NCBI RefSeq assembly: GCF_001742225.1 | Contig: NZ_CP017075.1 | Coordinates: forward strand, 1,984,001-2,048,000 | Reading direction: 5' to 3' | DNA length: 64,000 bases | From: Novosphingobium resinovorum | Lineage (GTDB): Bacteria > Pseudomonadota > Alphaproteobacteria > Sphingomonadales > Sphingomonadaceae | Shown: one piece after another, positions 1 to 64,000 of the stretch | Numbering within the stretch: position 1 is the stretch's first letter | Layout of the letters: every line of letters begins with the position of its first letter | Notes under the pieces: generated by a model | What the model was told of the DNA's origin: nothing | The model's database searches: none | Seen by the model: the letters and a program-made list of their open reading frames with translations, nothing else | Position numbers and translations under genes: made by a program

Positions 1-136
1 TGGTGGCAACGTTCACGCCTTCGACGACAACCTTGCCGTCCTTGGGCTGAACCTGCAGCACGGTGCCGGTGCGGCCCTTGTCCTTGCCGGACAGGACGAC
101 GACGGAGTCACCCTTCTTGATCTTAGCGGCGGCCAT
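1..136 (-). CDS. rplX: 50S ribosomal protein L24, N-terminal part (runs off window)
   Basis: The complement reads [20 protein letters not shown], the KOW-type start of L24, which binds 23S rRNA early in large-subunit assembly. Only about 45 residues lie inside the window. The ATG (136-134) overlaps the rplN stop in a TAATG junction, so translation is probably coupled. It is the second gene of the spc operon, in the order known from most bacteria. Confidence 0.95.
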
Positions 137-504
137 TACAGCACCTCCGGCGCGAGCGAGATGATCTTCATGAAGCCACGGCCGCGCAGTTCGCGCACCA
201 CGGGGCCGAAGATACGGGTGCCGATCGGCTCCTCGTTCTTGTTGATCAGCACGGCAGCATTGCTGTCGAAGCGGATCACGCTGCCGTCCGTGCGGCGCAC
301 GTCCTTGCGGGTGCGCACGATCACAGCACGGTGAACGTCGCCCTTCTTGACGCGAGCGCGGGGCTGCGCCTCCTTGATCGACACCACGATGATGTCGCCG
401 ACGCCGGCGAAACGACGCTTGGAGCCACCCAGTACCTTGATGCACTGGACGCGCTTCGCGCCGCTGTTGTCCGCCACGTCGAGATTGGATTGCATCTGGA
501 TCAT
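136..504 (-). CDS. rplN: 50S ribosomal protein L14
   Basis: Full-length L14 (122 aa; the family is about 122), starting [17 protein letters not shown] and containing the conserved [13 protein letters not shown] stretch. L14 sits at the subunit interface beside L19 and is the binding site of the silencing factor RsfS. It is the first gene of the spc operon here: a terminator-like hairpin and a 195-nt spacer separate it from rpsQ, the last gene of the S10 operon, as in the classical enterobacterial arrangement. Confidence 0.98.
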
Positions 505-553
505 CGATCCGAGTCCTTCTCATCTGGCTTGCCGGAACCAGTCCGGCAGTTCC

Positions 554-580
554 TAAAAAGACAGGCCCCCGAAGAGGCCC
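554..580 (-). terminator. Intrinsic terminator at the S10/spc operon boundary
   Basis: On the minus strand a GC-rich stem (580-574 with 569-563) closed by a TTCG tetraloop is followed, after three bases, by five T residues (559-555). It lies 120 nt after the rpsQ stop and 50 nt before the rplN start. Two further inverted repeats (658-665/676-683 and 531-536/542-547) flank it, so partial termination or attenuation between the two operons is likely. Confidence 0.75.
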
Positions 581-699
581 GAGTCGCCCTGCGCGGGCGA
601 AGGCGGCCCTTTGCCGCATTCACCCGCGAAGGTCAACACTTGTGTCAGGTAAGGCCAAAGCCGGGACTTTGCAGCCCCGGCTTCGATCTCAGCGGAGGA

Positions 700-969
700 T
701 CAAACCTCGGCTTCGAGTGCCGTACCCTTGCTCGCCTGAAGACGGTCAAGAACCTTCCAGGTCTTGGTCTTCGAGTAAGGCGCCGTCTCCTCGATCCGGA
801 CTTTCTCGCCGGTCTTGAAGGCGTTGTCCTCGTCGTGGGCGTGGTACTTCTTCGAGCGGCGGATGATCTTCCCGTAGAGGGGGTGCTTCACCTTGCGCTC
901 GACGAGCACGGTCACGGTCTTGTCCGTCTTGTCGGAGACGATAGTCCCGCTAAGAATACGCTTGGGCAT
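700..969 (-). CDS. rpsQ: 30S ribosomal protein S17
   Basis: S17 (89 aa), starting [20 protein letters not shown], with the OB-fold segment [20 protein letters not shown]. It binds the 5' domain of 16S rRNA early in small-subunit assembly. It is the last gene of the S10 operon; rpmC lies 11 nt upstream and a structured 195-nt spacer follows. The C-terminus is slightly longer than in E. coli. Confidence 0.97.
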
Positions 970-980
970 CGTGTTTCTCC

Positions 981-1184
981 TTACGCCTTCGCCGCGGCGG
1001 AACGCTCAGCCTGGAGCGTCTTGATGCGGGCGATGTCGCGACGGACTTCCTTGATGCGTGCCGGGGCTTCGAGCTGGCTCGTAGCAGCCTGGAAACGCAG
1101 GTTGAACTGCTCGCGCTTGAGATCGACGAGGTCAGCGGTGAGCTGGTCGTCGGTCTTGGCGCGAAGATCTTCGGTCTTGGCCAT
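981..1184 (-). CDS. rpmC: 50S ribosomal protein L29
   Basis: L29 (67 aa), a two-helix protein near the polypeptide exit tunnel, where it helps dock trigger factor and SRP. The conserved segment [16 protein letters not shown] is present. Its ATG overlaps the rplP stop by one base (TAATG), so the pair is probably translationally coupled. Confidence 0.97.
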
Positions 1185-1618
1185 TATTCGCCTCCCAGGT
1201 GCGAGGTGTCACCGAGGCGGGCGACGACCTTGGTCTTGATCGGCAGCTTCATCGCGGCGCGGCTGAAAGCCTCGGCGGCGAGCTGGCCGGCAACACCGTC
1301 CACTTCGAACAGGATACGGCCGGGCTTGACGCGGGCCGCCCAGTATTCGACCGAACCCTTGCCCTTACCCTGACGGACTTCGGCAGGCTTCTTCGAAACC
1401 GGCACGTCCGGGAAGACGCGGATCCAGAGACGACCCTGGCGCTTGAGGTGACGCGTGATCGCGCGGCGGGCCGCTTCGATCTGGCGGGCGGTGATCCGCT
1501 CGGGCTCCATGGCCTTGAGGCCGTAGGAACCGAAGTTCAGGTCGGTGCCACCCTTGGCGTCGCCCTTGATCCGGCCCTTGAAGGCCTTGCGGAACTTGGT
1601 CTTTTTCGGTTGCAGCAT
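1184..1618 (-). CDS. rplP: 50S ribosomal protein L16
   Basis: L16 (144 aa), starting [19 protein letters not shown], with the conserved [18 protein letters not shown] and [20 protein letters not shown] segments. It organises the A-site tRNA region of the large subunit. It lies between rpsC (21 nt upstream) and rpmC (1-nt overlap) and is a few residues longer than the E. coli protein. Confidence 0.98.
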
Positions 1619-1639
1619 GGTGCTAACTCTATCCTAGAC

Positions 1640-2335
1640 TCAGCGGGCCGGACGGACGCCGGAGGTCTGAGCCTCCATCATCAGTCGATCCTGCGCCATC
1701 GGGTCGTGACCAAGGATCTCGCCCTTGAAGACCCACACCTTGATGCCGATGATACCGTAGGCGGTCAGCGCCTCGGCAGCGGCATAGTCGATGTTCGCAC
1801 GCAGCGTGTGAAGCGGAACGCGACCTTCGCGGTACTGCTCCAGACGGGCGATTTCAGCGCCGCCGAGACGGCCACCGCACATGATCTTGATGCCTTCGGC
1901 ACCCAGACGCATGGCGGACTGCATCGCGCGCTTCATCGCACGGCGGAACGCCACGCGGCGGATCAGCTGGTCGGCGATACCCTGGGCGATCAGCTTGGCA
2001 TCGACTTCCGGCTTGCGGATTTCGACGATGTTCAGCTTCACTTCGCTCGAGGTCATCGCGGCCAGCTGCTTGCGCAGCTTCTCGATGTCCGCGCCCTTCT
2101 TGCCGATGATGACACCGGGACGGGCAGCGAAGATCGAGATGCGGCACAGCTTGGCCGGACGCTCGATCACCACCTTCGAGATCGCAGCCTGCGGCAGGGT
2201 CTCGATGATGAACTTGCGGATCTTGAGGTCTTCCTCAAGCAGCTTGCCGTAGTCCCGGCCTTCGGCGAACCAACGGCTGTCCCAGGTACGGTTGATCTGC
2301 AGGCGCAGACCGATCGGATTGCTCTTATGACCCAT
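1640..2335 (-). CDS. rpsC: 30S ribosomal protein S3
   Basis: S3 (231 aa), starting [12 protein letters not shown]. The KH-domain loop [19 protein letters not shown] is clear, followed by the C-terminal [20 protein letters not shown] segment. S3 lines the mRNA entry channel and contributes to helicase activity. It is 3 nt downstream of rplV in the S10 operon. Confidence 0.98.
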
Positions 2336-2338
2336 GGA

Positions 2339-2716
2339 TCAGGCCTCCTCGACTTCGCGAACGACGATCCGCAGGCGCGAAAACGGCTTCAGGATGCGCG
2401 TGGACTTGCCGCGACCACGAGCGTGGAAACGCTTCATGGTCACCGACTTGCCGACCGACGCCTCGGCGACGACGAGAGCGTCGACGTCGAGGTTGTGGTT
2501 GTTTTCCGCGTTGGCGATCGCCGAGGCGAGAACCTTGCGGGCGTCGACCGCCATGGCCTTCTTGGAGAAGGCCAGGACGTTCATCGCGTCTTCCGCGCGC
2601 ATGCCGCGGATCAGGGCAGCGACAAGGTTGAGCTTCTGGGCCGAACCACGAATGTTCGTGTTGACCGCAAGAGCTTCCTTGTCACCTACGCGGCGGGGTG
2701 CTGCTTGCTTGCTCAC
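2339..2716 (-). CDS. rplV: 50S ribosomal protein L22
   Basis: L22 (125 aa), whose beta-hairpin loop (around [19 protein letters not shown]) reaches into the exit tunnel and is a known macrolide-resistance site. The N-terminus ([18 protein letters not shown]) is longer than in E. coli, as usual in Alphaproteobacteria. The start overlaps the rpsS stop by 4 nt (ATGA). Confidence 0.97.
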
Positions 2717-2994
2717 TTGCGCTTGCCCTTCTTGTCGGCGGCGTGGCCGGGGAACGAGCGGGTGGGAGCGAACTCACCCAGCTTGTGACCGACCATGTCC
2801 TCGTTGACCGCAACGGGAATGAACTTGTGCCCGTTGTACACCTGGAAGGTGAGACCAACGAACTGCGGGAGAATGGTGGAGCGACGCGACCAGGTCTTGA
2901 TCGGACCAGCGCGGCTGCCGGCATCCTGCGCGACTTCGGCCTTCTTGAGAAGGTAGAGGTCGACGAAGGGGCCTTTCCAGACGGAACGTGCCAT
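2713..2994 (-). CDS. rpsS: 30S ribosomal protein S19
   Basis: S19 (93 aa), starting [20 protein letters not shown], with the conserved [20 protein letters not shown] segment. It sits on the head of the small subunit with S13. The start lies 6 nt after rplB and the end overlaps rplV by 4 nt. Confidence 0.98.
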
Positions 2995-3000
2995 CGTGAC

Positions 3001-3837
3001 TTACCTCTTCTTCTTGGCGTGACGCGAACGGATGATGAGCTTGTCCGTCTGCTTGTTGTTGCGGGTGCGGGCACCCTTGGTCGGCTTGCCCCAAGGCGTA
3101 ACCGGGTGACGACCACCCGAGGTACGGCCTTCACCACCACCGTGCGGGTGGTCGACCGGGTTCTTGGCGACGCCGCGGGTAAGCGGACGACGGCCCAGCC
3201 AGCGACCGCGACCGGCCTTGGCGAGGGTCTGGTTCGAGTTGTCGGGGTTCGAGACCGCGCCAACCGTGCCCATGCAATCGCCGCGCAGGTAGCGCTGCTC
3301 GCCCGAGTTCAGGCGGACGATGACCATGCCGCGGTCACGACCGACGACCTGGACATAGGTCCCTGCCGAACGTGCGATCTGGCCGCCCTTCTCGGGCTTC
3401 ATCTCGACGTTGTGGCAGATCGTGCCGACCGGCATCTGCGACAGAAGCATGGCGTTGCCCGGCTTCACGTCGGTCTTCTCGCCGGCGACGATGACGTCAC
3501 CGACTGCCAGACGCTGCGGCGCGATGATGTAGGTCAGTTCGCCGTCCGTGTACTTCACCAGCGCGATGAACGCGGTGCGGTTGGGATCGTACTCGATCCG
3601 CTCCACGGTGGCTTCCATGTCCCACTTGCGACGCTTGAAGTCGATGAAGCGGTACTTCTGCTTGTGACCGCCAGCGATGCCGCGCGAGGTCACGTGACCC
3701 TTGTTGTTGCGGCCGCCGGTCTTGCTCTTGCCTTCGGTCAGCGCCTTGAGGGGCTTGCCCTTCCAGAGCGACGACTTGTCGACGAGGACCAGGCCGCGGC
3801 GTGCGGGGCTGGTCGGGTTATAATGCTTGAGTGCCAT
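3001..3837 (-). CDS. rplB: 50S ribosomal protein L2
   Basis: L2 (278 aa), starting [15 protein letters not shown]. The C-terminal [15 protein letters not shown] motif holds the conserved histidine next to the peptidyl transferase centre. It is required for subunit association. It lies between rplW (6 nt) and rpsS (6 nt) and is full length for the family. Confidence 0.98.
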
Positions 3838-3843
3838 CGGAAA

Positions 3844-4152
3844 TTAACCCCGCGCGCCTTCGGTGATGTCAATCGACTGGCCTTCGGCCAGCGTGACGAT
3901 CGCCTTCTTCACGTCGCTGCGACGGTAAGCCTTACCGCGCCAGCGCTTGGTCTTGCCCTTGACGACGAGCGTGTTCACGCCGGTCACCTTGACATCGAAG
4001 ATTGCCTCGACGGCAGCCTTGATCTCGGGCTTGGTCGCCTTGTCGGCCACCTTGAAGACGACTGCGTTCTGCTCGGAAAGCAGGGTCGACTTCTCGGTGA
4101 TGTGCGGGGCGACGATCACGTCATAGTGACGAATGTCGACGGACTTAGCCAT
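3844..4152 (-). CDS. rplW: 50S ribosomal protein L23
   Basis: L23 (102 aa), with the HITEKSTLL start region and the [19 protein letters not shown] loop. It surrounds the exit tunnel and is the main docking site for trigger factor and SRP. The start overlaps the rplD end by 8 nt, an ordinary S10-operon junction. Confidence 0.98.
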
Positions 4153-4771
4153 TGAAACGCGCCTCCAGCTTCTCGACAGCGGCGCGCGTCAGCACCAGCG
4201 TATCATGCTTCAGGATGTCGTAGACGTTCGCGCCGACAGCCGGGAGAACGTTCACGCCGACGATGTTGCGGGCCGCCAGGGCGAAGCCCTCGTTGACCTG
4301 ATCGCCGTCCATGACGAGAACCTTCTTGCCGAAGTTCGCCTTGGCGAGCTGACCGGCCAGAGCCTTGGTCTTGGCGTCGGCAACGTCGAGCGAGTCGACG
4401 ATCACGAGGCCGTTCTGAGCCTTGGCCGAGAGGGCCATCTTCAGACCGAGCGCACGGATCTTCTTGTTGAGCGAGATGTTGAACTCGCGGCGACGGGCAC
4501 CGTGAGCCTTACCACCGCCGATGAACACCGGAGCAGCGCGGTCGCCGTGACGAGCGGTACCACCACCCTTCTGGTTGCCGAACTTCTTGCCGGTGCGCGC
4601 GACTTCCGAACGCTCGCGGGTCGCGCGGGCGATGCCGCGACGGTTCTCGAGCTGCCAGGTGACGACGCGGTGCAGGATGTCCGCGCGCGGCTCGAGGCCG
4701 AACACGTCGTCCGAAAGCTCGATGTCGCCGTTGGCGGTCGAACCGTCGATGTTGAGGACCTGAACCTTCAT
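4145..4771 (-). CDS. rplD: 50S ribosomal protein L4
   Basis: L4 (208 aa), with the long internal loop ([20 protein letters not shown]) that reaches the exit tunnel. In E. coli, L4 also represses its own operon through the S10 leader. Here the 334-nt rpsJ-rplC spacer and the 213-nt stretch before rpsJ could hold an equivalent control site, which is inference. rplC lies 2 nt upstream. Confidence 0.98.
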
Positions 4772-4773
4772 GA

Positions 4774-5529
4774 TTAGCCCTCCTGGCCTTCGGTCGCTTC
4801 GGGCGCCGCGGTTTCAGCAGGCGTGTCGGCAGCGGCCGTGTCGTTGGTGTTGCCAACCGACTTGATGCCGGCGGGGTACGGAGCCTCGCCGTGACGGTCG
4901 ACCTTGACGGCGTCCGCAACGGTCAGCCACGAGTTCTTCGCGCCCGGGACCGAGCCCTTGACGAAGATCAGGCCGCGCTCATCGTCCACGCGGACGACTT
5001 CGAGGTTCTGCTGGGTGCGCTGACGGTCGCCCATGTGGCCGGCCATCTTCTTGTTCTTGAACACCTTGCCCGGATCCTGACGGTTACCCGTCGAACCGTG
5101 CGCACGGTGCGAGATCGACACACCGTGGGTGGCGCGCATACCGCCGAAGCCCCAGCGCTTCATAGCGCCCTGGAAGCCCTTACCCTGGGTGTGGCCGCCC
5201 ACGTCGACGAGCTGGCCCGGGACGAAGTGCGAAGCCGCAATCGTCGCGCCAACCTCGAGGAGGGCGTCGTCGGCGACGCGGAATTCCGCGACGCGCATCT
5301 TGAGGGGAACCTGAGCCTTGGCGAAGTGTTCGCGCTGCGGCTTGGCAACGTTCTTCTGCTTCGCTTCGCCGGCACCGAGCTGAACGGCGACGTAGCCGTC
5401 ACGTTCTTCGGTACGGACTGAGACGACCTGGCAATCCTCCAGCGCCAGGACAGTGACGGGCACGTGGCGACCGTCCTCCTGGAACAGGCGGGTCATCCCG
5501 ACTTTCTTTGCGATCACGCCGGTACGCAT
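4774..5529 (-). CDS. rplC: 50S ribosomal protein L3
   Basis: L3 (251 aa) from the ATG at 5529, chosen because [16 protein letters not shown] is the normal L3 start and an AAGGAG site lies just upstream; the open frame extends further but that part is not L3-like. It carries the [14 protein letters not shown] segment and the glutamine methylation region [20 protein letters not shown]. The Ala/Glu-rich C-terminal tail of about 25 residues is an alphaproteobacterial extension. Confidence 0.97.
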
Positions 5530-5863
5530 GACCTTACTCCTTACAGAGGCGTACGCAGGACCATCCCCCGCACGCATGTCCAACCCTGTGTGTGATACGA
5601 ACCCCGTCCGGGTCAGGTGCTCCCTGCAAGCCCCGAAGGACTGACGGAAGCGAGACGGGGGACGCATTCCCGAACGAAACCCGAAGGCGTCGCCGGAGGT
5701 ATCCCTTGTGTCCCTTCGGGCTTTTCCCTCAGGGCGCTGTCTCTGCGGGTTTCTCCCCGCAAAGCCGGCTAGCGAAGCCGACAAGATAGTCCTCGATCTA
5801 GTTAGGGTCCGATCGGAAAGGACCATCGGGGCGACCTTTTCAGATCACCCCATTAAACCGGCT
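5530..5863 (-). other. Structured rpsJ-rplC spacer without a gene
   Basis: This 334-nt gap lies inside the S10 operon. On the minus strand it holds several inverted repeats: one of nine pairs (two of them G-U) at 5828-5851, a short one near 5809-5827, and one closing a GAGAAA loop near 5735-5755. None is followed by a T-run, so these are not obvious terminators. No protein-like frame was recognised. It may be an internal leader or a second promoter region for rplC onward. Confidence 0.5.
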
Positions 5864-6175
5864 TCAGGCCAGCTTGATCTCGACGTTCACGCCGGCCGCG
5901 AGGTCCAGCTTCATCAGAGCGTCGACGGTAGCGGCGTTCGGCTGCACGATATCAAGCAGACGCTTGTAGGTGCGGACTTCGAACTGCTCACGCGACTTCT
6001 TGTCGATGTGCGGACCACGGTTGACCGTGAACTTCTCGATCTTGGTCGGCAGCGGAATGGGGCCACGAATCAGAGCGCCGGTGCGGCGGGCCGTGTCAGC
6101 GATTTCGCCAGTAGCCTGGTCGAGCACGCGATGGTCAAACGCCTTCAGGCGGATACGGATGTTCTGAGCTTCCAT
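5864..6175 (-). CDS. rpsJ: 30S ribosomal protein S10
   Basis: S10 (103 aa), starting [20 protein letters not shown], with the [20 protein letters not shown] loop. Besides its ribosomal role in the head of the small subunit, S10 is NusE, a partner of NusB in transcription antitermination. It is the first gene of the S10 operon. The next upstream gene on this strand is tuf, about 0.9 kb away, so the str and S10 operons are separated by a plus-strand gene. Confidence 0.98.
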
Positions 6176-6388
6176 TACCTACTACCGATGAGAAAGAGCC
6201 ATAGGACACGAGGTCCCGTCAAATTCGAACCGCGCCCCTACACGCCAAGTGCGAGTCGGGCAAGCCCTGATTTTACGCGGATCGGCAGGTTTTCGGCGGC
6301 ACGAAGCGCGGTTCGTCGCATCGGCCCTTCCCTGCGCCCGATGCACTCCCTAGGTTGGCATCGCGACGCCTAACAGAAGCCGCTGCCA

Positions 6389-6889
6389 ATGCCCTCCACT
6401 ACCACGACAATTTCCAGCGTGCTTGCCGCGCTGACCCTCGCTTGCCTTGCTTCCGCGCCCGCTGCCGCCGCAGGCTCTGCCTACGGCCCCACCGGAAGCG
6501 AAATTCCCATCGATCTCGACGACACCGACGTTCTCACGGCCCACGTCGACATACCCGACCCAAGGGGCGGCCCGATAGACGATGCCTGCCGCGACGCAGC
6601 CCGCGCCAGCAATGGAGGCAACGACGGCACGATCGTCGTCTGCTCCCACGGCGGCGACGGCTCCAGCGAGCGGGTTCCCGCATCGAAATCCGTCGACGAG
6701 AGCACGCGCACAGGGGCGCTGCATCCGCCGGACCTGTGGAACCTCCCGGGCTGCCTCGGCCCGTGCATCACCATACCGTTCGGCAAAGTGCCGGAGCCCG
6801 TCTATTACATCGACCTGAAGTCCATTCCCGAGGCGCCCAAGGGGTCGGATGCGTGGAAGATCGCACAGGGCGAACTGCGGCAGCCCTGA
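6389..6889 (+). CDS. Secreted hypothetical protein
   Basis: A 166-aa frame starting MPSTTTTISSVLAALTLACL and ending its hydrophobic segment with ASAPAAAAG, a typical Sec signal peptide cut near residue 28. The mature part is acidic, rich in Gly, Asp and Pro, and holds four Cys (CRDAA, VVCS, GCLGPC) that could form disulfides in the periplasm. No family was recognised. It is oriented against the str and S10 operons that flank it. Confidence 0.65.
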   Translation: MPSTTTTISSVLAALTLACLASAPAAAAGSAYGPTGSEIPIDLDDTDVLTAHVDIPDPRGGPIDDACRDAARASNGGNDGTIVVCSHGGDGSSERVPASKSVDESTRTGALHPPDLWNLPGCLGPCITIPFGKVPEPVYYIDLKSIPEAPKGSDAWKIAQGELRQP

Positions 6890-6917
6890 GCCGCACCGTC
6901 TGAACGCCCTCCCCTTC

Positions 6918-6994
6918 CGTCATTGCGAGCGCAGCGAAGCAATCCAGGGCAGTGCTGCACCGCCCTGGATTGCTTCGCTGCGCTCGCAATGACG
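6918..6994. repeat. REP-like palindrome, CGTCATTGCGAGCG family
   Basis: Two 33-nt arms (6918-6950 and 6962-6994) are perfect reverse complements around an 11-nt loop. The arm begins CGTCATTGCGAGCG, a palindrome type seen in many alphaproteobacterial genomes. It sits between the plus-strand secreted protein and the tuf terminator, where converging transcripts meet. Confidence 0.9.
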
Positions 6995-7015
6995 AGACGA
7001 TGCGCACCATAAATG

Positions 7016-7049
7016 CGAAAAGCCCGGCGTCTCTTTCGAGACGCCGGGC
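7016..7049 (-). terminator. Intrinsic terminator of tuf
   Basis: A perfect 12-bp stem (7022-7033 with 7038-7049) with a GAAA loop on the minus strand is followed directly by TTTTCG. It lies 35 nt after the tuf stop and ends the str operon. Confidence 0.92.
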
Positions 7050-7084
7050 CAATCACTTTCAGCCGTTGTTGGCCGATCGACGAA

Positions 7085-8275
7085 TTACTTCGTGATCGAG
7101 GCAACGACGCCCGAGCCGACGGTACGGCCGCCTTCGCGGATTGCGAAGCGCAGACCTTCGTCCATGGCGATCGGAGCGATCAGCTTGACCGACAGCGAGA
7201 CGTTGTCGCCCGGCATGACCATCTCGGTGCCCTCGGGGAGGATCACTTCGCCGGTCACGTCGGTGGTGCGGAAGTAGAACTGCGGACGGTAGTTCGCGAA
7301 GAACGGGGTGTGACGACCGCCTTCGTCCTTCGACAGAACGTAGACTTCTGCCGAGAACTCGGTGTGCGGGGTCACGGTGCCCGGCTTGGCCAGAACCTGG
7401 CCGCGCTCGACGTCTTCACGCTTCAGACCGCGAACCAGTGCACCGATGTTGTCGCCGGCTTCACCCTGGTCGAGCAGCTTGCGGAACATTTCGACGCCGG
7501 TGACGGTGGTCTTCTGGGTGTTGCGGATGCCGACGACTTCGACTTCCTCACCAACCTTGACGATGCCGGTCTCGACGCGGCCGGTCACAACCGTACCACG
7601 GCCCGAGATCGAGAACACGTCTTCGACGGGCATCAGGAAGGGCTTGTCGGTCGGGCGGGGCGGCTGCGGGATGAAGTCGTCGACGGCCTTCATCAGCTCA
7701 AGGATCGATTCCTTGCCGATGTTGTCGTCGCGGCCTTCGAGAGCGGCCAGAGCCGAACCCTTGACGACGGGGATGTTGTCGCCGTCGAAGTCGTACGACG
7801 AGAGCAGTTCGCGAACTTCGAGTTCGACCAGCTCAAGCAGTTCTTCGTCGTCGACCTGGTCGACCTTGTTCATGTACACGACGAGCTGCGGCACGCCGAC
7901 CTGGCGAGCGAGCAGGATGTGCTCGCGGGTCTGCGGCATCGGGCCGTCAGCAGCGTTCACGACGAGGATCGCGCCGTCCATCTGGGCGGCACCGGTGATC
8001 ATGTTCTTGACGTAGTCAGCGTGACCCGGGCAGTCGACGTGCGCGTAGTGGCGGGCGTCGGTCTCGTACTCGACGTGCGCGGTCGAGATGGTGATGCCGC
8101 GCTCGCGCTCTTCGGGGGCCTTGTCGATGTTCGCGAAGTCAACGGCGGTGCCGCCGAACGCTTCAGCCATCACCTTGGTGATCGCGGCGGTCAGCGTGGT
8201 CTTGCCGTGATCGACGTGACCGATGGTGCCGATGTTGCAGTGCGGCTTGTTCCGCTCAAATTTAGCCTTGGCCAT
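7085..8275 (-). CDS. tuf: Elongation factor Tu
   Basis: EF-Tu (396 aa) delivers aminoacyl-tRNA to the ribosome using GTP. The P-loop GHVDHGKTT, switch region [18 protein letters not shown] and NKVD motifs are all present, and the length fits the family. It is the last gene of the str operon; a 125-nt gap from fusA contains a possible own promoter, and a strong terminator follows. Only one tuf copy is in the window. Confidence 0.99.
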
Positions 8276-8349
8276 CTTTCAAACCTTCTTTCGTCTTGAT
8301 TTCGAATCTGCGGGGTATCGGAGCGGAGCCCGCGGATGCAGGCGCCGCC

Positions 8350-8377
8350 CCTATAACCAATCCTGCCGTCAGGCAAG
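8350..8377 (-). promoter_or_regulatory. Possible tuf promoter
   Basis: In the fusA-tuf gap the minus strand reads CTTGCC (8377-8372), 16 nt, then TATAGG (8355-8350), an acceptable housekeeping promoter about 75 nt before the tuf ATG. Separate tuf transcription is common. The match is modest. Confidence 0.35.
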
Positions 8378-8400
8378 AGTATGCTTGATCCCGCCCGCCC

Positions 8401-10485
8401 TTAGGCGAGCTTCTCCTTGACTTCAGCCGCGACGTTCGCCGGGACTTCGTCATAGTGGGAGAAGATCATCGAGTAGTTCGCGCGGCCCTGGGTGAAGGAG
8501 CGCAGCGAGTTCACGTAGCCGAACATGTTCGCGAGCGGCGTGTTCGCCTCCACGACCTGTGCGTTACCACGGCTGTCGGTGCCCTGGATCTGGCCACGAC
8601 GCGAGTTGAGGTCGCCGATGACGTCGCCCATGAACTCTTCCGGGGTCACGACCTCGACCTTCATGATCGGCTCGAGCAGCTTGATGCCGGCCTTCTGGGC
8701 GACTTCACGCATGGCACCGCGACCGGCGATTTCGAACGCCAGCGCGCTCGAGTCGACGTCGTGGTACGAACCGTCGTAAAGGACGATTTCGAAGTCGATG
8801 ATCGGGAAGCCGACCAGCGAGCCCGAGGCAGCGGTTTCGCGCATGCCCTTTTCGATCGCGGGGATATATTCCTTCGGAATGTTACCGCCCTTGATCTCGT
8901 CCTTGAAGGTGATGCCCGCACCGCGCTCGCCCGGCGTGACCTTGACCTTCACGCGGCCGAACTGACCCGTACCGCCCGACTGCTTCTTGTGGGTGTAGTC
9001 CACATCGACAGCCTTGCCGAGGTATTCGCGGTAAGCCACCTGCGGCGCACCGACGTTCGCCTCGACCTTGAACTCGCGACGCATACGGTCGACGATGATG
9101 TCCAGGTGAAGTTCGCCCATGCCCTTGATGATGGTCTGGCCCGACTCGTGGTCGGTCGAGACGCGGAACGAGGGATCCTCGGCCGAGAGACGGTTGAGCG
9201 CGATGCCCATCTTCTCCTGGTCGGCCTTGGTCTTGGGCTCCACCGACAGCTCGATGACCGGCTCGGGGAATTCCATACGTTCGAGAACGATCGGCGCGCG
9301 TTCGGCGCAGAGCGTGTCGCCCGTGGTGGTTTCCTTCATGCCGGCAAGAGCAACGATGTCGCCCGCAAAGGCCTCGTCGATGTCCTTACGCTCGTTGGCG
9401 TGCATCTCGAGGATACGGCCGACCTTTTCCTTCTTCTGCTTCACCGAGTTCAGGTACGTGCCCTTCGAGAGCGTACCCGAATAGATGCGAGCGAAGGTGA
9501 GCGAGCCCACGAACGGGTCGTTCATGACCTTGAACGCGAGAGCCGAGAACGGCGCGTCGTCGGCCGGCGGGCGGCTGTCAGGCTCGTCGCTATCGACCTT
9601 GACGCCCTGGACGTCTTCGATGTCGAGCGGCGAAGGCAGGTAATCGACGACGGCGTCGAGCAGGGGCTGAACGCCCTTGTTCTTGAACGCCGAACCGCAG
9701 ACGACCGGCACGAACGCATGGCCCAGCGTACCCTTGCGGATCAGCTTCTTGAGCGTCGCGACGTCGGGCTCGTTGCCTTCGAGATACGCTTCCATCGCCT
9801 CGTCGTCCTGCTCGACGGCGAGTTCGATGAGCTTCATGCGGTACTCGGCGGCTTCGTCAGCCAGCTCGGCCGGAATCTCTTCGTAGAAGAATTCGGCACC
9901 AAGCGACTCGTCTTTCCAGACGATCGCGCGGTTGTGCACCAAGTCAACGAGACCCTTAAGGTCGGCTTCCAAACCAATAGGAATGTAAAGCACGGCCGGA
10001 GTAGCACCAAGACGATCGATGATCGACTGGACGCAATACTTGAAGTTCGCGCCGGTACGGTCCAGCTTATTGATGAAGCACATACGCGGTACGCCGTACT
10101 TGTCGGCCTGGCGCCATACGGTTTCCGACTGCGGCTCCACGCCGGCAACGCCGTCGAAGCATGCCACCGCACCGTCGAGCACGCGCAGCGAGCGTTCGAC
10201 TTCGATGGTGAAGTCGACGTGACCCGGGGTGTCGATGATGTTGATGCGGTATTCCTGGCCCTCTGCGGTCCAGAAGCAGGTGGTGGCAGCCGAGGTGATC
10301 GTGATGCCGCGTTCCTGCTCCTGCTCCATCCAGTCCATGGTCGCAGCGCCGTCGTGGACTTCGCCGATCTTGTAGGACTTGCCGGTGTAGTAGAGGATGC
10401 GCTCGGTCGTCGTGGTCTTGCCAGCGTCGATGTGCGCCATGATACCGATGTTACGGTACATATTCAGCGGATGGCTGCGTGCCAT
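8401..10485 (-). CDS. fusA: Elongation factor G
   Basis: EF-G (694 aa), the translocase GTPase. G-domain motifs [30 protein letters not shown] and NKLDRTGA are followed by domain II, the III/V alpha-beta domains and the domain IV segment ending near [14 protein letters not shown]. The length matches bacterial EF-G. It is separated from rpsG by a terminator-like hairpin. Confidence 0.99.
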
Positions 10486-10551
10486 GGGAGAATCCTTAGC
10501 GAGGGTTTCGGGAGCGAGAGCGGCCTTCAGATAGACCCTTGCCCCCTGAAA

Positions 10552-10594
10552 TAAAAGTGTGACGCCCGAATGACCAACTCATCCGGGCGCACAC
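10552..10594 (-). terminator. Terminator-like hairpin between rpsG and fusA
   Basis: On the minus strand a stem of about 16 bp (10594-10579 with 10573-10557, one bulge) around GTTGG is followed by TTTTAT. It lies immediately after rpsG inside the str operon, so it may set the ratio of ribosomal proteins to elongation factors, or end an rpsL-rpsG transcript with fusA having its own promoter. Confidence 0.7.
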
Positions 10595-10602
10595 TCAGCA
10601 CA

Positions 10603-11073
10603 TTACCAGCGGTAGTGCGAGAAGGCGCGGTTCGCGTCCGCCATGCGGTGCGTGTCTTCGCGCTTCTTGACCGCGTTGCCGCGGTTGTTCGAGGCGTCCA
10701 GCAGCTCGCCCGAGAGGCGTGCCGACATGGTGGTCTCGGGACGGTTGCGCGCGGCGGTGATCAGCCAGCGGATGGCGAGAGCCTGCGCACGCTCGGGACG
10801 AACCTCGACGGGGACCTGGTAGGTCGCACCACCGACGCGGCGCGAACGCACTTCGATCTGCGGCGCGACGTTGTTGAGGGCGTCGTGGAACAGCTGGATC
10901 GGGTCCGACTTGGCGCGGGTTTCCATGGTTTCCATGGCACCGTAGACGATCGCTTCGGCGACCGACTTCTTGCCGTCGTACATGAGGTTGTTCATGAACT
11001 TGGACAGGATGAGATCCCCGAACTTGGGATCAGGCAGGATTTCCCGCTTCTCGGGACGACGACGACGTGACAT
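10603..11073 (-). CDS. rpsG: 30S ribosomal protein S7
   Basis: S7 (156 aa), starting [20 protein letters not shown] and ending in the conserved [10 protein letters not shown]. It nucleates the 16S 3' domain and contacts E-site tRNA. It sits second in the str operon; the 185-nt gap to rpsL holds a REP-like repeat, so polarity effects between the two genes are possible. Confidence 0.98.
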
Positions 11074-11117
11074 TTTTTAAACTCCAAATGGTCCGGAGCG
11101 TAGCGGAGGTCTTCAGC

Positions 11118-11229
11118 CGTCATCCCGGACTTGATCCGGGACCGCTGGCCTCACTGGGCGCTCGGTAAGTGTTAGTACTTCAAGGCCGCTTCTAGGCTGC
11201 CAGCGGTCCCAGCCTGCGCCGGGATGACG
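11118..11229. repeat. REP-like inverted repeat between rpsL and rpsG
   Basis: One arm (11118-11149) begins CGTCATCCCGGACTTGATC and includes GGACCGCTGGC. The other (11199-11229) is an imperfect reverse complement ending GGGATGACG. The same family appears at 49636-49747. It sits inside an essential operon, which is unusual for such an element. Confidence 0.8.
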
Positions 11230-11258
11230 GGTGCCCCGCCGCGAGCCTTGTGAGTGGC

Positions 11259-11630
11259 TTACTTCGGACGCTTGGCGCCGTACTTCGAGCGGCTCTGCTT
11301 GCGATCCTTGACGCCCTGGGTGTCGAGCACGCCGCGCAGGATGTGGTAGCGAACGCCGGGAAGATCGCGGACGCGGCCGCCGCGGATGAGCACGACCGAG
11401 TGCTCCTGCAGGTTGTGGCCTTCACCCGGGATGTACGAGATGACTTCGCGGCTGTTGGTCAGACGCACCTTGGCGACCTTGCGAAGTGCCGAGTTCGGCT
11501 TCTTCGGGGTGGTCGTGTAGACGCGGGTGCAGACGCCGCGCTTCTGCGGGTTCTGCTCCATCGCAGGAACCTTGGACTTGGCCTTCTGCGGTTCGCGGCC
11601 CTTGCGGACCAGCTGGTTGATAGTGGGCAT
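11259..11630 (-). CDS. rpsL: 30S ribosomal protein S12
   Basis: S12 (123 aa), starting [15 protein letters not shown], with [17 protein letters not shown] and the [20 protein letters not shown] loop. Both loops border the decoding centre and carry the classical streptomycin-resistance positions, which look wild type. It is the first gene of the str operon. Confidence 0.98.
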
Positions 11631-12228
11631 CTATACTCTTCTTTCAAATGGGAGTGCGATGGATCGACACCGAAACCATCGGTATCGACCCGTCGCACCC
11701 CGGTGGTCACCGGGCCGGGAGGGCCACAACTGCGATGACGGGAGAAGAGTAGACGATCACGCGATGCAGGAGGAAAACGCGAAGCCGTCATCCCAGCGAA
11801 GGCTGGGACCGCCATCGGTTTGCCCTGCTCCCTCGTTCAACGAGGAAGGCCGCACCCGTGAGCCGAAAAACACTCCACCCGGCCGCCGATGAGCGCTGCC
11901 GGATTACTTTGCCGCCCGCCCGAGGGATGCGCCCTCACCCGATTCGGATGAAAGGAGCGATCCGTGCTTCACCGCTTGCCCGAGGCCCGAAAGCCACGGA
12001 AAAGCTGCGAGAAACGCGCCGGAACGGCAATGTTCAGCTCTGTATATCCACCGCGAGCAAGCCCGCGAGGGATGCGCGCCTTTAGGGGATTGGGGGGATG
12101 GGGTCAAGGGAACCCATGAGCTTAAGATTTCCAGAATTATCTTGAAGACGCCGGGACACAGCTTGCCTTAACAGCTACATAGGGCATTCACTTAGAGCTA
12201 GTCTTCGCACAGCCTCTGCCGCAGCCGG
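11631..12228 (-). other. Long region upstream of rpsL: leader or non-coding transcript
   Basis: No convincing protein gene lies in these 598 nt. The minus strand carries a promoter-like pair at 12107-12079, more than 440 nt before rpsL. The stretch in between has two direct copies of GCGCATCCCTCG (near 11930 and 12070), a half REP palindrome (near 11789) and an inverted repeat around CTCGTTGAACGAG (near 11832). It could be the str leader, or a separate RNA followed by a second rpsL promoter. Confidence 0.4.
12079..12107 (-). promoter_or_regulatory. Candidate housekeeping promoter toward the str operon
   Basis: The minus strand reads TTGACC (12107-12102), a 17-nt C-rich spacer, then TAAAGG (12084-12079). 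Spacing and the -35 box fit an alphaproteobacterial sigma-70 promoter. It points at rpsL but would leave an unusually long leader. Confidence 0.45.
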
Positions 12229-12477
12229 ATGCCACTAATGCTACACCAAAAGCCGCTGTTAACACTTTCACTAAATAGCTTCATCAAGATTTACGCTTTG
12301 GACACAGCAAAGCAGTTTGTTGAAGTCAACAGAAGGCTCCAGCAAAGCGGCGGGTATAATTTCTACCGAAATCTTGAGACTTCGGTGCGCGCACACATCA
12401 AAGGCAAATCGTCCGACGAAATTGAGTATATTCTCAATAGCGCCTCACGCCCCGATGAAGTTATTTATAATAAATTA
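12229..12477 (+). pseudogene. 5' part of an unknown gene interrupted by insertion sequences
   Basis: The first 82 codons (start MPLMLHQK, or the ATG at 12238) form an AT-rich, Lys/Asn-containing frame unlike the GC-rich neighbours. Reading continues into the IS5 end and stops at 12499-12501. If the block 12478-15240 is removed with one copy of the TTA target, codon 82 joins TTA-GCA-TAC at 15241 in the same phase and gives a protein of about 207 aa. No family was recognised. It would overlap the SIR2-like gene by 4 nt. Confidence 0.7.
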
Positions 12478-13432
12478 GAGCCTGATCAGAAAATAAGTTG
12501 AGTGGTATCAGCAGGTTAGCTTGACGCTTTGGCCTGTCATTGATTCATGGGTTTCGCCAAAAACTACCATGGATTCAACGATGTGGACCGATACCACTCG
12601 CGCCCTTCATGCGCGAAGAGGGCTAGCTTTGCCAAGCGATTTGACGGATGCCGAGTGGGCGCTGCTGGAGCCATTGCTTCCACCTGCGTCTCGTGTCGGA
12701 CGGCCCCGCAAATGGCCATTACGACGCATCGTCGAGGCAATTCTGTACCTACTGCGCGGAGGCCTGCCATGGCGGATGCTGCCGCCTTGCTTTCCGCCGG
12801 TGTCGAGCGTGCGGCATTGGTTCTACTTGTGGCGAGACAACGGGCTGTGGCTGACGATAAACCACACCTTGTTGATGATGGCCCGAGAAGCTGATGGGCG
12901 AGAGGCTTCTCCCAGCGCTGGCGTGATCGACAGCCAGTCGGTCAAGACGACCGAAAGCGGTGGCCTGTGCGGTTACGATGCAGCGAAGAAGATCAAAGGA
13001 CGCAAACGGCACATCCTGACCGACACCGATGGAAATCTTGTCCATGCCGTTGTGCACGCCGCCGACATTCAGGACCGGGACGGGGCACCGCTGGTCCTTG
13101 GAGAAATCGTCAGGCGCTTCCCCTGGCTGCGTCACGTGTTTGCAGACGGCGGCTATGCCGGAAACAAGCTCAGGGAGGCCCTGCGCCGGATCGGAAAGTG
13201 GACCGTCGAAATCATCAAACGGTCCGATACTGCCAAGGGCTTCGAGGTCTTGCCGCGACGATGGGTCGTCGAAAGAACGTTCGCATGGCTGAGCCGCAAC
13301 CGGCGTCTGGCAAAGGACTTCGAGGAAACCATCGCGTCCGCCACAGCTTGGCTCTTTATCGCATCCATCCAGCTATATGCTCGCCGCATCGCAAGGCCCT
13401 GATTGCCACGCCCGCAATTTTGAATCAGACAC
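12478..13432 (+). mobile_element. IS5-family insertion sequence (TNA-target type)
   Basis: The element is 955 bp. Its ends are imperfect inverted repeats: GAGCCTGATC at 12478 and, read inward from 13432, GTGTCTGATT. TTA occurs directly outside both ends (12475-12477 and 13433-13435), the 3-bp TNA duplication typical of the IS1031 group of IS5. It carries one DDE transposase gene and is inserted in the AT-rich gene begun at 12229. Confidence 0.8.
12581..13402 (+). CDS. IS5-family transposase
   Basis: A DDE transposase of 273 aa, starting MWTDTTRALHARRGLALPSD, the usual start of this group, so the ATG at 12581 was preferred over upstream starts. It has the N-terminal DUF4096-type domain (LTDAEWALLEPLLP), AGVIDSQSVKTTE (first D), FADGGYAGNK (second D) and RRWVVERTFAWLSRNRRLAKDFE (final E region). 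It looks intact. Confidence 0.93.
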   Translation: MWTDTTRALHARRGLALPSDLTDAEWALLEPLLPPASRVGRPRKWPLRRIVEAILYLLRGGLPWRMLPPCFPPVSSVRHWFYLWRDNGLWLTINHTLLMMAREADGREASPSAGVIDSQSVKTTESGGLCGYDAAKKIKGRKRHILTDTDGNLVHAVVHAADIQDRDGAPLVLGEIVRRFPWLRHVFADGGYAGNKLREALRRIGKWTVEIIKRSDTAKGFEVLPRRWVVERTFAWLSRNRRLAKDFEETIASATAWLFIASIQLYARRIARP

Positions 13433-13451
13433 TTAGCTCGACTTTGTACGA

Positions 13452-14828
13452 TCAGGTAGCGAAGCATAGTGCCTGAGCCATACGTTTTAGGCGGGTTGTG
13501 GGAATATAGTTCGGTTCTGGGTGCGGCGGGGAGTGTTGATTAATGTCGCCGACCCAGAGTTGGAGACGGACAGCTCCGATGGCGTCACTGAATGTCAGGT
13601 TGGTTTTTCGATACCAGGCGGCGGAATAAGGGGTGCTTTTAATGGTCAACAGATCGCAGGCCCATAGCGATATTAGGCTGTAGAGACCCAGCAGCGCCGG
13701 CGTGGTTCGCGCTATGGCTTTGTCGGTCCACTGGCGCTGTGTTTCGACACCAAGGTGAGCGCGGGTTTCTGCAAAGGTGACCTCGATCTGCCATCGGCGG
13801 ACGTAGAGGGCGATCATCTCGGCGGGCTCGAGGGTGATGTCGGTACTGAAGAAGGCCTGCGGGTCGCGCTTTCCGTCAGGATCGCGAACCAGGACCCAGC
13901 GGACCGGCAAGACCGGGGTGCCGGGCCTGTACCATAGGGCGATGTCAGATGTGATCTCGAGCGTCTTGCCGCCCGCATGGCCATACCAGGCAGAGACGAG
14001 AATGCTGGTCCAGCGTGTCGCCGGGTTGGCGAGCAGGGTCTTGAGTTTTGGTAATGCTCGCCCTTTCTGTGCGGGGCGCCCCATCGTGCGTGCCGTTCGC
14101 CCCGCAGGCTGTGCAAACAAGTTGGCATCGAGCCGCAGTCGGCTGATGAGTGTGGCCCGGCGGACAATTGCATGTGCCAGTTCGTGGACAGCAAAGCTGC
14201 TGTCGCCAATGAAGATGATCCGCCGACCCGGCAGCCAGCGAGACAGCTGTAGCGCGCCCTGCCGCGCCCAGTCCGTCAGCAATTTATGACGACAGCCGCG
14301 TTGACGGTTCGATCGTTCCGAAGGAGCGAGCAACGTCAAGACTGGCAGCGCTTTGATCAGGCGGGTCCATGACACCGGGGTGAGCACCATAAAACTGAGC
14401 CAGCGCAGTCCGCTAGCTTTGACGAAATGGCCGTGACTGGAGCGGACCGGGTCGCGGTAGATACCCCGTGCGGTGATCCGGCGCCCCCATCGCCGCTCAA
14501 TGGTGTCGTCCATACCGATGACCACAGGACCATCGGGCACGAGCCGTTCGACCACAATGCCCAGTAAACGCCTGGCAACGGCACGGGAGCTCCAGCGGGC
14601 GCGGTTGAGGATCTGGTGATAGGTTGCAAAGTTGGCAGCATCGCCCCGGCCGGTCACGCGCAGGCAAGACGTGACGGTCCGTTTGCCCGTGGCCAGCACG
14701 CCCCCCATCACAAGAACAAGTACATGCTCCCAACTGGGAGCCGTAAAGCAGGGACGCCATGCCTGCAGCCATTGGCGCAGGATCTGGGGGACGGGATCGC
14801 CGATCACGGCCTTGTTCTGGTCCAACAT
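13452..14828 (-). CDS. DDE transposase, IS701-like
   Basis: From the ATG at 14828 the product is 458 aa (MLDQNKAVIGDPVPQILRQW). It contains GPVVIGMDDTIERRWGRRI (DDE first acid), IIFIGDSSFAVHELA (second acid) and YVRRWQIEVTFAETRAHLG (final acid), the pattern of the DDE_5/IS701-type endonucleases. The open frame extends upstream to 15026, but that part overlaps the divergent passenger gene and was not used. It ends 16 nt inside the inner terminus of the element. Confidence 0.85.
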   Translation of the reverse strand: MLDQNKAVIGDPVPQILRQWLQAWRPCFTAPSWEHVLVLVMGGVLATGKRTVTSCLRVTGRGDAANFATYHQILNRARWSSRAVARRLLGIVVERLVPDGPVVIGMDDTIERRWGRRITARGIYRDPVRSSHGHFVKASGLRWLSFMVLTPVSWTRLIKALPVLTLLAPSERSNRQRGCRHKLLTDWARQGALQLSRWLPGRRIIFIGDSSFAVHELAHAIVRRATLISRLRLDANLFAQPAGRTARTMGRPAQKGRALPKLKTLLANPATRWTSILVSAWYGHAGGKTLEITSDIALWYRPGTPVLPVRWVLVRDPDGKRDPQAFFSTDITLEPAEMIALYVRRWQIEVTFAETRAHLGVETQRQWTDKAIARTTPALLGLYSLISLWACDLLTIKSTPYSAAWYRKTNLTFSDAIGAVRLQLWVGDINQHSPPHPEPNYIPTTRLKRMAQALCFAT

Positions 14829-14933
14829 CCCATGCTTCGAGTCCTGACTGAAGCACGTTGCAACGCTTAGGCTGTTGCCATGCGGTGAGGTGACTCGGAT
14901 ATGCTGTGACCTGACGGCGGCAATGGATGCACC

Positions 14934-15218
14934 ATGAAAGACGAGGAAATCATTCTGCGCATCGAAACGTTCGACGCGGCCAACGGCGGCGGCGTCGGAT
15001 GGTATGAGAACAAAGGCGCTTACCATCTCTATCTGCTGGCAACCGAGGCACCGATCGCCCGCCTCAAGCCTGTCGGCACGCGTGACGAAGTCAGGCTCGG
15101 CTACTGGTCACACCAGCGAAAATGGGAAAATATCGATGATATGGGCGGATGCGTCTTGCCCCTCGATCAAGCACTCGACCACGTTGCTGAAAACAGCATC
15201 TTCTGGACCTGGACCTGA
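14934..15218 (+). CDS. Passenger hypothetical protein in the IS701-like element
   Basis: A 94-aa protein (start MKDEEIILRIETFDAA, end SIFWTWT) encoded divergently from the transposase and inside the same inverted repeats. The C-terminal half (LGYWSHQRKWENI, then a Leu-rich segment, then FWTW) is reminiscent of small DUF3024-type proteins, a weak resemblance from memory. Its codon use is like the GC-rich transposase, unlike the AT-rich host gene. It may be an accessory of the element or cargo. Confidence 0.6.
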   Translation: MKDEEIILRIETFDAANGGGVGWYENKGAYHLYLLATEAPIARLKPVGTRDEVRLGYWSHQRKWENIDDMGGCVLPLDQALDHVAENSIFWTWT

Positions 15219-15240
15219 CCAAAAACGTACAAAGTCGAGC

Positions 15241-15618
15241 TTAGCATACGAAGCATTTTACAAAAAGTTTGGAAAAACTAAGAAGATTTCGGAGTTTGAT
15301 AAAGACTCTGTGCTGCGATTAGCAAATGGCGCGTTAGGGATAAGGGTTTGCCCAACCTTTATGGTGGAGAGCGCTAGCGGCATGAGCGTCTACCATTTTT
15401 GGACTCCTCAAACGCCTTCTATGGATGCAGGTCGCGCAAGCATAGGATGCTTTATTTTACGCGAGGCTTTCCGGAAAAGCGCGCCGAACTATGATTATAA
15501 GATTTTCGACACAGTCCAAAAGAAAGTATACGGAAAAATATCTAATACAGCATCAGTAGCAGTCGAGTCTCTATCTCGAACTATTGCAAGCTGGTTAGAG
15601 CAGTCTCACGGGATATGA
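15241..15618 (+). pseudogene. 3' part of the interrupted unknown gene
   Basis: From the right TTA copy the frame reads LAYEAFYKKFGKTKKISEF and runs 125 codons to a TGA that overlaps the next ATG (ATGA, 15615-15618). It has no start codon or ribosome site of its own next to the element, and its frame is exactly that of the 12229-12477 fragment. Composition is AT-rich and Lys/Ser-rich. A shorter product from an internal ATG (15361) is conceivable. Function unknown; the coupling suggests a partner for the SIR2-like protein. Confidence 0.7.
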
Positions 15619-16598
15619 GGAAGCTACTTATATTCGGGAACGGGCTTGGCATGGCACTGGCCCCTGAAGTTTTTAGCCTTTATTCTGCCATGTCAAAAGT
15701 TTGGGATGGAGATATAATTTCCTACGATCAAAAGCAGCTGATTCGAAGCTGCCTTCCGGAGGAAGCTGACAGGCCGGTCTCTGAGGAACAGCTTGGGCAA
15801 CTCCAAGAGACAGTTAGCGCTTGCGAGAAATTACTGCGCATCAGACCTAATCACCCAGGACATTGGCTATCGAGCCAAGGGCAAGCATTCCCTGACGCAG
15901 TCCACCGTTTCGCCTTTGAGGTTGCCCGGCACATCTTTAATGCCGAAACCTCAAGTGGCACCCCATACTCGTTACCACAGAACTTTTGCGATAACTTAAC
16001 GTCCTTCATCAGAAAGACAGAGTCTCATGTAGCGACACTAAATTATGACGGATTACTATCGTCGGCATTCGAGCAAGCCGAGATACTGACAAAATCAGGC
16101 GCTTTACGTGATGGATTTTTGAACGAGAAATTCGACAAATCCAATTTATTTAGGAAATCAGAGCAAGGTAGTTGGTATTTGCACCTTCACGGATGCCCAT
16201 TATTTTCAAGTCCGGACAAGTCAAAAATCACTAAACTCAAAAGGTCGTCGCTAAGAAGGTCTTCCTCAGGACTAAAAAATGTTGGCCGCCACATCGTTTT
16301 AACACACGCCGTTCATAAGAGGTCCATTATAGATTCCTCAGAAATATTAAAAATATATTGGGAATTTCTTAAAATCGCAATCGACGAGTCTGATGAAATC
16401 GTACTTTTTGGATATTCTGGAAATGACATTCATCTCAATCAGATAATTAATCAACGTCGAAAATCTAAAAAAGTAAGGGTCATAGAGTGGTTAGGCGCCG
16501 GATTTGAAGATGCCCGCGTAGAGTTTTGGGATAGTCAGCTTGGTGGAAATACTGAGCTGGTACTCAAAGAGGACATTTTAACGTTCTCCAACTGGTGA
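15615..16598 (+). CDS. SIR2/AbiH-like Rossmann protein, candidate defence effector
   Basis: A 327-aa protein. The N-terminal KLLIFGNGLGMAL is a Gly-rich nucleotide-binding loop like those of SIR2-like and AbiH proteins. HVATLNYDGLL, WYLHLHGCP and IVLFGYSGNDIHLNQI match the TxNYD, HLHG and GYSxxDxH/N signatures of SIR2-like domains that bind or hydrolyse NAD in several anti-phage systems. The coding sequence is AT-rich and starts inside the stop of the preceding broken gene. It is itself intact. NAD hydrolysis and a defence role are inference; an AbiH or DUF4917-like assignment is equally possible. Confidence 0.7.
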   Translation: MRKLLIFGNGLGMALAPEVFSLYSAMSKVWDGDIISYDQKQLIRSCLPEEADRPVSEEQLGQLQETVSACEKLLRIRPNHPGHWLSSQGQAFPDAVHRFAFEVARHIFNAETSSGTPYSLPQNFCDNLTSFIRKTESHVATLNYDGLLSSAFEQAEILTKSGALRDGFLNEKFDKSNLFRKSEQGSWYLHLHGCPLFSSPDKSKITKLKRSSLRRSSSGLKNVGRHIVLTHAVHKRSIIDSSEILKIYWEFLKIAIDESDEIVLFGYSGNDIHLNQIINQRRKSKKVRVIEWLGAGFEDARVEFWDSQLGGNTELVLKEDILTFSNW

Positions 16599-16940
16599 AA
16601 CCACTTTCCTACACACCCCGGCCCGCGATACATAGGTCCGCCATGAGGGGCATCCACTCCAACACCCCATGGAGTTCCACGCCTTATGACGGACCGATCC
16701 TCCACGCCCCCGGCACATCCCGAGCGCCGGCGCGGCGGCAAATCCTTTGCGGCTTCGCGGCTTCGCGTGAAACCTTCTGACGATCCCGCGCCCGGCGGTG
16801 AGGCCGGGCGATCTCGCGCTCCCTCCAAAACCATGGGCCCCTCGACCACCGACTGCGTCGGCGGTCCCCCTCCCCGAGACAAGCTCGGGGAGGAACGTGT
16901 GGGGTGCCGGTCGGTGCGGCCTTCGCGGCGCACTTCGGCC
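16599..16940. other. Gene-free stretch after the AT-rich patch
   Basis: Composition returns to GC-rich here. No tRNA or attachment site was seen. A perfect 10-bp inverted repeat (16869-16878 with 16884-16893) reads CCTCCCCGAG around ACAAG; the whole motif looks like another short dispersed palindrome. An open frame runs through from 16686 but its N-terminal part is low-complexity and not protein-like. Confidence 0.5.
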
Positions 16941-17519
16941 ATGGCCTTCTTCGAGGACTTGCCCGAGGCGGACGATCCGCTGCTCGGCTTCGCGCCCTAT
17001 CTGCACAGCCGTCCGCGCCGCAACTCGATCACGCCCGATCGGCAGCGCATGTTCATCGCCGCGCTCGCCGCCAGCGGGATCGTCACGCAGGCGGCCCGCG
17101 CGATCGGGGCGAGCCTCGAGGCGCTCTACAAGCTGCGGCTGATGAAGGGCGCCGAAGGGTTCTCGGCCGCGTGGGACAAGGCGGTCGACCGGGGCATGCT
17201 GCGGCTGCAGGACTGCGCGCTCGAACGCGCGATCCTGGGCGAGGAACGCCCGGTGGCGAGCCAGGGCAAGGTGGTCGCCACTTATACCCGCCACGACACC
17301 GCGCTCATGCTGTTCCTGCTGCGCCAGCGCATGCCGGAGCGCTATGCAGCGCCGCCTACGCAGGACGCGCGGCCGGGCTCGGCGCTCTACGAGCGGGTGC
17401 GGCGCGACATCGAGGCGCAGATGCCCACCGTGGCGGAGACGCGCGCGGTGATCGACGCCAAGCTGGAGCAGCTGCGCCGGACCATCGAGGCGCGGCGCAC
17501 GCGGGAAGAGGACGGCTGA
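16941..17519 (+). CDS. Hypothetical protein with helix-turn-helix-like N-terminus
   Basis: From the ATG at 16941 the protein has 192 aa (start MAFFEDLPEADDPLLGF). Residues 30-65 (RQRMFIAALAASGIVTQAAR, AIGASLEALYKLR) resemble a helix-turn-helix of the terminase-small-subunit or Phage_terminase_1 kind. The rest is helical and ends in a charged coiled-coil-like tail. No neighbouring terminase or phage gene is present, so a stand-alone sphingomonad protein is more likely. Function not assigned. Confidence 0.6.
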   Translation: MAFFEDLPEADDPLLGFAPYLHSRPRRNSITPDRQRMFIAALAASGIVTQAARAIGASLEALYKLRLMKGAEGFSAAWDKAVDRGMLRLQDCALERAILGEERPVASQGKVVATYTRHDTALMLFLLRQRMPERYAAPPTQDARPGSALYERVRRDIEAQMPTVAETRAVIDAKLEQLRRTIEARRTREEDG

Positions 17520-17525
17520 GCCGCC

Positions 17526-17930
17526 TCAGCGGTGGCCGCGGCCCGGTCGGCGGCCGTCGCCGCGCCCGCCGCCATCATGATCGCCGCCGCCCCGCCACAT
17601 CGGCATCTTCATGCCCTGCTGCGGGCGCATCTCGCCCCGGAACGGCTGGTAGTTGTGCTGGCCCTGCGGGGGCGCGCGCATGATGTGGTTGCGGTCGCCC
17701 CGGCGGTAGCGGTGGTCGCGGTCGTTGTTGCGGTAGTAGAAGTAGTCGTCGCTGCCCCAGTAGCCGTCGTGGATCGGGCCGTAGTACCCGTCGTAATAGC
17801 CGTCATAGGCATAAGGCGTGCCCCAGCCGACCGAGCTGTAGCCATAGCCGCCGCCATAGCCGTCCGTGGCGCAGGCGCTGAGCGCCACGGTGGAGCCGGC
17901 AAGGGCCAGGGCGAGAATCTTCGTGTTCAT
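17526..17930 (-). CDS. Tyr/Gly-rich lipoprotein
   Basis: A 134-aa protein starting MNTKILALALAGSTVALSAC; LSAC is a lipobox, so Cys20 is probably acylated and the protein anchored in the envelope. The mature part is dominated by Gly-Tyr repeats (DGYYDGYYG-like) and then by Arg, His, Asp and Met near the C-terminus (MKMPMWRGGGDHDGG), which could bind metal or surfaces. It ends 6 nt before the convergent 16941 gene. No named family recognised. Confidence 0.7.
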   Translation of the reverse strand: MNTKILALALAGSTVALSACATDGYGGGYGYSSVGWGTPYAYDGYYDGYYGPIHDGYWGSDDYFYYRNNDRDHRYRRGDRNHIMRAPPQGQHNYQPFRGEMRPQQGMKMPMWRGGGDHDGGGRGDGRRPGRGHR

Positions 17931-18007
17931 GGACGAGCCTTTCGAGGAGGCGCGTCAAAAATGGACGGCGCGCCCGTTAACCCTCGTAAAACTCCCGAGT
18001 ATGTAGC

Positions 18008-19435
18008 TCAGTTCCGGGGCCAGACGTCCAGCTTGGTCGGAGCCCCTCGCCCGCCCATGAAGTTCGCCAGGTTGCGGTGGAGGTTGATGACCTTCTGCTC
18101 CTGGTGCGGGTTGGGCAAGGGTCCGCGAAAGCCGCTGGACTTCATGCCCTTCTGCACGAACTGCATGTTGGAGAAGTCCTGCGCCAGCACCGATCCCCAG
18201 TTCTCGCCGATGGGGTCGGCATAGGTCCACTCGGTCTGCGGCGCCTCCCCTTCCGGGAAGCGTTCGAGGGCGTAGCTTTCGAACACGCACTTGTCCGGAT
18301 CGTCCTTGTAGGGGCGCACGCGGTAGCACAGCGCGAAGGTCTCGCCGTGGAGGATGTTCTGGTTGGGGAACAGGCCCCAGGCGAGGCCGCCTTCCTTCTT
18401 GATCTCGGGCGGAACCTCGGGCCAGATCACTCCGCGCGCGGCGTCGGCGGCCTTGGCGGATTTCAGCCAGTGGGCGATGCATTCCTGCGGGGTGGCGTCC
18501 TCCGGAAGCTCGATCTGGAGGCGAGCGGCGGCGTTCACCAGCGTCTCGGTGGAGGCGGAGTAGTTCACCGTCTCGTAGTTCTCGCGGATCAGCTCGTAGG
18601 TGGAAACGCGCGGGTCGTCGCCCTTGCCGGCGCGGGTGGTGCCGGCGCTCTCGCTCATCTCGAACTTGGCATCGCGCGTGTCGTAGCTGGAGACCGAGTG
18701 CAGCCCGTACTGGCGGCTCAGCGCGTAGTAATCGCCATAGGCCAGCAGCTGCGTATGCGTGCCCGCGACGTGGTAGGGTTCGAGGAACGCCTCGATCGCG
18801 GTCTTCCAGTTGCAGTCGTAGATCGCCCACTGGCGCCACTTGTAGTGCATCTTCTCCAGCTGGAAGTGCGAGAGGATTTCTCCCGCACGGCCCATCCACT
18901 CGGCCAGTGGCACGGCGTCGGGGTCCATCGTGATGTAGATGTAGCCGCCCCAGGTATCGACCTGGACTTCCGACAGGCAGGTCATCTCTGCCGTCAGCTT
19001 GTTCTGCCAGTCCTGCGGGTCGAGGATGTAGGTGTTCTGGCCCTCCAGATCGAAGGTCCAGCCGTGGAAGCCGCAGATGAAGTTGCGCCGGTTCGAGCCC
19101 CGGACATCATGGACCTTTCCCGGCAGCATGTCCGGCACAGAGACGAGCTGGCGTCCCCGGTGCGGGCAGACGTTGTGGAAGGCCTTCAGCGAACCGTCGT
19201 CCTTGCGCAGCACGATCACGGATTCGTCGGCGACGTCGTAAGTCAGCCAGTCGCCGGGGTTCGGCAGGTCGCTCTCGCGCTCGACCATCTGCCAGACCTT
19301 GGGCCACAGCAGCGTCTTCTCCGCCGCGAGGTAGTCCTTCGAGAGAAACGCCTCGGTCGGGTAAGTGGCGAGCACTTCGGCGTCCATATCGGCGGCGGTC
19401 AGGCGCGAGGGCTCGAAAGCCTCTGGCTTGTTCAT
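18008..19435 (-). CDS. Aromatic ring-hydroxylating dioxygenase alpha subunit (Rieske oxygenase)
   Basis: A 475-aa Rieske non-heme iron oxygenase. The cluster ligands are CPHRGR and CGFHGWTF (CxH and CxxH, about residues 90-130). The catalytic iron site is EPYHVAGTH, with the Asp in SVLAQDFSN as the probable carboxylate. The large subunit would hydroxylate an aromatic or related substrate using electrons from a separate ferredoxin and reductase. No beta subunit, ferredoxin or reductase gene is nearby, so the substrate cannot be inferred. It appears to be transcribed alone. Confidence 0.93.
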   Translation of the reverse strand: MNKPEAFEPSRLTAADMDAEVLATYPTEAFLSKDYLAAEKTLLWPKVWQMVERESDLPNPGDWLTYDVADESVIVLRKDDGSLKAFHNVCPHRGRQLVSVPDMLPGKVHDVRGSNRRNFICGFHGWTFDLEGQNTYILDPQDWQNKLTAEMTCLSEVQVDTWGGYIYITMDPDAVPLAEWMGRAGEILSHFQLEKMHYKWRQWAIYDCNWKTAIEAFLEPYHVAGTHTQLLAYGDYYALSRQYGLHSVSSYDTRDAKFEMSESAGTTRAGKGDDPRVSTYELIRENYETVNYSASTETLVNAAARLQIELPEDATPQECIAHWLKSAKAADAARGVIWPEVPPEIKKEGGLAWGLFPNQNILHGETFALCYRVRPYKDDPDKCVFESYALERFPEGEAPQTEWTYADPIGENWGSVLAQDFSNMQFVQKGMKSSGFRGPLPNPHQEQKVINLHRNLANFMGGRGAPTKLDVWPRN

Positions 19436-19663
19436 GGTCGTCTCCCTTGGCGTCCGGCCCGTCCTTTCGCGGCGGGGACGCGGTGGCCGGGCACGCCATT
19501 ATTCAACACCACTGTCTACTAGGACAAGCCTCCGCCGGTTTCCAGAGGGCCATGCGCGCAACGCCGGGGCGATGGCGTGCCCACAAACGCCAAGGGAGGA
19601 GGCGCTCATCGGCGCCCCCTCCCCTGCATTTTCCCTTAGGGCATTCTCCCGAAGGAGCCTCGA

Positions 19664-22123
19664 TCAGAGACCGATCACGCCGCCGTCGTTCCGGGTGATC
19701 GCGACGATCGACGAGCGCGGACGCACCGTCTTGGCGGCCGAGGCGTTGCTCTGGGTATCGGGCCAGTTGCTGCCCGGCGCCGTCACCGAGCCGCTTTCGC
19801 CCGGATGCTGGATGCCGACGAACAGCGTGCGGCCGTCCGGCGTCGAGTCGATGCCGGTGATTTCGCACTGGCTCGGCCCGACGAGGAAGCGGCGCAGGTT
19901 GGCCGCGGTCGCCTTGGCGCCGACAAAGGTGTTCTGCGTGTTGCCCGCGTTGTTCACCGTGTAGGCACCGCCGTCACCGACGTGACCGGGGATCGCGGCG
20001 AGCAGCATGCAGTTGGTGCGGTCGGTCAGCGCGCCGTCGTCGGTCTCGATCCACAGCAGCGGGTTGATCTGCCCCGCCGGGTTGCTGGCGCGCGAGAACC
20101 AGGCGCCGTCCGGGCTGGAGAAGTCGTTGGCGGTAGTGAGGCCCGAGATGTTGACGTTGGTGGGATTGGCATCGGTCGCGTCGGCGCCGAACAGGTAGAT
20201 GTCCCACTTGAACGTCGTGGCGCTGGTGGTGTCGCCGTCTTCGCGAAGACGCACGATATGGCCGTTCGGGTTGCCGGTCTGCGCCGAGTTCGACGGCCCC
20301 TTGGGGTCGTTGTACGAGCGCGGGTTGGCGGCGTTGGTGCCGGTGACCGGACGGAACGAATTGTTCGAGTTGGTCAGCGTCAGGTAGATTTCGCCGGTGG
20401 CGGGGTTGCCCGCCGTCCACTCCGGACGGTCCATCGGCGTCGCCCCCAGCGCGTCGGCGGCGAAGCGGGTGTTGACGCAGATGTCGGCCTGGCTGGTGAA
20501 CGTGTACTCCCGATAGGAACCGCTCGCGGCACGCTTCGGGAAAGTCGGGCTGTAGACCAGCGGCATCCAGGTGCCGGTGCCGTCGGCATTGAACCGGGCG
20601 ACGTAGAGCGTGCCGGTGTCCATGTACTTGTCGCCGATCGCGAGACGGTCGGCGGCGTCGGCATCGGCTTCCACCCAGGTCGCGGCGGAGACGAACTTGT
20701 AGAGGTACTCGCCGCGCGAATCGTCGCCCATGTAGAACGCCGGCTTCTGCCCGGCCACCGCGCGCACGAAGGCGCCTTCATGGCCGAAACGGCCGAGCGC
20801 GGTGCGCTTGCGCGGGGTCGACTTGGGATCGTAGGGATCGATCTCGACCACCCAGCCGAACTGGTTCGGCTCGTAGCGGAAGTCGTCGGCCGCAGTGGCG
20901 CCCTTGATCGTGGCGTTCCAGCGGGTGATGCGATCGTCGGTGGCGGAAGCGGTCGACCAGTCGTTGTTGCCGGAGCGGCTGGTGATGCCGTTGCGCTTCA
21001 GCGAATCGATCTCGGCCACCGTGCGCGCTGCATCGTCCGAAGCGTCGCGGCGGAAGTAGCCGGCGTAGTTCTCCTCGCAGGTGAGGTAGGTGTTCCAGCC
21101 GGTGACGCCGTTGGCGCAGTTGTTGATGGTGCCGCGTCCGATCTTGCCGTCCTTGCCGTAGGCGGTGACCAGGAACGGCGAGCCCGCCGCCGGGCCGCTG
21201 AACGCCATCGGCGTGTTGGGGGTGATGCGGCGGTTGAGCGCGCCGCCCTGTACCAGGCTCCACTTGCGGCTGCCGTTGTCGATGTACTCGGTGACCGAGA
21301 CGCCGTGGCACTCGATCTCCTTGATCGCTTCGGCCAGCGGGCGCGGCGCCGGGGTCGGGCCGTTCGGGTGGAGGTACTGCTCCGAGATGTTCTCGTGGTT
21401 CTGGACCATCAGGCCGCGCGTCGAGATGTTGCGGTCCGGCTTGTTGGCGGCAGACAGGCCGAAGAAGTGCAGCGCGTCGCCGTGGTCGCCGATGCGCTTG
21501 TCGAAGTCGGCGTCCGAACCGTCGTTCTTGTAGGCAGCCGTTCCGGCCACGATCGGATCGCCCAGCCGTCCCATGACGGTGACCGAGTAGCCCTCGGGAA
21601 CCACGACCACGTCGGCCAGCGAATGGGCGACGGCGCTGAAACCGAGAACCGCAGGCGAAACGCGCACGGTGGTGGTGGCGGTCACCGCCTCGCCGATCAG
21701 CGGCTTGGCGCTGAACTGGAAGACGAGGTCGGTGGCGGCCGCGACGGCCGGGGCGATGAAGCTCACGGTGGCACCGCCGCCGCTCAGAGCGACTGCGGGA
21801 CCGGTGCGCTGCGTCCAGCCGGCATCCTGGCCGTTGCCAGAGACGGTGCCGGTCAGCGTGACGACGCGGCCCGCGCTGGTGGCAACGCTGCTGCCCGCCG
21901 AGACGGAGACGGCGCCGCCGATGGTGCCGCCCTGGCCGTCGTCACCGCATGCGGAAAGAAGGCTGGTGCCCATGAAGGCCATCGTGGTCGCACCGGCGCC
22001 GCGGAACATGGCGTTGCGGCGCGAGTAACGCTCCGCGGCCATGCTCTCCAGCGAGCGCTGCGTGGTGTCATTGGTATCGACGTCACCGTCCGTATACGCG
22101 GTGACCGGATTCATCTCGGTCAT
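19664..22123 (-). CDS. PhoX-family phosphatase (DUF839), Tat-exported lipoprotein-like
   Basis: An 819-aa protein. Near the N-terminus YSRRNAMFRGAG is a twin-arginine signal, followed by a hydrophobic stretch ending LLSACGDDG, which could be lipidated. A Ca/Fe-dependent PhoX beta-propeller follows; NNCANGVTGWNTYLTCEENY is the hallmark segment around the metal-bridging Cys. Residues 70-165 form an extra Ig-like, Val/Thr-rich domain before the propeller. PhoX enzymes release phosphate from monoesters in the periplasm. The leader has two copies of GACCAATAAG just before the gene; no clear Pho box was seen. Confidence 0.88.
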   Translation of the reverse strand: MTEMNPVTAYTDGDVDTNDTTQRSLESMAAERYSRRNAMFRGAGATTMAFMGTSLLSACGDDGQGGTIGGAVSVSAGSSVATSAGRVVTLTGTVSGNGQDAGWTQRTGPAVALSGGGATVSFIAPAVAAATDLVFQFSAKPLIGEAVTATTTVRVSPAVLGFSAVAHSLADVVVVPEGYSVTVMGRLGDPIVAGTAAYKNDGSDADFDKRIGDHGDALHFFGLSAANKPDRNISTRGLMVQNHENISEQYLHPNGPTPAPRPLAEAIKEIECHGVSVTEYIDNGSRKWSLVQGGALNRRITPNTPMAFSGPAAGSPFLVTAYGKDGKIGRGTINNCANGVTGWNTYLTCEENYAGYFRRDASDDAARTVAEIDSLKRNGITSRSGNNDWSTASATDDRITRWNATIKGATAADDFRYEPNQFGWVVEIDPYDPKSTPRKRTALGRFGHEGAFVRAVAGQKPAFYMGDDSRGEYLYKFVSAATWVEADADAADRLAIGDKYMDTGTLYVARFNADGTGTWMPLVYSPTFPKRAASGSYREYTFTSQADICVNTRFAADALGATPMDRPEWTAGNPATGEIYLTLTNSNNSFRPVTGTNAANPRSYNDPKGPSNSAQTGNPNGHIVRLREDGDTTSATTFKWDIYLFGADATDANPTNVNISGLTTANDFSSPDGAWFSRASNPAGQINPLLWIETDDGALTDRTNCMLLAAIPGHVGDGGAYTVNNAGNTQNTFVGAKATAANLRRFLVGPSQCEITGIDSTPDGRTLFVGIQHPGESGSVTAPGSNWPDTQSNASAAKTVRPRSSIVAITRNDGGVIGL

Positions 22124-22274
22124 GGTTATTGCCCCCTTATTGGTCGCGCTTATTGGTCGCAGGGGCGAGTGCTAGGGGCCATTCATGACGCGAAAGTGCA
22201 GGTTCGATGGCAAATCGATGTCGTTATTCTGACCATATTGCGACGACGGCCCAAAGCGGCCCGTCGCGCGGGCC

Positions 22275-23027
22275 TTATCCCTCCTTGGGATAGACGTCCC
22301 CGAGCACGCGGCGGAAATGCCCTTCGACCTGATCGTTGCAGGCGCAGGCACGGTTCTTCAGCCCTTCGCGGTCGAGCACCTCGATGCCGCCGCGACGGGT
22401 GCGCACCATGCCGTCGCGCTTGAAACGCTGCAGCACCCGGCTGGCATAGCTGCGGCCGATGCCCATCATCGAGGCGAGCTGCTCCTGCGTCATCGTCACG
22501 TCGTTGCGCCCGATCCGGTCGACGGCCGCCGAGAGCCACTTCGCCGCGCGCTGCTCGATCGTGTGGACGGCATTGCAGGCGATCGACTGGAACACCTGCG
22601 CCATCACGCAATCGGCATAGCGTGCGAAAAGATGCGCAATCGCGGGCGAGCGCTCCTTGGCCGCCTCGATATCTCGCGAGGCGATGCGCAGGAACACCCC
22701 GTCGTGCAGCACGTTGGCCCGCGCATAGGCCGGGAGCGAGCCGTGGCTGACGATCCCGCCCAGCGCCCCTTCGCGGCCCACGAGGATGGTTTCGACCGCC
22801 GTGCCGTCCTCCATCTCGACGAAGTAGGAACACATCGCGCCGCCGGTCGGAAAATAACAGTAATCGACGCTGTCGCCGGGCTGGTAGATGATTTCGCCCG
22901 ACTTCAACCGGCACTCGCCCAGCTTAGGCTCGATCAGCGCGAAGTCGTCCTGCCGCAGCGCCGTGAGCAGGTCGCTGCCGGCGATCGCGGCGGCGGAAAC
23001 CGGGCTTGTCTGCGGGATCGTGCTCAT
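22275..23027 (-). CDS. Crp/Fnr-family transcriptional regulator
   Basis: A 250-aa regulator with a cyclic-nucleotide-binding fold (YQPGDSVDYCYFPTGG, roughly residues 25-150) and a Crp-type winged helix (MTQEQLASMMGIGRSYASRV, about residues 175-215). No FNR-type Cys cluster is present, although CACND sits near the C-terminus. It ends about 150 nt from the phoX start and is divergent from bphO, so it could regulate either; the ligand is unknown. Confidence 0.9.
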   Translation of the reverse strand: MSTIPQTSPVSAAAIAGSDLLTALRQDDFALIEPKLGECRLKSGEIIYQPGDSVDYCYFPTGGAMCSYFVEMEDGTAVETILVGREGALGGIVSHGSLPAYARANVLHDGVFLRIASRDIEAAKERSPAIAHLFARYADCVMAQVFQSIACNAVHTIEQRAAKWLSAAVDRIGRNDVTMTQEQLASMMGIGRSYASRVLQRFKRDGMVRTRRGGIEVLDREGLKNRACACNDQVEGHFRRVLGDVYPKEG

Positions 23028-23291
23028 TTGTGCTCCTTGGGCGGCTCGGCGTGACGCATGGGCGTGACGACCGGAAGGGCCGACGCAAAGGGTCGCAATC
23101 CTGCGCCGTCCGGAAACGACAACCCAGCCAAGGGCCTACGGTTCCAGGATGCGGTCATAAGTGAACAGACCGTCCGTTTCAGAGATGCTATGTGTTACTC
23201 AGGAACATTATCCGGGATCATCTGTTCCCGGACCCAGGCGTGCCTTGTCGGTCCGCTTGCAAACGGCCCTCGCGGCCTTATTCGGATAATC

Positions 23292-23885
23292 ATGCAAGAC
23301 GCCCTCGGATCGCCCGTAATGCCCGACATGCTGACCGTGCTGCGCGAAGCGACCGGCCCCTCTCACGAGCGGCTGGACGCATCCTTCGGCGCGCTGGACC
23401 TGATGACCCGCGACGGGCTCGGGCGCTTCCTTGCCGCGCACGCCGCCGGGCTGGAGCCGATGTTCCCCGCCTTCCGCGCCTTTCTGGAGAGCGAACTCGG
23501 CCTCGAATGCCCGGACTATCCGGCCATGCTGCGCGCCGATCTCGATGCTCTCGGCGTCGATGCCGTGCCCTCTATCGAGACGCCTGCCGGGCTCGATGCG
23601 GCAGGCGGCGAGGCAGGCATCGCCTATGTCGTCTCCGGCTCGCGCCTTGGCCTCGTGGTCATTCGCCAGCGCGGCTACTGGGGCGAGTCGAAGGGCTTCC
23701 GCTCTGCCTACATGAGCGACGGGCGCGGCCACGACGCGTGGAAGGCGCTTGTCCCGGTCCTGCGGACCCGCGCGTATGCGCCCGATCAGGCGGAGGCGCT
23801 GCGCACCGCCGCCCTCGCCGCGTTCGAGACGTTCTCGCGCGCATTCGCCGCCAGTGCCGGCCTCGCGGCGCGTGTCGATGGCTGA
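23292..23885 (+). CDS. bphO: Biliverdin-producing heme oxygenase
   Basis: A 197-aa heme oxygenase-like protein. The probable proximal His is in ATGPSHERLDASFG, and the distal helix region resembles GSRLGLVVIRQRGYWGESK. It opens heme to biliverdin IX-alpha, the chromophore of the phytochrome encoded next. The ATG at 23292 was chosen over upstream starts because the extra N-terminus has no family similarity. The stop overlaps the bphP start by 8 nt, a strong sign of a bphO-bphP operon. Confidence 0.85.
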   Translation: MQDALGSPVMPDMLTVLREATGPSHERLDASFGALDLMTRDGLGRFLAAHAAGLEPMFPAFRAFLESELGLECPDYPAMLRADLDALGVDAVPSIETPAGLDAAGGEAGIAYVVSGSRLGLVVIRQRGYWGESKGFRSAYMSDGRGHDAWKALVPVLRTRAYAPDQAEALRTAALAAFETFSRAFAASAGLAARVDG

Positions 23886-26442
23886 CGCGATGCACCAGGT
23901 AGACCTGTCCACCTGCGACCTCGAGCCGATCCACATCATCGGCCGCATCCAGAGCTTCGGCTGGCTGCTGTCGTTCTCCAGCGACTGGATCATCAACCAC
24001 GTCTCGGTGAACTGCACCGACCTGTTCGGCCGCGACGCACGCGATCTCGTCGGCCTTTCCGCCACCGAGTTCCTGTCGCAGGAAGCCCTGCACGACATCC
24101 GCACGCGCCTGCAGATCCTCGGCAGCGCGGGCACCGTCGAGCGCATGTTCGAGGTGGACCTGATCGGCGACGGCCGCGTCTTCGACGTCGCCGTGCACAA
24201 TTCCGGCCGCTCCTTCATCCTGGAGATCGAGCCCCACGAAGGCGGCAAGCGCCGCGACTTCGTTTCCTACGTGCGCCCGATGATCGAGCGGCTCCGCCAG
24301 TCGCCCTCCATCGAGCAATTGTGCTCCAGCGCCGCGCGCCATCTGCGCGGCCTCACCGGCTTCGACCGGGTGATGGTCTACCGCTTCGAGGGCGACGGCG
24401 CGGGCGAAGTCATCGCCGAGAGCCTGAACGGCATGGTCGACAGCTTCAAGGGCCAGCACTTCCCCTCGTCCGACATTCCGGCGCAGGCGCGCAAGCTCTA
24501 CACCCGCAACCTGCTGCGCATCATCAGCGACGTCGACGACCCGACGGTGCCGATCATCCCCGCGACCAATCCCAACGGCGATCCTCTCGACCTGTCGATG
24601 TCGGGCCTGCGCGCGGTGTCGCCGATCCACATCGAATACTTGCGCAACATGGGCGTGAAGGCGTCGATGTCGGTCTCGATCATGCGGCGCGGCAAGCTGT
24701 GGGGGTTGATGGCCTGCCACCACTATTCGCCGCTGACGCTGTCCTATTCGGTACGCACCGCGAGCGAGCTGTTCGGCGAATTCTTCTCCTACCTGCTGGA
24801 GCAGAAGGAGACCGATTTCTCGACCGAGAAGCGCGCGGAATCGATGCGCCTCCACGACGAGATCATGGCCCGCGTCGCCGGCGGCGGATCGCTGCTGGAA
24901 GCCTTCGACGACTTCACCGATTCGATCCGGCAGGTGATCCCCTTCGACGGCGTCGTCGGCTGGGTGGACGGCCGCTTCATCGGCCACGGTGCGGTGCCCG
25001 ATCAGACGCAGTTCGCCACCCTCGCGCGGTTCCTCAACACCGCCGGAGCCAGCACGGTCTGGGCATCGGACAACATTTCCGCGGTCTACCCGCCTGCGGC
25101 GGAATGGGCGGACAAGGCATCGGGCCTGCTGGCCCTGCCGGTCAGCCGTTCCCCGCGCGACTACATCGTGCTGTTCCGGGGCGAGGCGGTGCGTGAGGTG
25201 AAGTGGGCCGGCAACCCCGAAAAGGCCATCGAACTCGGCCCCAACGGCGCGCGCCTGACCCCGCGCAAGAGCTTCGAGATCTGGCGCGAGGAACGGCGCG
25301 GCTATTCGCGTCCCTGGACCGACGAGGAAGTCTCCTCCGCCGAAGCGCTGCGCATCACCCTGCTCGAAGTCGTGCTGCGCCTGTCGGACGCCGCCAACGT
25401 CGAGCGCGAGCAGGCCAGCCAGCAGCAGGACATGCTGATCGCGGAACTGAACCACCGCGTGCGCAACATCCTCAACCTGATCCGGGGCCTCGTCGCCCAG
25501 AGCAAGGAAGGCGCGCGCACGATCGACGAATTCGCCGAGATCGTCGGCAGCCGCATCCATGCCCTCGCCCGCGCGCACGATCAGGTGACGCGCAAGGACT
25601 GGTCGCCCTCCTCGCTCTACGACCTGATCCGCACCGAGACCGACGCCTATGCCAGCCACTCGCTGGACCGGGTGGTGATCGATGGGCCGGACGCGCTGAT
25701 CGCCCCCGCCGCCTTCACCACGCTGGCGCTGGTGATCCATGAACTGATGACCAATTCGTGCAAGTACGGCGCGCTGTCGGATTCGCACGGGCAAGTCACC
25801 GTGACGCTGAACCGCAGCGACGACGGCGCACTGGAGATCGACTGGCGCGAGGAAGGCGGTCCGCCAGTCCGGGAACCCACCCGGCGCGGCTTCGGCTCGA
25901 CCATCATCGAGCGCACGATTCCGCACGAACTGGGCGGCTCGGCCTCGGTGATCTACCCGGTGGACGGGTTGCACGCGCTGTTCCTGATCCCCTCCGACCA
26001 TATCTCCGGCTTCGAGACCCCCGGCGCGGTCCTGCGCGAGCCGGTGAGCGAGCCTCCGCAACCCGCCGAGTTCACCAAGGAACTGGGCTCCGGCGCGGCG
26101 CTGATCGTCGAGGACAACGTGATCATTGCCATGGAGGCGGAAGACGTGCTGCGCGGCTTCGGCTTCACCGACTGCCGCATCGCCGGCTCCGTCAACGCCG
26201 CGCTCGGCATTCTCGAAGGCTCCGACGTGAGCTTCGCGATGCTCGACGTGAACCTCGGCAAGGATACCAGCGAGGCGGTGGCCCACGAACTGGAAGCGCG
26301 GGCGATCCCCTTCATCTTCGCCAGCGGCTACGGCGAACGCTCGCTGCAGTCCGGCGCGTTCAAGAGCGTTCCGGTAGTGACCAAACCCTACGGCGAACGC
26401 GACGTGCGCTCGGCGATCGGGCGGGTGATCAAGGGGCGGTAG
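23878..26442 (+). CDS. bphP: Bacteriophytochrome histidine kinase with fused receiver
   Basis: An 854-aa red/far-red photoreceptor. Cys13 (LSTCDLEPIHIIGRIQSFGW) is the usual biliverdin attachment site. A PAS domain, a GAF domain with SDIPAQARKLY and a PHY domain with LTPRKSFEIWREERRGYSRP follow. The kinase is of the HWE/HisKA_2 type (LNHRVRNILNLIRGLVAQSK), with the ATPase N-box MTNSCKYGA. The C-terminal 120 residues form a receiver (ALIVEDNVIIAMEAEDV, MLDVNLG, VTKPYGERD). So it is a hybrid kinase with an intramolecular or competing phosphorylation site. HWE kinases commonly feed into the alphaproteobacterial PhyR pathway, and phyR lies 11 kb away. Confidence 0.95.
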   Translation: MADAMHQVDLSTCDLEPIHIIGRIQSFGWLLSFSSDWIINHVSVNCTDLFGRDARDLVGLSATEFLSQEALHDIRTRLQILGSAGTVERMFEVDLIGDGRVFDVAVHNSGRSFILEIEPHEGGKRRDFVSYVRPMIERLRQSPSIEQLCSSAARHLRGLTGFDRVMVYRFEGDGAGEVIAESLNGMVDSFKGQHFPSSDIPAQARKLYTRNLLRIISDVDDPTVPIIPATNPNGDPLDLSMSGLRAVSPIHIEYLRNMGVKASMSVSIMRRGKLWGLMACHHYSPLTLSYSVRTASELFGEFFSYLLEQKETDFSTEKRAESMRLHDEIMARVAGGGSLLEAFDDFTDSIRQVIPFDGVVGWVDGRFIGHGAVPDQTQFATLARFLNTAGASTVWASDNISAVYPPAAEWADKASGLLALPVSRSPRDYIVLFRGEAVREVKWAGNPEKAIELGPNGARLTPRKSFEIWREERRGYSRPWTDEEVSSAEALRITLLEVVLRLSDAANVEREQASQQQDMLIAELNHRVRNILNLIRGLVAQSKEGARTIDEFAEIVGSRIHALARAHDQVTRKDWSPSSLYDLIRTETDAYASHSLDRVVIDGPDALIAPAAFTTLALVIHELMTNSCKYGALSDSHGQVTVTLNRSDDGALEIDWREEGGPPVREPTRRGFGSTIIERTIPHELGGSASVIYPVDGLHALFLIPSDHISGFETPGAVLREPVSEPPQPAEFTKELGSGAALIVEDNVIIAMEAEDVLRGFGFTDCRIAGSVNAALGILEGSDVSFAMLDVNLGKDTSEAVAHELEARAIPFIFASGYGERSLQSGAFKSVPVVTKPYGERDVRSAIGRVIKGR

Positions 26443-26484
26443 GAGCCCCTTGCCAAACTCTGCCATGGGCGTAGATTTTACGGG

Positions 26485-26718
26485 ATGACCACGATGAACA
26501 TCTCGCTTACGGAACCGCTCAAGCAGTTCGTCGATCGGCAGGTTTCCGGCGGCGGCTACGACAGCAGCAGCGAGTATGTGCGTGACCTGATCCGCAAGGA
26601 ACAGGACCGCCAGTCCTTGCGCGACCTGCTGCTTGACGGTGCCCGATCCGCTCCAGGTGCAACGGCGGACGATGCCTACTTTCAGGATTTGAGAAGCCGG
26701 GTCCGCCACTCGGAATGA
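26485..26718 (+). CDS. parD: ParD-type antitoxin
   Basis: A 77-aa protein with a ribbon-helix-helix start (MNISLTEPLKQFVDRQVSGG, SSSEYVRDLIRKEQ). This fits the ParD/CC2985 antitoxin family, which neutralises ParE and represses its own operon. The ATG at 26485 is used; MNI starts 9 nt later. Its stop overlaps the next start (ATGA). Confidence 0.9.
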   Translation: MTTMNISLTEPLKQFVDRQVSGGGYDSSSEYVRDLIRKEQDRQSLRDLLLDGARSAPGATADDAYFQDLRSRVRHSE

Positions 26719-27044
26719 CCGCCAAGCCCGTAGTCCCGCGCGAACGGGCTCATCTCGACGTCCGGGACACCATCGATCACTACATGCGCGATGCGGGGGC
26801 CCCGGTTGTGCTCGATTTCATCGACGCGCTGCAGGCGGCCTATCGCACCATCGGCGAGCACCCGGGCATCGGCTCACCACGCTATGCCCATGAACTCGAC
26901 GTGCCCGGGCTGCGTCATCGCCGCCTGCGGAACTTCCCGCAGATCGTGTTCTATATCGAACAGCCCGACCACATCGACGTCTGGCGCGTGCTCGATGCCC
27001 GGCGAGATATTCCCCAGCAGCTGGCTCCGGAGGCTGACGAGTAG
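26715..27044 (+). CDS. parE: ParE-type toxin (RelE/ParE superfamily)
   Basis: A 109-aa protein. HLDVRDTIDHYMRDAGAPVV, the GIGSPRYAHELDVPGLRHRRL segment and FPQIVFYIEQPDHIDVWRVL fit the ParE fold; characterised ParE toxins inhibit gyrase. It forms a standard antitoxin-toxin pair with the overlapping upstream gene, between bphP and the convergent GGDEF-EAL gene. It is probably intact. Confidence 0.9.
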   Translation: MTAKPVVPRERAHLDVRDTIDHYMRDAGAPVVLDFIDALQAAYRTIGEHPGIGSPRYAHELDVPGLRHRRLRNFPQIVFYIEQPDHIDVWRVLDARRDIPQQLAPEADE

Positions 27045-27047
27045 CCC

Positions 27048-28823
27048 TCACGCCCGCATCCGCTGCTCCCCATGCGTGGCATTCCAGCCGTCGACCCAGC
27101 CGCGCACGTCCTCGTAAGGCATCGGGCGGCAGATGCCGTAGCCCTGGCCGCAAGTGCAGCCCATCGCCACCAGCATCGCCTGCGTCTCCGGGTTCTCCAC
27201 CCCCTCGGCCACCAGCGGAATGCCGAGGCAGTCGCACAGCACCACCAGCGAAGTCACCAGCGACTGGTCGAACCGGCTTTCGGTAAAGCGCGCGATGTAG
27301 GAGCGGTCGATCTTGATCTCGCGCACCGCGAACTCGCGCAAGTAGCCGAACGAGGTGAACCCCGCGCCGAAATCGTCGATCGAGAGCGAAACGCCGTGGT
27401 CCTGCAACTGCTCGATCACCCGCTTGGCCTGCGAGGGGTGAGCGATCAGCGCGGTCTCGGTCAGTTCGAGCACGACATGCGCGGGATCGACCCCGTGCGT
27501 GCGGATGGCCTCAACGACGTGACCGACGAAGCCCGGCCGCTCCAGCATCCGCGCCGAGACGTTGATCGAGATACCGGCGCCGTCCAGCCCCGGCTCCAGC
27601 CGCGCGTATTGGCCCAGCACGGTATCGAGCGTCAGGTACGTGAAGTCTTCCAGGAGGTGCGACTGCTCGACCGTCTCGATCAGCGCGTCGGCCGCGACCG
27701 GGCCGTTGTCCGGGTGAGTCCAGCGCACCAGCGCCTCGAAGCCGAGAACCTGCCCCGAACGCATGTCCACCTTGGGCTGCCAGTGCCAGTTGAAGGCTCG
27801 CGCGCCCATGGCGTCCTCGATATCGTGGAGCATTGTGCGCTCGTCGGCGCGCACCGTGCGGCGCTGTTCGCCGCGCGCGATCACCGCCTTTTCGGTGCTG
27901 CGCTTGGCCCCACGCTTGGCCTCGTACATCGCCTCGTCGGCGGCCTCCACCAACCCCTCGGGCGAATAGCCCAGTTGCGGGCACAGCGAGATGCCCATCG
28001 AGGCGCCGACGTAGAGCAACCGCCCGTCGTGGACGATCGGCTGCTCGATCAGCTCGGTCAGCTTGGTGGCGACGGCCAGCGCGGACTCGTCGCCATCGAC
28101 GTTCTGCAGCAGGACCGCGAACTCGTCCCCGCCGAGGCGGGCGATCGTGTCCACCTCGCGCAAGTGCTCGCGCATCCGGCGGCCCAGCGTGATCAGCACC
28201 GCATCGCCCGCCGCATGGCCGAGGCTGTCGTTGATCTCCTTGAAGCGGTCGAGGTCGATCATCATCACCGCGAACGGATCGCCGCTGCGCCGCGCCCGCG
28301 CGCAGGCCTGCGAGAGCCGGTCGGCGAACAGCGTGCGGTTGGGCAGGTCGGTCAGCGGATCGTGGAGCGAGCGGTGCGTCAGTTCCTCTTCCGCGCGGCG
28401 CATGTCCTGCCGGTACTTGCGCCAGGCGATCCCCTCCTCGACCGACGCCGCGACCCGCTCGGGAGAGAGCGAGCGCTTGGACAGGAACTCGGTCATGCCC
28501 GACTTGATCGAGTCCGCCGCGATCTGCTCGTCGGTATGGCCGGTGACGGCGATGATCGGCACGTCGGGGTCGATCTCGGCGCGGATCTCGGGCAGCAGGT
28601 CGCGCCCGTCGCCGTCCTTCAGGCCGAAGTCGAGGAAGACGATGTCGAAATGCGCCTGCGGATCGCGGATCATGCCCAGCGCCTCGGCCTGCGAGGCGGC
28701 CTGCGCCACGGTGATGTTGCGGGGAACGCGGCGCAGCAGGCGCAGCAATTTCTCCCGGTCGACGTCGTCGTCATCGACGATCAGCGCGTGAATATCCTGA
28801 GTACCGTTGTGCAGGTGGTCCAT
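27048..28823 (-). CDS. Response regulator with GGDEF and EAL domains
   Basis: A 591-aa cyclic-di-GMP enzyme. The N-terminal receiver (ALIVDDDDVDREKLLRLLR, FLDFGLKDGDG) is followed by a diguanylate cyclase domain with intact RLGGDEFAVLL and an upstream REVD inhibitory site. The C-terminal phosphodiesterase domain has GFEALVRW, ELTETAL, SIDDFGAGFTS and KIDRSYI. Both domains look catalytically competent, so net output is not predictable. It belongs to a minus-strand block with a response regulator and a PAS kinase that probably phosphorylates it. Confidence 0.95.
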   Translation of the reverse strand: MDHLHNGTQDIHALIVDDDDVDREKLLRLLRRVPRNITVAQAASQAEALGMIRDPQAHFDIVFLDFGLKDGDGRDLLPEIRAEIDPDVPIIAVTGHTDEQIAADSIKSGMTEFLSKRSLSPERVAASVEEGIAWRKYRQDMRRAEEELTHRSLHDPLTDLPNRTLFADRLSQACARARRSGDPFAVMMIDLDRFKEINDSLGHAAGDAVLITLGRRMREHLREVDTIARLGGDEFAVLLQNVDGDESALAVATKLTELIEQPIVHDGRLLYVGASMGISLCPQLGYSPEGLVEAADEAMYEAKRGAKRSTEKAVIARGEQRRTVRADERTMLHDIEDAMGARAFNWHWQPKVDMRSGQVLGFEALVRWTHPDNGPVAADALIETVEQSHLLEDFTYLTLDTVLGQYARLEPGLDGAGISINVSARMLERPGFVGHVVEAIRTHGVDPAHVVLELTETALIAHPSQAKRVIEQLQDHGVSLSIDDFGAGFTSFGYLREFAVREIKIDRSYIARFTESRFDQSLVTSLVVLCDCLGIPLVAEGVENPETQAMLVAMGCTCGQGYGICRPMPYEDVRGWVDGWNATHGEQRMRA

Positions 28824-28858
28824 GGGAGGAAGGAATCCTTGCGTGAGGGGGGGCGCCG

Positions 28859-29329
28859 TCAGGGCAGCTCCTGCGTGCGGGCATACTTGCCGATGAAATC
28901 GGCGAGGCGAGCGAACTGCGGACCGACGGCGGACTTGACCATGTAGCCCGCGACGTGCCCGTCGTAGGCACGGCTGCGGTCCTGATCGCGGGCCGAAGTG
29001 GAGAGTACGAAGACCACCGTGCGGCGCAGGTCCGGGTCGGCGCGCAGGGCGTCGAGGAACTGGAAACCGTCCATGCCCGGCATGTTGAGGTCCAGCAGCA
29101 CGATCACCGGCGTTTCTATCTGCTTGTCCGGATGGCGGCCGGTGAGGATCGCCAACGCTTCCCCGCCGTCACCCGCCGTGACGGTGCGGCAGGGCACCTC
29201 GTATTTGCGGAATGAGCGCAGCACGCCTTCGCGCGCGACGTCGTCGTCATCCACCAGCAGCACGGTCACGTCGTTGTAGTTGGCAGTTTTCTTTGGTGCG
29301 GATCGGGGTGCGACCAGATCAATCATCAT
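28859..29329 (-). CDS. Single-domain response regulator (Rcp1-like)
   Basis: A 156-aa receiver without an output domain: VTVLLVDDDDVAREGVLRSF, VIVLLDLNMPGMDG (phospho-acceptor Asp) and a VLSTSARDQDRSRAY segment. It has the extended loop typical of Rcp1-like partners of phytochrome-type and PAS kinases. Its start overlaps the end of the upstream kinase gene by 11 nt, so the pair should be co-translated. Confidence 0.92.
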   Translation of the reverse strand: MMIDLVAPRSAPKKTANYNDVTVLLVDDDDVAREGVLRSFRKYEVPCRTVTAGDGGEALAILTGRHPDKQIETPVIVLLDLNMPGMDGFQFLDALRADPDLRRTVVFVLSTSARDQDRSRAYDGHVAGYMVKSAVGPQFARLADFIGKYARTQELP

Positions 29330-30779
29330 CTTCGTTCTCTCGCAGAAGTATGCGGGGCCAGTGGACTTCGAACCTGGCGCCGCCGAGGGGACCCCGGCCC
29401 TGGACGGTCACCATGCCCCCGTGGGCGTTGATCATGCGGCGCGTGAAGGCGAGCCCCACCCCGTCGCCGTCGGTCCCCGGCGAGGCGCGGTGGAACAGCT
29501 TGAAGATGCGGTCCTCGTTGCCGGGCGGGATGCCCTGCCCGTCGTCCTCCACCGTGAAGACGGTGAAGCGCCCCTCCTCGCGCACGGCGATGCGGATGTG
29601 GCCTTCCTTGCCGCCGTGGTGCTTGACCGCGTTGGACAGCAGGTTGCGCAGCGAAGTGGAAAGCGGCGCACGCGGAGCGACGATGTCGGTGCCCTGCACG
29701 TCGACATCGACCTCGAACCCCTCGGGGATTGCCGTAAGTTCCAGCGCTTCCTCGACCAGTTCGTGCGGATCGATGCGGTGCATGCGGGAATCGCGCACCC
29801 CGGCGCGGGCGTAAGCCAGCAGGTCGTCGATCATCTGCTCGGAGCGCTCGATGCGCTGGGCGATGCGGTCGAAGTTGTGCACCACGTCCTCGGGCAGTTC
29901 GGTGCCTTCGAGGTCTTCGCGGATCCAGCTTACCAGGTCGGCGATACCCCGCAGCGGCGAGCGCAAGTCGTGGCTGGCGACATAGGTGAACTCCTCCAGC
30001 TGCGCATTGGTCTGCTGCAGCGCGCGTTCGGAGCGCTTGCGGTGCGAAATGTCGCTGACGATCGCCATGTAGAGCGGCTGGGCGCTGCTCTCGAATTTGG
30101 TGAGCGCGATCTCGACGGGAAACTCGCGCCCGTGGCGGTGCAGCGCGGTGACGTCGCGGTCGCCGCCCATGAGGCGCGACTTGGGGGCGGCCGCGTATCC
30201 GGCGATCTGCTCGCCGTGCCTTGCGCGGTATCGCTCGGGCAGCAGCATGTCGATCGGCTGGCCGATCATCTGCTCCACCTTCCATCCGAACTGGACCGCG
30301 AGCATGGCGTTGGCCTGCGCGATCCGGCCCTTGCCGTCCACCACCACCACGCCCAGCGGCATGCTTTCGAACATCTGGGTGAAGCGGCGCTCGGCGGTGA
30401 TCTCGCGCGTCATGTTGCGCAAGTAGACGACCGCGCGGTCGCCCTCCTCGCCCGCGACGGGCGCAAGGGTCATCGTGACGGTCGGGCGCGAACCGTCGGC
30501 GCCGTGCAGCACCATCTGGCGCGACCAGGTGCCGCGCGTCTCCATCGAAACCTTGAAGAAGACCTCGAACATCTGCCGCAGCGTCTCGGCATCGTCTTCG
30601 GCGAACCACATGAAGAACAGGCTGTTGCGCAGCGCCTCGGCATCGGGCTCGGCCAGCAGCGAGGCGGCAGCGGCATTGCCGAAGGCGACCACGCCCGCCG
30701 CATCGACGATCAGCGCGGCGATCGGGGCATGGACCAGCGGCGCGTGGATGTCGGTTGTCGTCATCGGCGTCGCCAGCAT
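29319..30779 (-). CDS. PAS-domain sensor histidine kinase
   Basis: From the ATG at 30779 it has 486 aa. Two to three PAS domains (HAPIAALIVDAAGVVAFGNA, FESMPLGVVVVDGKGRIAQA) precede a HisKA dimerisation domain with YVASHDLRSPLRGIADLV and a HATPase domain with NLLSNAVKHHGG and VEDDGQGIPPGNEDRIF. No membrane segment is visible, so a cytoplasmic sensor is likely. It is transcribed with the adjacent response regulator. The open frame extends 40 codons further upstream; that part looks untranslated. Confidence 0.9.
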   Translation of the reverse strand: MLATPMTTTDIHAPLVHAPIAALIVDAAGVVAFGNAAAASLLAEPDAEALRNSLFFMWFAEDDAETLRQMFEVFFKVSMETRGTWSRQMVLHGADGSRPTVTMTLAPVAGEEGDRAVVYLRNMTREITAERRFTQMFESMPLGVVVVDGKGRIAQANAMLAVQFGWKVEQMIGQPIDMLLPERYRARHGEQIAGYAAAPKSRLMGGDRDVTALHRHGREFPVEIALTKFESSAQPLYMAIVSDISHRKRSERALQQTNAQLEEFTYVASHDLRSPLRGIADLVSWIREDLEGTELPEDVVHNFDRIAQRIERSEQMIDDLLAYARAGVRDSRMHRIDPHELVEEALELTAIPEGFEVDVDVQGTDIVAPRAPLSTSLRNLLSNAVKHHGGKEGHIRIAVREEGRFTVFTVEDDGQGIPPGNEDRIFKLFHRASPGTDGDGVGLAFTRRMINAHGGMVTVQGRGPLGGARFEVHWPRILLRENEDDD

Positions 30780-31143
30780 CGCGTGTCCTGTCCTGCGGGA
30801 GACGTGATGCCGAACGAGCTTGAACTTCGTTGCAGCCACGGCCTCCGGGTGGAGCGCCGGAAACCGCGCTGCGGCCCCCGTACCCGACGAGGGGTACACC
30901 GGGGCGGTTATCGACCTGCGAAGCCAGACCTAGGGAGCTGTCCCTAGACCCGGCCTGTCGCAACGATTGCAGTGGTTAAATTTGTGTGAGAGCGGCCGCT
31001 GTCCATGCGCTCGGGGCCGCGCGCAGCACTTTCGTCATCCCCGCGAAAGCGGGGACCCATCTGATGCCAGTGCAACACGAAACGTCAGGAGATGGGTTCC
31101 CGCCTTCGCGGGAATGACGACGTCAAATACCCAAGAACTGCCC
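30780..31143. other. Gene-poor region with a REP-like repeat
   Basis: This gap between the kinase gene and the asparaginase-like gene holds the upstream region of the kinase and an inverted repeat (31033-31062 with 31090-31119). The repeat arms begin CGTCATCCCCGCGAAAG and end CGGGAATGACG. No gene-like frame was recognised. Confidence 0.6.
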
Positions 31144-31635
31144 TCAGCGCGCGACGAACTTGCCTGCCTCGCGGTCCTTGCGGACCTTCAGCGCGTCGAA
31201 CACGGTGCCGCTCATGGTGATCCAGATGCCCGGGCCGGCCGATTGGCAGCAGCCGAACGCCATGCCCAGGTTGAATGCCGCGTCGCTCTCGGCGAAACGG
31301 GCGGGCTGCATGGCTCCGCACATCACGACGGTCTTGCCCTCGATATGGGCGAGCGCGGCGGCGGTGTCGGTCATGGTGTCGGTGCCATGGGTGATGACGA
31401 CATGGCTTTCCGGCGCCCCGGCGACCGTCGCGGCGATCAGCGCGCGGTCCTCGTCGGTGAGTTCGAGGCTGTCCTTGCGCAGCAGTTCGACGACGCGGAA
31501 CGGATGCGCCACGCGGGCAGTGGCCAGCAGCTTGCCGATCACGCTCTCGACGATCTGGTACTCGCTCAGCGCGTCGAAGTACTGCTTGTCGATGGTGCCG
31601 CCGGTGGTGATGACGAGAATGGGTGCCTGGTTCAT
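31144..31635 (-). CDS. Asparaginase N-terminal domain protein
   Basis: A 163-aa protein that matches only the N-terminal domain of asparaginases: ILVITTGGTIDKQYF holds the first catalytic Thr, and VITHGTDTMTDTAAAL the second Thr-Asp pair. The C-terminal domain (about 150 residues) is absent, and the frame ends naturally before a REP-like repeat rather than at a visible frameshift. Short proteins of this kind exist as a separate conserved group, so it may act alone or be a non-classical amidohydrolase. Confidence 0.85.
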   Translation of the reverse strand: MNQAPILVITTGGTIDKQYFDALSEYQIVESVIGKLLATARVAHPFRVVELLRKDSLELTDEDRALIAATVAGAPESHVVITHGTDTMTDTAAALAHIEGKTVVMCGAMQPARFAESDAAFNLGMAFGCCQSAGPGIWITMSGTVFDALKVRKDREAGKFVAR

Positions 31636-31727
31636 GCGCGTTCCTTACTGCGGGACGCGCGGGTTTCCAATTCCTTCGTAGGTAAGGGGCGCGCTTTGCC
31701 GATGGGGCTTCGAGAGACTGTGCCTGA

Positions 31728-31806
31728 CCCTTCGACAAGCTCAGGGTGAGCGGGAGTAGCGTAATGCCCTATCAATTCCGCTCAGGCTGAGCCTGTCGAA
31801 GCCCCC
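31728..31806. repeat. REP-like repeat, TTCGACAAGCTCAG family
   Basis: Arm one (31728-31753) reads CCCTTCGACAAGCTCAGG and arm two (31776-31806) is an imperfect reverse complement ending CTGTCGAAGCCCCC. The same family occurs at 33097-33179 and 55179-55252. It sits between divergent genes. Confidence 0.75.
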
Positions 31807-31894
31807 GCCGCACACGCCGCACGGATATTCGCCCTGCGATCTCCCGCCATCTCGCATCTGCACAACCGCGCCGATCCATGGCACCACTGCGACC

Positions 31895-33091
31895 ATGAGC
31901 ACCCTTGCGTCACCCTCGCTTACCGCCCGCAGCGAACTGGCCGCCGGATGGCCGACCGTCCTTGCCGCCGCGCTGGCGATCGGGGTGGGGATGATGGGCG
32001 TCGGGTTCTACTCGCTGGGCCTGTTCGTCACGCCGCTTCAGGCCGAGTTCGGCTGGACCCGCGCCGAAGTCTCGGGCGCGGCGACGTTCCAGCAGCTGGG
32101 CATCTTCCTCTCCGCCCCTGTCGTGGGACGCCTTGCCGACCGCTTCGGCAACCGCACCATCGCCATCGCCAGCTATCTGGCCACGCCGCTCGCCCTGGTG
32201 GCGCTGGCCGAGACCGGGCCGTCGCTGACCAAGTGGTACGGCCTGTGGCTGCTCGTCTCTCTGGCGGGCTGCGGGACGACCCCGGCGATCTGGGCGCGCG
32301 TCGTCTCGCTGCGCTTCGATGCCGGGCGCGGCTTCGCATTGGGGCTGATGCTGACGGGCTCCGGCATGGCGGCGATCCTCGCGCCCGCCTTGCTCGGCCC
32401 GGTGATCGCGGTGCAGGGCTGGCGCACCGGCCTCCATGCCATCGCCATCGTGATCGCCGTGATCGGCATCCCCGTCAGCCTCCTGACCGGGCGCGGGGAG
32501 CGCGTCGCCGCCGACAAGCGCGAGCGCGGCAGCATCGAGATCACCCGCAAGACGCTGCAAATCGCCCTGATCGGCTTCCTGCTGGGCGTCATCGTCGCGG
32601 CTCTGATCGTCCATCTCGTGCCGATGCTGGTGGACCGGGGGGTGCCGCCCGCGCAGGCCGCCGGAGTGGCCGCCTTCATCGGCATCGCGGTGGTCTTCGC
32701 CCGCGCTTTCGTCGGCTGGCTGTTCGACCGCTTCCACGCCCCGCGCGTGGCAGTGCTGTTCCTGACTTCGCCGGTGATCGCCTGCGTGATCCTGTGGCTC
32801 GACGGCCCCGCGATCCCGGCCGCGCTGCTGCTCGGCCTCGCGGCCGGGGCGGAAGTGGACATGCTCGCCTATTTCACCAGCCGCTACGCCGCACTGGAAA
32901 ACTACGGAGCGACCTACGGCGCCATCCTTGGCCTGTTCAGCCTCGGCGCCGCGTTCGGTCCGCCGCTGTTCGGGTGGATGGTGGACGCGACCGGCAATTC
33001 CGACCTCGCCCTCGCCTGCTCGGGAGTGGCGCTCATCGGCGTGCTGGTGCTGATCGGAACATTGGGGGCTTACCGGACGTCGTCGCGCTGA
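31895..33091 (+). CDS. Major facilitator superfamily transporter
   Basis: A 398-aa protein with about twelve hydrophobic segments. The loop motif between helices 2 and 3 is GRLADRFGNRTI, and the second half repeats it as GWLFDRFHAPRVAV. It resembles monocarboxylate/oxalate-type MFS permeases, but the substrate cannot be read from sequence. It appears monocistronic, flanked on both sides by REP-like repeats. Confidence 0.88.
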   Translation: MSTLASPSLTARSELAAGWPTVLAAALAIGVGMMGVGFYSLGLFVTPLQAEFGWTRAEVSGAATFQQLGIFLSAPVVGRLADRFGNRTIAIASYLATPLALVALAETGPSLTKWYGLWLLVSLAGCGTTPAIWARVVSLRFDAGRGFALGLMLTGSGMAAILAPALLGPVIAVQGWRTGLHAIAIVIAVIGIPVSLLTGRGERVAADKRERGSIEITRKTLQIALIGFLLGVIVAALIVHLVPMLVDRGVPPAQAAGVAAFIGIAVVFARAFVGWLFDRFHAPRVAVLFLTSPVIACVILWLDGPAIPAALLLGLAAGAEVDMLAYFTSRYAALENYGATYGAILGLFSLGAAFGPPLFGWMVDATGNSDLALACSGVALIGVLVLIGTLGAYRTSSR

Positions 33092-33096
33092 GACTG

Positions 33097-33179
33097 CGGG
33101 GGCTTCGACAAGCTCATCCTGAGCGGGTTTGAGAGGCATTACACTAACTCCGCTCACCCTGAGCTTGTCGAAGCCCCCG
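33097..33179. repeat. REP-like repeat, TTCGACAAGCTCAG family
   Basis: Two 30-nt arms, 33097-33126 and 33150-33179, are near-perfect reverse complements with a core CTTCGACAAGCTCA. It lies between the convergent ends of the MFS and topoisomerase IB genes. Confidence 0.85.
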
Positions 33180-33216
33180 CGACATGACGCGCCTAAAGAC
33201 AGCCACCGGTCCCGGA

Positions 33217-34224
33217 TCAGGTCCGGAACGACGAAGTGAGAAACGCCAGCAACCCGCGCTCCTCGCGGCTCATCCAGCGGGTCTTGCGCGGCAGGCTTTC
33301 GGGCACCTCGGGTGCGCCCCGATCGCCCTTGGCCGCCGCGATCACGTCCGGGTGGACGTAGGACTTCCGCGCGATCGCGGGCGTATTGCCGAGGCACTGC
33401 GCAACCTCGTCCAGCATCGCCCGCAATGACAGGCCGGGGTTCCCGACCAGCATCGCGAAGGCCATCGTGCTCGCCGCCCATGTCCGGAAGTGCTTGGCGG
33501 TGAAGCCCTCGCCCATCGTCTCGGCAAGGTATGCGTTGACGTCGTGGCTGTGGACGGGAATCGCCTCGCCCTCCTCGTCGACGTACTGGAACAAGTGCTG
33601 GCCGGGCAGGTCCTGCATCTTGCGCACACAGCGCACGAGGCCGGGATCGTCGCAGGTGATCTGCTGCAGCTTGCCCGACTTGCCCTTGAAGCGCAGCATC
33701 AGCGCGCCGCGCTCTATCTTCGCGTGCCGGTTGCGCAGGGTGGTCGCCCCGAAGCTCTTGTTGGCCTTGGCGTAGCACTCGTTCCCCACCCGGATCGCCC
33801 CGGTATCGAGCAGCGCCACGACCGAGGCGATCGCCCGCTCGCGCGTCAGCTTGCGTGAAGCGATGTCCGCGTCCACCCGCGCCCGCAGCACCGGCAGCGC
33901 ATCGCCGAACAGGGCGCAGCGGTCGAACTTCATCGTCTCGCGCGACTGGCGCCAGTCGGGATGATAGCGATACTGCTTGCGCCCGCGCGCATCGTAGCCG
34001 GTCGCCAGCAGATGTACCTCGGGGTCGGCGGAGAACCAGCACCGCTCGTAGGCGGGCGGCAGGGCGATGGCGTTGAGCCGGTCGATCTCAGCGCGATCCT
34101 TTATCCGCGCTCCGTCCGCGTCGAAGTAGGCCCACTTGCTGCCGCGCACCGGCCTGCGGGTGATGCCGGGGGCGCCGTCATCGGCGAATTTCAGGCGCGA
34201 AATCGTCTGGCGCGTCATCAGCAT
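33217..34224 (-). CDS. DNA topoisomerase IB
   Basis: A 335-aa poxvirus/bacterial-type topoisomerase IB that relaxes supercoils through a 3'-phosphotyrosine. Catalytic elements visible: GNECYAKANKSFGATTLRNR (first Arg), KGKSGK (Lys), HFRTWAAS (Arg/His region) and ARKSYVHPDVI with the nucleophilic Tyr. The start MLMTRQTISRLKF (34224) is preferred because the longer open frame overlaps the promoter of the divergent hemerythrin gene. These enzymes are frequent in stress regulons of Alphaproteobacteria. Confidence 0.92.
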   Translation of the reverse strand: MLMTRQTISRLKFADDGAPGITRRPVRGSKWAYFDADGARIKDRAEIDRLNAIALPPAYERCWFSADPEVHLLATGYDARGRKQYRYHPDWRQSRETMKFDRCALFGDALPVLRARVDADIASRKLTRERAIASVVALLDTGAIRVGNECYAKANKSFGATTLRNRHAKIERGALMLRFKGKSGKLQQITCDDPGLVRCVRKMQDLPGQHLFQYVDEEGEAIPVHSHDVNAYLAETMGEGFTAKHFRTWAASTMAFAMLVGNPGLSLRAMLDEVAQCLGNTPAIARKSYVHPDVIAAAKGDRGAPEVPESLPRKTRWMSREERGLLAFLTSSFRT

Positions 34225-34281
34225 GGGGTCTTGTCCGTTGTCTCTCCCTTTCGAGAACGCGCGAGGGGCAAACGGGTTGTC

Positions 34282-34307
34282 GGAAACCGGAACGCGATCC
34301 CGCCGTT
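34282..34307 (+). promoter_or_regulatory. Near-consensus EcfG promoter before the hemerythrin gene
   Basis: GGAAA (34282-34286), 17 nt, CGTT (34304-34307). The consensus for the alphaproteobacterial stress sigma factor is GGAAC-N16/17-CGTT, so there is one mismatch. Transcription would start about 28 nt before the ATG at 34341. Confidence 0.45.
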
Positions 34308-34340
34308 CCTTCCTGCAAAGACAAACCACAGGAGACACCC

Positions 34341-34823
34341 ATGGCAGACGCACGCATCTTCCGCGATCTCAAGGCCGACCACGACAAGCACCGCAAGTTG
34401 CTGGAACAGCTGGGCGAAACCCAGGGCGCCAGCGACGAGCGCAAGGACCTGTTCGAAGCCTTGCGTAAGGAACTCCAGGCCCACGCCGCCGCCGAGGAGG
34501 AATCGCTCTATGCGACGATGCTGGGCAACCCGGACCTCCGCGACGAGGCGCGCCACTCGGTGTCCGAGCACAAGGAAATCGACGACTTCCTCGGCGAACT
34601 GTTCGAGATCGACATGAGTTCGTCCGCGTGGCTGACCAAGTTCAAGGAAATGCGCCACCGCTACCTCCACCACATCGACGAGGAAGAGGAGGAGATGTTC
34701 CCCGAAGCGGCAGAAAAGCTCTCGGCCGAAACCGAGAAGGAACTCGCCGAAGTGTTCGAGAAGCGCAAGCCGAAGGAACTGGCGACGGCCGAAAAGGAAC
34801 TGCCCGGCGATGCGCGCGAATAA
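34341..34823 (+). CDS. Hemerythrin HHE-domain protein
   Basis: A 160-aa four-helix protein with iron-ligand-like positions: DHDKHRKLLEQLG (helix 1), ELQAHAAAEEESLY (helix 2), VSEHKEIDDFL (helix 3) and MRHRYLHHIDEEEEEMFP (helix 4). It would bind a di-iron centre and sense or detoxify O2, NO or peroxide. AGGAGA precedes the ATG. The C-terminal 40 residues are a charged tail. A near-consensus EcfG promoter lies upstream. Confidence 0.9.
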   Translation: MADARIFRDLKADHDKHRKLLEQLGETQGASDERKDLFEALRKELQAHAAAEEESLYATMLGNPDLRDEARHSVSEHKEIDDFLGELFEIDMSSSAWLTKFKEMRHRYLHHIDEEEEEMFPEAAEKLSAETEKELAEVFEKRKPKELATAEKELPGDARE

Positions 34824-34868
34824 AGCCGGCAATACGCCGGCTCGGGCCTCCCCTGCGGCGAACGCGGG

Positions 34869-34894
34869 GGAACGCCCGGCCCCGGCGGCGCGTT
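34869..34894 (+). promoter_or_regulatory. EcfG-type promoter before the pyridoxamine-oxidase-like gene
   Basis: GGAAC (34869-34873), a 17-nt spacer and CGTT (34891-34894) match the stress sigma consensus exactly. The start site would be about 25 nt before the ATG at 34927. Confidence 0.75.
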
Positions 34895-34926
34895 GCCTTC
34901 TCGATCAACCATAACGGAGAAGGACC

Positions 34927-35391
34927 ATGGACAAGGACATCCGCGAGCATTTCTGGAAAGCGTTCCAGACCAGCCCGTTCATCATGATGAGCCTTCAGGC
35001 CGGACATGCCCACGCCGAGCCGATGACGGCACAACTCGACAAGGACGCCCATCACGCGATCTGGTTCTTCACCAAGCGCGACAACCGCATCGGCGGCGGC
35101 GGCAAGGCGATGGGTCAGGTGATGACGCGGGGGCACGAGGTTTTCGCCTGCATCGACGGTACGCTGGTCGAGGAAACCGATCCGGCCGTGCGCGACAAGC
35201 ACTGGAACAACGCCGTGGAGGCGTGGTTTCCCGGCGGCAAGGCCGACGCTTCGGTCGTCATGCTGCGATTCGAGATCGAGGACGCCGAAGTCTGGACTTC
35301 GGAAATGGGCCTCAAGGGCGCCTTCAAGCTCCTGACCGGCAAGCCCATCAAGCAGGGCGAGGCCGGAGAGCACGCGCTCGGCGCGGTCTGA
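34927..35391 (+). CDS. Pyridoxamine 5'-phosphate oxidase-like general stress protein
   Basis: A 154-aa split-barrel flavin-binding protein of the general stress protein 26 type. Segments include PFIMMSLQAGHAHAEPMTAQ, HAIWFFTKRDNRIGGG, a WFPGGKAD loop and a VWTSEMGLKGAFKLLTGK C-terminus. The substrate is unknown; family members bind FMN, FAD or F420 and act in stress physiology. A perfect EcfG-type promoter lies just upstream and a strong hairpin follows. Confidence 0.9.
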   Translation: MDKDIREHFWKAFQTSPFIMMSLQAGHAHAEPMTAQLDKDAHHAIWFFTKRDNRIGGGGKAMGQVMTRGHEVFACIDGTLVEETDPAVRDKHWNNAVEAWFPGGKADASVVMLRFEIEDAEVWTSEMGLKGAFKLLTGKPIKQGEAGEHALGAV

Positions 35392-35421
35392 GACCCTCTA
35401 GGACCGATGCCTGAGCAGCGG

Positions 35422-35456
35422 GGGCGTGGCGGTTCAGGCCGCCACGCCCTTCGCGC
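35422..35456 (+). terminator. Hairpin after the stress protein gene
   Basis: An 11-bp perfect stem (35422-35432 with 35439-35449) around TTCAGG is followed by TTCGCGCTTGT. The T-run is weak, but the position 30 nt after the stop fits a terminator. Confidence 0.5.
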
Positions 35457-35604
35457 TTGTCCTCCCTGTCGCGCAGCGATGGGGAGGGGGACCGCCCGCG
35501 CAGCGGGTGGTGGAGGGGCTTGGGGAATACAAAACCCCCTCCGTCACCGACTTCGTCGGCGCCACCTCCCCATCGCTGCGCGACAGGGAGGATAAGGGTC
35601 AGCC
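35457..35604. repeat. Inverted repeat of the CTGTCGCGCAGCGATGGGGAGG family
   Basis: Arms at about 35459-35490 and 35566-35599 (CTCCCTGTCGCGCAGCGATG and its reverse complement) enclose a GC-rich core with smaller repeats. A second copy lies at 52488-52604. The length and composition look like a non-autonomous, MITE-like or REP-type element. Confidence 0.7.
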
Positions 35605-35859
35605 GGGCCTTTTTCGCCGCAGCAAATACCTCCACACGCCCACGCAGTTGATCGCGAACAGCGCCACGTTCTGCAGCCCGATCCCCTCGGCCTTGTCGTC
35701 GAGGAATCCCCAGGCCACCAGGGCGATCGAACTGGTGACGAAAATGACGAAGCCCCAGCCGGTCCATTTGCGGCCGAGGTCGAGCGATACGATAAGCGCC
35801 GCCACGGTTCCCGCAGCGGCGCAATAGTATTGCAGGCATTGCAGGACGACTTGGCTCAT
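35599..35859 (-). CDS. Small membrane protein, unknown function
   Basis: An 86-aa protein with three hydrophobic segments (YYCAAAGTVAALIVSLDL, GFVIFVTSSIALVAWGFL, NVALFAINCVGVWRYLL) and a basic C-terminus (RRKRPG). The last segment is like those of small PnuC-like or CBU_0592-type membrane proteins. It is convergent with the stress gene, with a repeat at its 3' end. Confidence 0.6.
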   Translation of the reverse strand: MSQVVLQCLQYYCAAAGTVAALIVSLDLGRKWTGWGFVIFVTSSIALVAWGFLDDKAEGIGLQNVALFAINCVGVWRYLLRRKRPG

Positions 35860-35938
35860 CCTCTCGCCTTCTTCTCAGGCCCTGTTGTGTTTGTCATCAG
35901 GCCCGGGCTCTTGCGGCCCCTCTCCTACTCGTGAAACG

Positions 35939-36349
35939 TCAGGTGCGCAGTTGCAGCGGCTCCAGTTCCTGTGGCCGGGCGCTGTCGGGGCATCCGGCAA
36001 GGGCATAGGAGATCGCCGCGAGGATCGCCTGTCGTGTAAAGGGTTTCTGGACGACCCCGATCGCGGTAGGCGCCGGGGTGTCGATCTGGCCGGGATTGGC
36101 GGTGACGTAGATCACCCGCACGCCGTAACGGCCGGAGAGATCGCGTGCGATGGCCGGGCCGGTGAGCCCGTCGCGCAAGTTGAGATCGACGAGCGCCACA
36201 TCAGGAACATCACCCAGCATCCCCAGCGATGCCATGTCCGGAACCGTGCCGACGACGGCATGGCCGCCATCGGCAAGGATATCTTCCAGTTGCAGCGCTA
36301 CCAGGAACTCGTCCTCGACGATGAGGATTTTCCCGGAGTTGGCCACCAT
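35939..36349 (-). CDS. Single-domain response regulator downstream of ecfG
   Basis: From the ATG at 36349 this is a 136-aa receiver: KILIVEDEFLVALQLEDIL, VALVDLNLRDG (Asp), VIYVTANPG and VVQKPFTRQAIL. It lacks an output domain and the full FATGUY motif of SdrG-type stress receivers. It starts 25 nt after ecfG on the same strand, so it is likely co-transcribed and could feed back on the stress pathway. The open frame extends into ecfG, but the inner ATG is the better start. Confidence 0.85.
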   Translation of the reverse strand: MVANSGKILIVEDEFLVALQLEDILADGGHAVVGTVPDMASLGMLGDVPDVALVDLNLRDGLTGPAIARDLSGRYGVRVIYVTANPGQIDTPAPTAIGVVQKPFTRQAILAAISYALAGCPDSARPQELEPLQLRT

Positions 36350-36374
36350 CGCATCCAAGGTACGTTGTCCCGGT

Positions 36375-37040
36375 TCAGGCAGCCACGCGCTGGGCGAGGC
36401 GAGCGGTGTCGGCATTGACGTTGGCGATCTTCACCAGTTCGCCGAAGAAGGCGTCGATCGCCTCGCCGCCAAGCACGAAGTTGTGGCGGAAGTCCGGCAG
36501 CTGGCCGGATTCGATGATCTTGGAGAGCATCGCGCGGGCGCGGCAGATGCGGCTCTTAACGGTGCCAAGCGCGATACCGCAGATATCGGCGATTTCCTCG
36601 TAGGAGAGGTTGCCGGCCGCTACGAGCACGAGGGCCTCGCGATAGGTTTCGGGAATGGCGGTCAGCGCGCGCAGGACGTCCGCCAGTTCGACGGCGCTTT
36701 CCTGGCTGGCTTCGGCGCGCAGGATGCGTTCCGCGGCCAGTTCGTCGTACTCGCCATGGAAGCGGGCGCGGCGGGCCTCGGAATAGAAGTGGTTGCGCAG
36801 GATGGTGAAGGTCCATGCCTTGAAGTTGGTGCCGGCGGCATAGCGCTCACGCGCCGCCCATGCCCGCAGCATGGCTTCCTGCGCCAGATCGTCGGCGCGG
36901 TCACGGCAGCCGCACAGACCGCGCGCGAATGCACGCAGGTGCGGCGCTACCTCTGCCAGCGCGCGGCGGAAATCACGGTCGCTGAGCGCGACCTTTTCGG
37001 GCTGGACCCCTTCGACGCCTGCTTCGACAACAGTCGACAT
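36375..37040 (-). CDS. ecfG: General stress response sigma factor EcfG
   Basis: A 221-aa ECF sigma factor. Region 2 reads LRAFARGLCGCRDRADDLAQ then ACTS-type NFKAWTFTILRNHFYSE; region 4 reads LSYEEIADICGIALGTVKSR. This is the EcfG/sigma-T subgroup controlled by PhyR-NepR partner switching. An AGAGGAGG site lies 8 nt before the ATG at 37040, so the longer open frame is not used; that stretch contains promoters instead. The gene is divergent from phyR. Its own EcfG-type promoter suggests autoregulation. Confidence 0.93.
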   Translation of the reverse strand: MSTVVEAGVEGVQPEKVALSDRDFRRALAEVAPHLRAFARGLCGCRDRADDLAQEAMLRAWAARERYAAGTNFKAWTFTILRNHFYSEARRARFHGEYDELAAERILRAEASQESAVELADVLRALTAIPETYREALVLVAAGNLSYEEIADICGIALGTVKSRICRARAMLSKIIESGQLPDFRHNFVLGGEAIDAFFGELVKIANVNADTARLAQRVAA

Positions 37041-37077
37041 TGCGTTACCCTCCTCTGAGAAAACCAGTCGGATAGCT

Positions 37078-37103
37078 AACGGCAGTGCGGCGAAAATAGT
37101 TCC
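37078..37103 (-). promoter_or_regulatory. EcfG-type promoter of ecfG
   Basis: The minus strand reads GGAAC (37103-37099), 17 nt, CGTT (37081-37078), a perfect match to the stress sigma consensus. The start site would be near 37071, giving a 30-nt leader with the AGAGGAGG site. Direct positive autoregulation of ecfG is implied. Confidence 0.8.
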
Positions 37104-37223
37104 CGGCAATGTCCTGAAATCGCCCATTTCGTTGCGGAAGCGAAAGAAATCAGCGCCAGACCGAAAAACTTCCCGAAAAACTTTGCCGTATTTCCGCAGG
37201 ATCGGCGGAACAATCATGGCCCA

Positions 37224-37318
37224 TAAAAATTGAGGCCCCCGTCCACTTGAGTGGGCGAGGGCCTCCGGGATCGGATCACCACCGGTTTGCGGGGGGGGTG
37301 GGGGAGCCAGTGGTGATA
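37224..37318 (-). ncRNA. Candidate EcfG-dependent small RNA, GsrN-like
   Basis: About 95 nt on the minus strand. A perfect EcfG promoter precedes it. The first hairpin pairs 37317-37307 with 37285-37275 (11 pairs, one G-U) and exposes a 21-nt loop that is almost all C (reads CTCCCCCACCCCCCCCGC), ideal for pairing with Shine-Dalgarno sequences. The second hairpin (37265-37259 with 37238-37232, inner CCAC/GTGG) is followed by TTTTT (37229-37225), an intrinsic terminator. Caulobacter GsrN, a sigma-T-dependent sRNA that acts through a C-rich loop on katG, has this layout; homology is inferred from architecture and position, not alignment. Confidence 0.75.
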
Positions 37319-37325
37319 TTGTGGG

Positions 37326-37350
37326 AACGTAGCGCCCCTTCGTTGGTTCC
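37326..37350 (-). promoter_or_regulatory. EcfG-type promoter of the small RNA
   Basis: The minus strand reads GGAAC (37350-37346), 16 nt, CGTT (37329-37326), a perfect consensus match. The predicted start is about 8 nt downstream, right at the foot of the C-loop hairpin. The box is part of a larger GGGAAC...GTTCCC palindrome, so the plus strand may also be weakly served. Confidence 0.78.
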
Positions 37351-37497
37351 CGAAAAAGCGTCTCACCGCAAAAAATTTTCCGGTTGCCCTATACGCCCGG
37401 CGGAGTCAGACAAACGACACCGGCCTTCAGGCGCAAAGGGCGCCCATCGACGTGCAATCGGGAAGCCAACTTCCCCCATAGGCCTTGAGGAACTTGA

Positions 37498-38289
37498 ATG
37501 TCCGTCTCTGATCAGATTGCGATCCAGCTGCCTTACCTGCGCCGCTACGCGCGCGCCCTCACCGGCTCGCAGCACTCGGGCGACGCCTATGTCCGCGCGA
37601 CGCTGGAAGCGGCCCTCGCCGACCGCTCGCTGCGCGATGCCATCGCCCGCAGCCGCGCCGCGCTGTATGAGGCCTTCACCCGCATCTGGTCGACCGGCCA
37701 TGTCGAGGAACCCGCGGGCGACATCGGCGGCGGGCACGAGCAGGCCGCGCAGGAGCGCCTCGCCGCCGTCGCGCCGACGCACCGCCAGGCCCTGCTGCTG
37801 ACCTCGGTGGAGGAATTCACGCGTGAGGAAACCGCGACGATCCTCGGCCTCGAGGTCGAGGAAGTCGATGCGCTGGTTTCCCAGGCGATTGCAGAGATCG
37901 AAGGGGAAAGCGCAACCCGCGTCCTCATCATCGAGGACGAGCCGCTGATCTCGATGCAGCTGGAAGGCCTGGTGACCGACCTTGGCCATACCGTCGTCGG
38001 CACCGCCGCCACGCACAAGCAGGCGATCGAAATCTTCGAGAAGCACCCCGCCGGCCTCGTCCTTGCCGATATTCAGCTGGCCGACGGCAGCTCGGGCATC
38101 GATGCGGTGGAAGACCTGCTCAAGTTCGGCGAAGTGCCGGTGATCTTCATCACCGCCTACCCGGAACGCCTGCTGACCGGCGAGCGGCCGGAGCCGACCT
38201 ACCTCGTGACCAAGCCGTTCCAGGAAACCACCGTGCGCGCAACGATTAGCCAGGCGCTGTTCTTCAACTCGACGCGCCCGCAGGCCTGA
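37498..38289 (+). CDS. phyR: Stress response regulator PhyR
   Basis: A 263-aa protein with the PhyR layout: an N-terminal sigma-like domain (IQLPYLRRYARALTGSQHSG; LTSVEEFTREETATILGLEV) and a C-terminal receiver (RVLIIEDEPLISMQLEGL, VLADIQLADGSSG, YLVTKPF). When phosphorylated, the sigma-like domain captures the anti-sigma factor NepR and frees EcfG. A GAGGAA site lies 5 nt before the ATG. It is divergent from ecfG across the regulatory gap. Confidence 0.96.
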   Translation: MSVSDQIAIQLPYLRRYARALTGSQHSGDAYVRATLEAALADRSLRDAIARSRAALYEAFTRIWSTGHVEEPAGDIGGGHEQAAQERLAAVAPTHRQALLLTSVEEFTREETATILGLEVEEVDALVSQAIAEIEGESATRVLIIEDEPLISMQLEGLVTDLGHTVVGTAATHKQAIEIFEKHPAGLVLADIQLADGSSGIDAVEDLLKFGEVPVIFITAYPERLLTGERPEPTYLVTKPFQETTVRATISQALFFNSTRPQA

Positions 38290-38351
38290 AGGCCCGGCGC
38301 CTCCGGGAACATCGCTCGTAGACCGCCGGTAGCGCGCGCCTTCCGATGCGA

Positions 38352-38385
38352 CGCCGTCATTCCCGCCCGGGCGGGAATGACGGCG
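38352..38385. repeat. Perfect 34-bp palindrome
   Basis: CGCCGTCATTCCCGCCC continues directly into its own reverse complement with no loop. It lies between phyR and the convergent thiC gene and belongs to the CGTCATTCCCG REP-like family; it may also act as a bidirectional terminator. Confidence 0.85.
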
Positions 38386-38398
38386 GACACGTATCGTT

Positions 38399-40336
<1,938 letters not shown>

Positions 40337-40349
40337 TCAAACCCGACGC

Positions 40350-40441
40350 TCCACTTCCTCCGCCCGTACTAACGGGTTCAGGTTCGACGGGTCTTGTGGA
40401 GCATACCCACAACTCTCAGCCACTTGCTGGCTCCCCGGGGA
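40350..40441 (-). promoter_or_regulatory. TPP riboswitch (THI element) of thiC
   Basis: On the minus strand the leader reads GGGGAGCC, GGCTGAGAG, then after a variable stem ACCCGTCGAACCTGA and a closing stem around CCCGTTAGTACGGGCGGAG. These are the conserved P2/J and P4-P5 elements of thiamine pyrophosphate riboswitches. It ends about 75 nt before the thiC ATG and should lower ThiC production when TPP is abundant. Confidence 0.95.
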
Positions 40442-40490
40442 CGGCGCAGTGATAGACGCGCATATCGGCGGGGTCTAGAGGCTTGAGCCC

Positions 40491-41117
40491 ATGCCGATGC
40501 TCTATCGCCTCGACGCGCCCGCGCCGCATGTCGCGCGCTCCTTCGGGGCCGAATCCGGCAATGACCCGTGGGACGGCGGCCACGTCGCGCCCGGGCAGTT
40601 CGCGCCGGTCATCACGGCTGGGCGAGAGGCGATCGCCGGGCCGAGGCCCCACTATCGCACCCCGCGCCGGATGATCCCGCGCCTCTGGGGCGTACCGCCG
40701 CCGCCCTCGGTGCACGAGCAGCGCGGCATCCTGACGGTGCGCAACCTCGACAGCCCGTTCTGGATCGGCAACTTGCGCAACAGCGAGTTCCGCTGCCTGG
40801 TGCCCGCCACCGCCTTCATGGAGTGGGGCCGCCCCTCGCCCACGGATGGCAAGCGCCGCCAGTGCTGGTTCGCCTGCGCCGACCAACCGGTCTTCGCCAT
40901 GGCGGCGGTATGGAAGGACAGCGAGATTCCCTCCTTCGCCCTCCTCGCCTGCGAAGCGAACGCGGCACTGAGAGCAGAGGGGCGAGAGACGATGCCGGTG
41001 ATCCTCCCACCCGATCCGGCCGTGCAGGACACTTGGCTGCGCGGCGCCTGGGACCGCGCGAAGAGCCTCATCGTGCCTTACTCCTCGTCCCTCATGGAGA
41101 TGCGCGTGGCGGGCTGA
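40491..41117 (+). CDS. SRAP-like protein lacking the catalytic Cys2
   Basis: A 208-aa protein resembling the SRAP family (YedK/HMCES), which normally crosslinks abasic sites through Cys2 exposed after Met removal. Family segments are present: VAPGQFAPVI, FRCLVPATAFMEWGRP, TMPVILPPD. The MCGR start is absent: the protein begins MPMLYRLDAP and an in-frame TAG lies 15 nt upstream. The conserved His of the HxRMPVIL motif is also replaced (RETMPVIL). It probably binds DNA without standard chemistry, or has a changed function. Confidence 0.8.
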   Translation: MPMLYRLDAPAPHVARSFGAESGNDPWDGGHVAPGQFAPVITAGREAIAGPRPHYRTPRRMIPRLWGVPPPPSVHEQRGILTVRNLDSPFWIGNLRNSEFRCLVPATAFMEWGRPSPTDGKRRQCWFACADQPVFAMAAVWKDSEIPSFALLACEANAALRAEGRETMPVILPPDPAVQDTWLRGAWDRAKSLIVPYSSSLMEMRVAG

Positions 41118-41214
41118 GCCCATCGCTATCCGAGACGCGACCAATCCCGTGCCGCATGCTTGTTGCTCCTCCGATAACGATCAACTTTCTCGATCGCAGT
41201 AAGGGGAGTGTAAA

Positions 41215-42084
41215 ATGATCGAGCAGAACGACGCAGCAAAACTGAACCGACGAACCGCCTTGGGACTGGGCGCCACCGCGCTTGCCGCAGCCTCGCTTCC
41301 GGCGGCGGCCGCAACGCCGAAGAAGCGCCTGCTCGATCCCGCCAATGCGGCCGATGCCTCGCTGATCTATCGCAAGCTGCGCTATCGCACGGACGACGGC
41401 CTCGTCTTCTCGTGGATCAAGGGTCCGTACATGGCCGCGACGGGCGGCGACCTGATCCCGGTCTATGCGATCAATCTCGGATCAATCCAGCGCATCACGC
41501 ACAACGCCGACGGCAGTTTCGAGCTGATCGACCTGGAGATCAGCTTCCGCGTCGATATCGACACCGGCCGTCGCCTCACCGACCTCCGCAACCCGATCAC
41601 GGGAGAGACCGTGAAAGTCGGCGGTCGCGGTCCGATCCCCACGCGCGTGCGGGTTTCGGCGACCAACGAGATCGACATTCCCGACGTCCCGGGTACGCCC
41701 CGCTTCGAGCACGTCCACACCCCCGCCGTGCCCTTCACCTTGCGCACCGGCGAGATCGCGGTACGCGACCGCTCGCACGCCCGGGTGACCGCCCCCGACG
41801 GCTCGGTGTCCTATCTGAACGAAGTGAGCACCCTGTCCGCGCCGAGCGCGCTGGTGCTGGACCCGGCGGTCACCAACGTCGACACGCGAGTGCAGTCCAA
41901 TGACGTGCGCAGCTGGCCAGAATGGCTGCGGATGGGCGATCGCCCCGGTACGCTCAATCTGTTCGGCAACGGCGGCAAGGTGAAGCGCTTCGAGGACCTT
42001 CCGGCGGACTGGCACGCCATGCTCGAGACGTATTATCCGCAGATCGCCAAGGACCCCATCGCCGCTCTCGACAAGGCGGGGTAA
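41215..42084 (+). CDS. DUF1838 family protein with Tat-type signal
   Basis: A 289-aa protein. LNRRTALGLGATALAAASLP is a twin-arginine-like signal, so export folded to the periplasm is likely. The rest (LIYRKLRYRTDDGLVFSWIK, MAATGGDLIPVYAINLGSIQ, EWLRMGDRPGTLNLFGNGGK) matches the DUF1838 group, whose function is unknown. GGGGAG precedes the ATG. Confidence 0.85.
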   Translation: MIEQNDAAKLNRRTALGLGATALAAASLPAAAATPKKRLLDPANAADASLIYRKLRYRTDDGLVFSWIKGPYMAATGGDLIPVYAINLGSIQRITHNADGSFELIDLEISFRVDIDTGRRLTDLRNPITGETVKVGGRGPIPTRVRVSATNEIDIPDVPGTPRFEHVHTPAVPFTLRTGEIAVRDRSHARVTAPDGSVSYLNEVSTLSAPSALVLDPAVTNVDTRVQSNDVRSWPEWLRMGDRPGTLNLFGNGGKVKRFEDLPADWHAMLETYYPQIAKDPIAALDKAG

Positions 42085-42130
42085 CAGGACACGCCTTGTC
42101 TCAGGCAAGGAAGGTGGCCATCTGCGGTAG

Positions 42131-42739
42131 ATGGCCTCCGCGACCCTCGACGCCCTCCTCGGCGAAATCCGCGCCTGCCGCTTGTGCGAGACGGCGCTGG
42201 GCTTCGAGCCGCGCCCGTTCGTCGCGGCCAGCCCCTCCGCGCGCCTGCTCATCATCGGGCAGGCGCCAGGCAGCAAGGTCCATGCCAGCGGCATAGGCTG
42301 GGACGACGACAGCGGCGACCGGCTGCGCGGCTGGCTGGGGCTCGACAAGGCCATGTTCTACGACACCGCGAAAGTCGCGCAGATGCCCTCCGGCTTCTGC
42401 TATCCGGGCAAGGCGAGCGGCGGCGACAAGCCCCCTCGCCCCGAATGCGCCCCGCGCTGGCACGCGCCGCTACTGGCCGAACTGCCGCAGCGGCGCCTGA
42501 CCCTGCTGGTGGGGCAGTACGCCCAGAAACGCTACCTGCCGCGCGGCTTCGCGCCCAACCTCACCGAAACGGTGCGACGGTGGCGCGAGGCACCGGAAGG
42601 ACTGTTCCCCCTTCCGCATCCGGCGTGGCGCAGCCGGCTGTGGATGGCGAAGCACCCGTGGTTCGAAGCGGAAGTGCTGCCTGACTTGCGCCGAAAGGTG
42701 ATCGAAGCCGTCGAAGGCTCCCCGCATCAGAACGTATAG
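42131..42739 (+). CDS. Uracil-DNA glycosylase superfamily protein
   Basis: A 202-aa protein. IRACRLCETALGFEPRPFV and ARLLIIGQAPGSKVHASG form the nucleotide-binding start typical of family 4-like glycosylases, and FPLPHPAWRSRLWM is the second active-site segment. Only CRLC and a few other Cys remain, so the usual four-Cys iron-sulfur site is not evident. It may remove uracil from DNA or be a divergent paralogue; it runs convergent to the OmpV-like gene with a 13-nt overlap. Confidence 0.82.
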   Translation: MASATLDALLGEIRACRLCETALGFEPRPFVAASPSARLLIIGQAPGSKVHASGIGWDDDSGDRLRGWLGLDKAMFYDTAKVAQMPSGFCYPGKASGGDKPPRPECAPRWHAPLLAELPQRRLTLLVGQYAQKRYLPRGFAPNLTETVRRWREAPEGLFPLPHPAWRSRLWMAKHPWFEAEVLPDLRRKVIEAVEGSPHQNV

Positions 42740-43584
42740 GCCACGCCCGCGCCCAGGACCCACTGGTTCGCACTGCCCCGCAGCGAGGTGAACGGCGTGT
42801 CCTTGCCGTCGTTCAGCATGCGCGAATAGTTCGCCACTCCGAACACCGAAAGCCCACCGTCGCGCACGTCGCCGGAGAGGTCATAAGCCATCAGCAGCGA
42901 GGTGTTGACGCTGTCCCAGCCGCCCTTGGCATTGTAGACCGGCAGCCCGCTCGCAAGGCTTTGCCCCGGATTCACCGAGTAATAGTAGCGCGCGAACTTG
43001 TCATCGACACGGCGGGCGCTGACCGCCAGCACCGTGACGACCGCCGGGCTCAGGGGCGTCGTGTAGCTGATCGCGGGGGACCAGACCATGCCCTTGTAGG
43101 CGCCGTTCACGTCCCACTTCACGTCGCTCGACAGCGTGAGCGTATCGTAGTCGTGCAGCACGCGGTACTTGGTCACGCCCGCGCTGACGCCGACCTCGAT
43201 CGCCGGATCGAGCTTGCCTGCCGCCCGCACGACCTCGTCCCGCACGCGCCGGTTGCGATTGAACGAGGCCGTGACGACCGGCCCCAGCGAAAAGCCGATG
43301 CCCGAATCCTTGTCGTCGGGAATGAAGTCCAGCGCCACGCCCGCAACGCGCGGATTGATGTCCACGCCCTTGAAATGGCCGCGCACCAGCGGCACCGGCG
43401 AGAGGATGTAGTCATCCGAGCCACGATAGCTGGGCACATAGACGGCGCCGACACCGACCGTCAGGTAATCACCGTCGAGAACGTTCTCGGTCGGCTGTTG
43501 CTGCGGCGCCTCCTGCGCGATGGCGGGCATCGAAAGAAGGGCGGCAGATGCCGTGCAAATCCGTAAGACAAGGCGTGAATTCAT
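42727..43584 (-). CDS. MipA/OmpV family outer membrane protein
   Basis: A 285-aa beta-barrel protein from MNSRLVLRICTASAALLSMP with a Sec signal cut after AIAQ. Strand-rich segments (YLTVGVGAVYVPSYRGSDDY, GFSLGPVVTASFNRNRRV, WVLGAGVAYTF) and the terminal Phe fit MipA/OmpV outer membrane proteins, which scaffold murein enzymes or act as channels. It is probably monocistronic. Its 3' end overlaps the convergent glycosylase gene. Confidence 0.9.
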   Translation of the reverse strand: MNSRLVLRICTASAALLSMPAIAQEAPQQQPTENVLDGDYLTVGVGAVYVPSYRGSDDYILSPVPLVRGHFKGVDINPRVAGVALDFIPDDKDSGIGFSLGPVVTASFNRNRRVRDEVVRAAGKLDPAIEVGVSAGVTKYRVLHDYDTLTLSSDVKWDVNGAYKGMVWSPAISYTTPLSPAVVTVLAVSARRVDDKFARYYYSVNPGQSLASGLPVYNAKGGWDSVNTSLLMAYDLSGDVRDGGLSVFGVANYSRMLNDGKDTPFTSLRGSANQWVLGAGVAYTF

Positions 43585-43650
43585 GACGGTCCCCTGAAGA
43601 TCTTGAGAGACCAACGCTTTGCGGGACCTAACAGTTGCCTCGCGTGGCTT

Positions 43651-44253
43651 TCAGACCGACGACTGCCAGTCACGCACCGCCTCGATCGGGTGCACCAGCA
43701 TCAGGACGTTGAGGGTCAGGTTGTCCCGGATCATGAACAGCGTGAACGCCTCGAACACAAGCGCCAGAGCCACGCTGGCACGGGCCGGAAGGCGCGCGGC
43801 GACAATGAAACCCAGCGCCATCCACCCCACGTCGCTCAGCGAGTTGAGCACGCTGTCGCCGCTGTAACCGTAGCTGATCGTGACTGAACGGTAGCGATCG
43901 ATGATCAGGGGCGAGTTCTCCAGCAGTTCCCAGCCTCCCTCGAACGCCACCGCCAGCGGCAAGGCCCAGCGCGGCGACAGGACGCGGCCCAGCGCAGTCC
44001 ACCGCCAGAGCGCACGCGCGATTCCGTAGAAGATGAGCCCGTGGATGACGTGGCTGAAACTGTACCAGTCAGCCACCTGCTGGCTGTTCTGGTCCGACTG
44101 CACATCCCCCGCCCAGAACCGGACGACGCCGCAAGGGCAGATGCCCGGGCGGCCCATCGCAAGCTCAACCAAAAGCAGCGCAAGGCCAAGACAAAGCGCC
44201 AGCCACGCCGCCGGACGATGCGGCAGCAGGGGCGAGCGTCCCGCGAGGTTCAG
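43651..44253 (-). CDS. DUF2585 membrane protein
   Basis: A roughly 200-aa protein with about five membrane segments and the DUF2585 hallmarks MGRPGICPCGVVRFW, DWYSFSHVIHGLIFYG, GGWELLENSPLIIDRYR and SGDSVLNSLSDVGWM. No ATG, GTG or TTG lies upstream of the first membrane helix in this frame; the most plausible start is the CTG at 44253, which overlaps the GNAT stop (CTGA) and would rely on coupling. Function unknown. Confidence 0.8.
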   Translation of the reverse strand: MNLAGRSPLLPHRPAAWLALCLGLALLLVELAMGRPGICPCGVVRFWAGDVQSDQNSQQVADWYSFSHVIHGLIFYGIARALWRWTALGRVLSPRWALPLAVAFEGGWELLENSPLIIDRYRSVTISYGYSGDSVLNSLSDVGWMALGFIVAARLPARASVALALVFEAFTLFMIRDNLTLNVLMLVHPIEAVRDWQSSV

Positions 44254-44795
44254 GATGCCGCGGCACCTTCGGGCAGCGTCTCGTTGCCGTCGCCGAGGCG
44301 GCGCTGCATGAGGAACACGTCGATCCACTGACCGTGCTTCCAGCCCGCCGCCGTCAGCGTACCGACCGGCAGGAACCCCGCCCGCGCGTGGAGCACGACC
44401 GAGGCCGGTTCCGAGGCCGCGATCACCGCAAAAGCCTGCCGGAAACCGCGCTTCTCGCACTCGGTGAGCAGTTCCTGAAGCAGCGCGCTGCCGATCCCGC
44501 GGTTCAGGCTGTCCTGGCACACGTAGATCGTCGTCTCGACGCTGTAGCGATAGCCCGCACGCGGGCCGTAGCGCTGGGCAAAGCCGAAGCCGAGCACCTT
44601 GCCGTCATCGTCGCGCATGACGAGGAAGGGATAGCCGCCCTTGATAAGCTCACAGATCCGCCGTTCCGATTCCGCCTCGTCAGGTGGCTCGGTCTCGAAC
44701 GTCGCGGTGCTTTCCAGCACGTAGTGCGCGTAAATCTCGGCTATTGCGGCCGCATCCCCCGACGCGGCGTCGCAAACTGTCAGTTGCCCTGTCAT
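44250..44795 (-). CDS. GNAT-family N-acetyltransferase
   Basis: A 181-aa acetyltransferase of the phosphinothricin/methionine-sulfone type: IYAHYVLESTATFETEPPDE, YRYSVETTIYVCQDSLNRGI, GSALLQELLTECEKRGF (acetyl-CoA pyrophosphate loop) and HARAGFLPVGTLTAAGWKHG. It may detoxify amino-acid-like substrates. The start MTGQLTVC (44795) is used; MFVTM (44807) is possible. It is divergent from crtY. Confidence 0.88.
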   Translation of the reverse strand: MTGQLTVCDAASGDAAAIAEIYAHYVLESTATFETEPPDEAESERRICELIKGGYPFLVMRDDDGKVLGFGFAQRYGPRAGYRYSVETTIYVCQDSLNRGIGSALLQELLTECEKRGFRQAFAVIAASEPASVVLHARAGFLPVGTLTAAGWKHGQWIDVFLMQRRLGDGNETLPEGAAAS

Positions 44796-44869
44796 CGTCA
44801 CGAACATGCAGTAAAGCGAGGGGTCTGCCAAGTTGCAGCAATCGTTCGCAGTGCCTAAACAACGCCGCG

Positions 44870-46069
44870 ATGCAGCAAAAATCGGCCGATCCGGCGTTCT
44901 GTGACCTCGCGATACTCGGCGGCGGCCTTGCCGGCGGGCTGATCGCGCTTGCCTTCGCGGCGCGGCGACCGGACCTTCGTGTGGCGATATTCGAGCGTGA
45001 TCAACGACTTGGCGGGGAACACGTCTGGTCCTTCTTCGCCAGCGACCTGCCCGAAGGCGGCGAGGCGCTGCTGGACCCCATCGTCGTTGCCCGTTGGGAC
45101 GATTACGAGGTGCGTTTTCCCGGCACCAGGCGGCACCTAACGACACCCTACCGGAGCGCAACGGGCACAAAGCTCGACGCGGCGGTGCGCGCAGCGCTGC
45201 CCGCCGACGCCATCGTCACCGGCTTCGAAGTCGGGCACGCCGACGCCACCAGCGTCACCCTGTCCGATGGTCGCCGCTTCGCCACCGGGGCGGTGATCGA
45301 CGCGCGGGGGAGCCGGGGCCTGCCGCACATGGCAGGCGGCTGGCAGAAGTTCGTCGGGCTGTCGCTGCGCCTCGCTTCGCCGCATGGGCTGGCGCGGCCG
45401 GTGGTGATGGATGCCACCGTCGCGCAGATCGACGGCTACCGCTTCGTCTACTGCCTGCCCTTCTCCGATACCGAGGTCTTCGTCGAGGATACGTACTATT
45501 CCGATACCTCCGACCTCGACCTCCCGGCCCTGCGCACCCGCATCGCCGACTATGCCCGCGCGCAAGGCTGGCAGGTCGAGAGTGTTGCCTACGAGGAAAC
45601 CGGCGTCCTTCCCGTCATCGCCGAGGGGGATTTCGAGGCGTTCTGGCGCGCCGGAAGCCCCCTGCCGCGTGCCGGAACCCGCGCCGCCTTGTGCCATCCG
45701 CTGACATCCTACTCGATTCCCGATGCGACAAGATTCGCGCTTTACCTGACCAGCCTCGACAATCTCTCCGGGTCCGCCCTATTGAGGACCAGTCATGACA
45801 GGGCCGCACAGCACTGGCGCCAAGGGCGCTTCTATCGAATGTTGAGCAGGATGCTCTTCGGCGCCGCACACGGCCCGGATCGCTGGCGCATGCTGGCGCG
45901 CTTCTACACGCTGCCCGAAGGGCTGATCGAACGGTTCTACGCAGGCCGCTCGACCCCGCTCGACATGGCGCGGGTGCTGGCCGGAAAGCCGCCGGTGCCG
46001 GTGGGCGCGGCGCTCGCCAGCCTGACCGGACGCGGGCGTCCGCTGGCTGATCTGGGAGCCGTATCGTGA
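44870..46069 (+). CDS. crtY: Lycopene beta-cyclase CrtY
   Basis: A 399-aa flavoprotein that cyclises both ends of lycopene to beta-carotene. The FAD motif is LAILGGGLAGGLIAL; VIDARGSRGLPHMAGGWQKF and VEDTYYSDTSDLDL fit CrtY, as do LPVIAEGDF and PDATRFALYL. The ATG at 44870 places the FAD loop about 15 residues in. The stop overlaps the crtI start by 4 nt (GTGA). Confidence 0.95.
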   Translation: MQQKSADPAFCDLAILGGGLAGGLIALAFAARRPDLRVAIFERDQRLGGEHVWSFFASDLPEGGEALLDPIVVARWDDYEVRFPGTRRHLTTPYRSATGTKLDAAVRAALPADAIVTGFEVGHADATSVTLSDGRRFATGAVIDARGSRGLPHMAGGWQKFVGLSLRLASPHGLARPVVMDATVAQIDGYRFVYCLPFSDTEVFVEDTYYSDTSDLDLPALRTRIADYARAQGWQVESVAYEETGVLPVIAEGDFEAFWRAGSPLPRAGTRAALCHPLTSYSIPDATRFALYLTSLDNLSGSALLRTSHDRAAQHWRQGRFYRMLSRMLFGAAHGPDRWRMLARFYTLPEGLIERFYAGRSTPLDMARVLAGKPPVPVGAALASLTGRGRPLADLGAVS

Positions 46070-47544
46070 AGAAGGCCTGCGTCATCGGCGCCGGTTTCGG
46101 CGGCCTTGCCCTCGCGATCCGGCTCCAGAGCAGCGGCATCGCCACCACCCTGATCGAAGCGCGCGACAAGGTGGGCGGCCGCGCCTACTCCTGGCAGCGC
46201 GAGGGCTTCACTTTCGATGCCGGCCCCACCGTCGTCACCGACCCCGAATGCCTGCGCGAGTTGTGGAAGCTCTCCGGCCACGACATCGCCGACGACGTGA
46301 CGCTGATGCCGGTCATGCCGTTCTATCGCCTCAACTGGACCGATGGCGTCACTTTCGACTACTCGAACGACGAAGGTTCCCTGCGCCGCGAGATCGCCCG
46401 CGTCGCCCCCGGCGACCTTGCCGGGTACGAGGAGTTCGAACGCTACGCCGCCGGGGTCTGGCAGGAAGGCTACGTCAAGCTGGGGCACGAGGCGTTCCTC
46501 GACTTCTCCAGCATGATCAAGGCCGCGCCCGCGATGATGCGCTATCAGGCGTGGCGCTCGGTCTACTCGATGGTCTCGCACTACGTGAAGGACGAGCATC
46601 TGCGGCAGGCGCTGTCCTTCCACACCCTGCTGGTCGGCGGCAACCCGATGAGCACCAGCGCGATCTACGCCCTGATCCACAAGCTGGAAAAGGACGGCGG
46701 CGTGTGGTGGACCAAGGGCGGCACCAACAAGCTGGCGCAGGGCATGGCGAACCTGTTCGAGCGGCTCGGCGGCACGCTGCGCATCGGCGACAAGGTCCGG
46801 CAGGTCCACACCATCGGCGACCAGGTCACCGAAGTGGAATGCGAGAGCGGCTGGCGCGAACGCTTCGACGCGGTCGCTTCCAACGGCGACCTCATGCATA
46901 CGTACGCCAGCCTCCTCGGCGACACGGTGCGCGGCAAGGAGATGGCCAGGAGCCTGACCAAGAAGAGCTTCTCGCCCAGCCTTTTCGTCGTGCACTTCGG
47001 GCTGGAGGGCACCTGGCCCGGCATCCCGCACCATACGATCCTGTTCGGCCCCCGCTACAAGGGCCTGCTCGACGACATCTTCGAGCATGGCGTGCTGCCG
47101 CGCGATTTCTCGATCTATCTCCATCACCCGACCGTCACCGATCCCTCGATGGCGCCGCCGGGCAAGAGCACTTTCTACGCGCTCGTCCCCGTCGCCCACA
47201 TGGGCAAGCTGCCGATCGACTGGGCGGAAGTCGGCCCGGTGCTGGAACAGCGCGTGATCCGCGAAGTCGGCCGCCGCCTGATCCCCGACATCGAGGACCG
47301 CATCGTCACCCGCTTCCACTACGCCCCGCCCGATTTCGAGGCGGACCTCGGCGCGTGGAAGGGCAATGCCTTCAGCCTCTCGCCGATCCTGACGCAGAGC
47401 GCCTTCTTCCGCGGCCACAACCGCGACGACAAGCTGAAGAACCTCTACCTCGTCGGCGCGGGCACGCATCCGGGCGCGGGGATTCCCGGCGTCGTCGGCA
47501 GCGCCAAGGCCACCGCCAAGCTTATGCTGGAAGACCTCAGGTGA
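46066..47544 (+). CDS. crtI: Phytoene desaturase CrtI
   Basis: A 492-aa CrtI-type desaturase that converts phytoene to lycopene with FAD. VIGAGFGGLALAIRLQSSGI starts the dinucleotide fold; FTFDAGPTVVTDPECL and GAGTHPGAGIPGVVGSAKAT are signature segments. It starts with GTG inside the crtY stop and ends inside the GTG of the next gene, so three genes are tightly coupled. Confidence 0.97.
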   Translation: MKKACVIGAGFGGLALAIRLQSSGIATTLIEARDKVGGRAYSWQREGFTFDAGPTVVTDPECLRELWKLSGHDIADDVTLMPVMPFYRLNWTDGVTFDYSNDEGSLRREIARVAPGDLAGYEEFERYAAGVWQEGYVKLGHEAFLDFSSMIKAAPAMMRYQAWRSVYSMVSHYVKDEHLRQALSFHTLLVGGNPMSTSAIYALIHKLEKDGGVWWTKGGTNKLAQGMANLFERLGGTLRIGDKVRQVHTIGDQVTEVECESGWRERFDAVASNGDLMHTYASLLGDTVRGKEMARSLTKKSFSPSLFVVHFGLEGTWPGIPHHTILFGPRYKGLLDDIFEHGVLPRDFSIYLHHPTVTDPSMAPPGKSTFYALVPVAHMGKLPIDWAEVGPVLEQRVIREVGRRLIPDIEDRIVTRFHYAPPDFEADLGAWKGNAFSLSPILTQSAFFRGHNRDDKLKNLYLVGAGTHPGAGIPGVVGSAKATAKLMLEDLR

Positions 47545-47978
47545 GCCGGGAAGTCCACGCCCTCAATGCCGCATGGGGCTGGACCGGCGTGCACTTCGCC
47601 GAGGTCGTCGCGCACAGCCTGATGGGGCACATGCTCGTCACCGACGATGCGGGCGCGTTCCATTACGTCGATCCCGATCTCGGCGAAGTCACCCCGCTCG
47701 GCACCGAGGCGGAGGCCAAGGCGCACATGGCCCTGGACGAGACGAAGGCGATCTGGCGCGCGGACGCCCTTGTCGATGCGGCGGTAAAGCGGCTAGGGCC
47801 TCCCGCATCGGGCGAGGTCTACAGCCTCACCCCGCAGGCGCTCGTCGCCGGGGACTATGCCCACGAACATCTGGTGCGGATCGATTTCGTCCGCCTCATC
47901 CAAATCACGGGTGACCTCGCCCGGCAGACGCGCGATCTTCCGGAGGGCGCGCTGGTTAATATCAAGGTAGTTGACTGA
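47541..47978 (+). CDS. DUF1851-like small protein in the crt operon
   Basis: A 145-aa protein starting with GTG (VSREVHALNAAWGWTGVHFA). The segments GHMLVTDDAGAFHYVDPDLG and YSLTPQALVAGDYAHEHLVR resemble the DUF1851 / Tdi1-immunity C-terminal fold of SUKH-like proteins; this is a moderate resemblance from memory. It overlaps crtI by 4 nt and LOG follows after 1 nt, so it belongs to the pigment operon. No role in carotenoid synthesis is known; no type VI toxin is near. Confidence 0.7.
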   Translation: MSREVHALNAAWGWTGVHFAEVVAHSLMGHMLVTDDAGAFHYVDPDLGEVTPLGTEAEAKAHMALDETKAIWRADALVDAAVKRLGPPASGEVYSLTPQALVAGDYAHEHLVRIDFVRLIQITGDLARQTRDLPEGALVNIKVVD

Positions 47979-47979
47979 C

Positions 47980-48573
47980 ATGAAGCGTCTCGCCGTCTAC
48001 TGCGGCTCCGCCACTCCCGCCGATCCCCGCTACGTGCAGCTTGCCGCGGACGTCGGCACCGCGCTTGCCACGCAGGGCATCGGCGTCGTCTACGGCGGCG
48101 GTCGTCTGGGTCTCATGGGCGCCGTCGCGGGCGCCGCGCTGGCGGCGGGCGGCGAGTGCATCGGCGTCATCCCCGAAGCGCTCACCGGCAAGGACGGCAA
48201 GGGCGGCGAAGTCGCCAACTACGATTGCGAACTGACGATCGTGAAGACCATGCACGAGCGCAAGGCCAAGTTCACCGAGCTGTCCGACGGCTTCCTCGTC
48301 CTGCCCGGCGGCGTCGGCACCATGGACGAGCTGTGGGAGGCGGTCAGCTGGGCGCAGCTGGGCTATCACAACAAGCCGGTCGGCGTGCTCAATGCCTTCG
48401 GATTCTACGACGGACTGCTGGCGTTCAACCGCCACATGGCCGAAGTCGGCTTCGTGCGCCCGGCGCACCAGGGTATCCTGCTGGCCGATACCGAACTGGC
48501 CCCACTGCTCGACCGGATGCATGCGCACCAGCCGATCGTGCCGATCGTGAACATGGACCCGAACACGCTGTGA
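47980..48573 (+). CDS. LOG family protein (cytokinin riboside monophosphate phosphoribohydrolase-like)
   Basis: A 197-aa Rossmann protein with VVYGGGRLGLMGAVAGAAL and the LOG signature PGGVGTMDELWE, preceded by MHERKAKFTELSDGF. Family members hydrolyse nucleoside 5'-monophosphates to base and ribose phosphate. ATG at 47980 was chosen; an upstream TTG at 47971 would overlap the previous stop. It sits inside the crt cluster, as often seen in sphingomonads. Confidence 0.93.
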   Translation: MKRLAVYCGSATPADPRYVQLAADVGTALATQGIGVVYGGGRLGLMGAVAGAALAAGGECIGVIPEALTGKDGKGGEVANYDCELTIVKTMHERKAKFTELSDGFLVLPGGVGTMDELWEAVSWAQLGYHNKPVGVLNAFGFYDGLLAFNRHMAEVGFVRPAHQGILLADTELAPLLDRMHAHQPIVPIVNMDPNTL

Positions 48574-48591
48574 AAAGCGTGGCCTGCCTGT

Positions 48592-48690
48592 CTCCCCTCC
48601 CGCTTGCGGGAGGGGCCGGGGGTGGGCCTGTTTCCCGCAAGTCAGTGGCACCCAAGCCCACCCCCAGCCCCTCCCGCAAGCGGGAGGGGA
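48592..48690. repeat. Inverted repeat of the CCCCTCCCGCTTGCGGGAGGGG family
   Basis: Each arm (48594-48616 and 48666-48690) is itself a hairpin CTCCCGC-TTGC-GGGAG, and the two arms with GGGGGTGGGC boxes are mutual reverse complements. It lies directly before crtB and ends just at its ribosome site. A related copy lies at 60729-60805. Confidence 0.85.
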
Positions 48691-48696
48691 GCAGGA

Positions 48697-49650
48697 ATGC
48701 CGTTTAACCGTGCCGCCCTCGTGGCCGAAGCCCACGAGTCCATCCGGCGCGGCTCGAAGAGTTTCGCCGCCGCCAGCCGCCTGTTCGACCGCGAAACGCG
48801 CGAGCGGGTCTGGCTGCTCTACGCCTGGTGCCGCGCCTGCGACGACATCGCCGACGAGCAGGATCACGGCGGTATGTCCACCCCCGGCAAGCTCGACCCC
48901 GAATCGCGCCTCGCCACGATCCGCACCCTCACCGAACTGGCGATGGCCGGGGAGGCGACCGGCTCGCCCGCCTTCGACGCACTCGGCCAGCTCATGCGCG
49001 AGACGCCGATCACCCCCGCCATGGTCGAGGACGTGCTCGCCGGCTTCGCGCTCGACGCCGCCGAATGGCGCCCGCGCTCCGAAACCGACATGCTGCGCTA
49101 CTGCTACCACGTAGCGGGCGCGGTGGGGGTGATGATGGCCGCCGTCATGGGCGTGCCCGCCGACGACGAGGACACGCTCGACCGCGCCTGCGACCTCGGC
49201 ATCGCCTTCCAGCTCGCCAACATCGTGCGCGACGTGTGGGAGGACGACGCCAACGGCCGCTGCTACCTGCCGGTCGAATGGCTGGTGGAGGCCGACATCC
49301 CCCCCGGCGAGATCACCAAGCCGCACTATCGCCACGCCCTCGTCCCGCAAGTCGCGCGGGCCTGCGCGATGGCGCGCGAATACGAGGCCTCCGCCCGCGT
49401 CGGCGCGGCGAAGCTGGCGTTCCGGCAGCGCTGGGCCGTGCTCTCGGCGGCAGGCATCTACGGCGGCATCGCGCGGGAGGTGGAGCGGCTCGGCGCCCAT
49501 GCATGGGATCACCGCGCTAGGGTGAGCATGCCGCAAAAGCTCCGCCTGATTGCCGGCGCTTTCTTCGAAGCGAAGCGTGAGCCCGTACCCGCGCCGATAC
49601 CCCGGCCATCGCGCCGCGAACTGGCAGGCCTTTCGTCGTCCCGGACTTGA
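48697..49650 (+). CDS. crtB: Phytoene synthase CrtB
   Basis: A 317-aa squalene/phytoene synthase that condenses two GGPP. The two Asp motifs are CDDIADEQD and NIVRDVWEDDANGRCYLP; SFAAASRLFD and LGIAFQLANI are typical. The ATG at 48697 follows GCAGG in the repeat. The GGPP synthase gene crtE is not in the window. Confidence 0.96.
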   Translation: MPFNRAALVAEAHESIRRGSKSFAAASRLFDRETRERVWLLYAWCRACDDIADEQDHGGMSTPGKLDPESRLATIRTLTELAMAGEATGSPAFDALGQLMRETPITPAMVEDVLAGFALDAAEWRPRSETDMLRYCYHVAGAVGVMMAAVMGVPADDEDTLDRACDLGIAFQLANIVRDVWEDDANGRCYLPVEWLVEADIPPGEITKPHYRHALVPQVARACAMAREYEASARVGAAKLAFRQRWAVLSAAGIYGGIAREVERLGAHAWDHRARVSMPQKLRLIAGAFFEAKREPVPAPIPRPSRRELAGLSSSRT

Positions 49651-49747
49651 TCCGGGACCGCTGGCGACCTTTAGGCCGGAACAGTGCTGCGCGCGCCGCG
49701 AGGTGGACCGTTCATGGCCAGCGGTCCCGGATCAAGTCCGGGACGAC
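49636..49747. repeat. REP-like inverted repeat, GTCCCGGACTTGATCCGGGACC family
   Basis: Arms 49636-49664 and 49719-49747 are near-perfect reverse complements (CGTCCCGGACTTGATCCGG, ACCGCTGGC). The first arm overlaps the last codons of crtB. The same family lies between rpsL and rpsG. Confidence 0.85.
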
Positions 49748-49771
49748 GTGAAACCCTCTAAGCAATAGACC

Positions 49772-49798
49772 GGAAACAAATCCGTAGGACCCGGCGTT
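49772..49798 (+). promoter_or_regulatory. Near-consensus EcfG promoter before a small membrane protein
   Basis: GGAAAC (49772-49777), 17 nt, CGTT (49795-49798) resembles the stress sigma consensus with an extra A in the -35 box. It lies 32 nt before the ATG at 49831. Confidence 0.4.
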
Positions 49799-49830
49799 AC
49801 CCACGCACACAACTGTTGGGAGCTACGTCC

Positions 49831-49977
49831 ATGCTATTCACCATCGCCGCCATCCTCATCGTGCTCTGGCTGCTCGGCTTCGTCGTGTTCCATGTTTCCA
49901 GCGCGCTGATCCACGTGCTGCTGGTGATCGCCATCGTCGTGGGTCTCGTGCAGCTGTTCCGCGGCCGCAGGGTATAA
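49831..49977 (+). CDS. Lmo0937-family small membrane protein
   Basis: A 48-aa protein, MLFTIAAILIVLWLLGFVVF then a short polar turn and a second hydrophobic helix ending in FRGRRV. Two membrane helices with this pattern define the DUF5670/lmo0937 family, commonly stress-induced. It is too short for usual gene calling. A near-consensus EcfG promoter precedes it. Confidence 0.8.
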   Translation: MLFTIAAILIVLWLLGFVVFHVSSALIHVLLVIAIVVGLVQLFRGRRV

Positions 49978-49995
49978 AAAAGCGCGTGCGCCCCG

Positions 49996-51273
49996 TCAGT
50001 GACCGACTGGCGGAGGCGCATTGCGGTAATACTCCGGCGGGTTGAGCCGGCGGAACAGCCGTCCGCCCTCCGAATAGAGCACCAGTACCAGCGCGATGAG
50101 CCCGCAGATCACCATGGCCGCCATGATCGGCCGCGCGGTGCCGTCGTAAGCCTGTCCGATCAGCGACCCCAGCGTCGCCCCCAGCACCATTCGCACGAAC
50201 GCCATGACCGAGGCCGCCGCCCCCGCGATCCGCGCGAAAGGCTGCAGCGAGATCGCCTGGAAGTTCGAGCCGATGAAGCTGAGCATGCACATCGACAGCG
50301 TCATCAGCGGCAGGAAGGTCCACAGCCCTTCGCCCCGCATCGCCAGCGCGAGATGAAGCGCGCCCACCGCGATGTAGCACAGCAGGGCCGCGTGCGAGAC
50401 GCGCCGCGCACCGAACCGCTCGACGATGCGGGCGTTGGCGAAGTTGGTGCAGGCCATCACCAGCGCCATGCAGCCGAAGATCACCGGGAACATCGTGCCC
50501 GCGCCGAAGTGCTCGCCCACCAGCTGCTGCGCGCTGTTGATGTAGCCGAACAGCGCCGCCTGCACGAAGGCCGCGCCCAGGAAATAGCCGAGTGACGCGC
50601 GCTCCTTCAGCGCCAGCCCCATGTTCCCCGCGATCACGCCGAAGCGCACGGGCTGGCGGAAATCGGGGTGCAGCGTTTCCGGCAGGCGAGTCCACGCCCA
50701 GGCGAAGACGCAGGCGGCAAGGCCGCCCATGATCCCGAAGATCCAGCGCCATCCCGCGAACAGCAGCACCGTCTGCCCCAGCATCGGCGCGATCATCGGC
50801 ACCACCATGAAGGTCATCGCGATCAGCGACTGGCTGCGCGCCATGCGGTCGCCCTCGAACCGGTCGCGCAGGATGGTCATCGGCATGACGATCATCGCCG
50901 AGGTCACGAAGCCCATCATGCCGCGCGCGATCAGCAGCAACTCGAAGCTGGCCGAAACCGCGCAGACCATGGAGAGCAGCACGTAGGAAGTGATCGCCGT
51001 CAGCACCACCGGACGCCGCCCGAAACGGTCGGCCAGCGCCCCCGGAAACAGCGAACCGAGCCCCGAGCAGATCAGGAACACGCCGACGATCAGCTGGCGC
51101 CGGTTGGGGTCGGCCAGGTGCAGGTCGGTGCCAATCGCGCCGAGCGCCGGCAGCATGACGTCGATCGCCAGCGCCTGCAGGGCTTGGAAGGAGGCCATCA
51201 TGACGACGAATTCGAGCTCCCCCATCGGGAACTTGTCGGAGCGTGGTGCGGGGGAGGTCATGCGCTGGCGCAT
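49996..51273 (-). CDS. Bcr/CflA-family drug efflux MFS transporter
   Basis: A 425-aa, twelve-helix transporter with the Bcr/CflA start (LQALAIDVMLPALGAIGTDL), the loop motif PGALADRFGRRPVVL and a VVPMIAPMLGQTVL helix-5 segment. It exports drugs such as bicyclomycin in relatives. The C-terminal tail is polar (FRRLNPPEYYRN). It is divergent from dinB. Confidence 0.92.
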   Translation of the reverse strand: MRQRMTSPAPRSDKFPMGELEFVVMMASFQALQALAIDVMLPALGAIGTDLHLADPNRRQLIVGVFLICSGLGSLFPGALADRFGRRPVVLTAITSYVLLSMVCAVSASFELLLIARGMMGFVTSAMIVMPMTILRDRFEGDRMARSQSLIAMTFMVVPMIAPMLGQTVLLFAGWRWIFGIMGGLAACVFAWAWTRLPETLHPDFRQPVRFGVIAGNMGLALKERASLGYFLGAAFVQAALFGYINSAQQLVGEHFGAGTMFPVIFGCMALVMACTNFANARIVERFGARRVSHAALLCYIAVGALHLALAMRGEGLWTFLPLMTLSMCMLSFIGSNFQAISLQPFARIAGAAASVMAFVRMVLGATLGSLIGQAYDGTARPIMAAMVICGLIALVLVLYSEGGRLFRRLNPPEYYRNAPPPVGH

Positions 51274-51352
51274 GCCGCACTTGGCATTGGATGGCCAGTG
51301 AAATCCCGCTCCGGATGGCGCATTCGGCCCGAACAGCGCTATATGATATCAC

Positions 51353-52480
51353 ATGTTTTCGCAGGACGATCATCGCCCCGGATCGGGAGAGGACGAGGCC
51401 GACGGCCTGCGCAAGATCATTCACGTCGACATGGACGCCTTCTACGCCAGCGTCGAGCAGCGTGACGATCCCTCGATCCGGGGGCTTCCCGTAGCGGTCG
51501 GCGGCTCGTCCGGACGGGGCGTGGTGGCGGCGGCGAGCTACGAAGCGCGCAAGTTCGGCGTGCGTTCGGCAATGCCCTCCGCCCGCGCCGTTCGCCTTTG
51601 CCCGGACCTCGTGTTCCGCAAGCCGCGCTTCGAGGTCTACCGCGAGGTCAGCCAGCAGATCCGCGCGATCTTCCTCGACTATACCCCCCATGTCGAACCG
51701 CTCTCGCTCGACGAGGCCTATCTCGACGTCACCGCCGACCTCAAGGGCATCGGCTCGGCCACCCGCATCGCGCAGGAAATCCGCCGCCGGATCAAGGCCG
51801 ACACACAGCTGACCGCCAGTGCCGGGGTGTCCTACAACAAGTTCCTCGCCAAGCTCGCCAGCGACCAGAACAAGCCCGATGGCCTCTGCGTCATCCGCCC
51901 CGGCGAGGGCGCGCAGTTCGTCGCCGGGCTACCGGTGCGCCGCTTCCACGGCGTCGGCCCGCGCGGGGCGGAGAAGATGGCGCGCCTCGGCATCGAGACC
52001 GGCGCCGACCTTGCGGGCAAGGACCTCGCCTTCCTGCGCGCCAACTTCGGCAGCTTCGCCGAGTACCTGTTCCGCGCCGCACGGGGCGTCGACTTGCGCC
52101 AGGTACGTGCCGATCGCCCGCGCAAGTCGGTAGGCGGCGAGCGCACCTTCTTCGAGAACATCGAGGACCCGGTGGCCCTGCGCGAAACCATGGACCACAT
52201 CGTCGACGTGGTATGGGAGCGCATCGAACGTTCCGGCGCGCGCGGCCGGACGGTGACGATGAAGCTGCGCTACGCCGACTTCCAGACCCTCACCCGCGCC
52301 CGCTCTTTGCATCATTTCGTGGCGGACAAGGCGGAGTTCTCGGCGATCGGCCATGCCTTGCTGGAGGACCACTTGCCCCTGCCCCAGCCGATCCGCCTGA
52401 TGGGCCTGACGCTTTCGGCGCTGGAGCAGCGCGAGGAAGACGCGAGGCCCGCGAAGGACGGGCAGTTATCGCTGTTGTAG
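51353..52480 (+). CDS. dinB: DNA polymerase IV
   Basis: A 375-aa Y-family translesion polymerase. IIHVDMDAFYASVEQRDDPS and VEPLSLDEAYLDVT hold the catalytic acids; LTASAGVSYNKFLAKLASD is the palm motif. The C-terminus QLSLL is a sliding-clamp-binding peptide. The N-terminal 20 residues are an acidic extension. No clear alphaproteobacterial LexA box (GTTC-N7-GTTC) was seen upstream. Confidence 0.97.
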   Translation: MFSQDDHRPGSGEDEADGLRKIIHVDMDAFYASVEQRDDPSIRGLPVAVGGSSGRGVVAAASYEARKFGVRSAMPSARAVRLCPDLVFRKPRFEVYREVSQQIRAIFLDYTPHVEPLSLDEAYLDVTADLKGIGSATRIAQEIRRRIKADTQLTASAGVSYNKFLAKLASDQNKPDGLCVIRPGEGAQFVAGLPVRRFHGVGPRGAEKMARLGIETGADLAGKDLAFLRANFGSFAEYLFRAARGVDLRQVRADRPRKSVGGERTFFENIEDPVALRETMDHIVDVVWERIERSGARGRTVTMKLRYADFQTLTRARSLHHFVADKAEFSAIGHALLEDHLPLPQPIRLMGLTLSALEQREEDARPAKDGQLSLL

Positions 52481-52487
52481 GAATCCT

Positions 52488-52604
52488 CCCTGTTCCGAAG
52501 GAATGGGGAGGGGGACCGCTCGCGTAGCGAGGAGTGGAGGGGGAGAAACCCCTCCGTCAGCCCTGCGGGCTGCCACCTCCCCATCGCTGCGCGACAGGGA
52601 GGAT
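52488..52604. repeat. Inverted repeat of the CTGTCGCGCAGCGATGGGGAGG family
   Basis: The right arm (52578-52603) contains CCCCATCGCTGCGCGACAGG, identical to the repeat at 35457-35604; the left arm (52488-52515) is diverged. Internal boxes (AGCGAGGAGTGGAGGGGG) match too, so both are copies of one mobile or structural element. Confidence 0.7.
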
Positions 52605-52612
52605 AAGCGGCC

Positions 52613-52649
52613 CCAAAAAATGGAAGGGCGGCCCCTGAAGACCGCCCTT
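52613..52649 (-). terminator. Intrinsic terminator downstream of the TonB-like gene
   Basis: On the minus strand an 8-bp stem (52649-52642 with 52631-52624) is followed after two bases by ATTTTTTGG. It is 130 nt after the stop of the 52780 gene. Confidence 0.7.
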
Positions 52650-52779
52650 GACCGGGGACACAATCACTAAACCCGCGTCCGCCCCACAAGTTCCCGCCAT
52701 AATTGACGGCCGGAGCGGGCTCTGGTTGGCGGAACGAGCCACACCCCGGCCGGGCGACCCGAAGGCCGCCAAGGGCGCT

Positions 52780-53466
52780 TCAGTCGTTCGGGATCACCCG
52801 GCGGATGGTCCCGTCGTAAGTCCCTGCAGCCCTGCCGCCGGTGGCATCGCTCGCCGCATCGAAGCGGGCGCGCCGCGTGACGTTGCGGCAGGTCGCCGCA
52901 TCGAGGCCGGGAAAGCCGCTCGACTGCGTGACCGTGCAGGCCGACACGCGGCCATCGGCATCGATGGCGAGGCGGAAGCGCACCGTCCCGGTATTCCCTG
53001 CGCGAATGTCAGCGGTCGGGTAGTCGGCAGTGGTGACCCAGCCCGCGACATTTCCACGCGGCCGGGCGACCTTGGGCGTGAAACGGGCCGCCGGTTCGCT
53101 CGGCGCGGTGGAGGGCAGCACGAAGTCGCTGCTGAACTCGGTGGCGCCGCTTACCGGCATCGGATCGACGGTGACGCCGGTGATCGCGGCCTTGGGCGTG
53201 ATGTCCAAGCGCGGCAGCGGCGCGCTGATCGGCGTGTCTCGCACCAGCTTCTGGTCCGGCTCTGCGGTCGGAGGTGGCGGCAGGTCCGGGGTGACGGGCT
53301 TGGTGGGGAAGAACTCGCTGGCAAGGTGCGGCGGCTTCTCCTTCTCGAAGAAGGTCACCGCGAAACCGTTGATCAGCGCCAGTGCCAGACCGCCCTGGAT
53401 CAGGACGACGGCACCACCAGTCAGAGCCTTGCGTGTACTTCCGGAATTCCCGTCGACATAAGACAT
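52780..53466 (-). CDS. TonB-family energy transducer
   Basis: A 228-aa protein from MSYVDGNSGSTRKALTGG: one membrane helix (VVLIQGGLALALINGFAVTF), a Pro-rich linker (VTPDLPPPPTAEPD) and a TonB C-terminal domain (ADIRAGNTGTVRFRLAIDAD, VSACTVTQSSGFPGLDAATC). It would couple the proton gradient to an outer membrane receptor. No exbBD genes are nearby. Cysteines in the C-terminal domain are typical of the sphingomonad versions. Confidence 0.87.
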   Translation of the reverse strand: MSYVDGNSGSTRKALTGGAVVLIQGGLALALINGFAVTFFEKEKPPHLASEFFPTKPVTPDLPPPPTAEPDQKLVRDTPISAPLPRLDITPKAAITGVTVDPMPVSGATEFSSDFVLPSTAPSEPAARFTPKVARPRGNVAGWVTTADYPTADIRAGNTGTVRFRLAIDADGRVSACTVTQSSGFPGLDAATCRNVTRRARFDAASDATGGRAAGTYDGTIRRVIPND

Positions 53467-53647
53467 GGGCTTCTCCTCAACAGCGGCCCGTATCCTGCCG
53501 TTCACCGCAGGTACGGCACCGGTCAGCGAGAAGATAACACAGTCATAATTCTTGCAAATTACTTTTTACTAAACATGCCAAGTATTTAACAGGGCGCCCA
53601 CATGATCAGCGTGGTTAGCATGCGCTGCATTGCAATAGCGCGCGAAA

Positions 53648-55156
53648 TCAACGCGCGCCTGCGAGTGCCTTCTGGCGGCGACGCTGCACCGAACTGCCGA
53701 GCCCGATCGCCTCGCGGTATTTGGCGACGGTACGCCGGGCGAGTTCGAAGCCCTTGCCCTTCAGCAGATCCACCAGCGCGTCGTCGGACAGGATCGCCTT
53801 CGCATCCTCGGCATCGATGAGCTGGCGGATCGCCGCCTTGACCGCCTCGGCCGAGGCCCCGCCCTCGCCGTCCGCCGAGGCGACGCCCGAACTGAAGAAG
53901 TACTTCAGCTCGTAAGTCCCGCGCGGGCAGTTGAGGAACTTGTTCGAGGTCACGCGGCTGACGGTCGATTCGTGCATGCCGATCGCTTCCGCCACCGCGC
54001 GCAGGGTCAGCGGCCGGAGGTGCGAGACGCCATTGCGGAAGAAGCCGTCCTGCTGCTTCACAAGCTCGGCCGCGACCTTGAGGATGGTCTTCTGCCGCTG
54101 ATCGAGCGCCTTGATCAGCCAGTTCGCATCCGCCAGCTTGTCCGACAGCCACGCGCGCGAAGCCTTGTCGTCGCACTCGCCCTTCAGCTCGATGTAGTAG
54201 CCGCGATTGACGATCAGGCGCGGTAAGGTCGCCTGGTTGAGCGCGATGTCCCAGCCGCTATCGGCACGGGGCGTCACCAGAATATCGGGCGTCACCGCGC
54301 CGCTCGGCTCGCCGCCGAAGCGCAGGCCGGGCTTGGGATCGTAGCTGCGCAGTTCCGCCAGCATGTCGGCGAAATCCTCGTCGTCCACCCCGCAGATGCG
54401 CTTGAGCCGGGGCAGTTCGCCCTTTGCCAGCAGATCGAGGTTCTCGATCATCTTCGCCATGAGCGGGTCGTAGCGGTCCGCCTCGCGCGCCTGCAGGGCG
54501 ATGCATTCGGACAGGCTGCGCGCACCGACGCCGGTGGGGTCGAGCGCCTGGACCAGCGCCAGCCCTTCCTCCATCTCGCCGGGATCGACGCCGAGGTCGC
54601 CCGCAAGTTCGGACAGGCTCACCGGCAGGTAGCCCGCCTCGTCGAGCTGGCCGATGATGTAGCGCGCGACGCCCTCGGTGAAGGGATCGCGCGCGACCGC
54701 GCCGACTTGAGCTTCGAGGTGTTCGGCCAGCGTGCCGCCGAGGGCCGCGCGTTCGTCGATGCCGGGGCCTTCCTCGCCGCCCGATGCTCCGCTGAGCCGC
54801 AGGTCCGCGCCCCATGTCTCGTCGCGGACGGCGCCGTCGCCGGTGTCGCGGTCACGGTCGAAAGCGCCGGTATCGATGTCGAGCGGGCGATCGTCAGCAG
54901 CGCGGCCCTCGCCGATCAGGCGATCCACGCCGGACGTCTCCAGCGCCGTTACGCGCGCCTCGGCGGGTGCCTCCACCGTCTCGGCGGCAGGCGCCTGCGC
55001 GCCCACGTCAAGAAGCGGGTTGGCGTCGAGCGCCTCTCCGATGAAAGTCTCGATCTCGAGGTTGGACAGCGCCAGCAGCTTGATCGCCTGCTGAAGCTGC
55101 GGCGTCATGACCAGCGACTGGCTCTGCCTGAGATCGAGGCGCGGCCCCAGCGCCAT
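53648..55156 (-). CDS. rpoN: RNA polymerase sigma-54 factor
   Basis: A 502-aa sigma-54. The Gln/Leu-rich activator region (LRQSQSLVMTPQLQQAIKLL) is at the N-terminus, the core-binding region in the middle and the HTH with HESTVSRVTSNKFLNCPRGT near residue 390. The RpoN box region ARRTVAKYREAIGLGSS is near the end. An acidic insert (residues 60-130) is typical of Alphaproteobacteria. lptB lies upstream on the same strand. Confidence 0.97.
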   Translation of the reverse strand: MALGPRLDLRQSQSLVMTPQLQQAIKLLALSNLEIETFIGEALDANPLLDVGAQAPAAETVEAPAEARVTALETSGVDRLIGEGRAADDRPLDIDTGAFDRDRDTGDGAVRDETWGADLRLSGASGGEEGPGIDERAALGGTLAEHLEAQVGAVARDPFTEGVARYIIGQLDEAGYLPVSLSELAGDLGVDPGEMEEGLALVQALDPTGVGARSLSECIALQAREADRYDPLMAKMIENLDLLAKGELPRLKRICGVDDEDFADMLAELRSYDPKPGLRFGGEPSGAVTPDILVTPRADSGWDIALNQATLPRLIVNRGYYIELKGECDDKASRAWLSDKLADANWLIKALDQRQKTILKVAAELVKQQDGFFRNGVSHLRPLTLRAVAEAIGMHESTVSRVTSNKFLNCPRGTYELKYFFSSGVASADGEGGASAEAVKAAIRQLIDAEDAKAILSDDALVDLLKGKGFELARRTVAKYREAIGLGSSVQRRRQKALAGAR

Positions 55157-55178
55157 CGATCAGAGGTCCGTGCTGTGA

Positions 55179-55252
55179 TCCTTCGACAAGCTCAGGATGA
55201 GCGGGAAAAGGAAATCCACCCCCAACCCCGCTCGTGCTGAGCTTGTCGAAGC
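55179..55252. repeat. REP-like repeat, TTCGACAAGCTCAG family
   Basis: Arms 55180-55204 and 55228-55252 (CTTCGACAAGCTCAGGATGA and its imperfect reverse complement) sit in the gap between lptB and rpoN, so they may modulate read-through into rpoN. Confidence 0.8.
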
Positions 55253-55287
55253 ACCTGCACCACGATTGGCCCCGGCACGCCGAAGAA

Positions 55288-56073
55288 TCACAACGTGAAG
55301 CCTTCGCCCAGATAGAGGCGCCGCACGTTCTCGTCCGCCACCAGCGCTTCCGGGCTGCCGGCGAAGAGCACCTGGCCGCCGTAGATGATGCAGGCGCGGT
55401 CGACGATGTCGAGGGTCTCGCGCACGTTGTGGTCGGTGATCAGCACGCCGATGCCGCGCGTCTTGAGATCGCGCACGAGGTCGCGGATGTCCGAGATCGA
55501 AAGCGGGTCGATGCCCGCGAACGGCTCGTCGAGCAGCATGATCGAGGGCTTGGCGGCCAGCGCGCGGGCAATTTCGCAGCGGCGGCGTTCACCGCCCGAG
55601 AGCGCCATCGCCGGGCTGGTGCGCAGGCGGGTCAGGCCGAATTCGTCGAGCAGGCGGTCAAGCTCGGCCTGCCGCACATCGCGGTCGGGCTCGTTCAGTT
55701 CGAGCACCGCGCTGATGTTCTGTTCCACCGTCATGCCCCGGAAGATCGAGGTTTCCTGCGGCAGATAGCCCAGACCCAGGATCGCACGGCGGTACATCGG
55801 CAGGCGGGTCACATCGACGCCGTCCATCAGGATACGCCCGGAGTCGGGCCGGACCAGCCCCATGATCGAGTAGAAGCACGTCGTCTTGCCCGCGCCGTTC
55901 GGCCCGAGCAGGCCCAGCACTTCGCCCTTCGCGACCGAAAGCGAAATGTCGGTGAGAACTGCGCGCTTGTCGTAGCTCTTGGCGATTGAGATGACCTCCA
56001 GCCCGCCACGCTCCGCCAGAAGTGCGGAGTCGGTGGCTGCGGGGCCGTGATCCTGCTGAAATTCTGCCGTCAT
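55288..56073 (-). CDS. lptB: LPS export ABC transporter ATP-binding protein
   Basis: A 261-aa ATPase that powers lipopolysaccharide extraction with LptFG. Walker A LLGPNGAGKTT, signature ALSGGERRRCEIARAL and Walker B SIMLLDEPFAGIDPLS are intact. The ATG at 56073 is used; the longer frame is Cys-rich and not protein-like. lptA/lptC, often just upstream, are not adjacent here. Confidence 0.96.
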   Translation of the reverse strand: MTAEFQQDHGPAATDSALLAERGGLEVISIAKSYDKRAVLTDISLSVAKGEVLGLLGPNGAGKTTCFYSIMGLVRPDSGRILMDGVDVTRLPMYRRAILGLGYLPQETSIFRGMTVEQNISAVLELNEPDRDVRQAELDRLLDEFGLTRLRTSPAMALSGGERRRCEIARALAAKPSIMLLDEPFAGIDPLSISDIRDLVRDLKTRGIGVLITDHNVRETLDIVDRACIIYGGQVLFAGSPEALVADENVRRLYLGEGFTL

Positions 56074-56272
56074 CGCCGGGCACTTACCGCAGGCAGGCAC
56101 GCCCCCGCAAGACGGCATTTCCGCTTAGGCGACGCGACTGGCAGGTTTCGTGCATGACTCGGGGGAAATCGGACTGCGGAGCCCTTCGCACTTGCGGAAT
56201 CTGGAACTGAACTTGTCATGAACGCCTTTCGGTGATGTACTCAGCATCAAGAGGTCGAGGAGAATCGCCCTT

Positions 56273-56710
56273 ATGGACAGGATGACGGACCATGCAGCGC
56301 ACCAGCCGGTGCGAGGTTCCAGTTCCCACCCCGAGCAGTCGCACTCGGGATCATACGGCGGACCGGTGACGGATTCGCCAATTGCAGACTGGCGCCGCAA
56401 GATGAGCGACCACATCGCTTATGCGCTGCTGGTCTACACGGCGCTGCAGATCTTCGTTACCATCGGCGCGCTCAAGGCGCATGGCGGCTCGCTGCTGCCG
56501 TACTTCGCGCTGGTGATCCTCGTCGTCGCGATCATCCCGGCGTGCCGCCGCTTCGAAGCGCGCTGGAACGGGCTGACCGACGAACAGGCGCACGACCCGG
56601 CCCTCGCGCCTTACTACCGACGTGACCGGCTGGCGCTGTGGCTTCTGGCGATCGGCCTGCCTTTCGCCCTCACCGCACTGTTCAAGGGACTGGCCCTCCT
56701 CTTCGCCTGA
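56273..56710 (+). CDS. Three-helix membrane protein, unknown function
   Basis: A 145-aa protein with a polar 40-residue start, then hydrophobic segments HIAYALLVYTALQIFVTIGA, LLPYFALVILVVAIIPACRR and LALWLLAIGLPFALTALFKG. A GAGGAG site precedes the ATG. No family recognised. It is followed 83 nt later by the PmbA-like gene and could share its transcript. Confidence 0.65.
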   Translation: MDRMTDHAAHQPVRGSSSHPEQSHSGSYGGPVTDSPIADWRRKMSDHIAYALLVYTALQIFVTIGALKAHGGSLLPYFALVILVVAIIPACRRFEARWNGLTDEQAHDPALAPYYRRDRLALWLLAIGLPFALTALFKGLALLFA

Positions 56711-56793
56711 TCGCAACTCCCGTTTGCCCTTCGCCTGCACCGCGACTAGGGCAAGGCCGCAAGTTCGGCTTTTTATCGGGAGTTTCACAGGTC

Positions 56794-58140
56794 ATGCTCA
56801 GTCCGGATCAGGCAAGGGACCGCGCGCTTGACCTCGTGGAGCGCGCGCGCCGCGCCGGGGCCGAGACCGCCGACGCGGTCTATGGCGCCAGTTCCTCCGA
56901 AGGCATCCAGGTCCGTCTCGGCAAGCTGGAGGACGTTGAACGCTCCGAAAGTGAGCACATCGCGCTGCGCGTCTTCGTGGGCAAGCGCTCGGCCAGCATC
57001 GGCTCGTCCGACCTCTCCCCCGCCGCGCTCGACGAACTGGCCGCCCGCGCCATCGACATGGCCCGCGCCGCGCCCGAGGACGCCTATGCCGGCCTCGCCC
57101 CCGATGAACTGCTGACGCGCGGCCCCTGGCCCGACCTCGATCTGATCGACGCGCACGAACCCAGCCCCGAGGCCCTGCGCGAAGCCGCACTGGAGGCCGA
57201 GGACGCCGCGCGCGCGGTATCCGGCATCACCAATTCCGACGGCGGCACCGCCAGCTTCGGGCACGGCGTCTTCGCGCTCGCCACCAGCCACGGCTTTTCT
57301 GGCGCCTACGGCTCGACCAGCCATTCGCTGAGCGCTTCGGTCGTCGGCGGCGACGGCTCGGACAAGCAGCGCGACAACGCCTGGCGCAGCACGCACCACC
57401 ATGCAGACTTGCCCTCCCCCGCCGAAATCGGCCGCCTTGCCGGGGAGCGCACCGTCGCCAAGCTCGGCTCCGGCAAGCTCAAGAGCGGCGCCATGCCGGT
57501 GATCTTCGACCCGCGCGTGTCCAGTTCGCTGGTCGGCCACCTGCTCGGCGCGATCACCGGCAGCGCCATCACGCGCCGCTCCAGCTTCCTGCTGGAAAAG
57601 CTGGGCGAACAGATCTTCGCCCCCGGCATCCTGATCGCCGACGATCCGCACACCCCGCGCGGCCTGCGCTCGCGCCCGTTCGATGGCGAGGGCCTCGCCA
57701 CCTCGGCACGCAATATTGTCGAGGACGGGCGCCTGACCGGCTGGCTGCTCGATTCGGCCTCGGCGCGGCAGTTGAACCTTGCGCCGACCGGCCACGCCGC
57801 GCGCAACGGCGGCGGCGCTCCGGGCGTATCGACCGGCAACGTCCACCTCGCGGCGGGGACGCTGTCGCCCAAAGAACTGATGGCGGACGTGAAGGACGGG
57901 GTCTACGTGACCGAACTGATCGGCCAGGGCGTCAACGGCGTCACCGGCGACTACAGCCGCGGCGCCGCGGGCTTCCGCATCGTCGATGGCGAGCTGGCCG
58001 GGCCGGTGGCGGAATTCACCGTGGCGGGCAACCTGCTGCGCATGTTCGCGCAGCTGACGGCGGCGAACGACCTCGAATGGCACCGCGCGATCAACGTGCC
58101 GACGCTGCGCGTGGACGGGATGACCATGGCGGGGGATTGA
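56794..58140 (+). CDS. pmbA: TldD/PmbA-family metalloprotease subunit
   Basis: A 448-aa protein from MLSPDQARDRALDLVERARR. The TldE/PmbA pattern is clear: LEDVERSESEHIALRVFVGK, AGALK-like GLRSRPFDGEGLAT, NGVTGDYSRGAAGFRIVDGE. PmbA (TldE) pairs with TldD to degrade unfolded or RiPP-type peptides; it lacks the HExxxH zinc site, as expected for this subunit. tldD is not in the window. Confidence 0.93.
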   Translation: MLSPDQARDRALDLVERARRAGAETADAVYGASSSEGIQVRLGKLEDVERSESEHIALRVFVGKRSASIGSSDLSPAALDELAARAIDMARAAPEDAYAGLAPDELLTRGPWPDLDLIDAHEPSPEALREAALEAEDAARAVSGITNSDGGTASFGHGVFALATSHGFSGAYGSTSHSLSASVVGGDGSDKQRDNAWRSTHHHADLPSPAEIGRLAGERTVAKLGSGKLKSGAMPVIFDPRVSSSLVGHLLGAITGSAITRRSSFLLEKLGEQIFAPGILIADDPHTPRGLRSRPFDGEGLATSARNIVEDGRLTGWLLDSASARQLNLAPTGHAARNGGGAPGVSTGNVHLAAGTLSPKELMADVKDGVYVTELIGQGVNGVTGDYSRGAAGFRIVDGELAGPVAEFTVAGNLLRMFAQLTAANDLEWHRAINVPTLRVDGMTMAGD

Positions 58141-58177
58141 TTCCCTCGCCGGTACGCATCAACGCCTCAAACAAACC

Positions 58178-58212
58178 CCGTCATCCCAGCGAAAGCTGGG
58201 ATTACGGGCGCT
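58178..58212. repeat. Half REP-type palindrome
   Basis: CGTCATCCCAGCGAAAGCTGGG folds on itself and continues ATTACGG. A similar half lies at 11789. It sits between pmbA and the first tRNA-Gly gene. Confidence 0.7.
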
Positions 58213-58268
58213 TGGCTCAAGCGGCGGCGTATAACGCCTCCGCACCATCGATGTCTGGAAGGTCAAAC

Positions 58269-58343
58269 TGGAGCGGGCGAAGGGATTCGAACCCTCGACC
58301 CCAACCTTGGCAAGGTTGTGCTCTACCACTGAGCTACGCCCGC
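58269..58343 (-). tRNA. tRNA-Gly (anticodon GCC), copy 1
   Basis: On the minus strand the 75-nt cloverleaf starts GCGGGCGTAGCTCAGTGG. It has an anticodon arm CAACC-TTGCCAA-GGTTG (anticodon GCC), a T arm with GGTTCGAAT, and ends in an acceptor CGCCCGC, discriminator T and encoded CCA. It reads GGC and GGU codons. A second, identical copy lies at 58915. Confidence 0.98.
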
Positions 58344-58458
58344 TCTGGCGTTTGACGGACAGCGCGATGAAGACCGCTTCCGTCCGGGTGGAGGGGCCAC
58401 TAGCAGCGGTTCGCGACCTCTGCAAGAGCCCCCCGTCACAAAAAATGCGTCACACATT

Positions 58459-58803
58459 TTACCGAGCCTTGCGCAGCCCCAACGCAAGGCTGATCGCGCC
58501 GAGCATGACGAGGATCGCGAAAGTGTCGGCGACGAGGTCCATCAGTTCCGCATCGCGGTGGAGCGCCGGGATCATCTGCACCACCTCGATTCCCGCGCCG
58601 AGCAGCACCAGCCCTGCCGCGATTGCCAGCTTGGGCACGCGCGGATAGCCGAGCACGCCCAGCACCGAGAGCGTCGCAAAGGCCATCATGTGCTGGAACT
58701 TGTCGCTGGGCTCACCGGGAAAGTGCGGCGGATGCGGCAGCACGGCCATCGTCACGGCAAAGACCAGCGCCAGCCAGAACAGGATTCGGAAGAGGTTCTG
58801 CAT
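58459..58803 (-). CDS. VanZ-like membrane protein
   Basis: A 114-aa protein from MQNLFRILFWLALVFAVTMA with four hydrophobic segments. GEPSDKFQHMMAFATLSVLG and IEVVQMIPALHRDAELMDLV carry the DKxxHxxAF and DxxAN-type motifs of VanZ-like proteins. Function unknown. It is wedged between the two tRNA-Gly copies on the same strand. Confidence 0.8.
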   Translation of the reverse strand: MQNLFRILFWLALVFAVTMAVLPHPPHFPGEPSDKFQHMMAFATLSVLGVLGYPRVPKLAIAAGLVLLGAGIEVVQMIPALHRDAELMDLVADTFAILVMLGAISLALGLRKAR

Positions 58804-58914
58804 GACACCACTATCGTGGTGCGGCGCAGCAAATTCAAACTGAACTTGCCCGATCCCGGACGCGCAGAACACCGCGGGTCCCTTCAGGGAGGTATTTTTG
58901 CGATGTAGGGAAAC

Positions 58915-58989
58915 TGGAGCGGGCGAAGGGATTCGAACCCTCGACCCCAACCTTGGCAAGGTTGTGCTCTACCACTGAGCTACGCCCGC
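58915..58989 (-). tRNA. tRNA-Gly (anticodon GCC), copy 2
   Basis: Identical in all 75 positions to the copy at 58269. The matching sequence continues upstream: both copies are preceded (minus strand) by AAACGCCAGA and, further out, by CTAGTGG and CGAACCGCTGCTAG boxes. The tRNA with its promoter region was therefore duplicated. Confidence 0.98.
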
Positions 58990-59194
58990 TCTGGCGTTTC
59001 GAAAAGGCCTGCTGGAAAGCGGCCCGTCCGGTGTGGAGGCGGCCCACTAGCAGCGGTTCGAAAGGTCGGCAAGCATAAAAGACAAAGTTTTTGCGACAGC
59101 CTCGGAAACGGGCCGAATTGGCGCATTCTCCCTTCACAAACGCGCGCGAAAGGCCAATCTAGGGAATTGATTTTTCGTAATTGGAGCACGAATC

Positions 59195-60106
59195 TTGGCC
59201 AGCATGGGTCTCAACCTCGACGAGCAGAAGGCCGTGGACCGGTTCCGCAAGGCGGTCGCCGAACCTTCGATGACCCAGCTCGTGATCCTGGACTTCTGGG
59301 CCGAGTGGTGCGGCCCCTGCAAGGCGCTGACCCCGGTGCTGGAAAAGGTCGCCGCCGAATACGCCGACAAGGGCGTGATGCTCGCCAAGGTCAACGTCGA
59401 TGAGGAGCAGTTCATCGCCGCGCAGTTCCGCGTGCAGTCGATCCCGACCGTCTACGCGATCTTCCAGGGCCAGCCGGTGGCGGACCTCACCAGCGCCCGC
59501 ACCGAATCGCAGCTCAAGGGCATGCTCGATCAGTTGCTCGCCAAGCTGCCGGTACAGCCGGGCGGCGCCGAGCCCGCGCCTGACCTCGCCCCGCTGATCG
59601 CCATGGGCGAGGAAGCGCTGGCCGAGGGTGACGGCGAACGCGCCGCCAGCATCTTCATGCAGATCCTCGAGATGGCGCCCGACAACGGCGAAGTGCTCGG
59701 CGGCCTGGTCCGCGCCTTCGTCGCCGCCGGGCGGATCGAGGAAGGCGAGCAGGTTCTCGATTCGCTGGGCGAACCGCTCTCCACCGACCCGCATGTGGAG
59801 CGCGCGCGCGGCGTGCTGGCACTCGCCAAGGACAAGCCCGAGGACAGCGAACTGGCCGCCCTGCGCGCCGCCGCAGCCGAGCGCCCCGCCGACATGGAAG
59901 CGCAGTTCGCCTTCGCCGGTGCCGCCTTCGCCGCCGGTGAGCGCGACGGCGCCGCCGAAACGCTGCTGCGCATGATCGCCGCCGACCGCGAATGGAACGA
60001 GGGCGCGGCCAAGGCCAAGCTGCTGCAGATCTTCGAAGCGATCGGGCTGGAAGATCCCTGGGTTTCGGCCACGCGCCGCAAGCTCTCGACCGTCCTGTTC
60101 GGCTGA
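59195..60106 (+). CDS. cnoX: CnoX-like thioredoxin-TPR co-chaperone
   Basis: A 303-aa protein: thioredoxin domain (FWAEWCGPCKALTPVLEKVA, residues 20-120; cis-Pro in SIPTVYAIF) followed by tetratricopeptide repeats. It resembles YbbN/CnoX, which holds oxidised or unfolded proteins and passes them to DnaK or GroEL. The start is the TTG at 59195, preceded by GGAG at good spacing; the ATG at 59204 is too far. The Lon-N-domain gene follows after 5 nt. Confidence 0.92.
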   Translation: MASMGLNLDEQKAVDRFRKAVAEPSMTQLVILDFWAEWCGPCKALTPVLEKVAAEYADKGVMLAKVNVDEEQFIAAQFRVQSIPTVYAIFQGQPVADLTSARTESQLKGMLDQLLAKLPVQPGGAEPAPDLAPLIAMGEEALAEGDGERAASIFMQILEMAPDNGEVLGGLVRAFVAAGRIEEGEQVLDSLGEPLSTDPHVERARGVLALAKDKPEDSELAALRAAAAERPADMEAQFAFAGAAFAAGERDGAAETLLRMIAADREWNEGAAKAKLLQIFEAIGLEDPWVSATRRKLSTVLFG

Positions 60107-60111
60107 CGCGG

Positions 60112-60720
60112 TTGGCGCGGATCACCATCTTCCCGCTGACCGGCGCGGTGCTCTATCCGGGGCTGCAACTGCCGCTCCACATCTTCGAGCCGCGCTACCG
60201 CGCGATGGTGAGCGACGCCCTCGCACGCGACCGGCTGATCGGCATGATCCAGCCGCAGAAGGGCTTCGAGGGCGCCCCGCTCTTCGCGGTGGGGTGCCTG
60301 GGCCGCATCGGCGATGTCGAGGCGCTGGAAGACGGCCGCTTCAACATCATTCTCGACGGCGAGAAACGCTTCCGCGTGTTGCGCGAACTCGACGTGACGA
60401 CGCCGTTCCGTCAGGTCGAGGCGGAGCTGCTGGAAGAGCCCGAGGAAGTGCTCGCCCCGATCGAGCGCGCCAGCTTCGAGCGCGAGGCGAAGCGGTTCGC
60501 GCAGGCGCAGGGCTATGTGGTCGACTGGGAGCAGGTCGGGCGGCTCGACGACATGTCGCTGATCAACGGCGTCTCGCAGATCGCGCCGTTCGATCCGGCC
60601 GCCAAGCAGGCGCTGCTGGAAGCCTCGGGGCTCTCGGCGCGGTGCGAGTTGCTGGTGCAGCTGATGCAGTTCTTCGGCCGCGCGGGCGATGGTGACGAGG
60701 ATGGGGCGACGTTGCAGTAG
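60112..60720 (+). CDS. Lon N-terminal substrate-binding domain protein
   Basis: A 202-aa stand-alone LON domain: ITIFPLTGAVLYPGLQLPLH, IFEPRYRAMVSDALARDRLI, GEKRFRVLRELDVTTPFRQV. It lacks the ATPase and peptidase parts. The start is a TTG at 60112, 5 nt after the thioredoxin-like gene, giving MARITIF. The pairing with cnoX suggests a protein quality-control role, which is inference. Confidence 0.9.
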   Translation: MARITIFPLTGAVLYPGLQLPLHIFEPRYRAMVSDALARDRLIGMIQPQKGFEGAPLFAVGCLGRIGDVEALEDGRFNIILDGEKRFRVLRELDVTTPFRQVEAELLEEPEEVLAPIERASFEREAKRFAQAQGYVVDWEQVGRLDDMSLINGVSQIAPFDPAAKQALLEASGLSARCELLVQLMQFFGRAGDGDEDGATLQ

Positions 60721-60725
60721 GGCGG

Positions 60726-60805
60726 CGAGGCCCACCCCCAACCCCTCCCGCAAGCGGGAGGGGAGAAGCGACCTGCAGCCCTCCCGTTTGCGGGAGGGCC
60801 GGAAG
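60726..60805. repeat. Inverted repeat of the CCCCTCCCGCAAGCGGGAGGGG family
   Basis: Two hairpins (CTCCCGCAAGCGGGAG near 60745 and CTCCCGTTTGCGGGAG near 60782) with a CCCACCCCCAACCCC box, related to the copy before crtB. It lies between converging genes. Confidence 0.8.
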
Positions 60806-60865
60806 GCTTGGGAGCGAAGCGACCTAGCCGGACGGGGTGGGCAGAGCCATCACAGGCTCTTCCCC

Positions 60866-61540
60866 TCAAACCGTATCGAACACATACCCCAGCGAACGCA
60901 CCGTACGCAGCGGGTTACCCGCACCCACGCCCTTTAGCGCCCGGCGCAGGCGGCCGATCCACACGTCCACCGTGCGTTCGTCCACCGGCGGCTCCTGCTT
61001 GCCGAGCGCCGAGATCAGCTGCGTGCGGCTGAATACCCGGCCGGGGTGCTCGATGAAGTAGCGCAGCAGGCGCAGTTCGTTGGGCATGAGCGAGATCGGC
61101 TTGCCCTGGAAACGCGCCTGGAACGCGGCGACGTCCACCATCAGCTCGCCCTGCGTGACGACGCGTATGCCCGCGCTGTCCTGCTCGCCGAGGTTGGCGC
61201 CGAGCACCCGGTCCAGCAGTGCATTGCGCGTCAGCGGGCCGACCATGTAGTCGTCCGCGCCCATGCGCAGCGCACGCTTGCGGTCTTCCTGGTTGTCCTC
61301 CTCCAGCACCATGGTCACATGGGCATGGGCGGTCAGGCTGTCCGCGCGCAGGCGGCGGCACAGTTCGAGGCCGGACATCTCGGGTAGCACCCAGTCGATG
61401 AAGACCCACAAGGCCCCCTCAATCAGCGGCAGCTCGGCAAAGTCGGTCCAGCGATGCAGCATGACATCGAACTGGTCATGCCGAAACGGCGCGAGCCCAC
61501 CCGAAAGTTCGCTCGCCAGCAATATGTCGATCCGCCGCAT
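60866..61540 (-). CDS. OmpR-type winged-helix response regulator with degenerate receiver
   Basis: From the ATG at 61540 the protein has 224 aa. The N-terminal receiver keeps one Asp (LWVFIDWVLPEMSGLELC). It lacks the N-terminal acidic pair, and the conserved Lys is replaced (DDYMVGPLTRN instead of KPF). The C-terminal winged helix is complete: ISLMPNELRLLRYFIEHPGR, SRTQLISALGK, RTVDVWIGRLRRALKG. It may act without standard phosphorylation. No kinase gene is adjacent. Sphingomonad genomes carry similar solitary regulators. Confidence 0.88.
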   Translation of the reverse strand: MRRIDILLASELSGGLAPFRHDQFDVMLHRWTDFAELPLIEGALWVFIDWVLPEMSGLELCRRLRADSLTAHAHVTMVLEEDNQEDRKRALRMGADDYMVGPLTRNALLDRVLGANLGEQDSAGIRVVTQGELMVDVAAFQARFQGKPISLMPNELRLLRYFIEHPGRVFSRTQLISALGKQEPPVDERTVDVWIGRLRRALKGVGAGNPLRTVRSLGYVFDTV

Positions 61541-61815
61541 CGCCCCGTTGTCCGCCTTTTCGAGATAGTCTGCCCCCAGGGTCAGGACCCTTTGTACGCG
61601 CGGCTTTTGCCTCCCGAGTATGACGACCCGGTGACATATCGGTGACACGGTCATGAATTCGCAAAACCGGCCCCGACGACGGAAACAATCGGGAAATATC
61701 GCTTATCAACACGCCGCTTGGCACTTGTCATCGAATTGACCCGCAACCGTCACGCCGCCGCAACCGCCTGCTGTCATAGGCCCCGAAATCGCAGGGAATT
61801 TGGGGACGAACGACC

Positions 61816-62721
61816 ATGCGCGAGCAGATCGAAGACTTCATCGGACGTGGCAACAACAGCGGGATTCCCGCTTGGCTCGACCTTCCCGATCCCAAGGGCT
61901 TCCGGCCCAAGCGCAAGTACCGCACGATCTGGATCTCGGACATCCACCTCGGCACGCGCGGCTGCAACGCGAACATGCTGGTCGACTTCCTGCGGGCGCA
62001 CGAGTGCGAGACGCTCTACCTCGTCGGCGACATTGTCGACGGCTGGCGGCTGCGCAAGGGCTGGTACTGGCCGGACGCCCACAACGAAGTCGTGCGCCGC
62101 ATCCTCAAGATGGCGCACCGCGGCACCCGCGTGATCTTCATCGCCGGCAACCACGACGAGATGCTGCGCGACTATGCGGGCCTCAGCTTCGGCGGGGTCG
62201 AACTGGCGCTGGAATACGTCCACACCACCGTCGACGGCCGCCGCCTGCTGGTGACGCACGGCGATGCCTTCGACGGCGTCGTGCTCTACCACAAGTGGCT
62301 CGCGTTCCTGGGCGACCAGGCCTACTCGATGCTGCTGCGCGCCAACATCGTGTTCAACGCCGTGCGCCGCCGCTTTCACATGCCGTACTGGTCCCTCTCG
62401 GCCTACATGAAGAAGAAGGTCAAGAACGCCGTCCAGTTCATCGGCAGCTACGAGGAAGCCGTCGCCAACGAGGCCACCTCGCGCGGGTTCGACGGCGTCG
62501 TCTGCGGCCACATCCACTGCGCCGAGATCCGCGAATTCGGCGGCATCACGTATTACAACGACGGCGATTGGGTCGAAAGCTGCACCGCACTGGCGGAAGA
62601 CTTCACCGGCCACATGTCGCTGATCGACTGGGTCAAGGAAACCGGCGGCCACACGATCGCCGAAACGGCCGCCGAGGAGCACGCCGCAGACAAGGAAGCC
62701 ACCCCGGAGGCCGTATCGTGA
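61816..62721 (+). CDS. LpxH-like metallophosphoesterase
   Basis: A 301-aa calcineurin-type phosphoesterase. Metal motifs: WISDIHLG, VGDIVDGWR, IAGNHDEML, VTHGDAFDG and GHIHCAE. Family members include UDP-2,3-diacylglucosamine hydrolases of lipid A synthesis, but this longer subgroup often pairs with a glycosyltransferase, as here. The stop overlaps the next GTG start by 4 nt. Confidence 0.9.
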   Translation: MREQIEDFIGRGNNSGIPAWLDLPDPKGFRPKRKYRTIWISDIHLGTRGCNANMLVDFLRAHECETLYLVGDIVDGWRLRKGWYWPDAHNEVVRRILKMAHRGTRVIFIAGNHDEMLRDYAGLSFGGVELALEYVHTTVDGRRLLVTHGDAFDGVVLYHKWLAFLGDQAYSMLLRANIVFNAVRRRFHMPYWSLSAYMKKKVKNAVQFIGSYEEAVANEATSRGFDGVVCGHIHCAEIREFGGITYYNDGDWVESCTALAEDFTGHMSLIDWVKETGGHTIAETAAEEHAADKEATPEAVS

Positions 62722-63800
62722 AGCTGGCCCTGGCAACCGACGCCTGGTTGCCGCAGGTCAACGGCGTCGTCCGCTCGCTCACCTCGACCGTCGAACACCT
62801 CACTGCCCGCGGGCACGAGGTCGAGACGATCACGCCCGACCGCTTCCTGACGATGCCGATGCCGGGCTATGCCTCGATCCGGCTGGCGATGGCGCCGCGC
62901 TTCGGCGTACGCCGGATGCTCGACAAGGCGGCGCCGGACATCGTCCACATCGCCACCGAAGGCCCGATCGGCTGGGCCGCGCGCGGCTGGTGCCTGGCGC
63001 GCGGGGTGCCCTTCACTTCGGCCTTCCACACGCGTTTTCCTGAATACTGCGCGGTGCGCACCGGGCTCTCCGCCGAGTACTTCTGGCCGATCCTGCAGCG
63101 TTTCCATGCGCAGAGTCAGGCGGTCATGGTCTCCACCCGCAGCCTCGCCGCCGAACTGGAAGAACGCGGCATCGGCCCGACCCGCGCGTGGAGCCGGGGC
63201 ATCGACCACGCCCTGTTCCGCCCCGACGGCCCGCGCCTTGCGGAGATGACCGCGCTGAAGGCGATGCGGCCCGGTCCTGTCCTGCTCAACGTTGGCCGCG
63301 TCGCGCCGGAGAAGAACCTCGAGGCCTTCCTCGACCTCGACGTGCCCGGCAGCAAAGTGGTGGTCGGAGACGGCCCTGCGCTCGACAACCTGCGCCGCCG
63401 CTATCCGCACGTGCTGTTCCTCGGCGCACTGTCGGGCGAGGCGCTGGCCTCTGCCTATCGCAGCGCCGACTGCTTCGTGTTTCCCAGCCTGACCGACACC
63501 TTCGGCCTCGTCGTCATCGAGGCGCTGGCTTGCGGCACTCCGGTGGCAGCGTACCCGGTGACCGGGCCGATCGACATCCTCGGGCCTGACGGACGGGGCG
63601 TGGACCACCGTGTCGGCTGGGCGGCGGGCGCGGTCGATACCTCGCTCGCCCGCGCGGTCGAGGGCGCACTGACGGTGGAGCGGACCGACGCCGCCGCGCT
63701 GGGCTCGCTCTATTCGTGGGAACGCGCCACCGACCAGTTCCTCGCCGCGATCGAGGGCGCGCTGGACAGCGCCGAACGCGGCCTTCGGTCAGCGGCCTAG
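62718..63800 (+). CDS. GT4-family glycosyltransferase
   Basis: A 360-aa transferase starting with GTG (MKLALATDAWLPQVNGVVRS). The C-terminal nucleotide-sugar domain has LLNVGRVAPEKNLEAFL and DTFGLVVIEALACG (the E-x7-E region). It resembles GDP-mannose-dependent or sulfoquinovosyl-type glycosyltransferases acting on diacylglycerol or phosphatidyl-inositol acceptors. Coupled with the phosphoesterase, a glycolipid pathway is likely; the exact sugar is not readable from sequence. Confidence 0.9.
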   Translation: MKLALATDAWLPQVNGVVRSLTSTVEHLTARGHEVETITPDRFLTMPMPGYASIRLAMAPRFGVRRMLDKAAPDIVHIATEGPIGWAARGWCLARGVPFTSAFHTRFPEYCAVRTGLSAEYFWPILQRFHAQSQAVMVSTRSLAAELEERGIGPTRAWSRGIDHALFRPDGPRLAEMTALKAMRPGPVLLNVGRVAPEKNLEAFLDLDVPGSKVVVGDGPALDNLRRRYPHVLFLGALSGEALASAYRSADCFVFPSLTDTFGLVVIEALACGTPVAAYPVTGPIDILGPDGRGVDHRVGWAAGAVDTSLARAVEGALTVERTDAAALGSLYSWERATDQFLAAIEGALDSAERGLRSAA

Positions 63801-64000
63801 CGTCCCCTCCCCGTGCCTTGTCATCTCCGAAGGCGGGAGGCCAGGGTCAGGTTTGAGATGCGCCGCCTGTCAGGTGCTTACGCGATGGGACCAAGGTACA
63901 GGCAGTCCAAGCCGGATCGCGCCCGGCCAGACCCCGATCACAGCGGCGGTTGGGGAGCGTGTCCGCTGGGTTCACGTACCGGGCGGCCGAGGAAATCCTC
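63801..64000. other. Window edge, no assignable gene
   Basis: The minus strand is open in two frames to the edge: one ends with ...PQPPL at a TGA (63938-63940), the other continues to about 63855. Neither could be recognised as a known protein. A half REP-like motif (GTCATCTCCGAAGGCGGGAG) lies at 63820-63840. Confidence 0.3.

Follow-up and report, generated by a model that had tools for sequence, protein, structure and literature searches.

What does the gap between ecfG and phyR in Novosphingobium resinovorum encode, and what might it add to the general stress response (GSR)? We examined a 64,000-nt stretch (the window) of this Novosphingobium genome (6.9 Mb, five contigs), in which ecfG (36375-37040, minus) and phyR (37498-38289, plus) are separated by an intergenic gap of 457 bp. 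A first-pass annotation had read a small RNA (sRNA) gene on the minus strand of this gap, and we recovered each of its parts, namely the promoter, the 11-pair hairpin, the 21-nt C-rich loop, the second stem and the T-run, where it had been placed. The locus comprises the following features.

36375..37040, minus: EcfG-type sigma factor paralogue, EcfG2-like, without adjacent nepR
37078..37103, minus: second EcfG-type promoter, GGAAC-N17-CGTT, directly upstream of ecfG2
37225..37319, minus: predicted sRNA of ~95 nt, its ends placed from the promoter and the T-run
37225..37265, minus: hairpin 2 (37265-37232) and T5 (37229-37225), a probable intrinsic terminator
37266..37274, minus: conserved single-stranded linker CCGATCCCG, 9 nt
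37275..37317, minus: hairpin 1, with arms 37317-37307 and 37285-37275 and C-rich loop 37306-37286
37326..37350, minus: EcfG-type sRNA promoter, GGAAC-N16-CGTT, with a -35 that recurs in all 68 of the wider-family loci we inspected
37498..38289, plus: phyR, transcribed divergently from the sRNA; 358 bits against the PhyR family model

Promoter, fold and neighbouring genes

Hairpin 1 consists of 11 pairs, one of them U.G, and 15 of the 21 nt in its loop are C, while in hairpin 2 positions 37265-37251 pair with 37246-37232 through 14 pairs and one C.A mismatch. The predicted sRNA folds at -43.7 kcal/mol (z = -4.56), which none of 200 dinucleotide shuffles equaled. Within the 64-kb window, GGAAC-N16-CGTT occurs twice against 0.49 expected, a count that 12 of 100 shuffles reach, so that the motif alone is not significant; with spacers of 15-18 nt allowed, there are four perfect matches against 1.88 expected (6 of 100 shuffles reach four), located at the sRNA, upstream of ecfG, before a pyridoxamine-oxidase-like gene and at 22691. 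The third of these, at 34869-34894 (plus), matches GGAAC-N17-CGTT perfectly and sits directly before the pyridoxamine-oxidase-like gene (34927), which, judged by this motif, is likely a further EcfG target. Upstream of the sRNA -35 lies an AT-rich AAAATTTTTT-like tract (~37370-37380 in the window) that recurs at many relatives' loci and is perhaps an UP element. Elsewhere in the window, a TPP riboswitch match at 40337-40447 (minus; 54.9 bits, slightly above threshold) precedes a long minus-strand ORF.

The ecfG protein of the window is 100% identical to its counterpart in N. resinovorum VKM B-1172 and resembles the nepR-less ecfG2 of Sphingopyxis granuli TFA, as described in PMC7083833. NepR gave a single match in the genome, in an operon with another EcfG (ecfG1; G000:C1:2050409-2051021, G000 being the window's genome), ~29 kb from the sRNA locus and just beyond the window edge. 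With this nepR-linked paralogue sitting elsewhere, we rejected the view that the main EcfG is the one encoded in the window. The position of the sRNA between ecfG and phyR stands, but the ecfG concerned is the nepR-less paralogue and not the partner of nepR. As nepR exists with ecfG1 elsewhere and the local ecfG is a paralogue, the sRNA is no stand-in for nepR, and the earlier suggestion that it is the reason for the missing nepR was not borne out. Across the family, moreover, it is phyR that stays beside the sRNA.

Conservation and covariation in relatives

Using R1, a covariance model of the sRNA built without the promoter or the neighbouring genes, we found matches in 118 of 195 Novosphingobium genomes (101 of the 149 of good quality, the other 48 giving no match) and in 158 of 397 Sphingomonadaceae genomes (148 of the 360 of good quality), which span 44 of 96 genera. 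These counts include a few weak matches (E up to 7e-4). Conservation of the stems and the C-loop, the lack of which the first-pass annotation had named as fatal to its reading, is therefore present at the level of both genus and family. A second covariance model, R2, drawn over the order, matched 79 of 246 order genomes at E up to 0.001; 70 of these 79 score at least 66 bits and all 70 belong to the window's family, with the next match at 41 bits. In a class-wide search, nothing scored above 39.5 bits outside the Sphingomonadaceae, and we read the matches at or below this value in 10 genomes as chance, because of these scores and because none of four GSR query proteins was found in their ~3.1-kb loci. 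All searches over more than 40 genomes ran with stricter filters, at which some weak matches are lost.

We approached the same RNA from the side of ecfG by scanning named genomes for ecfG relatives and taking the best 80 of 180 loci, 38 of which carry, upstream of ecfG, the promoter with no more than one mismatch as well as a C-rich stretch that leads into these hairpins. The promoter/C-run scan itself gave 39 loci, of which L081 was spurious; adding L064, the degenerate L058 and L075 brings the sRNA carriers to 41 of the best 80, and the 39 that are left include some Henriciella loci checked by the promoter and C-run scan alone. Promoter and C-richness were selection criteria in this step and hence are no independent evidence there. 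The first alignment contains 42 sequences (39 named, two unnamed and the window), leaving out L081, L058 (a degenerate contig end), L075 and all further unnamed loci from the genus, which are in many cases near-duplicates of named ones.

Compensatory changes in the stems, looked for in these 42 copies, are present: both sides change at 17 of 26 pairs (6 of 11 in hairpin 1 and 11 of 15 model pairs in hairpin 2), with 95.7% of cells paired. Hairpin 1 shows clean double changes, from C-G to U-A in four sequences and, at the next pair, from A-U to G-C in four. None of 500 shuffles reaches any of five covariation measures, and scores fall sharply when the structure is slid, with the caveat that kinship among sequences can beat shuffles without any structure. 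Covariation of both stems as RNA speaks against the notion that the locus makes no functional RNA and instead holds a short ORF, a terminator by itself or a promoter that serves another purpose. A promoter motif alone could be chance, which would suit that notion, but the spacing between promoter and hairpin is fixed across many genera and the loop lengths keep no reading frame (modulo 3, they fall as 15, 18 and 9 of 42), so that the short ORF was rejected and the absence of a functional RNA appears extremely improbable.

Further support came from 68 loci that we inspected individually, comprising the best 29 family R1 matches besides the window's own and 39 picked from the lower-scoring genus and family matches. 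Although the motif alone could be chance, we take the promoter to be real because GGAAC stands at the right place in 68 of 68 of these loci, which were found with a model holding no promoter. Sixteen nucleotides past GGAAC, the -10 reads CATT in 50 of the 68, CGTT in 13 and another sequence (GGTT, AGTT, CGGT or CTTT) in five; this -10 is consistently off consensus, and as the adjacent phyR promoters mostly have CGTT, it is not certain that the CATT-type sRNA promoters use EcfG.

The divergent arrangement with phyR

A divergent phyR lies within ~1.6 kb of the sRNA at all 29 of the best-scoring loci inspected and at 38 of the 39 picked from lower scores (67 of 68), and was not found at L173. Because neither the promoter nor phyR is part of R1, the two provide independent support for the RNA, even if the loci are mutually related. 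Between phyR and the sRNA, 15 of the 19 loci looked at, for example L131, hold an ORF with a Crp/Fnr-like start, one of them Pfam-confirmed.

These wider-family loci also bear on whether the element serves chiefly as a structured 5' leader for ecfG2, transcribed from the upstream EcfG promoter through a weak terminator, with hairpins that control read-through or ecfG2 translation. Such a leader would fit the window and the Novosphingobium group, where ecfG2 lies directly downstream on the same strand and a weak U-run is common, with tails such as AAAGTTT in many copies and three T or fewer in the first 10 tail bases of 17 of 42. But an EcfG promoter that belongs to ecfG2 itself lies at 37103-37078, a GGAAC-N17-CGTT that is also found at most listed Novosphingobium loci, and among the 68 wider-family loci ecfG2 is in the expected place only at L128, L175 and L176. 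Of 62 loci examined with a crude ORF caller, 35 have the next downstream ORF on the opposite strand, 25 have it on the sRNA strand and two have none, and wider-family copies frequently end in long T-runs. We consider a main role as ecfG2 leader decidedly unlikely and regard the stand-alone sRNA as the better account of the locus.

The phyR side differs between groups. Among 49 wider-family loci where the start of phyR could be placed, 34 show a perfect GGAAC-N16/17-CGTT of phyR's own, and the divergent phyR-sRNA pair is for this reason probably co-regulated by EcfG in the wider family, as far as promoter motifs tell. In the Novosphingobium ecfG2 group, a consensus EcfG promoter on the phyR side was found in none of 42 copies; 31 of the 42 carry a GGAAC-N16 element past the sRNA terminator and facing phyR, with CTTT as the -10 in 20. 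This element could be a remote EcfG-type phyR promoter that runs antisense to the sRNA, and the window's copy lies at 37207-37231 (plus) with AATT as its -10. One can extend this to a bolder proposal, in which the sRNA would be a fixed post-transcriptional arm of the sphingomonad GSR, forming a divergent pair with phyR and having its own, non-katG targets, and in which the antisense phyR leader of the ecfG2 group would make a sense-antisense feedback device. We think this proposal rather unlikely as a whole, and its antisense part is weakest in the window because the -10 there reads AATT.

Candidate targets, likeness to GsrN and implications

Our preferred explanation, which we consider likely, is that the locus encodes an EcfG-driven, stand-alone, trans-acting sRNA of the GSR that works like Caulobacter GsrN. 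Under stress, PhyR would become active and EcfG would be freed from NepR; EcfG would then transcribe the ~95-nt RNA from its own promoter, with the hairpin terminator ending it. The rigid hairpin 1 would display the C-rich loop and the conserved linker would display AUCCC, and both could pair, probably with Hfq, with G-rich and often Shine-Dalgarno-like stretches of mRNAs, thereby altering the translation or stability of these messages. It is the combination of predicted EcfG-driven transcription, a stable C-rich 5' hairpin and a host that encodes Hfq that leads us to a trans-acting RNA pairing with G-rich mRNA. In the window's genome, outside the window, two Hfq-domain matches lie 240 bases apart (G000:C1:936138-936566, minus) in an open frame of 226 aa each, which suggests one protein with two Hfq domains.

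The target that the first-pass annotation took over from Caulobacter GsrN, katG, was not borne out. The gene has no match in G000 and was rejected as a target there. It is present in 42 of 59 genus genomes searched, and in 30 katG leaders of relatives no pairing z reached -2, in a test that used the window's loop throughout, mononucleotide shuffles and 240 nt around the protein-match start in place of a mapped leader, and that took in some genomes without an R1 match. Pairing with the leaders of nepR, ecfG2, phyR and response regulators was equaled by fractions of 0.31 to 0.79 of 200 dinucleotide shuffles. Exact 11-nt complements of the loop occur at 10 places in G000 (three overlap and one is the sRNA gene), with no clear leader site in a crude view of the ORFs, and at eight places in five relatives, five of them the sRNA gene, against 17 for the reversed pattern.

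That no mRNA target emerged from these pairing searches would also be expected if the sRNA bound a protein instead of mRNAs, serving an RNA-binding protein or the ribosome as decoy or scaffold, and the loop core, retained in 58 of 59 wider-family sequences, is near-invariant enough to fit one fixed partner. A fixed protein site should, however, be less tolerant of a loop that varies from 16 to 31 nt in length and is not the same in the Novosphingobium ecfG2 group as elsewhere, and GsrN acts through pairing according to PMC5869019. We judge protein binding to be improbable and retain pairing with mRNAs as the favored mode of action.

The same paper describes Caulobacter GsrN as an RNA of ~100 nt with a C-rich 5' loop, driven by sigma-T, usually located near the GSR locus and processed by cleavage into a 5' isoform 51 to 54 nt long. 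GsrN (Caulobacter crescentus, Caulobacteraceae) and the sphingomonad RNA thus have in common a sigma-EcfG promoter, a length of ~100 nt, a 5' hairpin that exposes a C-rich loop, further structure on the 3' side, and a position near the ecfG-nepR-phyR locus, for GsrN usually so by that account. By analogy, the conserved linker sits about where GsrN is cut and may be a processing site. The sphingomonad loop, in contrast, is longer and of other sequence, the gene is divergent from phyR and the host genome lacks katG. Sequence homology was not detected: with filters off, R2 gave at most 9.9 bits in the Brevundimonas locus L115, whose probable GsrN, deduced from published target sites, stood in for the C. 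crescentus sequence itself. At L115 an EcfG promoter precedes UUGCCCCCCAACUUGA, and we take the RNA as probable GsrN because UUGCCCCCCAACUUGA fits the target sites GUUGGGGGG and UCAAGUU given in PMC5869019.

In Tien et al. 2018, GsrN-like RNAs are recognized by features that include a near-consensus EcfG promoter just upstream, proximity to ecfG and phyR, and intergenic transcription that depends on the GSR sigma factor. Our locus shows the first two of these: the promoter at 37350-37326, with GGAAC in 68 of 68 relatives, and a position between ecfG2 and phyR, with phyR near in 67 of 68. On such grounds of promoter and GSR-locus position, that text (PMC5869019) proposes GsrN-like RNAs in Rhizobiaceae and Bradyrhizobiaceae, those of the Rhizobiaceae with an exposed C-rich loop too. 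The likeness to our RNA is thus one of description; these RNAs belong to other bacterial families and several have published transcripts in that account, whereas the sphingomonad RNA is a predicted one. SuhB of Sphingopyxis granuli TFA, compared by its description in PMC6563040, is likewise a trans-acting sphingomonad sRNA and Hfq-dependent, but it is 61 nt long, is controlled by growth rate and acts on thnR, with no general-stress link in the text examined.

Rfam 15 held no family at gathering threshold over the sRNA in the window, where an E-value setting gave sub-threshold chance matches, and nothing over it in six relatives' loci. Among the papers listed for GsrN, PMC5869019 alone names the RNA in its abstract. 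The openly accessible literature listed for sphingomonad or phyR-linked sRNAs gave no matching description by title or start of abstract, and the sphingomonad GSR papers examined for sRNA terms mention no such RNA. The expectation that a sphingomonad version had gone undescribed thus agrees with the literature searched, and the core of the first-pass annotation, an sRNA gene with an EcfG promoter, a C-rich 5' loop and a terminator, GsrN-like in plan, is supported by its conservation and covariation in relatives. On present evidence we place the RNA, by analogy, among the GsrN-like RNAs, as a sphingomonad form that would work like GsrN, without equating the two.

The same plan recurs with other sequences. 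At L110, L112 and L116 (Sphingopyxis- or Sphingorhabdus-like), an RNA just downstream of phyR and on its strand combines a perfect EcfG promoter with a C-rich loop, a strong terminator and a stem (for example CGCUGGC; the L112 copy was folded), and at L093 of Sphingobium abikonense an EcfG promoter is followed by a hairpin with UUGCCCCCCGCUUGA, upstream of an ecfG.

GsrN is the experimentally studied sRNA of the alphaproteobacterial GSR, and its main paper (Tien et al. 2018, PMC5869019) found no apparent gsrN-like gene in the one Erythrobacter examined, Erythrobacter litoralis. The presence in 44 of the 96 sampled Sphingomonadaceae genera of a structure-supported RNA that follows this plan makes a missing layer of the stress response directly testable in this family, and the turnover of stem and loop sequences around one plan would reveal which features of such an sRNA are kept by selection.
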